Shown here one piece after another: positions 1 through 46,729 of a DNA stretch of 46,729 nt. The stretch is from Clostridia bacterium. GTDB lineage: Bacteria > Bacillota > Clostridia > Christensenellales > Pumilibacteraceae. Location of the stretch: contig JAFVXY010000006.1 in assembly GCA_017500845.1 (NCBI GenBank), positions 1-46,729 on the forward strand, in the 5' to 3' direction. Both the position numbers and the translations under genes were made by a program. Every line of letters begins with the position of its first letter. The stretch's first letter is position 1. The notes under the pieces are model-generated. The model had not been told where the DNA came from. It ran no database searches and saw only the letters and a list, made by a program, of their open reading frames with translations.

Positions 1-83
1 ATTTATACAATATGGAAAGATTTGTATTGAAATTGTGAAAGTATACAAAAAATAAATTATAAATAAAAATATAGTAAAACAAC

Positions 84-113
84 TTGACAAAATGCATATA
101 TTTTAGGTAAAAT
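84..113 (+). promoter_or_regulatory. Candidate sigma-A promoter for the MoxR/vWA/lipoprotein unit
   Basis: A perfect -35 TTGACA lies at 84-89 and a -10 TAAAAT at 108-113, separated by 18 bases. Transcription would start near 120, leaving a leader of about 110 bases before the first gene. The flanking sequence is very AT-rich, as usual for a strong vegetative promoter. No other convincing promoter is seen before 15800, so it may serve the whole seven-gene unit. Confidence 0.6.
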
Positions 114-119
114 AAATTA

Positions 120-232
120 GTCTAATTGTATAGCATAGGTGGACTTGTGCCCCTATGGAATTTCTTGCAGTCAGATACGCTAAAAAATCGGCAAAAAAAT
201 AGCCGCGGGAAACGCGGCAAAAGGAGTAATAA
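120..232 (+). promoter_or_regulatory. Structured 5' leader of unknown class with two hairpins
   Basis: Between the predicted transcription start and the first gene there are two hairpins. The first pairs 134-142 with 150-157, with one bulged base. The second is a 6-bp all-GC stem, 202-207 with 213-218, and a GGAAA loop, ending just before the ribosome site AAGGAG (around 220-225). A stable stem this close to the ribosome site could influence translation. I do not recognise a known riboswitch class. The structure is read by eye, not computed. Confidence 0.35.
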
Positions 233-1330
233 ATGGATACCAAGAAGCTTTTTGACAAGTGTCACGGTAAGCTCGCCCGCGAGGGTATGCTAAAAGCCCT
301 CATTTGCGGAATCATCATTGGTTTTGGAGCAAGCTTTGTATTCGCATTCGTTACCTCGTTCTTTACCGAATACTTCGATTGGTGGTACCTTATATCAATC
401 GGCATTGCGGTAGGAGTAAGCGTGGTTTCTGCGATTGTGTTATATTTTGCAAAGTTCCGACCCGATACGAAGGATATCGCAAGAAGGCTTGACTCGCTCG
501 GTTATGATGAACGTTTCATAACTATGCTTGAGCGTAACGGTGATGAGTCCTACTATGCGCAGCGTCAGCGTGAGGATGCAAGGGTGAGTCTTAGCAAGAT
601 TCGTCCCGAGCATATCAAGATCTCGATTGCGAAGTCGCTTATTATTGTGGCGATTGTAGCGGGTGTGTGCGGCATGGGTATGACTACGACCAATGCGTTG
701 ATTCAAAACGAGGTGATTCCTCCGCTTGAGGATATTGTAGTTCCCCCAGATCCGGCTCTTAGTGAGGTTTTGATCGTTTATGAAGTAAGTGACGACCTTG
801 CAGGCTATATCGAGGGTGAGGCCGAGCAGTATATACCGGATGGCGGAAACGCATCGACCGTTGTCGCAGTACCTCTTGACGGTTATGCTTTCCTTGAGTG
901 GGAAGAAGACAAGCTCGCCAGCGCGGAAAGAACGGACACCAACGTTATTCGTCCCGAGAGCGGAATAATTATATATACCGCTACCTTCATGGAAATCGGC
1001 GAAGATGACGGAGAGGATGGCGATCTTCCTACCGACGAGCCCAGTGATACGCCGCAAGAGGAAGACAGCGACATTTTCGACCCCGATAGTGATCAAAAGG
1101 GCGAAGGTGAAGGTGAGTACGATGGTGGTAATGCCTTCAAGGACGGCGAAACCCCGTACACTAAGGAGTTTGACGACTATTACTACGGTTCCGAGGACGG
1201 CACCATTCCCGGTGTAGCTGATCAGATTCAACACGGTCAGTATTCCGACGAACAGAGCGGTGTTGCTAACTCGTATTTTGAGTCGCTCAAGGGCGGCCTT
1301 GGCGCGGCAAACGGCGAAGACGGTCAGTAA
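233..1330 (+). CDS. Membrane protein with acidic extracytoplasmic tail, first gene of MoxR/vWA unit
   Basis: This 365-residue protein has three hydrophobic segments at about residues 22-44, 52-72 and 134-155. Between the second and third is a charged cytoplasmic-looking stretch (RRLDSLGYDERF) that resembles the layout of DUF4175-type proteins found beside Bat/MoxR genes. After the last segment comes a segment like the divergent InlB B-repeat (around residues 180-260: GYAFLEWEEDK, then ERTDTNV and YTATF). An Asp/Glu/Gly-rich low-complexity tail follows. The start is fixed by AAGGAG six bases upstream. It is first in the unit, 118 bases before moxR. I infer an anchored scaffold or sensor, but the function is unknown. 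Confidence 0.7.
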   Translation: MDTKKLFDKCHGKLAREGMLKALICGIIIGFGASFVFAFVTSFFTEYFDWWYLISIGIAVGVSVVSAIVLYFAKFRPDTKDIARRLDSLGYDERFITMLERNGDESYYAQRQREDARVSLSKIRPEHIKISIAKSLIIVAIVAGVCGMGMTTTNALIQNEVIPPLEDIVVPPDPALSEVLIVYEVSDDLAGYIEGEAEQYIPDGGNASTVVAVPLDGYAFLEWEEDKLASAERTDTNVIRPESGIIIYTATFMEIGEDDGEDGDLPTDEPSDTPQEEDSDIFDPDSDQKGEGEGEYDGGNAFKDGETPYTKEFDDYYYGSEDGTIPGVADQIQHGQYSDEQSGVANSYFESLKGGLGAANGEDGQ

Positions 1331-1448
1331 TTTCTGATGCGCTACGTCGTATCTACTAATCAAATATTGTAAAGAATAAAGCAAAATTTAAACCAAAATA
1401 AAAAACAAAACAAAATCTAATAAAAATTAAAGAGAGGCAAAACAAATT

Positions 1449-2522
1449 ATGGAAGATCAGAACATTCACATTCAAAAGTTCAGCGCGCAATGCAAAAACA
1501 TTTTTGAACAAATCAGACGTGACGTCATTGGACAGAGCGAAGTAGTAGAAGGCACCATCATTGCTATGATTGCAGGTGGTAACGTTCTTCTCGAAGGTGT
1601 GCCGGGTGTAGGTAAGACCCGTCTTGTTAGATCGCTTGGTCGCGTATTTAACCTTCCTTTCTCCAGAATCCAGTTCACCCCCGACCTTATGCCCGCGGAC
1701 GTTACGGGTACTAACATCATCGTAAGAGATGACGAGGGTAACTCCAAATTCCAGTTCCAGCCGGGTCCCATCTTCAGCAACATTATTCTTGCGGACGAAA
1801 TTAACCGTGCTACCCCCAAGACCCAGTCTGCTTTGCTTGAGGCGATGCAGGAGCATAGCGTAACAGTAATGGGTGTTTCTCGTAAGCTTGATGAGCCTTT
1901 CTTCGTACTTGCTACTCAGAACCCTGTAGAGCAGGATGGTACTTATCCGCTTCCCGAAGCTCAGATGGACCGTTTCATGTTCAAGCTTATCGTTCCGATG
2001 CCCAGCCTTGAGGAGCTTGTTGACATCGTTAACATGACCCAGAAGACCATGGCCGAAGTTGCAGAAGCAGCTTGTAACGGTGAAGACCTTCTTGATATGC
2101 GTAAGACTGCTAACCAGATTCTTGTTGCTCAAGAGGTTATGGAATACGCAATGAAGCTTTGCTCGGCTACTCACCCCGACAGCGAGCACGCTACAAGCGC
2201 TGCTAAGAAGTACATCCGTATGGGTTCCAGCCCGCGTGCAGGTCAGGCTCTTATCTCGGCAGCAAAGGTTCGCGCACTTATGAACGGCAGATTCAATGTT
2301 TCGTACAGCGATATCAACACCCTTGCATATCCCGTACTTCGTCACCGTATCAAGATGAACTTCGAGGCTATCGCAGAGCGCGTATCGGCTGACCAGGTTA
2401 TCAAGATGATTATTTCGGAGCTTGGACATGCAGGTTCTAAGGACGGTGCTTCCGGCGCTCTCGTAGAAGACAAGAGCAATATCACAAACGAAGCAACCGA
2501 AGCAAAGACCGAAGAAAACTAA
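1449..2522 (+). CDS. MoxR-family AAA+ ATPase
   Basis: This 357-residue cytoplasmic ATPase belongs to the AAA_3/MoxR family. Walker A is GVPGVGKT at about residues 54-61, Walker B is ILADEINRA near residue 115, and a sensor-like ATQNPVEQDGTYPLPEAQ stretch lies near 155-172. The C-terminal lid domain is present (SSPRAGQALISAAKVRAL). MoxR proteins usually work as chaperones that remodel or insert metal into vWA-domain partners. The next three genes encode a DUF58 protein and two vWA membrane proteins, which fits. The last 25 or so residues are a Glu/Ala/Lys-rich tail not typical of the core family. The start follows AGAGAGG. Confidence 0.93.
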   Translation: MEDQNIHIQKFSAQCKNIFEQIRRDVIGQSEVVEGTIIAMIAGGNVLLEGVPGVGKTRLVRSLGRVFNLPFSRIQFTPDLMPADVTGTNIIVRDDEGNSKFQFQPGPIFSNIILADEINRATPKTQSALLEAMQEHSVTVMGVSRKLDEPFFVLATQNPVEQDGTYPLPEAQMDRFMFKLIVPMPSLEELVDIVNMTQKTMAEVAEAACNGEDLLDMRKTANQILVAQEVMEYAMKLCSATHPDSEHATSAAKKYIRMGSSPRAGQALISAAKVRALMNGRFNVSYSDINTLAYPVLRHRIKMNFEAIAERVSADQVIKMIISELGHAGSKDGASGALVEDKSNITNEATEAKTEEN

Positions 2523-2559
2523 TAATCTGATTGTTTACAAATTATAGGAGTAGTAATTA

Positions 2560-3459
2560 ATGAAGGTCTCTTACTTAAACGATGAATTTTTCAGTCGATT
2601 AGAGACGTTAGCATTGAATCTGCGAACTAGTTTGTCGGGATTTTTCGGCGGTAAACACCTTGTTCGTACATACGGACAAACGGTAGAATTTGCCGATTAT
2701 CGCGAATATATGCTCGGAGATGATATCAGACGTATTGACTGGAATCTCTTCAGTCGTTTTGAAAAGTACTTTCTAAAGTTGTTCACGGACGAAAGGCAGA
2801 TGCACGTGCAAATCTTCTTGGATTGCTCGGCATCTATGGAGCGCGGCAACCCCAATAAGGCAGCTTACGCCGTTGCGACTGCCGCAGCTCTCGGCTTTTT
2901 GGCTGTGCACAACATGGATAAAGTATCTTTCAATTTGATAAAGGGAAATAAGGCGGAGAACAATATGGGCACGATTGTCGGAAAGAATGCGTTCTTTAGG
3001 GCAATCAGCGAACTTGATAAGCTTGAGTTTGATGGAGATGCCGATCTTGCTTCCGCTATAACAAATAGTACAAATACGGGTACAAAGGACGGTCTTACTG
3101 TTATTATTTCGGACTTCTTTACCGAGAGTCAATGGAAGAAAGCTGTAGATTACCTTACCTACAAGCGTCGTCAAGTATTGCTTGTTCAGGTTCTTTCTCC
3201 GGACGAGATTGATCCTGCTTACGATGGCAGAGTTCACTTGATTGACTCCGAGGCAGGGGACATGGCAGACCCGAGAAACTTGAAAATCCGTATTACTAAA
3301 AGTATGCAAATGGCTTATAAGGAAGCTTTTGATGATTTCCGTCAAGATATTAAGGATTTCTGTATTTCGCGTGAGGCGGAGTTTATTTCTGTTGATTGCG
3401 AAAAGCCATTAGAGAAAATGCTTTTCGGTGAGTTACTTAAGGTAGGTATAATGGGATGA
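2560..3459 (+). CDS. DUF58 domain protein with vWA-like fold
   Basis: The protein has 299 residues. The DUF58 signature is clear: FADYREYMLGDDIRRIDWN at about residues 45-63, followed by a vWA-like segment starting IFLDCSASM near residue 88. That segment supplies an intact DxSxS metal-site motif. There is no signal peptide or membrane segment, so it should be cytoplasmic or peripheral. DUF58 genes almost always sit directly behind moxR, and here the gap is 37 bases with AGGAG before the start. Its stop overlaps the next start (ATGA at 3456-3459), so the two are translationally coupled. Its likely role is as a MoxR partner in assembling the downstream vWA membrane proteins. Confidence 0.9.
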   Translation: MKVSYLNDEFFSRLETLALNLRTSLSGFFGGKHLVRTYGQTVEFADYREYMLGDDIRRIDWNLFSRFEKYFLKLFTDERQMHVQIFLDCSASMERGNPNKAAYAVATAAALGFLAVHNMDKVSFNLIKGNKAENNMGTIVGKNAFFRAISELDKLEFDGDADLASAITNSTNTGTKDGLTVIISDFFTESQWKKAVDYLTYKRRQVLLVQVLSPDEIDPAYDGRVHLIDSEAGDMADPRNLKIRITKSMQMAYKEAFDDFRQDIKDFCISREAEFISVDCEKPLEKMLFGELLKVGIMG

Positions 3460-5537
3460 CATTAGCGAATGTTTTAGGATTGTTAGGCTTGTTGGGTATT
3501 GTTGCCCTCATTATAATTTACATAATTAAGCCTAACTTTCAACAGAAGTTTATTTCCAGTACGCACGTATGGAATTTAAGCTTAAAGTATAGGAGAAGAC
3601 GTATTCCTATTAATAAGTTAAGAAACCTGCTTCTTGTTTTGTGTCAGGTTCTTATCCTTACGTTATGCGCTTTGATTTTGGCTAAGCCTGTTGTCGCAGC
3701 AGAAAAGGCTATGGAATACAACGAGAAAATCGTTATTATTGATGCTTCCGCTAACATGAAGGCAGTTAATAACGGTGTTACCCGTTTTGAAAGAGCCGTT
3801 TCGATGGTACAGGATTTGGCGGCAGAGGTTTTGAGTGAAGAAGACGGCAAGATCTCCATTATCATTGCAGACGACGAAGCGAATATGTATTCGATGGAAG
3901 TAATAAATGAGTTTGATATGTTGCCGTATAACAAGGACGTAAGCCGTCTTGATGCGACATTTAGCGACGAGCTTCAGCTTGAGCTTGATTCTTTGCTAAC
4001 CGACCTTAGCTATGGCCGTGTTGACGACTATTGCACGTTCGGTTCTGCGGATATCGACGGAGCAATGAAGCTTGCTGAAACATTGCTCGACATTTATCCC
4101 GATTCCGAGGTGCTTTATTATACGGGTACCGAATACATCGACAGCGGAATTGTAGAGGTTGTTGACGTTAAGGAAGAGGGCGAGCATAACGCGGCTATTT
4201 TGACGGGTACGGCTTCGATCAACGAGATGTATACGTATACCTTTGCGGTTGACGTTGCTGTTTATGGTGTTGACACCGAAGCATCTGTTTCGTTCACCGT
4301 ATACGGTGCAAACTCCTCGTCCAGCAACCCGAGCGGCACCGATATCGTTTACGAACCGGTTAACGTTACTTGCATTGCAAACGAGGTGCAGACAGTAGAA
4401 CTCAATACATGGATCGCTGCGGGTATGGATGATCCTAACGCAGATGAAGATGCGATTGATGGCGTTGTATATAATTTCGATTACGTACACGTACAAATCA
4501 GCGTAAATTCCAGCCAGTGTAACGACGTTCTTTCGTATGACGATTCGTTCTATTTCTATGGTGGCAATACCGAAACCTTAAAGGTTCAATATGCAACCAC
4601 AGAGGCGAACATTTTCGTAAACTCGATTCTTTCGGCTTGGAGATCTGAGCTTGCTTATAAGTGGAATATAAGCATTACCGAAGTTCCCGTAGGCGTAGAG
4701 CCCGAAACCTCCGGTTTTGATATTTACATTTTTGAGCACGAGACTCCCGACGTTATTCCTGATGACGGTGTTGTTATTTTGCTTGACCCCCATTCTTTTT
4801 CGGTTCTTAACAAAGACGGTCTTGCGATGAACGGTAATATCCAGGTTGACTGGGCTAGCAGATTGCCTTTTGATGTCGAGGATCCGACTCATCCTATCGT
4901 AAAGAGCTTAGGTGGCGAACTCATCGAGATTACAAAAGGAAATACCTTTGAGGTTACCAATGATGATCTTTGGGATACACTTATGACTGTAAGCTTCGAG
5001 GATAATAACGGTAACCCTGTTACCGGTACGACTTGTGCCGTTAAGAATGAAAAGGATAGCAAGGTTCTTGTTTTTTCGCTTAACGCTAACCACACCGACT
5101 TCGTACTTAAGACTGCTTTCCCCGTAATGATGACAGATATATTCAACTATTTCTTCCCGGCTGTTACAAACGATTATTTGTATGAAATCGGCGAAACAGC
5201 TTCGTTTACGGCTATCTCCGACGAGTTGGAATACCGTACACCCAATAGCCAGACGGAAGACGTATTTGATTCGTATCCCGCATCCTTGTATCTTAACGAG
5301 GTAGGTACGTATTCTGTTTCGCAAAGTCTTTTGTCCGGTCGAAAGATGACCACAGAATTCTATGTAAAGATGCCTGCGGCAGAAAGTGATATACTTCGTG
5401 TAGTAGAGGAACTTGATAATCCCTATGTGGAAAAAGTTCCCGAGCCGGAGGATTTGGACTTGCTTGTTTGGTTTGCAGCTGCGCTTGTTGCGTTGCTCTT
5501 CGCTGAATGGTGGCTCCAGTCCCGTGAGCAATTTTAA
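3456..5537 (+). CDS. BatA-like membrane protein with degenerate vWA domain
   Basis: This 693-residue protein has N-terminal hydrophobic segments at about residues 5-25 and 53-78, in the BatA N-terminal arrangement. A vWA-like domain starts near residue 92, a long beta-rich extracytoplasmic region follows, and a final membrane segment lies at about 668-686 with the short tail LQSREQF. The position of the MIDAS motif reads DASAN instead of DxSxS, so metal binding may be lost. The ATGA overlap couples it to the DUF58 gene. It probably forms a membrane complex with the next protein, which has a similar topology. The exact function is unknown. Confidence 0.8.
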   Translation: MTLANVLGLLGLLGIVALIIIYIIKPNFQQKFISSTHVWNLSLKYRRRRIPINKLRNLLLVLCQVLILTLCALILAKPVVAAEKAMEYNEKIVIIDASANMKAVNNGVTRFERAVSMVQDLAAEVLSEEDGKISIIIADDEANMYSMEVINEFDMLPYNKDVSRLDATFSDELQLELDSLLTDLSYGRVDDYCTFGSADIDGAMKLAETLLDIYPDSEVLYYTGTEYIDSGIVEVVDVKEEGEHNAAILTGTASINEMYTYTFAVDVAVYGVDTEASVSFTVYGANSSSSNPSGTDIVYEPVNVTCIANEVQTVELNTWIAAGMDDPNADEDAIDGVVYNFDYVHVQISVNSSQCNDVLSYDDSFYFYGGNTETLKVQYATTEANIFVNSILSAWRSELAYKWNISITEVPVGVEPETSGFDIYIFEHETPDVIPDDGVVILLDPHSFSVLNKDGLAMNGNIQVDWASRLPFDVEDPTHPIVKSLGGELIEITKGNTFEVTNDDLWDTLMTVSFEDNNGNPVTGTTCAVKNEKDSKVLVFSLNANHTDFVLKTAFPVMMTDIFNYFFPAVTNDYLYEIGETASFTAISDELEYRTPNSQTEDVFDSYPASLYLNEVGTYSVSQSLLSGRKMTTEFYVKMPAAESDILRVVEELDNPYVEKVPEPEDLDLLVWFAAALVALLFAEWWLQSREQF

Positions 5538-5554
5538 TTAAAGGAGAGTGAATT

Positions 5555-8509
5555 ATGACTAATTTTGCAATTAATTTTACGTTACCATGGCTCCTTTTGT
5601 TGCTCATTCCAGCGGTAATTCTTACTTTTTGGCCTTACTTCCGTTTGGCTAAGAGATACAGACGCACAAGAAACCGTATCATTTCCATAGTATTGCACCT
5701 TTTGATTTTGGTAATGAGTATTTCGGTTTTGTCCGGCATGACCTTTACCTACGACATTCCCAACGAGGAAAACGAAATCGTAGTCATTGTTGATATGTCG
5801 CACAGTAGTATAGAGGATCACGTCAACAGCGACAATATATTTGTTGAAAAGACAAGATTTGTTCGAGACGTTTTGGAGGAGAGTGATTCTCTTTATAAGG
5901 TAGGTATCGTTGCTTTTGGCTATAAGCCTGTTACTGTTGTCGAGCCTACTTTTGATTGGGAAGTAGCTTATGAAACCTTTGTTATGTTTGCCGATGATCA
6001 AGCAACCGAAAACAAGGTTATTGATGAAACCGCTTCGGATATTTCCGCTGCACTCGAGCACGCTGCAAACATCGTAGCAAAAAAAGACGGTGCTAAGTTG
6101 CTTGTAGTTACCGACGGTATCGAAACCGACGGTGATGCACTTGCGACGGTTCAGCGTCTTGCTGCCGAGGGCGTTAAGGTAGACGTTGCCGCATTCGGAG
6201 AAGAAGTAGAATCCGAAGTAGAAATTATCGACGTTGAAATGCCTGAGGGAAACATCAAGCTTAACGAAATCTTTGAAATCAAAGTTACCGTTAAAAGCAT
6301 GATTGCAGGTGAGGCAACTCTTACCGTATCGGACATCGAAATGTCTGAAAATGATTTCAACTATCAGCCTGTTTCTCATACTGTAAATCTTACTGCTGAT
6401 GTAAACGAGTATGTAATTCAGCATAAGTTTGATCAGCTTATGGGTATGCACAGATTGCGCTTCAATATTACTCAGCAAAATGACGGTTTCGGCGAGAACA
6501 ATGAGTATTATACGTATGCGTATCTTCAAAAGTTCGACAAGATTCTTATGCTCGAGGGCTTCTCGGGTGAGGCAACTCCGGTAAAAGAGGCGTTGATCAA
6601 CTACGGCGAATATGAACAAGAGGACATTACCGTTGTAAATATCAACCCCGAAAACGGCAACTTTGCTTCTGTGCCCAAGACTGTTGACGAGCTTCGTAAC
6701 TACGACCAAGTTGTTTTGGTTAACGTAGCAAACAGTGACTTGCTTAACTCCAATCCCTTGGCGGATGCTCCCAACTACAATGCTGCGCTTGAAGCAAACT
6801 ATATGCCCGTTGGCTTTGACGAAATGCTCAACGATTATGTAGAGATTTATGGCGGTGGTATGTTATACGTTGGTGGTAACGAGCCCGGTACCGAGGACAC
6901 CCCGCATGCGTTCAACGACGTTGATATCAACTACACAGAAAACGAAAATAAAAGCACTTTGGATAATCCCGTTTATCATACGGCACTTAAAGAAATGCTT
7001 CCGATTGACGTAGTTGAGTACACTCCGCCCATTGCAGTAATGCTTATCATTGACCGTTCCAACTCCATGGAAGCTTCGGTTAACGGTAAGACCTACCTTG
7101 AGTGGGCAAAGGACGCAGCTAAGGAATGTCTTAGTGCTCTTTCGTATCGCGATTACATGGGTACCATGACCTTCAGCGATACATACGAAATTCCCGCACA
7201 GATCAGCTCCGTGCTCGAGCGTCAAACCATAATTGCTGAGATTGATGCAATTAAATCCGGTGGTGGTACTGCTTATGCAGGCGCAATTCAACGTGCCAGT
7301 CAAGCACTTGCGGCTATCGGTGACGACAAGGTTGCAGCGCGTCACGTAATCATTATCAGTGACGGTGATCCCAACGACGCAGCAAACACCGGTGACGGTA
7401 ACGGTTGGGCGGAGATTCTCCAAACCTATCATACCGGTAACGCAAAGATTACGTACTCTATGCTTGATATAAGCGGTAATCCTAAGGGAGATCTCCAAGG
7501 CATCTTCTCCGAGGAAAACAGTGGCGGTATTTACGAGACTGTATCCGCAGGTGAATTGCCCAACCTTCCTCAGCTTATTAGAGATGAAATTAAAACCGGC
7601 GATATTGAGTCTTATGTAAACGAGCAGTTTACTCCGGCGGTTCAGATGCTTAACAGCGGCGTTCTTTCCGGCCTTGGTAGTGAACAAATTGCTTTGATGC
7701 CTCAACTTACCGGTTACTACGGTACTCGTGCTAAGGGTGCTGCAAATACCGTTTTAAGAGCACCCTATGTTCCTTTCTATTCCGAGTGGAACTTCGGTAA
7801 AGGTAGAGTAGGTGCAATGATGACCAACTTTGACGAGACCAATAAGGTTTTCCTTACTAACTTTATAGGACAGACAATTATGTCCAATATTGTTACCGGT
7901 CTTATGCCGTCTGAGGACATCCGCCCCAAGGATATTAACGTAATCTTGACGGAGGAAAACTACAACACGAGAGTGAGTGTATCTACCTCTATTGAAGCTG
8001 GTCAAAAGGTTAGAATTACCGTTACAGCGCTTGGCAGAATAAACGAGGGAGATTATACTCCGCAGGTTGTTGAGCTTAGCGAAGCAGACGGATATAGCCG
8101 TGCAAATATCGAAATCACCGATCCCGGCGTTCATAGCTTACTTGTAGAAAAGTACGTTTATAACGCGCAAGGACAGGTCGAAGTAATTTCGTCTAATACC
8201 GTTTATAAGACATTCTCGTATTCTAAAGAGTACGACGTGTTCGTAAATCAAACGACTATAGACGAGTTTATTGAGGATCTTGCTGAAAAGGGTAGAGGTT
8301 CGGTAGTTGACCAGTCTGATGAAGATGGTATTCCCAATATCTTCAGAGATTTCGATGCCGGTGTTTCTAAGGTGTTCGATCCGCGTTATCTGTTTATGAT
8401 TTTGGCAATTATCTTCTTCTTGCTTGACATTGCAGTTCGTAAGTTCAAGTTCAAGTGGCCGCACGAAATCATACGTGACTACAAGGAACGCAAAAAGCTG
8501 GCAAAATAA
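5555..8509 (+). CDS. Large membrane protein with two vWA domains flanking a glutamine-amidotransferase-like domain
   Basis: The protein has 984 residues. Membrane segments lie at about 8-28, 43-62 and, at the C-terminus, 946-965. The first vWA domain (about 74-230) has IVVIVDMSHSS and the second (about 491-690) has MLIIDRSNSME, both with intact DxSxS metal sites; the second also has ISDGDPND. Between them, around 335-480, is a Rossmann-like segment (KILMLEGFSG, then VVLVNVANSD, then GGGMLYVGG) resembling the class I amidotransferase fold of DUF1355-type proteins. I see no catalytic Cys at the expected elbow. It starts 17 bases after the preceding gene behind AAAGGAG. Both domains should face the outside. 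I infer that it is the main adhesive or scaffold component. Confidence 0.8.
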   Translation: MTNFAINFTLPWLLLLLIPAVILTFWPYFRLAKRYRRTRNRIISIVLHLLILVMSISVLSGMTFTYDIPNEENEIVVIVDMSHSSIEDHVNSDNIFVEKTRFVRDVLEESDSLYKVGIVAFGYKPVTVVEPTFDWEVAYETFVMFADDQATENKVIDETASDISAALEHAANIVAKKDGAKLLVVTDGIETDGDALATVQRLAAEGVKVDVAAFGEEVESEVEIIDVEMPEGNIKLNEIFEIKVTVKSMIAGEATLTVSDIEMSENDFNYQPVSHTVNLTADVNEYVIQHKFDQLMGMHRLRFNITQQNDGFGENNEYYTYAYLQKFDKILMLEGFSGEATPVKEALINYGEYEQEDITVVNINPENGNFASVPKTVDELRNYDQVVLVNVANSDLLNSNPLADAPNYNAALEANYMPVGFDEMLNDYVEIYGGGMLYVGGNEPGTEDTPHAFNDVDINYTENENKSTLDNPVYHTALKEMLPIDVVEYTPPIAVMLIIDRSNSMEASVNGKTYLEWAKDAAKECLSALSYRDYMGTMTFSDTYEIPAQISSVLERQTIIAEIDAIKSGGGTAYAGAIQRASQALAAIGDDKVAARHVIIISDGDPNDAANTGDGNGWAEILQTYHTGNAKITYSMLDISGNPKGDLQGIFSEENSGGIYETVSAGELPNLPQLIRDEIKTGDIESYVNEQFTPAVQMLNSGVLSGLGSEQIALMPQLTGYYGTRAKGAANTVLRAPYVPFYSEWNFGKGRVGAMMTNFDETNKVFLTNFIGQTIMSNIVTGLMPSEDIRPKDINVILTEENYNTRVSVSTSIEAGQKVRITVTALGRINEGDYTPQVVELSEADGYSRANIEITDPGVHSLLVEKYVYNAQGQVEVISSNTVYKTFSYSKEYDVFVNQTTIDEFIEDLAEKGRGSVVDQSDEDGIPNIFRDFDAGVSKVFDPRYLFMILAIIFFLLDIAVRKFKFKWPHEIIRDYKERKKLAK

Positions 8510-8522
8510 TGTAAATTCGGTT

Positions 8523-8546
8523 CTGCCGAGAGATTTCTCTCGGCAG
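8523..8546 (+). terminator. Stem-loop between vWA gene and LRR lipoprotein gene (attenuator or processing site)
   Basis: Perfect 10-bp arms at 8523-8532 and 8537-8546 enclose an ATTT loop, 14 bases after the stop codon. The stem is GC-rich and stable, but the following bases are GGTAATCG, not a run of T. It is therefore a weak intrinsic terminator at best. It may act as partial attenuation or as a 3' stability element separating expression of the membrane machinery from the lipoproteins. Confidence 0.5.
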
Positions 8547-8591
8547 GGTAATCGAATTTATTAGGCTTACAGATATTTCAAGGAGTATTTT

Positions 8592-11500
8592 ATGAAGAAA
8601 AAATTTCTGCGCATACTTGTTATTATAAGTATAATTATGTGTGCAGCATTGCCGCTTGTAGGTTGTAATCGCAACCCGCTTGATGCGCCCGTTAACCTTA
8701 AGGTTGATGATGCCGTTTCTGTATTATCTTGGGATTCGGTAGTAGGTGCTCGTGGCTATACTATAGAAATTGAGGGCAACAACGGATATTCCGAGACAAC
8801 GGACGTTCGTAAAGTTTCTTACGGAATTTCATATTTGACCTCGGACGTTACCTATACTTTCAAGGTAAAGGCAATCGGCGACAAGGTTAATTATTCCAAT
8901 TCTGATTGGAGTCAGGAATTTACCGTGTTCAAGCCCTTCGAAAACGGCTTGGCCTATAAGGCAATTAATTCTAACAGTGCATATGAGGTTTCGGGTATTG
9001 GTACCGCAACGAGATACGGTAACGTAGTTACGATTCCTGCTATGTATCGTGGCAAGCCTGTTACGAGAATAGGTAATTCTTCGTTCTATAACAATTCGAG
9101 AGTTACTGAGGTTATTATTCCTGACAGTGTAACTGAAATCGGTACAAGAGCGTTCCACAACTGTATCTCTCTTACCAGAGTAGAGATGCCTGATTCGGTG
9201 GTTTCTATCGGCGAAAAGGCATTCCAAAGCTGTTCGTCTCTTAAAACCGTTAAGCTTTCTCAAAACCTCGCGGCGATTCCCGCTAGTGCATTCTACGGTT
9301 GCAGAGTGATGACTTCGGTTGACTTTGGCGAGAACTCTAAGGTTGAAAGCATAGGCGCAGATGCGTTCTGGCAGTGCACTAACTTAGGAACAACCACTGA
9401 TGCTGAAGGCAATATTACAGCGCACAATGCAATCACTTTGCCCGAATCCTTGTTGAAGATCGACGAAAGTGCTTTTGCAAACTGCACCAATATTACTGAG
9501 CTTAATATCGGTAACAACGTTTCGTATATCGGTGCAAGCGCTTTCCATAATTGCGAGGAGCTTTCGGACATTAACTTGGGCAACAGCTTGTTGGAAATCG
9601 CTGATAACGCTTTCTTTGATTGTGTTTCGCTTGTAGAGGTTGATCTTCCCAATAGTGTAACTACTATCGGTAGCAACGTATTTCAAGGATGCACTTTGCT
9701 TGAGGACGTTAATCTTGGTAACCAGATTACCTCTATTGGTAGAGATATCGTTGTAGATACCGTTATTTGGGAAAACGCAGTTGTAAACTCTAAGGATGAG
9801 GTTGCTCCCATCTATATTGATGGTTGGCTTATTGATACTAAATTCCCCGCAATCGACGTAACTTTGCCCGATCCCAACGTTGGTCCGCAAAAGTTCTATA
9901 TTCAAGACGGTACCATTGGTATTGCAGCACACGCTGTACACTGCACTGTTGTTTCCGGTCCTGAGACTGAAGAAGGTCCCGAAGCATACGGCAGTGCGAT
10001 TGAAGAGGTTTATATTCCCGCAAGCGTTAAGGTCATTGGCAATGATGCTTTCGTAGATTCCAGAAACCTTGTTGAGGTAGTTATTGGTACCGAGGAAGAT
10101 GGCAGTCAAACTAAGATTATTGGAGATCAGGCATTTTGTAACTGTACTCACCTTAGCGAGGTTACCATTCACGGTAATAGCTTGGAGACTATCGGCAACG
10201 AAGCATTCAGAAACTGCTACGTTCTTGGCGCAAGCAGAACCAGTCAGGACGATGCGTCGATAGTTCAACAAATCAAATTGCCCGAATCGCTCCGCAGCAT
10301 CGGTACTAATGCCTTCTTGAATACACATTTCTACACTCACTACGAAGGCGGCGTTGTTTACGTTGGTGGTTGGGTAATCGATTTCGATTCCGAGGAAGCT
10401 ACTTCGGCAACTGTTGACGCTGAGGTTAGATCCACTTCTGCAAACGGGGTAGAAACAATTACCACCATTGGTATTGCAAACTATGCGTTCTACAAAAAAG
10501 AAGCGCTTACTCAGGTTGTTCTTCCTGATACCATCAAGTATTTTGGTAAATCTGCATTCTATAAGAGTAATGCACTTACGTCTATCAGAATTCCCGCTCT
10601 TGTAACCGAGATTCCTGATTATACGTTCTACAATTGCACTGCACTTTCTGAAGTAGACCTTAACAACGTTACCAAGATTGGTTTGTCCGCATTCTACAAT
10701 GCAGGCTCGGCTCCTCCGACGGTTGATGCAGAAGGCAACAGCACGGGTGGCTCGTTCACTATTACCAATACCGAACAGGTAGAAAGCATTGGCAACAACG
10801 CATTCTATAACGTTCCGTATCTTGATAGATTTACTTTTGGTGAAAACCTTAGCTACTTGGGTTCGTATGCGTTTGCAGGTACCTCGCTTAAGAGCGTTGT
10901 AATTCCCGACAACACTATTACCGCAATCGGTGATTATACGTTTACAACATGTGTCTATCTTACAAGCGTAAGCTTGGGCGAGGGTATAACCTCTATTGGT
11001 AGATACGCATTCAATAAAAACGTGGCGCTTGAAGAGATTTCTCTTCCGTCGACGCTTGTAAGCATTGGTGACTATGCATTCAAAGAGGCATCTTCGCTTA
11101 AGGAAATTAAGCTCACCGAGGGTCTTGAGACTATTGGTAAGTCGGCATTTGTAAATTGCACGTCTCTTACTGATATCAACTTGCCCACCACGCTTACTTC
11201 TGTTGGTAACTTCGCATTCCGTGGTTGCACCGGCTTTACCGCAATTAAGCTCAGCTCCGAGATTGATTCGCTTGACATGCACGTATTCTACGGTGCAAAG
11301 GTTACTTTCTATACCGATGCTACGGCTATCCCTGCGGGCTGGCACTTGCGTTGGAACTCCTCCAGCCGTCCGGTTGTATTGGGCTGCACTTTCTCGGAGG
11401 ATGGTGAGTATATTGTTTCGTTCACTAAGAGCGCAGCTACGCTTACCAACATTTTCAGCTACAATAAGGAAGCTGACGTAACTGAAACCGATGAAGAGGG

Positions 11501-11798
11501 TAATGTGACCGTTGTTAAAAAGATCTCCGATCCCATCGCATCCCCCATATGCAAAGGATATATCTTTGTTGGCTGGGCAACCGAGCCGAACGGCACAAAA
11601 GCTTACGAAACGAAGTACCTCTACGAAGTTGAGGACGGAACCGTACTTTATGCAATTTGGGAAGCTGAAGCTTCCGAAGACGACGGTGAAACACCGGACG
11701 ATGATACGTCCGGTGATGAAACCGACGACGACACAAATGAAGGCGGTGACGTTGTAGATGGCGGCGAAGGTACCGAAGGCGAAGAGGATGCTGAATAA
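8592..11798 (+). CDS. BspA-like leucine-rich-repeat surface lipoprotein
   Basis: This 1068-residue protein starts with a lipoprotein signal peptide ending in the lipobox LVGC, so it should be lipidated on the Cys near residue 25. Residues of about 35-115 look like a fibronectin type III domain. A long array of about 23-residue LRR_5 (BspA/TpLRR) repeats follows, with recurring cores such as ITSIGRYAFNKN and LTSVSLGEG. Near the C-terminus is a Listeria-Bacteroides type repeat (GYIFVGWATEPNGTKAYE), then an Asp/Glu/Thr-rich tail without a sortase motif. AAGGAG precedes the start. BspA-like proteins are surface adhesins in other bacteria. Here the protein shares a unit with the vWA membrane proteins, which may assemble or bind it. 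Confidence 0.88.
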   Translation: MKKKFLRILVIISIIMCAALPLVGCNRNPLDAPVNLKVDDAVSVLSWDSVVGARGYTIEIEGNNGYSETTDVRKVSYGISYLTSDVTYTFKVKAIGDKVNYSNSDWSQEFTVFKPFENGLAYKAINSNSAYEVSGIGTATRYGNVVTIPAMYRGKPVTRIGNSSFYNNSRVTEVIIPDSVTEIGTRAFHNCISLTRVEMPDSVVSIGEKAFQSCSSLKTVKLSQNLAAIPASAFYGCRVMTSVDFGENSKVESIGADAFWQCTNLGTTTDAEGNITAHNAITLPESLLKIDESAFANCTNITELNIGNNVSYIGASAFHNCEELSDINLGNSLLEIADNAFFDCVSLVEVDLPNSVTTIGSNVFQGCTLLEDVNLGNQITSIGRDIVVDTVIWENAVVNSKDEVAPIYIDGWLIDTKFPAIDVTLPDPNVGPQKFYIQDGTIGIAAHAVHCTVVSGPETEEGPEAYGSAIEEVYIPASVKVIGNDAFVDSRNLVEVVIGTEEDGSQTKIIGDQAFCNCTHLSEVTIHGNSLETIGNEAFRNCYVLGASRTSQDDASIVQQIKLPESLRSIGTNAFLNTHFYTHYEGGVVYVGGWVIDFDSEEATSATVDAEVRSTSANGVETITTIGIANYAFYKKEALTQVVLPDTIKYFGKSAFYKSNALTSIRIPALVTEIPDYTFYNCTALSEVDLNNVTKIGLSAFYNAGSAPPTVDAEGNSTGGSFTITNTEQVESIGNNAFYNVPYLDRFTFGENLSYLGSYAFAGTSLKSVVIPDNTITAIGDYTFTTCVYLTSVSLGEGITSIGRYAFNKNVALEEISLPSTLVSIGDYAFKEASSLKEIKLTEGLETIGKSAFVNCTSLTDINLPTTLTSVGNFAFRGCTGFTAIKLSSEIDSLDMHVFYGAKVTFYTDATAIPAGWHLRWNSSSRPVVLGCTFSEDGEYIVSFTKSAATLTNIFSYNKEADVTETDEEGNVTVVKKISDPIASPICKGYIFVGWATEPNGTKAYETKYLYEVEDGTVLYAIWEAEASEDDGETPDDDTSGDETDDDTNEGGDVVDGGEGTEGEEDAE

Positions 11799-11911
11799 TT
11801 AGTTTATAAAGCTATTCGTTTTTACAAAATTATTATATTAAGTACATATTCTTAACTACTTAGAATTGTATAATATTACTTACAAGTAAAACTAATAAAG
11901 GAAGGCGAAAC

Positions 11912-14900
11912 ATGAAAAAAGCTTCAAAATTATTATTTGTGGTGCTTATGCTTATTTTAGCGTTGTTTGCCGTAACTGCTTGTCCTACCCCTGATCCCGG
12001 TAATGGCGGAGATACTCCGACCGTTTCCGAGATTCGTATAGGCGATAGGCCGATGCAGCTCACCTTTGTACAGGGTCAAGAGCTCAATCTCGATGGTGGT
12101 ACTCTTATTGTTGTTGAAGACGGCGAAGAGTTTATCATGAGCTTGAACGATCCGCGTATCGAGAAAGAGGGTTACGACAGTCAAGCGCTTGGTCAGCAAC
12201 AAATCACCCTTAGTTACGGTGGTCAAACCACAACTCTTGCTATAGTAGTTACCAAAAGACTTGCTATTAGCAATGACGCAGCGGTTAAGTATTTTGTAGG
12301 CGAGTCATTTGACACGTCTAAGGGTACAATTACCGTTACCGATGACGATGGCAAATCGTCCGCTATAAGTCTTAACGATAGTAGAGTTACCATTTCCGAT
12401 GCAGATACTTTCTCTGCTTCGGCTGGTGAAAAGACCCTTACTATCAACTATGCTGATTACACAGATACGTTTAAAGTAACGGTTTATGATGTAGAAGATA
12501 GTGATTTAATTTTCCCCGCTGAAAATCGTTTTTACTATAGCCATCAAGAGGAAATGGTGCTTACCAACGCATATATTTCCCTTTCGGCAGCTAACGGCGC
12601 ACATTCTAAGGATGTATTCATTACGCCTGATATGATTGTTGGTGGCACTTTTAATCCCTCTTATTTTGAATTTGAGAACAGCACCGATGTTGTTCCCAGC
12701 AACTTTACCGAGAATAACAGTGCTAACGGCGCGTATTATACACGCAGTCAAGAAGTTCAGTTTGCTTATGCCAGTGTAATTAAGAAAGTTAATGTAACGA
12801 TTCAGTACAGTGATATTTCGCGTATCGGCCGTTACGCTGACATTCTTAGCCGTCCCGTAGCTGACGGTGGTGTAGATTACGCAAATATGGCTAACATCGT
12901 TAACGGTGTTACAGGATATGAGTTCACACCCGAGCAGCTTCAAATGGCTACCGAGGCAGCAGAGCTTTTCCTTGACATTACTGAGGCTGACGAGCGTGCT
13001 TTGGTTACCGCTGACGTTCGTGAACGCTTCTTGTCGGTAGCAACCTATAGCTTCTACGTTGATTGGTTTGAGGGCTTCATTGGCGACGAGGAAAATGTTG
13101 GCTTTGGTGATTATATCGAGCTTATGCTTAATGCATCCAGCGGTGCAGTAGAGGTAAGCTTTGTTGGTGATACTTACGAAAAGGCAAAGGCAACCTATGC
13201 GGCTCTTACCACCGGTGAAACCGGCACTGCTTTTGCAGAACTTTCGAGAAAGAATGATTACCTTTGGAGAATCCTTGGTGACCAGGAACTTGCTTACGGC
13301 ACCTTCTATACCAAGGAAAACGGTGACGTTGTAACTCTTGCAGCAGGATGCGCTTACGCTGTTCCTCAGTCGGAGATTATTTTCCAGGTTGCAGCTCTTG
13401 AATATCTTATCGAATTGTACGAGATGTTCCATAACGACGAGAATAATATTACTTATTCCGCGCTTTTGGCAGGCACCTTGACTGATGCTCAGAAGTCCGT
13501 AATTGCTTCTGCTTACACTAAGATTGCAAGCGCACAGAGCTTCCTTGGTTACAGATCCATCTATTCTATTATCAGCACTTGGGGCGATGGTGATTTCTAC
13601 GAAATTTTGTATCAATACTACTACGACTTGGCAGTAGAAGAAATGAGAAGAAATCCCTCCCATGACAATTGGGAAACCAATACTTATTTGGAATCTTTGG
13701 CAATGCTCGGTTATTATGCGTACATGCCGGCAGATGTAGAAGCTTTCTATACTTACGCTTATTACGTATATCAAACCTTTGATACGTTCTCTCAGGATAC
13801 CGCTACTTACGGTGGTATTATGGACGCTACCGAATTGTTCGTTTACTATAACGGCGTATTGGAAGTTCTTGACTACTTTGATACCATCAAGGCAGACGGT
13901 TCGGTTGAGGGTGCAGAGGACAACAGCGATTTCCGTAAGGCAAGCAGATTGCTTTCTAAGAACCTTATGGAAGTTATGGAGTTCGTATATCCGTATGTTA
14001 CCGAGGTAGTAGAAATTGAAGGTCAGCAGTATGAAGTTTTGATGCCGATCGCAGCAGACGACATTCTTGATGGCTTTAGATACAATTACCTTTACCTTAC
14101 CGAAAATATGTATGAGGTTGCTCAGTTCGAGAGCCTTATAGCTGATTATATGGTATTGGTTAGCGGATACTTTAACGGCGAGTACTTCGACGTAGTAGAC
14201 AATGGCGACGGCACCAGCATGCAGGATTGGAACCAAAAGTTCTTTGCGGCTGTTCCCGAGTTCATGCAGAAGCTTATCAAGTATTCTCCTGATATTCAAA
14301 CTGCATTTGTTGTAACTATTTCGGACAATCCGGCACTTTTGTTGGACGTTAGTGCAGAGTACGGTTCTACCTATCTTTCTGCTTTGCTTATGTCTTATCA
14401 CGATCGTATGGTATCCAATGGTTACACAACCGTAGTTACCTACGAGGGTAAGCAGTACGACGTATTTGCTCAGATGTTGCTTGCTTACGAGAACTATGTT
14501 CGTGACGGTTATTACTATACCGAAACTGATATGTACTCTGTAAGCAGCTTCCTTGGATATTTCAGAGACGGTTACAACGTTTATGACAGCGAGGGTATCG
14601 AAATTATTTCTACCGTTCCTGCTGTAATTGATCTTTGGGAAGAGCTTGATCTTACCAAGCTTGATAATAACCAAGCAGCTATGGTAGAAGCTTTGTACAA
14701 CTACCTTGACAAAGTTACCTATATGTACAGCGTTGACGGTGCTACTTACGTTGGTGCATCGATAAATGATTACAACAATTGGGGCACTGCGCAAGGCGAG
14801 ACCAAGGCATATTGGGAAGCAAGATTCAAGAGCTTTGCTGATGAGCTTGGTAAGTATTACATTTCTTACTTCGCGGCAGAAAACTTGTACGCAATTGCTC

Positions 14901-15799
14901 CGTACCTTTCGTATGCTTTGCATATCGAGGACGAGTATGCTAAGCTTGTTGCAGAAATCGATGCGTTGGATAACGAGGCATTAAAAGCTGACTTGCATGA
15001 CATTATGAGTTATGTAAACTTCGGTATTTTCGATGGCAGATACGCAAGAGACAAGGGTAAGTTGGGTACTGGTAACTTCACCATTGAGTTCTTCTACAAT
15101 TACTTCCGTTCGTACTATACCACTTTGATTGCTAATATGACCGTATTTGGTTCTGAAGTATTCGGACAGTCGGCTCAGGGTTATGAGTACCTCTTCTATC
15201 ATTGGGATGAAGACCTTGCAGCCTTCTTCGAAAGCGGTGCTGAGACGTTGCATACTTGGGCTGAGGTTACCTTCACAACTAACGCAGGTGGCTTGAGCGT
15301 TGCAAGCAGTGCTTCGGTACGCAACGTAGAGAATGCAGACGAATTCTTTAAGACATATTTGAGTATGACTGAATTGACCAGCACGCAAAAGGCTATCTTC
15401 AGAGAAATAAATTACTATCCGACACTTACCGGCTCTGTAGACCATTTTGAATTGCCGTTCTCTTATTACTACTTGAATAAGCTTGGTTATGATACTACTC
15501 AATCGGGTAATTGGAATCAGCAGGGTCAAGAATATGCGATGTATTACGCGATAAGATACTTTATTAACGTAGTAAATACATACGTTGACTATGACCTCTA
15601 TACCGAGCGTTATGCCGAATTTGCTGCTCTTGATCCCAACTATCAAGCATTCTATAGCGGTGTTAGAAGTGACTATGAGACCTGTGTTCAACAGTTTAAT
15701 TACTACTTTGGACGTTTGACCGAAACTCAAAAGGCAGCGTTTAGAGCAGAGTTTGGTGAGGATTTGATTAACGCATATCTTACCAGCCCCGGAAGATAG
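11912..15799 (+). CDS. Very large Ig-like, Tyr-rich surface lipoprotein of unknown function
   Basis: This 1295-residue protein begins with a lipoprotein signal peptide and lipobox VTAC, followed by a Pro/Gly linker. Two tandem Ig-like domains of about 75 residues each follow (about residues 45-120 and 120-195). They share the pattern F-V-G/Q-x(2-5)-F/L-D-x-G-T-x-V with a central SLND and end in T-L-x-I/V-x-Y. The remaining 1100 or so residues are visibly rich in Tyr, Phe and acidic residues, look mostly helical, and match no family I recognise. The start is set by AAGGAAGG. The gene ends in TAG, and a second in-frame TAG lies two codons on. TATAAT at 11879-11884 may be part of an internal promoter, but no good -35 is seen. 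Confidence 0.8.
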   Translation: MKKASKLLFVVLMLILALFAVTACPTPDPGNGGDTPTVSEIRIGDRPMQLTFVQGQELNLDGGTLIVVEDGEEFIMSLNDPRIEKEGYDSQALGQQQITLSYGGQTTTLAIVVTKRLAISNDAAVKYFVGESFDTSKGTITVTDDDGKSSAISLNDSRVTISDADTFSASAGEKTLTINYADYTDTFKVTVYDVEDSDLIFPAENRFYYSHQEEMVLTNAYISLSAANGAHSKDVFITPDMIVGGTFNPSYFEFENSTDVVPSNFTENNSANGAYYTRSQEVQFAYASVIKKVNVTIQYSDISRIGRYADILSRPVADGGVDYANMANIVNGVTGYEFTPEQLQMATEAAELFLDITEADERALVTADVRERFLSVATYSFYVDWFEGFIGDEENVGFGDYIELMLNASSGAVEVSFVGDTYEKAKATYAALTTGETGTAFAELSRKNDYLWRILGDQELAYGTFYTKENGDVVTLAAGCAYAVPQSEIIFQVAALEYLIELYEMFHNDENNITYSALLAGTLTDAQKSVIASAYTKIASAQSFLGYRSIYSIISTWGDGDFYEILYQYYYDLAVEEMRRNPSHDNWETNTYLESLAMLGYYAYMPADVEAFYTYAYYVYQTFDTFSQDTATYGGIMDATELFVYYNGVLEVLDYFDTIKADGSVEGAEDNSDFRKASRLLSKNLMEVMEFVYPYVTEVVEIEGQQYEVLMPIAADDILDGFRYNYLYLTENMYEVAQFESLIADYMVLVSGYFNGEYFDVVDNGDGTSMQDWNQKFFAAVPEFMQKLIKYSPDIQTAFVVTISDNPALLLDVSAEYGSTYLSALLMSYHDRMVSNGYTTVVTYEGKQYDVFAQMLLAYENYVRDGYYYTETDMYSVSSFLGYFRDGYNVYDSEGIEIISTVPAVIDLWEELDLTKLDNNQAAMVEALYNYLDKVTYMYSVDGATYVGASINDYNNWGTAQGETKAYWEARFKSFADELGKYYISYFAAENLYAIAPYLSYALHIEDEYAKLVAEIDALDNEALKADLHDIMSYVNFGIFDGRYARDKGKLGTGNFTIEFFYNYFRSYYTTLIANMTVFGSEVFGQSAQGYEYLFYHWDEDLAAFFESGAETLHTWAEVTFTTNAGGLSVASSASVRNVENADEFFKTYLSMTELTSTQKAIFREINYYPTLTGSVDHFELPFSYYYLNKLGYDTTQSGNWNQQGQEYAMYYAIRYFINVVNTYVDYDLYTERYAEFAALDPNYQAFYSGVRSDYETCVQQFNYYFGRLTETQKAAFRAEFGEDLINAYLTSPGR

Positions 15800-15830
15800 G
15801 CTTAGTTGCTAAACAGCAAAATGTGTATAA

Positions 15831-15863
15831 AAATAAGCTCTCCAATTGGAGAGCTTATTTTTT
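15831..15863 (+). terminator. Rho-independent terminator ending the MoxR/vWA/lipoprotein unit
   Basis: A perfect 13-bp stem (15831-15843 with 15848-15860) has an AATT loop and ends in a run of six T (15858-15863, the first three being part of the arm). It lies 32 bases after the 1295-residue lipoprotein gene and about 130 bases before der. The outer AAATAA/TTATTT arms make it nearly symmetrical, so it could also stop minus-strand transcription. Confidence 0.9.
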
Positions 15864-15996
15864 GTGTAGTGGCGACTTAAATTCAGATTGCTTTTAGGCT
15901 TCGCAGTTTCTTATTTGTTCAAAATTCAACAAACGCCGTTATTTTTGTGGACAAAAGAGGTCAAATATGATAGAATGAATACATAAGGAGCTTTGT

Positions 15997-17310
15997 ATGA
16001 GTAAACCGTTAGTGGCGGTGGTCGGCAGACCTAACGTCGGAAAATCAACATTTTTTAATAAAATTTGCGGCAAAAGAATATCCATAGTAAAGGATACGCC
16101 GGGTGTTACCCGAGACCGCATTTATGGGGACGCAGAGTGGTGTAGCTATTATTTTACTCTAATTGACACGGGCGGAATAGAGTACGACAGCGAAGATATA
16201 ATGTTTAAGCACATTCGCAGACAGGCAGAGGCAGCGGTGGAGATTGCAGACGTAATTTTGTTCTTTGTGGACGGAAAGGACGGCTTGCTTGCTTCCGATA
16301 TGGATATTGCCGATTACCTTCGCGCATCTAACAAACCGGTAGTTGTAGCGGTAAACAAGCTTGACAACAACGAGCAAGATACTCTGTATGATTTTTACAG
16401 CCTTGGCTTGGGTGAGCCTATTCCTATTTCGGCAGAGCAATCTAAGGGACTTGGCGATTTGCTTGACGAGGTGGTTAAGCACTTTGACCGTATAGAAGAA
16501 AATCCATCGCTTGGACTTAGAATAGCTGTCGTAGGCAAGCCCAACGTAGGTAAATCGTCTATTGTCAACAAGATTCTTGGATACGAGCGAGTTATCGTCA
16601 GCGATATTGCGGGCACTACCCGAGATGCGGTAGATACCCCGCTTGAGCGTAACGGCAAGGAATATACTATAATTGATACTGCGGGACTAAGACGTAAGCG
16701 TGGCATAGATTTTGATTCGGTAGAAAGCTTTAGCGTTATGCGTTCCATTGCGGCAATTAAGCGTGCAGACGTTGTATTGATGGTTTTTGATGCGTCCGAG
16801 GAAATTTCGGAGCAGGACGTTCGTATTGCGGGCATGGTGCACGAGGAAAAGAAGCCGTGTGTTATCGTTATGAATAAGTGGGACAGTATCGAAAAGGATA
16901 CCCATACAATCGAGCAGTACAAAAAGGATTTGGACAACAAGCTCGCATTTATGAGCTATTACGTGCCCGTTTTTGTATCAGCTCTTACCGGTCAGCGTGT
17001 GGATAAGATTTTTGATTACGTCGATACCGTTTACGAAAATGCGTCGAGGCGCATTCCTACAGGCATACTCAACGACGTAATTCGCGAAGCAGTTGCGCTC
17101 AACGAGCCGCCCTCGCCGAGCGGAAGAAGACTCAAGATTATGTATGCAACGCAGGCATCTACAAATCCGCCCAAAATCGTTATTTTTGTCAATAACGAGG
17201 AATTGTTGCATTTCTCGTATCGCAGATATCTCGAAAACAGCTTGCGTAAGGCGTTTGACTTTTTGGGAACACCAATCGACGTGGTTTATAACAGCAAAAA
17301 GGAAGAATAA
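15997..17310 (+). CDS. der: Ribosome-assembly GTPase Der (EngA)
   Basis: This 437-residue protein has two tandem GTPase domains and a C-terminal KH-like domain, the standard Der layout and length. The first G1 motif is GRPNVGKST at about residues 8-16 and the second is GKPNVGKSS near 179-187. The G3 motifs are DTGG and DTAG, and the G4 motifs are NKLD and NKWD. Der acts in the cytoplasm in maturation of the 50S ribosomal subunit and is essential in most bacteria. AAGGAG lies 7 bases before the ATG. A T-rich region with a TATGAT (15966-15971) upstream may hold the promoter, but the -35 is unclear. plsY follows after two bases. Confidence 0.97.
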   Translation: MSKPLVAVVGRPNVGKSTFFNKICGKRISIVKDTPGVTRDRIYGDAEWCSYYFTLIDTGGIEYDSEDIMFKHIRRQAEAAVEIADVILFFVDGKDGLLASDMDIADYLRASNKPVVVAVNKLDNNEQDTLYDFYSLGLGEPIPISAEQSKGLGDLLDEVVKHFDRIEENPSLGLRIAVVGKPNVGKSSIVNKILGYERVIVSDIAGTTRDAVDTPLERNGKEYTIIDTAGLRRKRGIDFDSVESFSVMRSIAAIKRADVVLMVFDASEEISEQDVRIAGMVHEEKKPCVIVMNKWDSIEKDTHTIEQYKKDLDNKLAFMSYYVPVFVSALTGQRVDKIFDYVDTVYENASRRIPTGILNDVIREAVALNEPPSPSGRRLKIMYATQASTNPPKIVIFVNNEELLHFSYRRYLENSLRKAFDFLGTPIDVVYNSKKEE

Positions 17311-17312
17311 TT

Positions 17313-17996
17313 TTGGCTATTTATATTGCAACAACCGTAATATTATGTTATCTCTTGGGCAATGTCAACAATGCGCTTATTATAAGCAAGCTCAAAAAAA
17401 GCGATATTCGAGAGCGCGGCAGCGGAAATCCGGGCGCAATGAATATGTTTCGCAATTACGGATTTTTTATTGGCTTGCTTACCCTTCTTCTGGATGGCGC
17501 AAAGGGCGCAGCTGCTTGCTTTTTGGGGTGGTTTATTGTAGGTGAATTTTCGTTCAGCGGGTCGGAGCTGGGTAAGTATATTGGTGCAATAAGCGTTATT
17601 ATAGGACATATATATCCGATTTTTCTTGGCTTCAAGGGGGGAAAGGGTATAGCATCTACAATAGGAATTTGCTTCGTAATCAATCCTGTGGTTGCGGCGA
17701 TTAGTATGCTTGTAGGCACGTTGTTTATAATAGTTGCAAAGCTTGGCGCAATAGCATCCTTTATCATAATTTCGTTCCCGTTGGCATTTACGGCGTTTGA
17801 GCTTTCGACTGACCTTGCGGTAAATTTGCCGTCTATTATAATAATTTTTGTAATATTTTTGCTTACCCTTTGGGCGCATAGAACTAATTTACTAAGGTTG
17901 TTTTCGGGTAAGGAAAACAAGACGGATTTGTTTAACAAAATCAAAAAATTTTTAGCAAAGAAAAGTAAAGCAAAAGAAGACGTGAAGAGCGCTTAA
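17313..17996 (+). CDS. plsY: Glycerol-3-phosphate acyltransferase PlsY
   Basis: This is a 227-residue integral membrane enzyme that transfers an acyl group from acyl-phosphate to glycerol 3-phosphate, the first step of phospholipid synthesis. The family motifs are present: RGSGNPGAMN near residue 30 and GFKGGKGIAS near residue 110, among several hydrophobic segments. The start is a TTG codon two bases after the der stop, with GGAAG upstream inside the end of der, so translation is probably coupled. The C-terminal 35 or so residues are a Lys-rich cytoplasmic tail, longer than usual. Neighbouring der and spoIVA occur in similar order in other Bacillota, usually with gpsA nearby. Confidence 0.93.
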   Translation: MAIYIATTVILCYLLGNVNNALIISKLKKSDIRERGSGNPGAMNMFRNYGFFIGLLTLLLDGAKGAAACFLGWFIVGEFSFSGSELGKYIGAISVIIGHIYPIFLGFKGGKGIASTIGICFVINPVVAAISMLVGTLFIIVAKLGAIASFIIISFPLAFTAFELSTDLAVNLPSIIIIFVIFLLTLWAHRTNLLRLFSGKENKTDLFNKIKKFLAKKSKAKEDVKSA

Positions 17997-18010
17997 TATC
18001 AAAAATCTTT

Positions 18011-18038
18011 TCATAAAAAATGTATCTTCGCATATACT
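18011..18038 (+). promoter_or_regulatory. Candidate sigma-E promoter of spoIVA
   Basis: A -35-like TCATAAA at 18011-18017 and a -10-like CATATACT at 18031-18038 match the mother-cell sigma-E pattern (ATA in the -35, CATACA-T in the -10) with suitable spacing. spoIVA is a sigma-E gene in Bacillus, so the site is in the expected place. The start would fall about 25 bases before the coding region. Confidence 0.5.
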
Positions 18039-18070
18039 TTAGTATTAAGTTTTGGAGGATGCATTTTTTT

Positions 18071-19552
18071 ATGGAAGAATTTGATATCTACAAGGATATA
18101 AGCGAACGAACCGGTGGAGATATTTATATAGGAGTTGTTGGTCCGGTTCGCTCGGGTAAATCGACGTTTATAACCAACTTTATGGAAAAGTTGGTGCTTC
18201 CTAATGTAGCCGATGAAAACGTTAAGGAAAGAATGAAGGACGAGTTGCCCCAAAGTGCAATGGGTAAGACTATTATGACGACACAGCCTAAGTTCGTGCC
18301 GGCAGAAGCTGTGCCTGTTTCGCTTGCAGAAAATGCTTCGGTGCGTATTCGCATGGTTGATTGCGTAGGATATTTGATAGACGGAGCAAACGGGCATCTT
18401 GACGGTGAGGTGATGCGTATGGTCAAAACACCGTGGGATGAATCGGAGATACCCTTCGAGCAGGCGGCTGAAATCGGCACAAAAAAGGTTATTACCGATC
18501 ACTCTACGATTGGTATCGTAATGACGAGTGACGGTTCTATTGCCACCGAGCTTCCGCGTAAAAGCTACGAGCAAGCCGAGGAACGTGCTGTGCGCGAGCT
18601 TACTGCTCTTGGCAAGCCGTTTGTAGTAGTGCTTAATTCCACAGTGCCTAATAGCGACGGTACGAGAAAGCTCGCCGCCGAGCTTAGCCAAAAATACGGC
18701 GCGACAGTTATGCCGTTAGACGTTTTGCATCTTAGTGAGAGCGATATCTTGGATTTATTCAAAAGTGTGCTGTTCGAATTCCCCTTGCGTGATGTGGAGA
18801 TTGACGTAAACAAATGGATTCAAGCGCTTCCTATGGAGAGTGAAATTGTTTCGGAGCTTATTTCGCTTGTTAAATCGCACGAAAAGCGAATGACAAAGAT
18901 GGCGGACTATGAGGCGATTAAGACTCTTATTGATGGCAACGAGCGTTTTAAGACAGCTACCGTAACCGATGTTATGCTGGGTAAGGGCAAGGTTTTGTAT
19001 AATATCGAGGTTAAGCCGGAGCTCTTTTATGAGGCTCTTAGCAAAGAGTGCGAAATGGAAATTACGGATGACTTCGAGCTTATGGCAAATATAAAGGAGC
19101 TTGCTTCTGCAAAATACCAATATGATAAGCTTAGAGCTGCGCTTGAGGACGTAAAGGAATACGGCTACGGCGTGGTTTCGCCCTCGCTTGACGAAATGAC
19201 TCTTGATGAGCCTCAAATCTTTAAGCAGGGTAGTCGATATGGCGTTAAATTGCGTGCAACAGCACCTTCGTTACACATTATGCGTGTGGATATCGAGTCG
19301 GAGGTTAGCCCCGTCGTAGGTACCGAACAGCAAAGTGAGGAGCTTATCAAGTCGCTTCTTGCACAGTTCGAGAATGACCCCAAGGGAATTTGGCAAACAA
19401 ATATGTTTGGTAAATCGCTTCATATGCTTGTCAATGAGGGACTCAACAACAAGCTTACAGCTATGCCCGAGGACACACAACGAAAAATGCGCCGCACTCT
19501 TTCTCGTATAATAAACGAAGGTAAGGGCGGAATCATCTGTATATTACTTTAA
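18071..19552 (+). CDS. spoIVA: Stage IV sporulation protein A, spore-coat morphogenetic ATPase
   Basis: SpoIVA is a mother-cell ATPase that polymerises on the forespore surface and forms the basement layer of the spore coat. This copy has 493 residues, practically the Bacillus length. The Walker A loop is GPVRSGKSTF at about residues 23-32, the family segment TIMTTQPKFVPAEA follows, and the conserved hydrophobic C-terminus GGIICILL, needed for membrane targeting in Bacillus, is present. I chose the ATG at 18071 because the protein then begins MEEFDIYKDI as in relatives. GGAGG at 18054-18058 is a little far away (12 bases). A terminator follows directly, so it is probably a single-gene transcript. 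Confidence 0.97.
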   Translation: MEEFDIYKDISERTGGDIYIGVVGPVRSGKSTFITNFMEKLVLPNVADENVKERMKDELPQSAMGKTIMTTQPKFVPAEAVPVSLAENASVRIRMVDCVGYLIDGANGHLDGEVMRMVKTPWDESEIPFEQAAEIGTKKVITDHSTIGIVMTSDGSIATELPRKSYEQAEERAVRELTALGKPFVVVLNSTVPNSDGTRKLAAELSQKYGATVMPLDVLHLSESDILDLFKSVLFEFPLRDVEIDVNKWIQALPMESEIVSELISLVKSHEKRMTKMADYEAIKTLIDGNERFKTATVTDVMLGKGKVLYNIEVKPELFYEALSKECEMEITDDFELMANIKELASAKYQYDKLRAALEDVKEYGYGVVSPSLDEMTLDEPQIFKQGSRYGVKLRATAPSLHIMRVDIESEVSPVVGTEQQSEELIKSLLAQFENDPKGIWQTNMFGKSLHMLVNEGLNNKLTAMPEDTQRKMRRTLSRIINEGKGGIICILL

Positions 19553-19570
19553 TAATGAAATATCTTTATA

Positions 19571-19605
19571 CATCCATCGATTTGAGGGTCGGTGGGTGTT
19601 TTTTT
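19571..19605 (+). terminator. Rho-independent terminator after spoIVA
   Basis: Arms at 19571-19580 and 19589-19598 pair over 10 positions, three of them G-T, around an 8-base loop. Seven T follow at 19599-19605. It separates the mother-cell gene spoIVA from the forespore spoVA genes. Confidence 0.8.
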
Positions 19606-19635
19606 GTATATTTTTTTGCCGCAAAACAAATATTA
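19605..19635 (+). promoter_or_regulatory. Candidate sigma-G promoter of the spoVA genes
   Basis: TGTATA at 19605-19610 and AATATTA at 19629-19635 are separated by 18 bases. They match the forespore sigma-G pattern (TGAATA, 17-18 bases, CATATTA/CATACTA) at 5 of 6 and 6 of 7 positions. spoVA operons are sigma-G controlled in Bacillus. The site begins right at the end of the spoIVA terminator T-run. Confidence 0.4.
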
Positions 19636-19654
19636 CGGTAGAGAGGTTTGTTTT

Positions 19655-19744
19655 ATGAAAAGAATAGAACGAAATATTGATTCTGCTTTTGGGGCAGAGG
19701 ACAGAGAAATTTTGGTTAGGGAGGTTAAAAATGGACGAGAGTAA
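19655..19744 (+). CDS. Small 29-codon reading frame overlapping the spoVAC start
   Basis: This frame starts MKRIERNIDS with an ATG at 19655 preceded by GAGAGG at a good distance. It ends in TAA at 19742-19744, so its last 14 bases overlap the start of spoVAC. The spoVAC ribosome site (AGGGAGG) lies inside it. The peptide is charged, with no membrane segment. It is the first frame after the putative sigma-G promoter. It may be a coupled leader for spoVAC or a small spore protein. I do not recognise it, and it may be only an open frame. Confidence 0.4.
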   Translation: MKRIERNIDSAFGAEDREILVREVKNGRE

Positions 19745-20189
19745 ACGCAATCAAAGATACGAGGATTACGTTGCGTCGGTTACACCAAAAACGGGTACGT
19801 GGCGTTCGCTGTGGCATTCGTTTTGGATAGGAGGACTGACTTGTGTAATTGCTCAGGGCATTGGCGATATTTATTACGCGCTTTTTCCTAATCTTGGTAA
19901 GGATCTGATTGTAAGCTTTACATCAATGACGATAATAACCTTGGCAATTCTTTTTACCGGCCTTGGATTCTTTGACGTAATTGCCCGTAAGGGTGGTGCT
20001 GGCTCGTTTTTGCCGATTACCGGCTTTGCTAATGCTATGGCAAGCGCATCGATGGAATTCAAGACTGAGGGGCTTATTATGGGAACATCCGTCAAAATGT
20101 TCACGGTTGTCGGGCCTGTCGTAGTCAACGGTATCGTTTGGTCTGCCGTTGCGGCTATTATCAATTTACTGATTACGGGAGGGTTATAA
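19731..20189 (+). CDS. spoVAC: Stage V sporulation protein AC
   Basis: This 152-residue membrane protein (Bacillus SpoVAC is about 150) has four hydrophobic segments and the family opening RYEDYVASVTPKTGTW, then GGAGSFLPITGFANAM in the middle. SpoVAC is thought to form the inner-membrane channel that moves calcium-dipicolinate into the forespore during sporulation and out during germination. I chose the ATG at 19731, behind AGGGAGG, over an upstream in-frame TTG because it fits the family length. The spoVAD start follows directly after its stop. spoVAA and spoVAB are absent, as in many clostridia. Confidence 0.95.
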   Translation: MDESKRNQRYEDYVASVTPKTGTWRSLWHSFWIGGLTCVIAQGIGDIYYALFPNLGKDLIVSFTSMTIITLAILFTGLGFFDVIARKGGAGSFLPITGFANAMASASMEFKTEGLIMGTSVKMFTVVGPVVVNGIVWSAVAAIINLLITGGL

Positions 20190-21260
20190 ATGAGTAGTGT
20201 AACTTTACACACGGGCAAAAATTGTGCGTTTTTGACTAATACACGCATTGCCGAGAAGGTGCCTAATAAGGGCAAGCAGACGATTACCTACAAAAATCCG
20301 CCTCATATTCAAGGCAGAATGTCGGTCGTTGGAGCAAAAGAAGGAAGGGGCCCGCTTGGAAAATATTTTCATAAGGTGCTTGACGACGACAAAATGGGCG
20401 AAAAGACCTTCGAAAATGCCGAAATCAAAATGCTTACTGCAGCTATCGACGGTGCAGTAAATGATTCCGGATTAAAGACTAAGGATATTGACCTTATTAT
20501 TTCCGGTGACCTACTCAACCAGGTTACAACGTCCAACTACGTAGCAAGAGAATATCACGTCCCATATCTTGGTGTATACTCTGCGTGCTCGACTATGACC
20601 GAGGCGCTTAACCTTGCGTCGACTTTTATCAGTGCAGGACACTTTGAGAACGTGTTGTGCTCGACTGCAAGCCACTTTGCTACGGCGGAGCGAACGTACC
20701 GCTATCCTCTTGAATACGGCTGTCAGAGACCGCCTTATGCTCAGTGGACTGTTACGGGTGCAGGGTGTACTGTGCTTTCTGCAAGCGGAAACGGTCCCAA
20801 AATTACTATGGGTACGGTGGGACGTGTCATTGATTTCGGTACTACCGACCTAAACAACATGGGAGCGGCTATGGCTCCTGCCGCTATGGATACAATGGTT
20901 GCGTTGTTTAGAGAAACGGGCGCAAAGCCGAGCGATTTCGACCTTATTATTACGGGTGATCTGGGAAAGCTCGGCTCAGATATTTTGCGTGACCTTATGA
21001 TGGAGCAAGGGTACAACCTTGGTCAGCGTTATATAGACTGTGGCAATATGATATTTGACGTTACTCAAAAATGCTACCAAGGCGGTAGTGGCGCGGCTTG
21101 CAGTGCAACGGTCTTTAATTCATTCGTGCTGGACAAGGTGCTTGACGGTACTTACGGTACGGTCGCATATTTTGCTACGGGCGCACTTATGAACACACAA
21201 AGCTGTTATCAGGGTGAAACGATTCCGTGTATTTCTCACGCTGTCGTTATTGAGAGGTGA
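20190..21260 (+). CDS. spoVAD: Stage V sporulation protein AD
   Basis: This 356-residue protein has a thiolase-like fold and binds dipicolinic acid on the outer face of the spore inner membrane in Bacillus. Recognisable segments are TITYKNPPHIQGRMSVVGAK near the N-terminus, VYSACSTMTEAL near residue 130 and ERTYRYPLEYGCQRPPYAQW near 170. It is slightly longer than the usual 338 residues because of N-terminal extra sequence. Its ATG abuts the TAA of spoVAC and its TGA overlaps the ribosome site of spoVAE, so the three genes form a tight translational unit. Confidence 0.95.
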   Translation: MSSVTLHTGKNCAFLTNTRIAEKVPNKGKQTITYKNPPHIQGRMSVVGAKEGRGPLGKYFHKVLDDDKMGEKTFENAEIKMLTAAIDGAVNDSGLKTKDIDLIISGDLLNQVTTSNYVAREYHVPYLGVYSACSTMTEALNLASTFISAGHFENVLCSTASHFATAERTYRYPLEYGCQRPPYAQWTVTGAGCTVLSASGNGPKITMGTVGRVIDFGTTDLNNMGAAMAPAAMDTMVALFRETGAKPSDFDLIITGDLGKLGSDILRDLMMEQGYNLGQRYIDCGNMIFDVTQKCYQGGSGAACSATVFNSFVLDKVLDGTYGTVAYFATGALMNTQSCYQGETIPCISHAVVIER

Positions 21261-21262
21261 TT

Positions 21263-21640
21263 ATGAATCCGGTTTTAGAAAATATAATAACTTATCTAAT
21301 AGTATTTGCAGTAGGTGGCGTAATTTGCGCCATCGCACAGCTGCTTATTATAAAAACAAAGCTTACGCCCGCACGAATACTCGTTATTTTCTTGCTTGTA
21401 GGTGTGTTCTTGGAGGGTATCGGTGTTTATAAGCCGCTTAATGATTTATTTCAGGCCGGTATAAGTGTTCCTATAATCGGCTTCGGCGCGTCACTTACGC
21501 GCGGAGCTATAGAATATGGCAAGCAAATCGGACTCTTAGGTACGCTTGGCGGCGGTCTTATTCGCAACGCTTTGGGTATCGGTACGGCGGTTATAGCAAG
21601 CTATCTCGTTACACTTATATTTTCACCAAAATCAAAGTAA
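21263..21640 (+). CDS. spoVAE: Stage V sporulation protein AE
   Basis: This 125-residue membrane protein of the SpoVAC/SpoVAE (AEB) family has three to four hydrophobic segments. The family pattern AGISVPIIGFGASLTRG lies in the middle and LGGGLIRNALGIGTAVIAS near the end. It works with SpoVAC and SpoVAD in dipicolinate transport. I chose the ATG at 21263, preceded by GAGAGGTGA, over an in-frame GTG two codons earlier. It is the last gene of the spoVA set; no clear terminator follows. Confidence 0.93.
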   Translation: MNPVLENIITYLIVFAVGGVICAIAQLLIIKTKLTPARILVIFLLVGVFLEGIGVYKPLNDLFQAGISVPIIGFGASLTRGAIEYGKQIGLLGTLGGGLIRNALGIGTAVIASYLVTLIFSPKSK

Positions 21641-21671
21641 CGTTTTAGGCTTATCTTGCATATAATCGTAT

Positions 21672-22322
21672 ATGCCAAGGTATAGATCAAAAAAAAGAAG
21701 GACTAAGGCGCTTATAGTTGTTTTTACTGTAATGGTGCTTATTGTGCTTCATATCATCCGAAACGTTAACCCTATTATTGCCCAAGTGTCGCAAAAAGAG
21801 GTTCTTGCGCTTGCGGAGGTCGCTGTCAACCGAGCTTGTGATCAGGTGCTTACCGAGCATTTCGTAGTTGATATGATTGATTACTCGATGGATAATGATG
21901 GTAAGCTACAGATGGTTACTACCAACACGGCGCTTATGAATACTATTTCGCGTAGGGCTGTGGAGCTATCGCAGGAAAATATCACTTCACTGGGACAGCA
22001 GGGTGTGGCAATTCCGCTTGGTAGCTTGAGTGGCATAACTTTGCTTGCAGGCCAAGGCCCCGATATTTATGTCAAGGTTTTTCCGGTAGGCTCAGTTAAT
22101 GCCGAGTTTACGTCTGAATTTATTTCTGCAGGTATCAACCAAACAAGACACAAAATTACCTTATGCGTAACGGCAGATGTAAGAGTCGTTATGCCGGGAA
22201 TGAATAATGTTGTTCAAACGGTTACCGACATTCTTATGTGCGAAAATGTCATTATAGGTATCGTTCCCGACACGTATTTCGATATGAATAATTTTTCTGA
22301 TTTGCTAAATCTTGTCCCGTAA
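21672..22322 (+). CDS. yunB: Sporulation protein YunB
   Basis: This 216-residue protein has one N-terminal membrane segment (about residues 13-30) after a Lys/Arg-rich start, and an extracytoplasmic remainder. The segments NPIIAQVSQKEVLALAEVAVN and IPLGSLSGITLLAGQGPDIYV are typical of YunB, a sigma-E-controlled sporulation protein of unknown biochemical role in Bacillus. There is no ribosome site before the ATG. Instead CATATAAT (21659-21666) ends five bases upstream, which would fit a sigma-E-like -10 and a leaderless message, though no matching -35 is evident. Confidence 0.88.
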   Translation: MPRYRSKKRRTKALIVVFTVMVLIVLHIIRNVNPIIAQVSQKEVLALAEVAVNRACDQVLTEHFVVDMIDYSMDNDGKLQMVTTNTALMNTISRRAVELSQENITSLGQQGVAIPLGSLSGITLLAGQGPDIYVKVFPVGSVNAEFTSEFISAGINQTRHKITLCVTADVRVVMPGMNNVVQTVTDILMCENVIIGIVPDTYFDMNNFSDLLNLVP

Positions 22323-22337
22323 AATAGCCTAAAACGC

Positions 22338-22366
22338 TTGATTTTGGGGTTGAATTATGGTATAGT
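22338..22366 (+). promoter_or_regulatory. Sigma-A promoter of the T-box pheST operon
   Basis: TTGATT at 22338-22343 and TATAGT at 22361-22366 are separated by exactly 17 bases. The start would be near 22373, eight bases before the first base of the T-box basal helix. It lies directly after the yunB stop. Confidence 0.75.
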
Positions 22367-22380
22367 TATTGTGCTGAGAT

Positions 22381-22587
22381 TGCGGCACAAGATATGTTCA
22401 ACCGACAGAGAGCGCCTTTTGCTGAGATGGCGCACGAACAAAAAATATTCACCGCAGGAGCTTGTTGCTGAAGTAGTAGTAGGTAGCCGTTGGGAAGCGT
22501 TTTCCCGCAAATGAGGCTTGTTTTAAGCGAAGTTAGGTGGTACAGTGCGAGTTTTGCACCCTAATAGTTTTATTAGGGTGCTTTATT
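22381..22587 (+). promoter_or_regulatory. Phenylalanine T-box leader
   Basis: This tRNA-sensing leader controls pheST. The Stem I base pairs TGCGG (22381-22385) with CCGCA (22452-22456). The specifier TTC (Phe) at 22448-22450 is followed by a purine and sits directly before the closing helix, where it should be. Above it GTTC (22396-22399) pairs with GAAC (22436-22439), and GCGCC (22412-22416) with GGCGC (22429-22433). The antiterminator forms from TTAGG (22533-22537), a 7-base bulge TGGTACA (22538-22544) and GTGC (22545-22548), pairing with GCAC and CCTAA at 22556-22564. The bulge TGGT would pair with the ACCA end of uncharged tRNA-Phe. Uncharged tRNA-Phe therefore switches the operon on. 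Confidence 0.95.
22556..22587 (+). terminator. T-box regulated intrinsic terminator
   Basis: A perfect 11-bp stem, 22556-22566 with 22571-22581, has a GTTT loop and is followed by a T-rich stretch. Its left arm is shared with the antiterminator, giving the mutually exclusive fold of a T-box switch. Confidence 0.95.
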
Positions 22588-22630
22588 TTTTGTAGAACTT
22601 AATCGTGGCCGTAAATATAGTGGAGGAAAA

Positions 22631-23647
22631 ATGGAACAAAAAATTATTGAGCTTGTAAATGAAACAAAGGCAAAAGTAAACGCTATTGCTTGTGCAAAGG
22701 ATTTGACCGACCTTAAGGTTGAGGTTCTTGGCAAAAGCGGTGCGCTTACTCTTATTTTGCGTGGATTAAAGGATTTATCCGAGTCTGACCGCCCCAAGAT
22801 GGGCAAGATTGTAAACGAGGCGAGAGTGGAGCTGGAAAAAGTTATCGGCGAAAAGTTTGTGCAGCTTGAGCGCAAGGAGCTTGACGAAAAGCTTATGAAA
22901 GAGAAAATTGATATTTCCCTTGATAAAAAGACTACGCTTGGCAAGCTTCATCCCCTCAACGTAATGAGACGCAAGGCTATAGATTTCTTCGTTTCGATGG
23001 GCTTTATTGTTACCGACTCGCCCGAAATTGAGACCACCTACTATAATTTTGATATGCTCAATATCCCGCCTGACCATCCGGCGAGAGAAATGCAGGATAC
23101 CTTTTTTGTAACGGATAAAATTTTGCTTAGGACGCAAACCTCGGCAGGACAAATTCGCACGATGGAGAAGATTAAACCGCCCATCAAAATGATTTCGCCA
23201 GGTAGGGTGTTCAGAAGTGACGAGGCAGATGCGACTCACACACCGTGCTTCCATCAGATTGAGGGACTCGTTGTGGATAAGGGAATTACCATGTGTGACC
23301 TCAAGGGTATTTTGGCATCGTTTGCAAAGCATTTCTTTTCCGAAAATTCGTCCGTACGCTTCCGTCCCTCGCACTTTCCGTTTACCTAGCCAAGCGTAGA
23401 GGTGGATGCATCCTGTCCTCATTGCGGTGGCAAGGGCTGTAATGTTTGTAAGGGTACCGGTTGGATAGAAATTCTTGGTGCGGGCATGGTAAATAGACAC
23501 GTTCTTAGCGGTTGCGGAATTGATCCCGATGTTTACACGGGTTTTGCGTTTGGCGTAGGACTTGATCGTATTACGGCTATTTGTCATGGTATAAATGACG
23601 CTCGCGTGCCTTTTGAGGGCGATATTCGCTTTTTGAAGCAGTTTTAA
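22631..23647 (+). pseudogene. pheS: Phenylalanyl-tRNA synthetase alpha subunit interrupted by an in-frame TAG
   Basis: The whole frame is 338 codons plus the stop, the normal length for PheS. It has the N-terminal coiled-coil region, motif 2 (FRSDEADATHTPCFHQIEG), the zinc-ribbon-like [17 protein letters not shown] and motif 3 ([10 protein letters not shown]). The upstream part is 22631-23386. At 23387-23389 a TAG replaces the Glu codon of the invariant FPFTEPSVEVD, and the same frame continues without any other damage to 23647. A single G-to-T change (GAG to TAG) explains it. PheRS is essential, so this is either a sequencing or assembly error, a suppressed or read-through codon, or a recent mutation compensated elsewhere. 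GGAGG precedes the ATG, and pheT follows after 9 bases. Confidence 0.93.
23387..23389 (+). other. In-frame TAG codon at the conserved Glu of PheS
   Basis: The codon lies between FPFT and PSVEVD. Three other genes here (ending at 15799, 32780 and 44489) use TAG as a genuine stop at a natural C-terminus, so general reassignment of TAG is unlikely. None of the tRNA genes in the window has a CTA anticodon. Confidence 0.95.
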
Positions 23648-23656
23648 GGAGAGATT

Positions 23657-26065
23657 ATGAAATTACCTATTAGTTGGTTAAAAGAATTTGTAAGCACCGA
23701 TGCGAGCGTTAAGGATATATGTGACGCGCTTGTTGGCGTTGGCTTTGAGGTAGAAGAGGTAATAAATTACGGCGAAGGTATTTCGGGCGTTGTTGTCGGC
23801 AAAATAATAGATATTAAGGCTCATCCCGATGCGGACAAGCTACGAATTTGTTCAGTTGACGTCGGCAAAGAGGTGGTAACAATCGTTACAGGAGCAAGCA
23901 ACGTAAGCGTTGGCGACGTTGTTCCCGTTGCTTTGGACGGAGCAGTTTTGCCTGACAAGAGCATTAAGGCTGCGCCGCTTCGTGGCGTTATGAGCTATGG
24001 CATGATGTGCTCCGGCGGTGAGCTTAAAATAAGCGAGGCATTTGTTGACGGCGCTTCGGTGGATGGAATTATGATTTTGGATAGCTCATTGACGCTTGGT
24101 GAGGATATCGTTACAGCACTTGACCTAAAAGAAACCGTGCTTGACGTGTCTATTACGGCAAACCGACCTGATTGCCATTCCATTCTTGGATTAAGCCGCG
24201 AGGTAGCAACTGCACTTACGCATTGTACCGTAAACGGCAGATCTCTTAGTAGCGGCGCTGTAAGGGTTAAGATGCCTTCTTTTGATTTTGTTCAGCATGA
24301 CGTTACGGCGGCAATACCTAGAGTGCGTATTACTTCGCCTGATTGTCCGGTATATTCAAGCGCTATGCTCGACAGCATAAAAATAGAAAAAAGTCCCAAA
24401 TGGATGCAACGACGCCTATTTATGTGTGGCATAAATCCCATAAATAACGTTGTTGATATTACTAACTATGTTCTTTTGGAGATTGGACAACCGTTGCATG
24501 CCTTTGATTTGAGTATGATTGAGGGTGACGTTACCGTTCGTCTTGCCGGCGATAAAGAAAAAATTACCGCACTTAACGGTGAAGAATACGAAATGTCGGG
24601 CGATATGACGCTGATTTGTGACGACAAAAAGCCGCTTGCAATTGCAGGCGTTATGGGCGGTAAATATAGTGGAATATCGGATGATACTAAGGCTGTATTT
24701 TTAGAAAGCGCGAGATTTGCGCGTGGAAGCGTTCGAACGACTTCTCTTAAAATTGGGCTTAGGTCTGATTCGTCTACAAAGTTTGAGCGTGGCGTTGATT
24801 ATTATAGTGTAGAATATGGTAGAAAGCGTGCGCTAAGCTTGTTCGAGCAGTTGGGCGCAGGTCGTGTTCTTGTAGATAGGCCTGTTGCAATGCCCGAGAA
24901 AAAGGTGATTGATACCACGATTGATGCCATAAATGGTCTTTTGGGTATAGAAATGCCCAAGAAGAATATGGTGGAAATCTTGCAGTCGCTTGGTATGGAC
25001 GTTGTAAATGAATGCAGATCGCTTATGGTGACCATTCCGCATTACCGTGAGGATATGGATAATTTCACCGATTTAGCTGAGGAAATTATTAGATTTTATG
25101 GCTACGACAAGATGGAAGAAACGTTTATGCCCACGGCGGCAGTTACCGTTGGCGGTATGACGCATAAGCAAAAGCGCATAGAGGCAATTAAGGACTTGAT
25201 TTGTTCGTTTGGCGCGTACGAAATCATGACGTATTCATTTACGGACGAGGGCGTTTTTGATAAGCTTAACTTATCGCCAGACGATGCTCGTCGAGGCGCA
25301 ATACGCATAATCAATCCCATAAGCGAAGATTTGTCTATTATGAAGACAGAGCTTGTGTCAGGTATGGTGTCGGTAGTTGCAACCAACCTTACACGTAAAA
25401 ACGACAATTTCCGCTTGTTCGAGCTTGCAAGAGTTTACGAAGCGAAGCTTCCCATAGCTGAATTGCCCGATGAAAAGGATATTCTTTGCGTAGGCTTGGT
25501 GGGCGGCAAAGAAGATTTCTATCAAATCAAAAATATCTTTACCTCGACTTTGGAACACTTTGATATAGATTATTCGGTTGTTGAGAGCACCGAGCCGTAC
25601 TTGCATCCGGGAATGAGCGCAGACCTTCTTGTTGGCGGAAAGGTTGTATGCTCGTTTGGTAAGCTTCATCCGCTTGCGGCTAAGAGCTTTGGCATAAAGA
25701 AGGCGGACGTATATGTGGGCTATTTGCGTTGCGAGGTTATAACGGACGGAAAGGATACCGTGGTAAAATACAAGCCGCTTCCCAAATTCCCCTCGGTTGA
25801 GCGTGACCTTGCTTTTGTTGTAGAGGAAAATTCGCAGGTAGGAAAAATAGTAGCGGCAATAAAGGAAACAAGCTCACTGGTTGGCGATGTTGACGTATTT
25901 GATATTTATCGCGGAGCGCAAATAGAAAAGGGATTCAAGAGCGTTGCGCTTAAGATTAAGCTTGTTCCTACCGATAAAACGCTTGTCGATGCCGAGATTG
26001 CGGGAGTTATGACGAGTGTTGTCCAAATGATAAAATGCAAATTTAATGCTAAGGTGAGAGAATAA
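23657..26065 (+). CDS. pheT: Phenylalanyl-tRNA synthetase beta subunit
   Basis: This 802-residue partner of PheS completes the alpha2-beta2 enzyme that charges tRNA-Phe. Domains in order are the N-terminal tRNA-binding domain (about 40-150, HPDADKLRICSVDVG), B3/B4 editing domain (about 215-385), B5 domain (about 400-470), the catalytic-like core, and the C-terminal anticodon-binding FDX-ACB domain (about 710-802, KFPSVERDLAFVVEE). AAGGAG precedes the start. The stop overlaps the next start (TAATG). The frame is intact, which argues that the operon is active despite the TAG in pheS. Confidence 0.97.
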   Translation: MKLPISWLKEFVSTDASVKDICDALVGVGFEVEEVINYGEGISGVVVGKIIDIKAHPDADKLRICSVDVGKEVVTIVTGASNVSVGDVVPVALDGAVLPDKSIKAAPLRGVMSYGMMCSGGELKISEAFVDGASVDGIMILDSSLTLGEDIVTALDLKETVLDVSITANRPDCHSILGLSREVATALTHCTVNGRSLSSGAVRVKMPSFDFVQHDVTAAIPRVRITSPDCPVYSSAMLDSIKIEKSPKWMQRRLFMCGINPINNVVDITNYVLLEIGQPLHAFDLSMIEGDVTVRLAGDKEKITALNGEEYEMSGDMTLICDDKKPLAIAGVMGGKYSGISDDTKAVFLESARFARGSVRTTSLKIGLRSDSSTKFERGVDYYSVEYGRKRALSLFEQLGAGRVLVDRPVAMPEKKVIDTTIDAINGLLGIEMPKKNMVEILQSLGMDVVNECRSLMVTIPHYREDMDNFTDLAEEIIRFYGYDKMEETFMPTAAVTVGGMTHKQKRIEAIKDLICSFGAYEIMTYSFTDEGVFDKLNLSPDDARRGAIRIINPISEDLSIMKTELVSGMVSVVATNLTRKNDNFRLFELARVYEAKLPIAELPDEKDILCVGLVGGKEDFYQIKNIFTSTLEHFDIDYSVVESTEPYLHPGMSADLLVGGKVVCSFGKLHPLAAKSFGIKKADVYVGYLRCEVITDGKDTVVKYKPLPKFPSVERDLAFVVEENSQVGKIVAAIKETSSLVGDVDVFDIYRGAQIEKGFKSVALKIKLVPTDKTLVDAEIAGVMTSVVQMIKCKFNAKVRE

Positions 26066-28182
26066 TGTCCGAAATTCTTGCTCCGGCAGGCAATATGGAT
26101 ATGCTTAAAGCCGCAGTAGTAAACGGCGCCGATGCCGTGTACTTGGGACTTAGCAAGTTCAGCGCACGTGCTAAAGCCGCAAATTTTGACGATAATGAGC
26201 TTATCGAAGCTGTAAATTATGCCCATCTTTTTGGCGTAAAGGTTTACGTTGCGATAAATACCGTTATCAAAAACGGCGAAATGGACGATGCGTTGAGTGC
26301 GGCAATGCAAGCGCTTGACTGCAAGGTTGACGCTTTGATTTTGCAAGATTTAGGTCTTGCGCAGCTAATACGAAGCAAGCGACCTACGGCGGTGCTACAT
26401 GCAAGTACCCAGATGGGCGTTCATAATGCAGAGGGTGCGGCTGTCGCAAAAAAGCTTGGTTTTTCGCGTGTGATTTTGGCTAGGGAAACGCTACTTGAGG
26501 ATATAATCAAAATCAAAAAAACGGTAGATATCGAGGTCGAATGCTTCGTTCAGGGAGCGCTTTGTATTGCTTTTTCGGGTAACTGCTATTTTAGTAGCTT
26601 TGTAAGCGGTTATAGTGGCAATAGGGGCAAGTGTATGCAGCTTTGCCGCAAGCAATATTCTACAAAAATAGGCAGGCAAAGCTTTGACGGTTATTTACTG
26701 TCGGCTAAGGATTTGATGCTTGGCAAAAAAATAGCGCGGCTTATCGAGGCAGGTGTTGATTGCTTTAAAATAGAAGGAAGACTTCGCCGCCCCGAATATG
26801 TTGCCGAAGCCGTACGTGCATACAAAAAAGCTATATGCGGTAATTTTGATGAAAGCGACGTTATTGCATTAAAGAAAGTTTTTAACCGCGGTGACTATAC
26901 GGACGGACATTTGACAAACCCGACCAATAAGGTACTTGACATAAATATTTGTGGACACAAGGGTTTACGTTTTGGAACGGTTCAAAAGATAGTTGGCAAA
27001 AAAGCAACGCTTAGTAAGGCGCTTTCTAAGGGTGATGGAATAAAATTTTTGCGAGCAGGAAAAGAGATTGGCAGTGCAAGCATTGTTCAAAACGGCTTCG
27101 TCACCGGCTTTGAGGGCAACGTGAGAGTAGGCGACGAGATTTATATTACAACCGACAGTCAATTTAACCAAAACGTTTTGCAACGAACAAAAAAACTACT
27201 TGTAGAGGTAATTGCAGATTTTGATAAAGCTATTCTTATTCTTAAGTGTGGCAACAGTCAAATACAGTGTGAGATAGTTGATGCTCAGCCTGCAATTAAA
27301 GCCCCTATAACAGATAAGGATCTATCCGATAATTTTGATAAGTCAGATTTCTTTACAGTTGCAAAAGCAGTAGTGTCGGGTGCTCCGTCATTTATGACAA
27401 AGGCTGATTTCAACGAATTGCGTCGTAGCGCTTATAAGTTGCTTATAGATAAGATTTTAGCTGATTATGATGCACAAATGCAAATTTTCGACGAAAAATA
27501 CTATACTATGTGTGACATAATAAGTGGTAAAGTTGACAAAATCTTAGACGGGCGCACGATATATCAAGTTGAAAATCCCGAACAAATATCTCCCGAAATG
27601 GAGCTGATTGCAGTAAATCCAAGGGAATATTCGGTGGAATATCTTAGTAAGTTTAAGCCGTATTTTGATAGGGCGCTACTTAATCTTCCTATTGTTGCTC
27701 GTGGTAAGGATATGGATATATTAAGGGAAATAATATCTAAGTGTGATTTTTGCGGCTTTATTTCCAATAATTTATATGGAATTGAGCTTGCTAAAGGCAA
27801 ACCGATTTTGTTGGGATTTGGGCATAATATAATAAACGACGTTATAAATGCCGAAAAGATTTACTCTTTAGAATCTGATGTCGCATTAAAGAATGGGTAT
27901 GTGTACAGCGAGGGCAATGTTCCGCTTATGACTTTTTGTCATTGTGAGAAAAAAGAACTTGCAAACGGTTGCGAAAATTGCAAGGGGTATGATATAACTT
28001 TGTCGTACGAAAACCGCGATTTTTATTTGCGTAGGTATAAAATTTATTATTGTTACGGACAGCTCCTTAATTGTGCGACTTTGGATATAAAGCAAAAAGG
28101 CGCGGTCAAGAGCTTTGTAGATTATTCGTATCAGCGTACAAATGGAACGACAAAGGGAAACTACGGTAGAGGTTTAAAGTAA
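26065..28182 (+). CDS. Peptidase U32 family protein (RlhA/TrhP-like)
   Basis: This 705-residue protein opens with LAPAGNMDMLKAAVVNGADA, the start of the U32 family. The U32 Cys-containing signature GNRGKCMQLCR lies near residue 190, followed by KIEGRLRRPEYVAEAV near 237. A DUF3656-like region fills the middle and a Cys-rich stretch (CHCEKKELANGCENCKG) lies near the C-terminus. Several U32 members are prephenate-dependent RNA hydroxylation enzymes rather than proteases; the large size with DUF3656 resembles RlhA. The exact substrate cannot be told from sequence. It overlaps pheT by one base and precedes mutS2 by one base, so it is co-transcribed with the synthetase genes. Confidence 0.88.
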   Translation: MSEILAPAGNMDMLKAAVVNGADAVYLGLSKFSARAKAANFDDNELIEAVNYAHLFGVKVYVAINTVIKNGEMDDALSAAMQALDCKVDALILQDLGLAQLIRSKRPTAVLHASTQMGVHNAEGAAVAKKLGFSRVILARETLLEDIIKIKKTVDIEVECFVQGALCIAFSGNCYFSSFVSGYSGNRGKCMQLCRKQYSTKIGRQSFDGYLLSAKDLMLGKKIARLIEAGVDCFKIEGRLRRPEYVAEAVRAYKKAICGNFDESDVIALKKVFNRGDYTDGHLTNPTNKVLDINICGHKGLRFGTVQKIVGKKATLSKALSKGDGIKFLRAGKEIGSASIVQNGFVTGFEGNVRVGDEIYITTDSQFNQNVLQRTKKLLVEVIADFDKAILILKCGNSQIQCEIVDAQPAIKAPITDKDLSDNFDKSDFFTVAKAVVSGAPSFMTKADFNELRRSAYKLLIDKILADYDAQMQIFDEKYYTMCDIISGKVDKILDGRTIYQVENPEQISPEMELIAVNPREYSVEYLSKFKPYFDRALLNLPIVARGKDMDILREIISKCDFCGFISNNLYGIELAKGKPILLGFGHNIINDVINAEKIYSLESDVALKNGYVYSEGNVPLMTFCHCEKKELANGCENCKGYDITLSYENRDFYLRRYKIYYCYGQLLNCATLDIKQKGAVKSFVDYSYQRTNGTTKGNYGRGLK

Positions 28183-28183
28183 A

Positions 28184-30541
28184 ATGGACGCAAAAACGCT
28201 TAAAACTTTAGAATATTCGACTATACTTGGTAAAATTCAAAATTTTGCCGTTTCGTCATGCTCTAAAGAAGCGGTCATGCAGCTGTTCCCTTATAGTAAT
28301 CCCGAGGATGTACACAAGGCACTTAACGAGGTCGTTGAGGCATACAAGGCAAAATATACTTATTTGGTTAGCCCGATAGAGAGCTTTGACGACTCTATGG
28401 AAATTTGCCAAAAGGCGTCAAAGGGAATCACTCTTTCGCCGTCCGAGTTATTGAGAGTACGCACCTTGCTTCGAGCAGGACGTGTTGCGCAATCATCGCT
28501 TGCGCCATTGGATCTTGATCTTTTGCGAGCTTATTCCGAAAGCTATTTTGCAGATAGGGGATTAGAGGACGAAATTGATATTTGTATACTGAACGAGAGT
28601 GAAATCAGTGATAACGCAAGCACGACGCTTAGGGACATCAGACGTAAAATTGCCGAAACCAAAAGCGCATTAAAGGAAAAGCTTGCAGGATATTTTAGGC
28701 AAAGCGAATTTTCTAAGTTTTTGCAAGACAATTTGGTTACAATTCGAAATGATCGATTTGTTTTACCTGTTAAGTCGGAGTACCGTTCATCTGTGCCCGG
28801 ACTTATTCATGATATGTCGGCAAGTGGTGCGACTGTATTTATCGAGCCGTTTGCGGTAGTCGAGGCTAACAACAAAATCAAAAGTCTTTCGCTTAGTGAG
28901 ACGGCGGAAATTGAACGCATTTTGTCAGCGCTTAGCGGCAGAGTTGCCGATATTGCCGAGAATTTGAAAAAAATGCAAAGCGGAGTTATTGCGCTTGACG
29001 TTATCTTTGCAAAAATGAAATACTCGGTTGACATTAACGGCACGATTCCCATGTTTAATACAAATGGAATTGTAGATCTAAAATCTGCAAGACATCCGCT
29101 TATAGATAAAAAATCCGTAGTCCCCGTAAGCATTTCAGTAGGCAAGGATTACAAAATCTTAATGATAACCGGACCCAATACCGGTGGAAAAACGGTTAGT
29201 CTAAAAACGCTTGGGCTTTTGTGTCTTATGGCGTATACCGGCTTGTTTGTTCCTTGTGAGGAGGGGAGTGAGGTCGCTATATTTGACGATATTTTCTGCG
29301 ATATCGGTGATGAGCAAAGCATAGCGGAGTCGCTTAGTACGTTCTCGTCGCACATGGTAAACCTCGTTCGCATTACCGAAAAAATAACGAATAATACGCT
29401 TTTGCTGTTTGACGAGCTGGGCGGCGGTACCGATCCGCAAGAGGGCGCGGCACTTGCAATAGGCATAATAAAATATATTGAAATGTGGCACGCTACGGCG
29501 GTGCTTACAACGCACTACGGCGAGCTTAAGGAATACGCTCTCGTTTCGCCCAATATTTGCAATGCGAGTATGCAGTTTGACGCGCAAAGCCTTAGGCCTA
29601 CGTTTAGACTAATGATGGGTATTCCCGGTACGAGTAACGCAATAAACATAGCTAAGACCCTCGGACTAAACGAAATTATCTTAGAGTTTGCGTTACAGAG
29701 CATGGATAAGGAGAAGATCAAGCTCGAAAACCTTATAAAAAGTGCCGAGAGTGTCAAGAAGGCATCTGAAGACGAGCTTGTTTTGACTCAAAAATTAAAA
29801 GAAGAGCTTCTTGCCGAAAAGGCTCAATTTGCGGTAAAGCAACAACAGCTTAACGAAAAGCTGGAAAAAATCAATGCGGGGGCTAAGCTGGAAATAAAAA
29901 GGCTTGTCTCGGTTGGCGTTGAGCGGGCGGACGAGCTTATAGACGAGCTTAAAGAAAAAATTAAGCTTGCCGACGAACGCGCGCTTTTGGAAGCAAAGGC
30001 GATAAGAAAGCAGCTTGAAAATATGGTTTACGAGGTCGAAAGCACCGAGCAGGTCGCATACGACGAGATTGACCTATCCAAGCTTAAGATAGGTGACAAG
30101 GTTTTTGTAAAAAGCTTAAATTCAATTGGAGTTTTAAGCTCGCTACCTGATAAAAAAGGTGAGGTTACCGTTTCACTTGGTGCGATAAAAACCAAAATTA
30201 AGGCTAAAGAGTTGGCTAAGCCCATTGAGCAACAAACCAAAAAACCTCCGAAGAAAGCGGAATACAAGCCCGCACCAAAGCTGAGCGAAGAGGTTGTGAT
30301 TATTCCCGAGGTTAATGTGATAGGAAATACAGTACATGAGGCTATCGAGATAATTGAGCCGCACCTAATAAGCATGTCGGGTACTAATTCTAAAATTTTG
30401 CGAGTAGTTCACGGCAAGGGTACGGGCGCATTGGGCAGAGGCGTGCAACAGTTTTTAAGGACTTGTCCGCTTGTTAGGTCGTATAGGTACGGCGGATATG
30501 GCGAAGGCGACAACGGCGTAACTGTTGTCGAGTTAAAATGA
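28184..30541 (+). CDS. mutS2: MutS2 family ATPase with Smr domain
   Basis: This 785-residue protein has the MutS2 arrangement: core and clamp helices (1-310), ATPase with Walker A TGPNTGGKTV near residue 329 and DELGGGTDPQEG near 410, a long coiled coil (about 510-620), and a C-terminal Smr domain (about 710-785). MutS2 acts on branched DNA and on collided ribosomes in Bacillus rather than in mismatch repair. The Smr HGKGTG motif is intact, but the usual LDLRG motif reads VNVIG, so the Asp and Arg needed for nuclease activity in relatives are missing. It starts one base after the U32 gene. Confidence 0.95.
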   Translation: MDAKTLKTLEYSTILGKIQNFAVSSCSKEAVMQLFPYSNPEDVHKALNEVVEAYKAKYTYLVSPIESFDDSMEICQKASKGITLSPSELLRVRTLLRAGRVAQSSLAPLDLDLLRAYSESYFADRGLEDEIDICILNESEISDNASTTLRDIRRKIAETKSALKEKLAGYFRQSEFSKFLQDNLVTIRNDRFVLPVKSEYRSSVPGLIHDMSASGATVFIEPFAVVEANNKIKSLSLSETAEIERILSALSGRVADIAENLKKMQSGVIALDVIFAKMKYSVDINGTIPMFNTNGIVDLKSARHPLIDKKSVVPVSISVGKDYKILMITGPNTGGKTVSLKTLGLLCLMAYTGLFVPCEEGSEVAIFDDIFCDIGDEQSIAESLSTFSSHMVNLVRITEKITNNTLLLFDELGGGTDPQEGAALAIGIIKYIEMWHATAVLTTHYGELKEYALVSPNICNASMQFDAQSLRPTFRLMMGIPGTSNAINIAKTLGLNEIILEFALQSMDKEKIKLENLIKSAESVKKASEDELVLTQKLKEELLAEKAQFAVKQQQLNEKLEKINAGAKLEIKRLVSVGVERADELIDELKEKIKLADERALLEAKAIRKQLENMVYEVESTEQVAYDEIDLSKLKIGDKVFVKSLNSIGVLSSLPDKKGEVTVSLGAIKTKIKAKELAKPIEQQTKKPPKKAEYKPAPKLSEEVVIIPEVNVIGNTVHEAIEIIEPHLISMSGTNSKILRVVHGKGTGALGRGVQQFLRTCPLVRSYRYGGYGEGDNGVTVVELK

Positions 30542-30551
30542 GGTAAAACGT

Positions 30552-31670
30552 ATGATATTTTTGGATAATGCTTCTACCACAAAGGTTTGTCCCACGGCAT
30601 ATGAGGTAATAAAATTGGTGAGTGAGGATTTGTACTACAATCCTTCTGCGCTTTACGGAGAGGCCTTGAAGGTAAAAAATCTTATCGAAGGCGCTAGACG
30701 TGATATAGCTGTGCTTTTGGGTGCAGACGCAAACGAGATTTACTTCACTTCTTGTGCTACCGAAAGCAATAATTGGGCTTTCGAGCGTGGTATAAAAAAC
30801 AAAAAGGGCAATATTGTCGTTTCTTCCTCCGAGCACGCATCGGTTTATGAGGCGGCAATTAACCAAAAAAGCAAGGGTATTGATGTGCGATTTGCGGCGC
30901 TTAACGCAGATGGCACGGTAAACGAAGAGGATTTATTTTCTAAAATAGACGGAAACACTTCTTTTGTGTCTATAATTCATTGTTCTAACGAAACGGGTGC
31001 CGTCAACGATATTGCAAGACTCACTAAAAAAATTAAGCAAATTAATCCTGCTATACTAATTCATTCTGACGGCGTGCAAGCATTTATCAAATGTGGCGCT
31101 AGGATAAAAGAGCTTGGCGTGGATATATACAGCACGAGCGCTCATAAAATTGGTGGACTCAAGGGCTGTGGTGCGCTGTTTATCAAAAAGGGTGTAAATC
31201 TTGCTCCGTTTGTTTCGGGCGGCGGACAGGAAAGAGGGCTGCGCTCGGGAACGGAAAACGTGCCCGGCATACTGTGCTTTGCTGAGGCTGCAAAGCGTTA
31301 CAAGGCGCATTACGATAGAAAGCAGATTAAGGAAATGCGAGATTACGTAATTCGCGAGCTGTTGCCGTTGGGTGTGATTGTGAACGGAACCGAAAATGCG
31401 GAAGCAATTTTGTCTGTGTCTATTCCGGGCATCAAGGCAGAGGTTTTGCAACACATGCTTTCGGATAAGGGTGTATTGATTGGACTTGGCTCGGCTTGCT
31501 CGTCTAGGGCGCGCAACAATAGGGTGCTAAGCGCTCTTGGTCGCACTTCAAAGGAGATCGAGGGAAGTATAAGAATAAGCTTTGGCATCGAAAACAATTT
31601 GGACGAGGTTAAGGCTGCAACGGAAATAATAAGGAGTGACATTGTTACTTTGAGAGGTAATATTAGATGA
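30552..31670 (+). CDS. Cysteine desulfurase, NifS/IscS family
   Basis: This 372-residue PLP enzyme converts cysteine to alanine and passes on sulfur as a persulfide. Conserved parts are the N-terminal IFLDNASTTKV, the His of SSEHASV, the PLP lysine in STSAHKIGGLKG (near residue 200), and the catalytic Cys in GLGSACSSRARNN near residue 313. Its stop overlaps the thiI start (ATGA), the same pairing as nifZ-thiI in Bacillus, where the desulfurase feeds sulfur to ThiI for 4-thiouridine in tRNA. No iscU or sufU is adjacent, which supports a dedicated role. GAGG precedes the start. Confidence 0.93.
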   Translation: MIFLDNASTTKVCPTAYEVIKLVSEDLYYNPSALYGEALKVKNLIEGARRDIAVLLGADANEIYFTSCATESNNWAFERGIKNKKGNIVVSSSEHASVYEAAINQKSKGIDVRFAALNADGTVNEEDLFSKIDGNTSFVSIIHCSNETGAVNDIARLTKKIKQINPAILIHSDGVQAFIKCGARIKELGVDIYSTSAHKIGGLKGCGALFIKKGVNLAPFVSGGGQERGLRSGTENVPGILCFAEAAKRYKAHYDRKQIKEMRDYVIRELLPLGVIVNGTENAEAILSVSIPGIKAEVLQHMLSDKGVLIGLGSACSSRARNNRVLSALGRTSKEIEGSIRISFGIENNLDEVKAATEIIRSDIVTLRGNIR

Positions 31671-32833
31671 ACGATAATATCATTATAATAAGATATGGCG
31701 AACTGCACCTTAAAGGTAAAAACAGGGGCTTTTTTGAAAAAATGTTGATTGACAACATTCGTAAGGCGCTCGAGGGCGTGGAATGTAAAACGAGATTTAA
31801 TCGTAGCAGGTATGAGGTTTTTGACTATACGGACGAAATCGAAATTATTGAAAGGCTCAAAAAGGTTTTCGGCATTCACTCTATAAGCGTAGCGAAGAAG
31901 TGTGCTGCAGACATAGATGCAATTTGCGAGGTTGTAAAGGGCTACGCAAGCGAGATGAGCGGAACTTTTAAGGTAAACACTAACCGTGCAGACAAAAGAT
32001 ATCCGTTTACGTCGGTTGAGGTAAGCGCAAAGGCAGGCGGAGCAATTTTGTCCGTAAATCATAAGCTTGGCGTCGATGTTCATAATCCTCAAATTATCAT
32101 CAACGTTGATATCCGCGAGGATGGATGTGCATATATATTTAAGGATAAAATTGCGTGTGCCGGCGGAATGCCTGTAGGTACGGCGGGCAAGGGTATGCTA
32201 TTGCTTTCGGGTGGACTTGACAGCCCTGTTGCCGCATATATGATGGCAAAGCGTGGACTAAAGCTTACTGCAATTCATTTCCACTCATATCCGTATACCA
32301 GCGAAATGGCAAAGCAAAAGGTTATAGATCTTGCGAGAATACTTGTTGATTATACGGGTCCGATGGATTTGATTTGCATCCCGTTTACCAAAATTCAGGA
32401 AGAAATACATAAGTATTGTGAGTCCAACTATATGATTACAATTGTTCGCCGTTTTATGATGCGTATTGCCGAAAGAGTGGCAAAGCTAAATAATTGCGGT
32501 TGCCTTGTAAACGGTGAAAGTCTTGCGCAGGTTGCTAGTCAAACGCTTCATAGTATTACGGTAACTAATGATATTGTAAAATCCATGCCCATTTTCCGTC
32601 CCTGTATAGGTATGGATAAACAGGAAATTATTGAAATATCCTACAAAATCAAAACTTACGAAACTTCGATTTTGCCTTATGAGGATTGCTGTACGGTATT
32701 TTTGCCTGATAGCCCGGTTACTAGGCCGACGATAATCAAGGCAGAAATAGAGGAGAGAAAGATGGGTGACTTCGAGCCGCTAATCAAAGAAGCCATCGAG
32801 AATCGTGAAATTATCCATATCGAAAAAATCTAA
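31667..32833 (+). CDS. thiI: tRNA 4-thiouridine synthase ThiI
   Basis: This 388-residue enzyme has a ferredoxin-like N-terminus, a THUMP domain (about 60-165), and a PP-loop ATP pyrophosphatase domain with LLSGGLDSPVAAYMM near residue 182. The Cys pair in YEDCCTVFLPDSP near residue 343 includes the conserved acceptor Cys. It lacks the rhodanese domain of the E. coli protein, as usual in Bacillota, where the adjacent cysteine desulfurase supplies the persulfide. It modifies U8 of tRNA. Its 3' end overlaps the convergent PBP gene by 54 bases. Confidence 0.95.
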   Translation: MNDNIIIIRYGELHLKGKNRGFFEKMLIDNIRKALEGVECKTRFNRSRYEVFDYTDEIEIIERLKKVFGIHSISVAKKCAADIDAICEVVKGYASEMSGTFKVNTNRADKRYPFTSVEVSAKAGGAILSVNHKLGVDVHNPQIIINVDIREDGCAYIFKDKIACAGGMPVGTAGKGMLLLSGGLDSPVAAYMMAKRGLKLTAIHFHSYPYTSEMAKQKVIDLARILVDYTGPMDLICIPFTKIQEEIHKYCESNYMITIVRRFMMRIAERVAKLNNCGCLVNGESLAQVASQTLHSITVTNDIVKSMPIFRPCIGMDKQEIIEISYKIKTYETSILPYEDCCTVFLPDSPVTRPTIIKAEIEERKMGDFEPLIKEAIENREIIHIEKI

Positions 32834-34732
32834 GCCTTTTTCGTAATCGCTACGCTCGTCAGGAGCGGGCGGTAGGTTGTCTATAGTAAAGCTTGCCTTG
32901 ATTCTATCCTTAGAGGGCAGGCTTTTTTTTGCTCTTATTACCTTTTGATTTTTTGTGTATTCAATGGCATCAATATCAATTTGCACTATATTTTTGGGTG
33001 GATAAAAGCATTTATTGCATATTATGTCAGACATAATCAGTCTACTTGCTATTTTTGTTGGCGTTCCTCCGCCTGTGGTGGTGCTGCTGCCGAGTACGTG
33101 AACGCCTATTGTGTAATCGGGTGAATATGCAATGCAGTATGCATCGGTATTGCCGCTTTCGCTGCCAACAGTGCCGGTTTTTGCCGCCCAATTTTTTTTA
33201 GGGGCGTTAAGGTTTTTGGCAGTTCCTTGCAAAGCACAATCAAGTAGCATTTCATTTATTAGATAAGCCGTTTCTTCCTTCATAACTCTTTTTATGTTGC
33301 TGTTTGGCTTATAAACAAGCTTATCGCCTACGTAAATTGCATTTATATACGAGGTATTTATTATTGTGCCGCCGCGAGCAAAAGCGGTATAAGCAGAGGT
33401 TAGATCTTTTAGCGAAACGCCGTATTTCATTCCGCCTAGCGCGATAGCGAGTCCTTCGTCCTCGTAGGAGCGTATGCCCATATTGTCTATAAATTCTTTA
33501 GCGTAATCAATGCCTATGCTGTCTAAAAGCTTTACGGCAGGAACGTTAAGTGAGTTGGCGAGTGCGTATTTGCAAGAAACCCAACCATGATATTCATTTT
33601 TATAGTTGGAGGGCGAATAACTATCAAAATTCGTTTTTTTGTCAAGAATAGGGGTGATAGGAACGATAAGCTTTTTTTCTATTGCAGGAGCGTAGCAAGC
33701 GATAGGTTTTATAGTAGACCCGGGACTCCGAACGATGTTTGACGGATCGCCGCTAAAGACTGCCTCGTGAGCAATAATATTACCCGAGGAGTTTTCGATA
33801 ACGATAGCTTGTAAGCATTCGGCATTATAGGCTGAAAGGTATTTAGAAAGCTTGCTTTGTAAATGCTTGTTTCGGTTGCAGTAAATTTTCACGTTGCCGT
33901 GCAGTAAATATTCCTCCGTGCAGCCTAAAGCTTCACAGGCTTCCTTTATAACAAAATAACGGTATTTGTCGGTTAACGTAAGGGGGATGATTTTAGGCGT
34001 ATCGAGCAAAGCGTTTTTGTATTGATCGCTTGTTATTTTTCCGTTTTGTTGCATTAGGGATAAAATAAGATTTGTGCGCTTATTAAGATTACTTAGGTTT
34101 TTATAGGGATTGTATAGGCTTGGATTATTGATAATGGATGCAAGCATTGCGCTTTCGCGAAGCGATAGCTCGTGTGCGCTTTTCCCAAAAAACGTGCTTG
34201 CGGCGCTACCTATGCCGTAAGCGCCGTTTCCAAAATACAAGATATTGAGATACATTTCGAGAATTTCATTCTTGGAATGTTTTCGTTCGATAGCGCGACT
34301 TAGCCTAATTTCCTCAATTTTTCGGCGTATGCTTTTTTCGTTTGTAAGATGTGAATTTTTTATAAGCTGTTGCGTAATGGTGGATGCGCCTTGAGTAAAT
34401 TCACCGTCCCGTATGTCGCGCACTGTGGCGGCCAAAATACGCGCGAAGTCTATTCCTTCATGCTGAAAAAAGCGTTTGTCCTCGGCACACAAAAAGGCGT
34501 CTATAGTGTAGCTGTTAAGCAAGGATAAGGGTGTATGACTTGCTTGTGTAAGGTTAAATTCATCATCGTAAATAACGAGCGTATTTTTTATATTCTTCAG
34601 TCGGTTTTCATCAAGCTCTTTGTAGCCGTAAATTTTGACCGCCGGCTCGGCAATAAGTCCTATGCTGATTACGATTGCGATACAAACGAAAGCAAGCAAA
34701 AATGAGAAAGTTTTGCGTATTTTTTTGCTCAT
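32780..34732 (-). CDS. Class A penicillin-binding protein (glycosyltransferase/transpeptidase)
   Basis: This 650-residue bifunctional murein synthase has an N-terminal membrane anchor (about 8-28). The glycosyltransferase domain (about 65-235) carries AEDKRFFQHEGID with the catalytic Glu and QGASTITQQLIKN. The transpeptidase domain (about 300-590) carries SPGSTIKP (nucleophile Ser and Lys of SxxK), NSLN (SxN) and KTGTVG (KTG). It polymerises and cross-links peptidoglycan outside the membrane. It is on its own on the minus strand, convergent with thiI and divergent from miaB. It ends in TAG. No ribosome site is visible before the ATG. Class A PBPs of this size include spore-specific ones, but nothing here proves that role. 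Confidence 0.93.
   Translation of the reverse strand: MSKKIRKTFSFLLAFVCIAIVISIGLIAEPAVKIYGYKELDENRLKNIKNTLVIYDDEFNLTQASHTPLSLLNSYTIDAFLCAEDKRFFQHEGIDFARILAATVRDIRDGEFTQGASTITQQLIKNSHLTNEKSIRRKIEEIRLSRAIERKHSKNEILEMYLNILYFGNGAYGIGSAASTFFGKSAHELSLRESAMLASIINNPSLYNPYKNLSNLNKRTNLILSLMQQNGKITSDQYKNALLDTPKIIPLTLTDKYRYFVIKEACEALGCTEEYLLHGNVKIYCNRNKHLQSKLSKYLSAYNAECLQAIVIENSSGNIIAHEAVFSGDPSNIVRSPGSTIKPIACYAPAIEKKLIVPITPILDKKTNFDSYSPSNYKNEYHGWVSCKYALANSLNVPAVKLLDSIGIDYAKEFIDNMGIRSYEDEGLAIALGGMKYGVSLKDLTSAYTAFARGGTIINTSYINAIYVGDKLVYKPNSNIKRVMKEETAYLINEMLLDCALQGTAKNLNAPKKNWAAKTGTVGSESGNTDAYCIAYSPDYTIGVHVLGSSTTTGGGTPTKIASRLIMSDIICNKCFYPPKNIVQIDIDAIEYTKNQKVIRAKKSLPSKDRIKASFTIDNLPPAPDERSDYEKGLDFFDMDNFTILDGFFD
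32889..32930 (+). terminator. Terminator of the pheST-thiI operon, located inside the antisense PBP gene
   Basis: Arms at 32889-32897 and 32916-32924 pair over nine positions, one of them G-T, with an 18-base loop. The run of T reaches 32930. It lies 55 bases after the thiI stop. The whole element is inside the coding region of the convergent PBP gene, so the same bases also encode a Lys/Ala-rich stretch on the other strand. Confidence 0.65.
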
Positions 34733-34839
34733 AAAAATAGTATGTTATAGCGGTAATTTTTTTATTACGCTACAAAATGCTGTACATTTTGAGTTTGTTG
34801 TGTTAATATATAGGCTGAGAATTTATTTTTGAGGCATAA

Positions 34840-36132
34840 ATGAAAAAGTTTTTTATAAATACATACGGATGTCAAATGAACGTTCACGAGTCCGAAAAGC
34901 TTGCGGGTATTTTGTATCAAAGGGGATTCGTGCAAGCAAAGGGCAACGATGATGCCGACGTAATTTTGCTTAATACCTGTTGCATACGCGAAACTGCCGA
35001 AACGAGGGTGCTTGGCAATCTTGGTATTATCAAAAAAATCAAGGAAAAGCGCCCAGAGGTTGTAGTTGGAATTTGCGGTTGTATGCCGCAAAAGCCGGGA
35101 ACGGCGCAAATGCTAAAAAAGCGTTGTCCTTTTATAGATATAATTTTCGGGACTCACAATATGTATAGGCTGGGTGAGTATCTCGATAGGGTCGAACGCC
35201 GCGAAAAAGTTCTTGAAATTTGGGATAGCGAGGGTAAAATTGAAACTGCGCCCATACTTAGAGAGCAAGGCCCGCACGCTTGGGTAAACATAATGTACGG
35301 CTGTGATAATTTTTGCTCGTACTGTATCGTTCCTTACGTTAGAGGTAGAGAACGAAGCCGTGATTTTAACGAAATCGTTGCCGAGGTACGTTCACTTGTG
35401 GAAGGCGGCTACAAGGAAATTACATTACTTGGTCAAAACGTAAATTCTTACGGTGGTGGGTCGCCGCAGTTTGGCAAGCTTTTGCGTGCACTAACGGTGT
35501 TTGACGGCGAGTACAGGATAAAGTTTATGACCTCGCACCCCAAGGATTTTACCGAGGACGTAGCTGAGGCGATGGCAAGCAGTAACAAAATTGCTAACTA
35601 TATTCACTTGCCGGTGCAGGCTGGTAGTGATCGCATTTTGCAGCTTATGAATCGCAAATATACCTCGGCAGAGTATCTTGAAAAAATCAAAATGATACGA
35701 AGCTTTATTCCCGATGTAGGAATTTCCAGCGATATTATGATTGGATTCCCCACCGAAACGGAAGAGGATTATCTTTGTAGCGAAGCGCTTGTAAAAGAAG
35801 TAAAGTACAACAATTTATTTACCTTTATTTATTCGCGTCGTAGCGGAACCGTTGCCGATAAAATGGACGGTCAGATAGATATAACAACCAAAACGGAGCG
35901 TATCGAAAGACTTATAAAATTGCAGTTTGAAATTGGCAATGAGCTTGCTAAGTCGTACGTGGGCAACAAGTATAGAGTGCTATGCACTGATGTGATAGAC
36001 GGTATGGGATATGGAAAATCCTCGTGTGATAAATCTATTTCGTTTGCCGCAGATGAATGCAAGAAAGGTCAATTTGTTGACGTAAAGATTATTCAAGCGA
36101 AAAACAACAAGCTTATAGGAGAGATTTGCTGA
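34840..36132 (+). CDS. miaB: tRNA-2-methylthio-N6-isopentenyladenosine synthase MiaB
   Basis: This 430-residue radical-SAM methylthiotransferase converts i6A37 to ms2i6A37 in tRNA. The N-terminal UPF0004 domain has three cluster cysteines (TYGCQMN, NTCCIRE, GICGCMP). The radical-SAM domain has CDNFCSYC near residue 153 followed by VPYVRGRERSR. A TRAM domain closes the protein (about 368-430). GAGG precedes the ATG. The substrate i6A is made by MiaA, encoded four genes downstream in the same unit. The next start overlaps its stop (TGATG). Confidence 0.97.
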   Translation: MKKFFINTYGCQMNVHESEKLAGILYQRGFVQAKGNDDADVILLNTCCIRETAETRVLGNLGIIKKIKEKRPEVVVGICGCMPQKPGTAQMLKKRCPFIDIIFGTHNMYRLGEYLDRVERREKVLEIWDSEGKIETAPILREQGPHAWVNIMYGCDNFCSYCIVPYVRGRERSRDFNEIVAEVRSLVEGGYKEITLLGQNVNSYGGGSPQFGKLLRALTVFDGEYRIKFMTSHPKDFTEDVAEAMASSNKIANYIHLPVQAGSDRILQLMNRKYTSAEYLEKIKMIRSFIPDVGISSDIMIGFPTETEEDYLCSEALVKEVKYNNLFTFIYSRRSGTVADKMDGQIDITTKTERIERLIKLQFEIGNELAKSYVGNKYRVLCTDVIDGMGYGKSSCDKSISFAADECKKGQFVDVKIIQAKNNKLIGEIC

Positions 36133-38714
36133 TGGGATTACCAATGATGGATCAATATAACTCCATAAAGGAACAGCACAAGGATGCCTTGCTTTTCTTT
36201 AGGTTGGGTGATTTTTATGAGTGCTTTAATGATGACGCGGTTACTGTCAGTCGCGAGCTTGACCTGGTGCTTACGGGACGAGGCAAGGGCGAGGGTGTTC
36301 GTGTACCTATGTGTGGAGTGCCGTACCATGCGGCAGAGGGCTATATCGCAAAGCTTATCGAAAAGGGCTATAAGGTAGCAATTTGTGAGCAAATGACACC
36401 GCCAAGCAAGGGAAAAGAACTTGTAAAACGCGAGGTTGTAAGAGTAATCACGCCCGGAACGTTGGTGGATTCCTCCATGCTAAAAGAGGATGTGAATAAC
36501 TTTCTTGTTGCCGTATCTATGATAGACGGTGACGTTGGTTTTGCGTGGACAGATATTTCGACCGGCGAGTTTAATCACCTTGCAATTAACGGCGGTCTTA
36601 GCATAAAGCTTAACGAGATGCTGGCAAGAATTAACCCCTCCGAGGTAATTTGCAACGAGGATATGCTTGCCGCAAGCGTTAACCTTTCGATCGTAAAATA
36701 CGGTGCCGTTTGTCCGTTCTCGCTGTACAACGAAACGGCGTTCGATTACGATAATGCGACTAGGGTTATCATCGAAAAATTTGGTAAGGAAAATTATAAG
36801 GAAATCAACAAAAGCCGTGCGTGTGTTAGCGCGGTGGGCGCGTTGCTTTCGTACATAAACGAAACGCAAAAACGTAATTTGATAAACATAAAAAGCTCCG
36901 AAAGTGAAGAAAATGTTAAGGCAATGAGCATAGACAGCTCGGCAAGGAGAACGCTTGAGCTTGTAGAAAGTGCTTCTACAGGCAAAAAAAAGGGTTCGTT
37001 GCTTTGGGTTATTGATAAAACCTTGACAAAAATGGGCGCGAGAAAACTGAGAAGCTGGTTGGAGATGCCTTCACTTGACGAAAAGGAAATTAACGATAGG
37101 CTTGACGCTGTGGCAGAGCTTTATGGAAAGCTTGATGCGCGTGTAGCTGCCGCCGAATTGCTTGAAAGTATTGGCGACATCGAAAGAATTTGCGGCAGGC
37201 TTTCTTACGGTAACGTATCACCGCGAGATTGCCTCAGTCTTGGACAATCGCTTGTTGGCTTGCCTAAGATAAAGGAATTACTTTCGTCACTTTCTGCTCC
37301 TGTGTTTGCTGAGCTTAGCGATTTGATGGCAGACCTCAGTGGGCTTGGCAAATTGATTTTAGATGCGATTGATTCCAAGCCGGCGAATTTAGTGCGAGAT
37401 GGCGGCGTTATTAAAAAAGGATTTAATGCAAGCCTTGACGAATATCGCAATTATGCCGAAAATGCTAAAGACATAATCCAAAAGCTTGAAATTGCCGAAA
37501 GAGAGGCAACGGGTATTAAAAACCTCAGAATTCACTCTAACAAGGTGTTTGGACAGTATATTGAGGTGCCCAAAAGTCAAATTGCGCTTGTGCCGTATAG
37601 GTATGTTCGCAAACAGACAACGGTCAATAGCGAGCGTTATATAACCGAGGAGCTTAAAGAAATTGAAACGAAGCTCGATAATGCAAGCGAAATGGCTATA
37701 AGGCTGGAGCTTCAAATTTATGAAGAGCTTGTAGAAAAGATTAAAGGTTATTTTGACGAGCTTATGTCCAGCGCAAAAGCAATCGCAATATTCGATTGCT
37801 TGCTTAGCAATGCTTTGGTTGCAAGAGAAAACGGATATGTGCGTCCGATTATCAATTCGGCGGTAAAGCAGATTAAAATTACAGAAGGAAGACACCCTGT
37901 TGTGGAAAAATTACTTAAGGGTGAGGCGTTTGTTCCTAACGATACCTTGGTCGATAGCGAAAGCAATATTATGCTTATTACCGGGCCAAATATGGCAGGA
38001 AAAAGCGTTTATATGAAGCAGGTTGCCCTTATAACCATTCTTGCGCATTGCGGATCGTTTGTACCCGCATCTTATGCGGAAATATCATTGGTGGACAGAC
38101 TGTTCACGAGAGTGGGCGCAAGTGATGATCTTGGCAGTGGTCGCAGTACCTTTATGGTGGAAATGAGCGAGGTTGCGTTTATTCTTGATAACATTACGGA
38201 CAATAGCTTGATATTGCTTGACGAAATAGGCAGAGGTACGTCTACTTATGACGGTCTTAGTATTGCGTGGTCGATTATTGAGTTCATTTCGCAAGGCTAT
38301 AATGCAAAAACACTGTTTTCTACTCATTATCACGAGCTTACCGAGCTAGAAGGTATTATAAAGGGTGTAAAAAACTATAAATTGTCCCTAAAAGAAATTA
38401 ACGGCAATATCGTATTTTTGCGAAAGCTGATGAGGGGAAGTGCAAACCGAAGCTTTGGTATAGAGGTAGCAGGCCTTGCGGGACTTCCTGATTTTGTGCT
38501 AGGAAGAGCTAAAGAGCTGTTAAAAACACTCGAGAAGAAGGATATTGTGCATAAGGATAGCCGATTTGTTGACGGACAAATGTCGTTGTTTAATAACATC
38601 AACAATAATGCTGAAATAAATGCGATACTCAACGAGCTTGATATAGAGAATATTTCGCCGCGACATGCGCTTGACGTTTTGGCGGACCTAAAAGAAAAGG
38701 CGGGTAAAGACTAA
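36132..38714 (+). CDS. mutS: DNA mismatch repair protein MutS
   Basis: This 860-residue protein recognises mismatches and signals through its ATPase. The mismatch-contact motif FYE is in RLGDFYECF near residue 32, followed by GVPYHAAEGYIAKLI. Connector, lever and clamp regions fill 130-570. The ATPase has Walker A GPNMAGKSVY near residue 617, DEIGRGTSTYDGL near 698 and FSTHYHEL near 730. A short C-terminal extension carries the helix-turn-helix and clamp-binding-like region (QMSLF). I chose the ATG at 36132, overlapping the miaB TGA, over a TTG two codons earlier; AGGAGA lies upstream. Its stop overlaps the mutL start (TAATG). Confidence 0.97.
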   Translation: MGLPMMDQYNSIKEQHKDALLFFRLGDFYECFNDDAVTVSRELDLVLTGRGKGEGVRVPMCGVPYHAAEGYIAKLIEKGYKVAICEQMTPPSKGKELVKREVVRVITPGTLVDSSMLKEDVNNFLVAVSMIDGDVGFAWTDISTGEFNHLAINGGLSIKLNEMLARINPSEVICNEDMLAASVNLSIVKYGAVCPFSLYNETAFDYDNATRVIIEKFGKENYKEINKSRACVSAVGALLSYINETQKRNLINIKSSESEENVKAMSIDSSARRTLELVESASTGKKKGSLLWVIDKTLTKMGARKLRSWLEMPSLDEKEINDRLDAVAELYGKLDARVAAAELLESIGDIERICGRLSYGNVSPRDCLSLGQSLVGLPKIKELLSSLSAPVFAELSDLMADLSGLGKLILDAIDSKPANLVRDGGVIKKGFNASLDEYRNYAENAKDIIQKLEIAEREATGIKNLRIHSNKVFGQYIEVPKSQIALVPYRYVRKQTTVNSERYITEELKEIETKLDNASEMAIRLELQIYEELVEKIKGYFDELMSSAKAIAIFDCLLSNALVARENGYVRPIINSAVKQIKITEGRHPVVEKLLKGEAFVPNDTLVDSESNIMLITGPNMAGKSVYMKQVALITILAHCGSFVPASYAEISLVDRLFTRVGASDDLGSGRSTFMVEMSEVAFILDNITDNSLILLDEIGRGTSTYDGLSIAWSIIEFISQGYNAKTLFSTHYHELTELEGIIKGVKNYKLSLKEINGNIVFLRKLMRGSANRSFGIEVAGLAGLPDFVLGRAKELLKTLEKKDIVHKDSRFVDGQMSLFNNINNNAEINAILNELDIENISPRHALDVLADLKEKAGKD

Positions 38715-40609
38715 TGGCAAAAATCAATTTGTTGGATAGCTCGATATTCAATTTGATATCTGCCGGCGAGGTAGTGGATAAGCCAATGTCGGTAGTAAAA
38801 GAGCTTGTTGAAAATTCGATTGATGCAGGGGCGACGAATATCGAAATCGAGGTTCGTGGTGGCGGCATAGATTATATCCGTGTGGTTGACAACGGTTGCG
38901 GTATCGAAAAGGATGAAATCCCCAAGGCGTTTATGCCGCACGCAACAAGCAAAATTTCGAGCATAGAGGATCTCAACACAATACTTACGCTGGGATTTAG
39001 AGGTGAGGCTCTTGCCAGCATAGCTGCGGTAGCAAAGGTTACGCTTGTATCCCGAGTTGACAGTGAGGAGCTGGGCTATGCGGTAGAGTACGATGCGGGC
39101 AATTTGGTGGCTTCCTACGAGGTGGGGGCACCAAAGGGAACGTCCATAACGGTAGAGAATATATTTGAAAAAATTCCCGCTAGACAAAAATTCTTGCGTA
39201 GCGCGGCAACCGAAGAAGCAGATATTGCTAACCTTATAACAAGGCTAATTCTTGCAAACCCCACAATTGCCTTTAAATGTACGCTTGGGAATAAAAAAAT
39301 CGTTTCGACGGGTGAGGGGGTAAAAAGTGCGCTAATTGCTGTATATGGCAACGATATTTTGACTAATACGGAAGAAATATCACTTGTTATGCCTGACATA
39401 ACAATACGTGGATATGTTGGTAAGCCATCTTTTAGTAAGCATAGCCGCAATTATCAGACGCTTATTGTAAATGGCAGATATGTAAAAAGCGAAGATATTT
39501 CGTATATGGTGTATCTATGCTATAAGGACTATCTTATGTCAAGGCAGTATCCCATGTTTGTTCTTTACATAGATCTACCTGCGGATATGGTGGACGTTAA
39601 CGTTCATCCAAGCAAGATGGAGGTTAAGTTCGTTCAAACAGAAAAAATCAAGAAATTGATTAGAAATGCCGTGAACGATATGCTAAATAATATAGCGCAT
39701 CAGCCAAAGACTGTTCAGTCTGATTACGTTCCTCCCACGCAAGCCAAAGTGTCGGATGCTATACCGGGTGACCAGCCAAAGGAAAACGTAAAATTTGATT
39801 TTTCACTTTTGGGAGTCAAAAGTACGCTTCGAGAAGCGCCCTCGGTGTTTTCGTATTCTAAGCCGAAAACGGAAAGCAGGCCGATAAAATCTTATGAGGA
39901 GATTTTTGGCAAAAGCGAGGTGGCTGCGTATAAAGCAGAAGATTGCTTCGAGGATAAAACGGTAGCTTACGGCAATAATGCAACAAAGAATACTTTATTT
40001 GACGAAGTTGTGGAAAGTAAAGAACCCAACTCTTTTTTGGGTGAAGAAGACGTAATGACGGTAGGAACGCTTTTTTCTACCTATATAATAGTGGAACAAG
40101 GCGAAAATTGTTATCTAATTGACCAGCATGCGGCTCATGAACGCATACTTTATGACAAGCTGGTTAAAAAGATTAACGATGGTGATATAGTTGTGCAAAA
40201 GTTGCTTTTCCCGTACGAGTTTGATTTAAGCTTTGAAGAAGCAGAACTGCTTGATAACAATCTTGATGTTTTCCGTTCGTGTGGGTTTGAATTGCAAAAA
40301 GAGGGCGACAGGTTTTCCATAATTGCAATTCCTGCGCTTCTTACCGAAATCAATTTGTCCAAATTTTTACCGTTGTTTTTTGATGCGATCAAGCTTGATT
40401 CGCTTGATAAGGCAACTTTTATAAAGGACACGCTTGCTCAAACGGCATGTAAGGCGGCCGTAAAGGCCGATAGATTGTTGTCGCTTGACGAAATAAAGCA
40501 TTTGGTAAGAGGTGTTAATACCTTGGGTGCACTACAATGTCCGCACGGCAGGCCGATTGTGGTGAAATTAAGTAAGCTGGAAGTTGACAAATGGTTCAAG
40601 AGAAAATGA
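38714..40609 (+). CDS. mutL: DNA mismatch repair endonuclease MutL
   Basis: This 631-residue protein has a GHKL ATPase domain with ELVENSIDAGAT, DNGCGI, ATSKI and GFRGEAL in the first 100 residues. A variable linker (about 335-445) leads to a C-terminal dimerisation/endonuclease domain. The metal-site motif reads DQHAAHERILYD; in relatives the last position is Glu (DQHA-x2-E-x4-E), so here Asp replaces it. The other metal-site segments ACKAA and CPHGRP are present, so nicking activity is likely retained. It is coupled to mutS, and its stop lies within the start region of miaA. Confidence 0.96.
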   Translation: MAKINLLDSSIFNLISAGEVVDKPMSVVKELVENSIDAGATNIEIEVRGGGIDYIRVVDNGCGIEKDEIPKAFMPHATSKISSIEDLNTILTLGFRGEALASIAAVAKVTLVSRVDSEELGYAVEYDAGNLVASYEVGAPKGTSITVENIFEKIPARQKFLRSAATEEADIANLITRLILANPTIAFKCTLGNKKIVSTGEGVKSALIAVYGNDILTNTEEISLVMPDITIRGYVGKPSFSKHSRNYQTLIVNGRYVKSEDISYMVYLCYKDYLMSRQYPMFVLYIDLPADMVDVNVHPSKMEVKFVQTEKIKKLIRNAVNDMLNNIAHQPKTVQSDYVPPTQAKVSDAIPGDQPKENVKFDFSLLGVKSTLREAPSVFSYSKPKTESRPIKSYEEIFGKSEVAAYKAEDCFEDKTVAYGNNATKNTLFDEVVESKEPNSFLGEEDVMTVGTLFSTYIIVEQGENCYLIDQHAAHERILYDKLVKKINDGDIVVQKLLFPYEFDLSFEEAELLDNNLDVFRSCGFELQKEGDRFSIIAIPALLTEINLSKFLPLFFDAIKLDSLDKATFIKDTLAQTACKAAVKADRLLSLDEIKHLVRGVNTLGALQCPHGRPIVVKLSKLEVDKWFKRK

Positions 40610-41505
40610 CAAAGCTGGTTATTGTGGCCGGCCCTACGGCAGTAGGCAAGTCCGCGGCGGCAATAAATCTTGCAAAGCGATTTAACGGTGAGGTTATAAG
40701 TGCTGATTCCATGCAAATATATAAAGGTATGGATATAGGGACCGGAAAGGTTACCTTGGAGGAAGCAGACGGTGTGCCTCATTATTTACTGGATGTCGTT
40801 ATGCCGAATGAAGAATATTCTGTTGGGCAGTACGTTTTTGATGCAAAAAAAGCAATAGATGACATTGTTAGCCGTGGCAAAATGCCCATTCTTTGCGGTG
40901 GTACGGGGCTGTATATAAATTCGTTGTTGTTTGGACATAGCTTTGCGGGCGCGCCAAAGGACGAGATAATAAGAGATAAGCTAAAAGCTTTTGCGACAAA
41001 AGAAGGCGCGGATAAGCTGTACGCAAGGCTAAAAGAAGTAGACCCCGTTTCGGCAGAACAAATAAATAAAAACGACACCAAGCGCATAATTCGCGCGCTT
41101 GAAATTTACGAAATTACCGGTAAACCGAGGGGTGACTTCAAGGATGTGGGTCAGCCTCTTTACGACTACGTTATGTTTGTAATAACAGACGAAAGGGAAG
41201 TTTTGTACGAGCGAATAAATCGCAGGGTTGACAATATGGTATCGTCCGGACTTTTGGACGAGGTTAAGGGGCTATATATATATAAGGAATACAATTCCAT
41301 GCAAGCAATAGGATATAAGGAAATTGTTTGTCATATTGACGGCGGCATTACTTTTGATGAGGCGATAGAGCAAATTAAGCAAAATAGCCGTCGCTATGCA
41401 AAAAGGCAAATGACGTTTTTTAGGGGAATGAAAACGCAAAAGCATTTTGTTGCGGCAGGAAGCGACGAAATATATGAAATGACCGAAAAATTTTTGATGG
41501 AGTGA
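40591..41505 (+). CDS. miaA: tRNA dimethylallyltransferase MiaA
   Basis: This enzyme transfers a dimethylallyl group to A37 of tRNAs reading U-initial codons, giving i6A, the substrate of MiaB. The P-loop GPTAVGKS is at residues 14-21, followed by ISADSMQIYKGMDIGTGK and GVPHYLLDV. The C-terminal part has MQAIGYKEI and RRYAKRQMTFFR, standard for the family. With the ATG at 40591 it has 304 residues and GGAAG at 7 bases upstream, inside the end of mutL. A second ATG at 40606, forming an ATGA overlap with the mutL stop, would give 299 residues and is also plausible. hfq, which often follows, is absent. Confidence 0.96.
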   Translation: MVQEKMTKLVIVAGPTAVGKSAAAINLAKRFNGEVISADSMQIYKGMDIGTGKVTLEEADGVPHYLLDVVMPNEEYSVGQYVFDAKKAIDDIVSRGKMPILCGGTGLYINSLLFGHSFAGAPKDEIIRDKLKAFATKEGADKLYARLKEVDPVSAEQINKNDTKRIIRALEIYEITGKPRGDFKDVGQPLYDYVMFVITDEREVLYERINRRVDNMVSSGLLDEVKGLYIYKEYNSMQAIGYKEIVCHIDGGITFDEAIEQIKQNSRRYAKRQMTFFRGMKTQKHFVAAGSDEIYEMTEKFLME

Positions 41506-41507
41506 TT

Positions 41508-42746
41508 ATGAAAATCGACGAATTGATAAAAGAGGCTAAGGAAGAGCTGGGTGAGCTTTTTGCGTATTACGATGAGGTTGCTTTGTTTAATCAGGAGAAG
41601 GTGCTAAACGCGTTTAGAAAAAACCGAGTTGCTTTGCGCCACTTTGGCGGAACAAACGGCTATGGCTATGACGATATTGGTAGAGATACCCTTAATAAGG
41701 TTTACGCTTCGGCTTTCGGTACCGAAGATGCAATCGTATCCCCCTCGTTTGCTAACGGTACGCACACAATATCAACGTGTCTATATGGCTTGTTGCGCCC
41801 CGGGGATACGATTGTGTCGCTATCGGGAATGCCGTACGATACGCTACAAGAGGTAATTTTAGGCGAGAATAACGGTTCGCTCAAGGATTATGGAGTAAGT
41901 TTTGATAAGGTTGATTTGACGAATAGGGGTGGATTTGATTTTGACGCAATAAAAGAACGCCTTCAAAAGCCTCATACAATTTTGTTTGTTCAGCGCAGTC
42001 GCGGCTATAGCTGGCGCGATGCCTTTTTGATTGAGGACATAAAGGAGCTTGTTTCGTTTGTACGGCAAATTTCCGATGCTCCAATCGTTATGGATAACTG
42101 CTACGGTGAGTTTACTCAAAAGCAAGAACCGACCGAGGTTGGTGTAGATGTTGTAATGGGCTCGCTTATAAAAAATCCCGGAGGCGGCCTTGCGCCTACG
42201 GGCGGATATATAGCGGGCAAAAGGGATTTGATAGAAAAAATTTCGTATAGACTTACCGTTCCCGGTATTGGTAGGGAGGTTGGGTCATACGAAATGGGGT
42301 ATAGGCTTTTCTATCAAGGATTGTTTTTGGCTCCGCATGTTACCGTTCAGGCAATAAAGGCGGCGCTTACCTTTGCGGCTGTGTTTCGTAACCTTGGTTA
42401 CGATGCCTTGCCCAGAGGCGGACAGAAGTGCGGAGATATAATTTGCTCGATAAAGTTTGATACAGCAGAACAGCTTATTGCCTTCGTGCAGTCAGTACAA
42501 GGTGCTTCGCCCATAGATAGCTTCGTTACGCCTTATCCGTGGGATATGCCCGGTTATGCACATCAGGTAATAATGGCGGCGGGAACGTTTGTGCAAGGTG
42601 CGTCCATCGAGCTTAGTGCCGATTCGCCCATAAAAGCGCCGTATATTGCATATGTTCAGGGCGGGCTTACTTACGAGCATGCGCTTATTGCATTAAAAGA
42701 TTGCCTTGCAAAGATTTGCCATAACCAAGGTCTTTTTCGGGAGTAA
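41508..42746 (+). CDS. PLP-dependent 'aluminium resistance' family protein (methionine gamma-lyase-like, YnbB)
   Basis: This 412-residue fold-type I PLP enzyme belongs to the family annotated as aluminium resistance protein or methionine gamma-lyase family. The PLP lysine is probably in GSLIKNPGGGLAPTGGYIAG near residue 220. Other family segments are GYGYDDIGRDTLNKVYA and SHTIS-like FANGTHTIS. The real substrate is not established. The ATG at 41508 follows GGAGTGA; an in-frame GTG at 41502 would overlap the miaA stop. Being last in the miaB-mutSL-miaA unit matches the order in other Bacillota (ynbB after miaA-hfq). Its end overlaps a convergent small gene by 62 bases. Confidence 0.9.
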   Translation: MKIDELIKEAKEELGELFAYYDEVALFNQEKVLNAFRKNRVALRHFGGTNGYGYDDIGRDTLNKVYASAFGTEDAIVSPSFANGTHTISTCLYGLLRPGDTIVSLSGMPYDTLQEVILGENNGSLKDYGVSFDKVDLTNRGGFDFDAIKERLQKPHTILFVQRSRGYSWRDAFLIEDIKELVSFVRQISDAPIVMDNCYGEFTQKQEPTEVGVDVVMGSLIKNPGGGLAPTGGYIAGKRDLIEKISYRLTVPGIGREVGSYEMGYRLFYQGLFLAPHVTVQAIKAALTFAAVFRNLGYDALPRGGQKCGDIICSIKFDTAEQLIAFVQSVQGASPIDSFVTPYPWDMPGYAHQVIMAAGTFVQGASIELSADSPIKAPYIAYVQGGLTYEHALIALKDCLAKICHNQGLFRE

Positions 42747-43065
42747 GCATATTCAGATAATGTGCAAGATAACAGATTATTACTTTTGTGGTAGGACAGG
42801 TATCCTTGTCGATAATTTCCATTCCAAGCTTTTCGTTTAATCTAAGCAGCTTTCCGCTATTAAAGGCAGATTGTACTGCGTTTCGTATTGAGCTGTCGAT
42901 CGTGTGTTTGTTGGTTTTGAAGATAATTGATAGCTTATGGAATACGTCCTTTAACATCATCGTCGCTTTTACCAATAAAACTGCTTGTTGCAGATAAGTA
43001 AAGCCTTTTCGGTCGGGTGTAATGCCAATATATATTAATGTATTGCATAACTCTTTGTTGTTCAT
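42685..43065 (-). CDS. Stand-alone Spo0A C-terminal-like DNA-binding protein
   Basis: This 126-residue protein matches the DNA-binding half of the sporulation regulator Spo0A without its receiver domain. The clues are IGITPDRKGFTYLQQAV (Spo0A has G-x-PAHIKGYQYLREAI) and IDSSIRNAVQSAFNSG (Spo0A has VERAIRHAIEVAWSRG). About 30 extra residues follow. I chose the ATG at 43065 because AGGAG lies directly upstream on that strand; an earlier ATG at 43125 has none. A promoter is visible at 43097-43125. It could bind 0A-like boxes or act as an antagonist of Spo0A, but no function is known to me. Its 3' end overlaps the upstream PLP-enzyme gene on the opposite strand. Confidence 0.78.
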   Translation of the reverse strand: MNNKELCNTLIYIGITPDRKGFTYLQQAVLLVKATMMLKDVFHKLSIIFKTNKHTIDSSIRNAVQSAFNSGKLLRLNEKLGMEIIDKDTCPTTKVIICYLAHYLNMLTPEKDLGYGKSLQGNLLMQ

Positions 43066-43096
43066 AAAATTTCTCCTTTGTTTAATTAATAAATTC

Positions 43097-43125
43097 ATTA
43101 TAGCGCATATTAAATTAAAAAGCAA
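43097..43125 (-). promoter_or_regulatory. Sigma-A promoter of the Spo0A_C-like gene
   Basis: Read on the minus strand, TTGCTT (43125-43120) and a perfect TATAAT (43102-43097) are separated by 17 bases. Transcription would start near 43090, 25 bases before the ATG, leaving room for the AGGAG. Confidence 0.65.
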
Positions 43126-43238
43126 GTAAATTAAATGACATTTTTGCCATAATTCAAATATTTTTAAATTCGCTATAAATTTATAAAAACAGAGAAATAA
43201 ATAAAATTTTTAATTTAACAAAAAGTGCCTAAATATTA

Positions 43239-43267
43239 TTGACTAAATTTTTTCAATAGTGTACAAT
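43239..43267 (+). promoter_or_regulatory. Sigma-A promoter of tRNA-Trp
   Basis: TTGACT at 43239-43244 and TACAAT at 43262-43267 are separated by 17 bases. The predicted start lies about five bases before the tRNA. The spacer begins AAATTTTTTCA, nearly identical to the promoter of the tRNA array at 46168. Confidence 0.8.
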
Positions 43268-43278
43268 ATATGGGTCGT

Positions 43279-43353
43279 AGGGGAGTGGCTCAACGGTAGA
43301 GTAGCGGTCTCCAAAACCGTAGGTTGCGTGTTCGAATCGCGTCTCCCCTGCCA
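43279..43353 (+). tRNA. tRNA-Trp (CCA anticodon)
   Basis: The acceptor AGGGGAG pairs with CTCCCCT. The anticodon loop CTCCAAA carries CCA, the T loop is TTCGAAT, and the CCA end is encoded. It has its own promoter. Confidence 0.97.
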
Positions 43354-43406
43354 AATAATAACGCAGAAACGGAACAATAATTATTTCCTTTTCTGCGTTA
43401 TTATTG
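43354..43406 (+). repeat. Perfect 16-bp inverted repeat directly after tRNA-Trp
   Basis: The arms 43354-43369 and 43391-43406 are exact reverse complements around a 21-base loop. The left arm begins at the base after the tRNA CCA. The next bases are GTATTTAG, not a clear T-run, so it may be a weak terminator or a processing structure for the tRNA, or a small mobile remnant. Confidence 0.7.
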
Positions 43407-43441
43407 TATTTAGAGGTTTTGCGCTTGAAGGGGGACGAATA

Positions 43442-43723
43442 ATGCTTGTAAAGGTTAATTATCACGGTTTTTATCCTTTAGGATCAGATGTAAAAATAAA
43501 TAACATAGAAATTATGAAATCCAATTGGAATGTATACCCAAAGTGTACAATTACGTATGGAAAGAGAAATGTTGCAAGCCCTGTTTTTCAAGATTTATAT
43601 TATGTTGTGTCAAAGGAAAATGCCGTATTTTTTGTTGCTATAGAGTGGGGATTGGGTAAATATCATATATTCACTGTGAGTGAAAAGCAGGGTAAAAAGC
43701 TGTATAAAGGTATCGAAGTGTAA
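43442..43723 (+). CDS. Hypothetical protein, 93 residues
   Basis: The ATG at 43442 follows AAGGGGGA at a good distance, which supports a real gene. The protein is soluble, basic and rich in aromatic and beta-forming residues (VKVNYHGFYPLG, then FFVAIEWGLGKYHIF). It has no signal peptide, membrane segment or known motif. It sits alone between tRNA-Trp and rnhA in AT-rich DNA. I do not recognise it. Its lone position beside a tRNA would suit an acquired gene, but no integrase or repeat of the tRNA end is present. Confidence 0.5.
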   Translation: MLVKVNYHGFYPLGSDVKINNIEIMKSNWNVYPKCTITYGKRNVASPVFQDLYYVVSKENAVFFVAIEWGLGKYHIFTVSEKQGKKLYKGIEV

Positions 43724-43992
43724 GATTCTGTCTATAACCCTATTGCGGTTGAGTACGGCTGAAAAGGTTATTTGGCATTGGAATTCTCCCAAAGTCGGGG
43801 AGATTTATAAAGAGCATAAGTTGCTTGATACCTACGTAGAGGTTACACAATACTGCGCCGGTGTGAAAAAAATTTTTTACTTCTATTGATGAGATTATAA
43901 TGTGCCTAATTTATTTAGGGGACTTCTCAAAAAGGGTTTGGACGTTATGTGCTTTCATATTGAGTATATTTTTTATTTAGATGACTTTTTGA
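43724..43992 (+). other. AT-rich stretch without a convincing gene
   Basis: About 270 bases between the 93-residue hypothetical protein and the rnhA promoter. A GTG-initiated frame of 69 codons (43680-43889) overlaps the end of the previous gene, but has no ribosome site or recognisable sequence. A short inverted pair CTCCC/GGGAG occurs near 43787-43803. I see no RNA gene or clear regulatory element. Confidence 0.5.
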
Positions 43993-44021
43993 TTGACTTT
44001 GTAAGGCTTTTGTTGTAAAAT
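43993..44021 (+). promoter_or_regulatory. Sigma-A promoter of rnhA
   Basis: TTGACT at 43993-43998 and TAAAAT at 44016-44021 are separated by 17 bases. The predicted start at about 44028 coincides with the GTG start codon, so the message may be leaderless. Confidence 0.7.
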
Positions 44022-44027
44022 TCGTTT

Positions 44028-44489
44028 GTGAATAAGGATAATAATTTAAAAACTGTTATAATTTATACAGATGGGGCATGTAGTGGCAATCCCGGTGCGG
44101 GCGGTTATTGTGCAATTCTTTCGTATGGCGGCCATCAAAAAACAGTAAGCGGCTACGAAAAGGAAACCACCAACAACCGAATGGAGCTTCTTGCGATTAT
44201 CGAAGGGCTAAGAGCGCTAAAGGAGCGTTGTAACGTCGAGCTTTACAGCGATTCGAGCTACTGTGTCAATGCATTTGACAAAGGATGGATTTTTGGCTGG
44301 ATAAGGAACGGCTGGCGTACGAGCGACAAAAAGGAAGTTAAAAATATCGAGCTTTGGAAGGAACTTTTGAGTCTTACGTCGTATCATAACGTCCGTTTTA
44401 ATAAAGTAAAGGGACATGCAGACGACGAGCTTAATAATCTTTGCGATTCTCTTGCGCGCAAGGAAATAGAAATCCATAGTAAACAGTAG
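44028..44489 (+). CDS. rnhA: Ribonuclease HI
   Basis: This 153-residue type 1 RNase H cleaves RNA in RNA-DNA hybrids. The four catalytic acids are visible: Asp in YTDGACSGNPGAGGY, Glu in NNRMELLAI, Asp in LYSDSSYC, and Asp in the C-terminal NNLCDSLARKE, after the KGHADDE loop. The start must be the GTG at 44028 because a stop lies four codons upstream in frame and no later start is possible before the catalytic core. No ribosome site precedes it. The gene ends in TAG, with a second TAG four codons on. Confidence 0.95.
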   Translation: MNKDNNLKTVIIYTDGACSGNPGAGGYCAILSYGGHQKTVSGYEKETTNNRMELLAIIEGLRALKERCNVELYSDSSYCVNAFDKGWIFGWIRNGWRTSDKKEVKNIELWKELLSLTSYHNVRFNKVKGHADDELNNLCDSLARKEIEIHSKQ

Positions 44490-44554
44490 CGTTATTATTA
44501 GATTATTATGGTAAAATATAAATAAAAAACGTTTTTTCTACATAAAATACTTTT

Positions 44555-45406
44555 ATGAATACTAAAAGTGATTTTATTTACAGGGTACTGCTTTCGCTTG
44601 TTTGCATTGCGATGATAGTGGTAGCCTGTATTTTTTTAACGTCTTTAGGCAGAATTCCGCGCACCGTTGTAATTTTTGTTTTTACGGTTGCGTTTCTTAT
44701 TTTTAGTCTTATGGAAAGCAAGTATAAGACTGTTTTTCGTATAACCACAGTTGTGGTGATTTTTTCTATTCTTACAGTGGTTGCTTATATGATTGCGGAA
44801 AAATACGGTTGGCTTACTTATCTAAAGGATATTGATGCGATTCGCGCCTTTATTTTAAGCACCGAGCAGTGGGGCGTAATTACTTTTTTGTTGTTGACGA
44901 TAATGCAGGTAATTTTTTTGCCTATTCCTGCGGCGGTTACTATTCTTATTGGCGTTGCGATTTACGGGCCGCTTATTTCGTTTTTGCTTTCGCTTTTAGG
45001 GACTTATGTGGGATCGGTAATATGTTTTTGGTTGGGCAAGGGGTTCGGAAAAAAGCTGGTGGATTGGATGATAGGCAAGGAAAATTCAGAAAAGTATGCA
45101 AAGATGCTTAATGAAAAGGGTAAATGGGTTTTTGTGCTAATGCTGCTTTTTCCGTTTTTCCCCGACGACACATTGTGCTTGGTTGCAGGTGCTACTGCAA
45201 TGTCGTGGAAATTCTTTTTGCTCAGCGTGCTTTTTGCTCGTCCTGCCGTAATTGCCTTTACAAGCTTTTTTGGCAGCGGCAGCATCATTCCGTATTCGGG
45301 TTGGGGCATACCCGTTTGGATAGGTATTTTTATATTATCGCTAGTGCTTATCGTTGTTGCAACCAAGCTCAAAAATAAGCTGACTAATTTGTCTAAGAAA
45401 AAATAA
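44555..45406 (+). CDS. TVP38/TMEM64 (SNARE-associated, DedA-like) membrane protein
   Basis: This 283-residue protein has six to seven hydrophobic segments. Two N-terminal segments precede the VTT/SNARE-associated domain (about 120-250), which includes MQVIFLPIPAAVTILIGVAI, the glycine-rich LLGTYVGSVICFWLGKGFG and the FPFFPDDTLCLVAGA stretch. Relatives are thought to be lipid scramblases or transporters in the inner membrane; the substrate here is unknown. The start has no ribosome site. TAAAAT at 44543-44548 ends six bases before the ATG, which could mean a leaderless message. Confidence 0.88.
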   Translation: MNTKSDFIYRVLLSLVCIAMIVVACIFLTSLGRIPRTVVIFVFTVAFLIFSLMESKYKTVFRITTVVVIFSILTVVAYMIAEKYGWLTYLKDIDAIRAFILSTEQWGVITFLLLTIMQVIFLPIPAAVTILIGVAIYGPLISFLLSLLGTYVGSVICFWLGKGFGKKLVDWMIGKENSEKYAKMLNEKGKWVFVLMLLFPFFPDDTLCLVAGATAMSWKFFLLSVLFARPAVIAFTSFFGSGSIIPYSGWGIPVWIGIFILSLVLIVVATKLKNKLTNLSKKK

Positions 45407-45457
45407 TTTCAGCAAATTTATATAAATGAAAATGAAATATTATGCAAGTGAAAAATG

Positions 45458-45486
45458 TTGACATATATTGTATAGTGTTGTATATT
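45458..45486 (+). promoter_or_regulatory. Sigma-A promoter of the XTP pyrophosphatase gene
   Basis: A perfect TTGACA at 45458-45463 and TATATT at 45481-45486 are separated by exactly 17 bases. A 25-30-base leader with AGGAG follows. Confidence 0.8.
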
Positions 45487-45519
45487 AAGCCCCTAAGCAT
45501 AATTAGGAGCTGACTTGAT

Positions 45520-46107
45520 ATGGAAATTATTGCGGCAACAAACAACGTAAATAAAATTAGGGAGATAAAAGAAATTTTTTGCGATGCAAAAATTATTTCA
45601 CTAAATGAAGCGGGAATTGATTGTGATCCCGATGAAACGGGAATTTCGTACGAGGAAAATGCCTTAATAAAAGCAAGAGCAATATTTGCTATTGCAAAAA
45701 AGCCTGTGCTTAGTGATGATAGCGGCTTATCCGTGCGCTTCCTTGGGGGTAAACCGGGAGTTTATTCGGCAAGATACAGCGGTGTGCATGGCGACAACGA
45801 TGCAAATAATCGCAAGCTGCTTGCCGAGCTTGAGGGCGTAATTGACCGCCGCGCTGAATTTGTGAGTGCGGTTGCTTTCGTGTCCGAGGAAGGCGAGTTT
45901 GTTTGTGAAGGCAGGGTAGAGGGCGAAATTTTAACTGAAAAATCGGGCGAGGGCGGCTTTGGTTACGATCCGTTGTTTTATTCTTATGATCTAAAAAAAT
46001 CTTTTGGTGTTGCTACGGCTGAAGAAAAAAATGGAGTAAGCCATAGAGGTAGGGCTTTGCGTGCGCTTAGTGCCCTTTTAAAAGAGCGGGGAATATTAAA
46101 CGATTGA
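45520..46107 (+). CDS. rdgB: XTP/dITP diphosphatase (RdgB/HAM1 family)
   Basis: This 195-residue cytoplasmic enzyme hydrolyses non-canonical purine nucleotides (XTP, dITP, ITP) to monophosphates, keeping them out of DNA and RNA. Family motifs are ATNNVNKIREIKEIF at the N-terminus, SDDSGLSVRFLGGKPGVYSA near residue 67, FGYDPLF near 147 and SHRGRALRAL near 174. The length is typical. AGGAG is 10 bases before the ATG, after a clear promoter. The tRNA array begins about 120 bases downstream with its own promoter. Confidence 0.96.
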   Translation: MEIIAATNNVNKIREIKEIFCDAKIISLNEAGIDCDPDETGISYEENALIKARAIFAIAKKPVLSDDSGLSVRFLGGKPGVYSARYSGVHGDNDANNRKLLAELEGVIDRRAEFVSAVAFVSEEGEFVCEGRVEGEILTEKSGEGGFGYDPLFYSYDLKKSFGVATAEEKNGVSHRGRALRALSALLKERGILND

Positions 46108-46167
46108 TCTTTGCTTTGTATAAATATAAATTTTATAAAATAATTTTGATTAGGTACATAAAATTTC

Positions 46168-46199
46168 TTGACAAATTTTTTCATCTATGATACTATAAT
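46168..46199 (+). promoter_or_regulatory. Candidate promoter of the tRNA array
   Basis: TTGACA at 46168-46173 is followed by TATAAT at 46194-46199 (20 bases apart) or TACTAT at 46191-46196 (17 bases apart). The spacer starts AAATTTTTTCA as in the tRNA-Trp promoter. Confidence 0.65.
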
Positions 46200-46228
46200 G
46201 TGCGTTGCGTTGGCAATAGCGATGTTCT

Positions 46229-46302
<74 letters not shown>

Positions 46303-46306
46303 TTTT

Positions 46307-46383
<77 letters not shown>

Positions 46384-46405
46384 GCAGTGCAAAAAGAATA
46401 ATTAT

Positions 46406-46483
<78 letters not shown>

Positions 46484-46499
46484 TTTCTTTTTGCAGCGT

Positions 46500-46575
46500 A
46501 GGGGTGTCGCCAAGCGGTAAGGCACGAGACTTTGACTTTCGCATTGCGTAGGTTCGAATCCTACCACCCCTGCCA
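46500..46575 (+). tRNA. tRNA-Gln (TTG anticodon)
   Basis: The acceptor AGGGGTG pairs with CACCCCT. The anticodon loop CTTTGAC gives TTG. The anticodon stem CGAGA/TTTCG includes one G-T pair. The CCA is encoded. Confidence 0.95.
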
Positions 46576-46599
46576 AAACAGCTTACTGCACATACATAT

Positions 46600-46675
46600 A
46601 GGGGATTCGCCAAGCGGTAAGGCACTGGACTCTGACTCCAGCATTACGAAGGTTCGAATCCTTCATCCCCTGCCA
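46600..46675 (+). tRNA. tRNA-Gln (CTG anticodon)
   Basis: The acceptor AGGGGAT pairs with ATCCCCT. The anticodon loop CTCTGAC gives CTG, and the CCA is encoded. It is a close relative of the preceding tRNA-Gln, so the pair probably arose by duplication. Confidence 0.95.
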
Positions 46676-46679
46676 CTGT

Positions 46680-46729
46680 GGTCCATTAGCTCAGTCGGTA
46701 GAGCACTTGACTTTTAATCAAGTTGTCCC
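46680..46729 (+). tRNA. tRNA-Lys (TTT anticodon), cut by window end
   Basis: The acceptor GGTCCAT, D arm and anticodon arm are present. The anticodon loop CTTTTAA in stem CTTGA/TCAAG gives TTT. The T arm and 3' end lie beyond the window. Confidence 0.9.

Follow-up and report, generated by a model that had tools for sequence, protein, structure and literature searches.

The part of Belinky et al. (2021; PMC7918605) on which we draw regards in-frame stop codons as transient, persisting about as long as polymorphisms within a population, and anticipates that artefacts make up a substantial fraction of the raw cases; to limit such artefacts, the authors kept stops common to at least two species. 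In some yeasts, according to the excerpted text of PMC8629427, false stop-codon inferences are attributed to in-frame stops in pseudogenes. Gut phages that recode TAG, in the excerpts of PMC9523058 and PMC10607447 considered here, have TAG reassigned to Gln or, in one phage, carry TAG within 41 ORFs.

Here we describe an in-frame TAG in the pheS gene of an uncultured Clostridia bacterium from the gut. The window, by which we mean the whole stretch of 46,729 nucleotides that was analyzed, is contig C19 of a draft genome (G000; 1.28 Mb in 22 contigs, rated 75.4% complete), and the locus comprises:

22367..22566, + strand: T-box leader of pheS–pheT (cmscan RF00230, 54.1 bits, E 2.9e-11)
22631..23386, + strand: pheS codons 1–252, 5′ of the stop (Pfam PF02912 and PF01409 positions 2–170; one residue differs from the nearest relative, L062)
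23387..23389, + strand: in-frame TAG, codon 253 (Glu in relatives)
23390..23647, + strand: pheS codons 254–338 and TAA, 3′ of the stop (PF01409 positions 172–246; 17 synonymous and 0 amino-acid changes relative to L062)
23657..26065, + strand: pheT, intact (open frame of 802 aa; long stop-free tblastn matches from relatives' frames)

Positions 22631–23647 form a single frame of 338 codons with the final TAA at 23645, which around codon 253 reads RFRPSHFPFT, stop, PSVEVD. Both PF02912 and PF01409 are present in pheS, yet not within one open frame, as the TAG interrupts the catalytic core. The stop splits the PF01409 profile at position 171 and the two pieces match up to and directly beyond it, so one codon was replaced and nothing else was lost; the 3′ piece includes FAFGVGLDR, which we take to be class II motif 3. 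With the T-box before it and pheT after it, the gene has the context of a PheRS alpha subunit. The initial annotation had described pheS as otherwise undamaged and pheT as intact, and both descriptions hold. It had also called the Phe T-box intact: the element is recognizable, with a probable Phe specifier TTC at 22448–22450 (a by-eye reading of the RF00230 alignment), but its score lies below the Rfam gathering score of 93, and it goes unreported at that threshold.

Codon 253 encodes Glu in every related locus that covers it (116 of 116; 84 GAG and 32 GAA), which bears out the claim that the TAG replaces an invariant Glu, and no internal stop occurs in the aligned part of pheS among these 116 loci. 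The alignment was given 117 related loci, one of which (L087) lies on a contig that ends before the site, and contains 103 distinct aligned proteins; some loci are the same genome entered twice. It supersedes an earlier motif search that recovered codon 253 in 66 of 111 loci, counting that of the window, the motif having been too strict. In a search of 41 genomes, G000 alone had a stop in its pheS match and none of the 40 relatives did (39 of their matches span the site, while that of G028 covers profile positions 193–246 only). No stop was present among the pheS matches listed from a class-wide survey of 391 genomes, the row of G000 not being among those listed.

The closest record found, in a search that may omit records from the window's own genome, is L062 (Clostridiales bacterium isolate SIG389; stated coverage 1.07), with 90.4% DNA identity over 4,745 aligned bases (~4.7 kb). 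Its codon 253 is GAG, one base away from TAG, in agreement with the single GAG-to-TAG change proposed initially. The alignment has one gap, which lies in the leader and outside genes (default alignment settings: three gap openings). Overall, pheS differs from L062 by 67 synonymous codons, one Lys/Gln change, and the TAG: before the stop, 201 codons are identical, 50 are synonymous, and 1 is changed (the Lys/Gln); after it, 68 are identical, 17 are synonymous, and 0 are changed. Such equal constraint on either side, with no decay, implies that the stop either arose very recently or does not exist. From this codon comparison, we infer that pheS was fully constrained on both sides of the TAG until very recently, or still is.

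The 3′ piece could in principle be made separately, with termination at the TAG, re-initiation at GTG 23402, where an 81-aa frame begins, and assembly of the two pieces into a split enzyme. However, no properly spaced ribosome-binding site was seen by eye, the catalytic core would be cut, and the aligned relatives are uniformly free of stops in this part of the gene, and we regard a split enzyme as very improbable.

PheS is a core synthetase. Because its gene is present as a single match in the G000 contigs, a true and unsuppressed stop should be lethal. One way around this is a true, very recent nonsense mutation, carried either by part of the population or by a strain that has another pheS copy in the quarter of the genome that is missing. 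The TAG, if real, arose after divergence from L062, whose codon (GAG) encodes Glu as in the other relatives, and loss would be tolerable if another pheS copy exists. Against this, the second pheS envisaged by the initial annotation was not found in the contigs of this 75.4% complete genome, and each of seven other genomes of the genus has one strong pheS match, the additional weak match in G002 being below the family cut-off. We consider a true recent nonsense mutation unlikely.

Alternatively, TAG might be read as sense throughout the genome, either by reassignment or as pyrrolysine, a reading that would cover the three in-frame TAGs that we judged to be mid-gene (see below). Genome-wide TAG recoding entails loss of TAG as a terminator and loss or alteration of RF1, whereas in G000 we found RF1 (prfA) at full length (511.9 bits, no stop) and TAG as the terminator of 181 of 965 long coding-like frames. 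Within the window, TAG ends 3 of the 30 genes taken as real; this matches the number of TAG-ended genes reported initially, but none of them directly neighbors pheS as had been stated. The accompanying claim that the code as a whole is standard is upheld by the genome-wide count and by RF1. For pyrrolysine, PylS presumably matches family PF01409, and no second PF01409 match was found in the G000 contigs (75% complete), nor a tRNA with a CTA anticodon. Genome-wide reassignment and pyrrolysine are nearly refuted.

A more limited proposal is that the TAG is real and that an amber suppressor tRNA or leaky termination gives full-length PheS, for example with Gln at position 253. In its favor, the pheS sequence 3′ of the TAG is fully conserved relative to L062, but the full-length RF1 and the regular use of TAG as a terminator count against it, as does the tRNA complement. 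The CTA anticodon whose presence had been raised initially was found neither among the 30 tRNAs listed by ARAGORN for G000 (plus one tmRNA), an incomplete set, nor in the 28 distinct ordinary tRNA sequences drawn from 30 Rfam hits, which also include one odd hit, L060. tRNAs for Phe, Asp, and Tyr were likewise absent from the ARAGORN list for G000; the lack of a CTA tRNA is therefore weak evidence, and a suppressor could sit in the missing part of the genome. The odd hit is:

L060:1500-1612 (G000:C17:17641-17753): tRNA-like gene (Rfam RF00005, 53.6 bits)

Its anticodon arm carries an insert of ~40 bases, by eye it encodes no CCA, and ARAGORN calls it a tRNA-Cys with an intron, only if introns are allowed. 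We considered L060 as an unusual suppressor tRNA and dropped it: it has no standard anticodon arm, no canonical anticodon loop was found in it, and its near-identity with the sister genome G005 extends to the flanks. An anticodon-loop pattern run over eight genomes of the genus gave 14 matches versus 22 in a reversed control, and its three matches in G000 were rejected (a tRNA-Arg(TCT), a tRNA-Ser 3′ fragment, and one judged from the letters alone). The tRNA gene cut by the contig end at window positions 46680–46729 has the anticodon TTT (Lys) by eye. On contig C22 of G000 there is a tRNA-Ser-like 3′ part with no 5′ half by eye (L162:470-528), as at the attachment site of an integrated element.

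The other in-frame stops of the assembly bear on both suppression and error. Coding-score filters missed pheS itself, so a six-frame coding scan of the G000 contigs was used instead. It returned 98 rows, of which 64 were set aside (within 8 codons, they have a start preceded by a purine-rich motif) and 34 were read; 66 rows similar to those set aside, from the older coding-score filter, were also read. Among the 34 rows, we judged four stops to be mid-gene, pheS included (three TAG and one TAA), a minimum that rests on reading plus Pfam searches of the pieces at 8 sites. The other three, and one ambiguous site, are:

L181:1494-9665, − strand, TAG at 7343 (C9:7343): S8 peptidase-fn3-LRR large protein, stop between the S8 peptidase and fn3_5 domains
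L183:8094-8543, − strand, TAG at 8294 (C11:8294): ArsC-like low-molecular-weight phosphatase (LMWPc), second piece 20.3 bits (cut-off 23.2)
L222:15577-17364, TAA at 16018 (C15:76018): BspA-type LRR protein, in-frame stop
L192:6645-6956, stop at 6828 (C21:6828): Gly-rich small frame, TAG, then an in-frame membrane-like stretch, no Pfam match on either side

The last could be one more in-frame TAG, the fourth, or the boundary between two genes. Two further TAG sites, C20:120332 and C11:34784 (the latter judged without a Pfam search), look like gene ends, without family support, and the downstream pieces at C21:6828, C20:120332, C11:53973, and C14:80718 had no Pfam match. Within the window, the scan lists two positions only, 23387 and 44016, the latter a gene boundary, and reading of ~19.7–31.5 kb with relatives' frames aligned revealed no other mid-gene stop.

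At the phosphatase stop, 28 of 29 homologous loci have Gln and one has His, while at the peptidase stop the four other genus members examined have Lys or Gln, and seven loci beyond the genus have Thr, Met, Ser, Leu, or a gap. These alignments suggest that the three TAG sites do not demand one common residue, and Gln could serve all three. In G017, a peptidase homologue (L294) carries a TAG elsewhere in its sequence, which shows that a second draft genome of the family contains such stops as well. For the phosphatase, the best match beyond G000 (87%) comes from a genome that belongs to a different family, and G005 has none; the gene may therefore be recently acquired.

Given the codon usage of the window, one-step nonsense opportunity is 46.6% for TAG, 36.8% for TAA, and 16.6% for TGA, and the probability of at least three TAG among the four judged stops is 0.26 (0.15 for at least four of five if C21:6828 is added). 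Internal TAG thus shows no clear excess over TAA and TGA, the numbers being so low that a weak effect could go unseen. An apparent bias in an earlier filter, where 10 of 23 rows were TAG, mostly disappeared once the rows were read, most of them being normal ends of genes with a neighbor in the same frame behind. The two additional genes with TAG at Gln or Lys/Gln sites speak for suppression in that one Gln-inserting suppressor could serve all three, but one judged internal stop is TAA, and the TAG excess is not clear. Taking both sides together, we find suppression or leaky termination distinctly unlikely. Its most specific form, a weak, plausibly Gln-inserting suppressor encoded in the unassembled quarter of the genome, with in-frame TAG tolerated in pheS and at least two other genes alongside working RF1, seems to us more doubtful still. 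If this were true, the code of a wild gut bacterium would be ambiguous, and it would be surprising for a free-living bacterium to tolerate an ambiguous stop in an essential synthetase.

As a control, 343,728 bases of G005, the sister genome, were compared with G000. The G005 frames (297 coding-like frames, 92,118 codons) met 41 stop positions in G000, of which only pheS was judged a true mid-gene stop; the others were leaders, gene ends, or non-gene frames. In the reverse direction (308 frames, 93,644 codons), 38 positions, one of them within 15 bases of a contig end, included no clear mid-gene stop. A six-frame scan of the G005 part gave 12 rows, all read as gene ends.

We conclude that the pheS TAG is most likely an isolated nonsense codon that arose as a sequencing or consensus error or as a rare non-viable variant, to which we assign a probability of roughly 0.7. 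The G to T difference from the sister codon would be a single-base change in a draft metagenome-assembled consensus, or the assembler may have picked a rare non-viable variant carrying the TAG; the living population would most likely have a Glu codon and make normal PheS. We would expect reads or other strains to show a Glu codon at position 253. The rest of the G000 assembly also contains internal stops, infrequent and not all of one type, and occasional base errors or stray variants explain all four judged stops without further assumptions. By our arithmetic, since 4% of single-base substitutions yield a stop under the codon usage of the window, four stops correspond to ~100 random substitutions in ~1 Mb. 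Counting against error, the window has no other judged mid-gene stop, TAG accounts for three of the four stops judged mid-gene and for the one at C21:6828, and in-frame stops are reported, in the part of PMC7918605 used here, to be widespread in bacterial genes that evolve under purifying selection. Among the options offered by the initial annotation, sequence error or a very recent mutation fits best, while nothing positive emerged for suppression or read-through. On balance, the genomic comparisons point to a single-base error or stray variant rather than a new reading of the genetic code. Caution is thus in order when a draft genome shows one nonsense codon in a core gene, as about one random substitution per 10 kb suffices by the same arithmetic.

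The pheS stop resembles the cases of Belinky et al. (PMC7918605), as far as the portion cited here describes them: it is an isolated in-frame stop, its gene remains under purifying selection, and the sequence nearby is otherwise little changed. Unlike the shared stops retained there, it is present in no relative that we examined. It has in common with the TAG-recoding gut phages, in the cited excerpts of PMC9523058 and PMC10607447, an in-frame TAG within a gene; unlike in those phages, TAG here is a common terminator, with only three clear internal cases in 1.28 Mb. Finally, the intact sister PheS, which matched 29 distinct PDB sequences (the weakest being phosphoseryl-tRNA synthetases), has as its best match the bacterial PheS of PDB 4p71 and aligns with it over residues 20–338, FPFTEPS included. 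Compared with bacterial PheS of known structure, the pheS described here differs only by the stop at codon 253.
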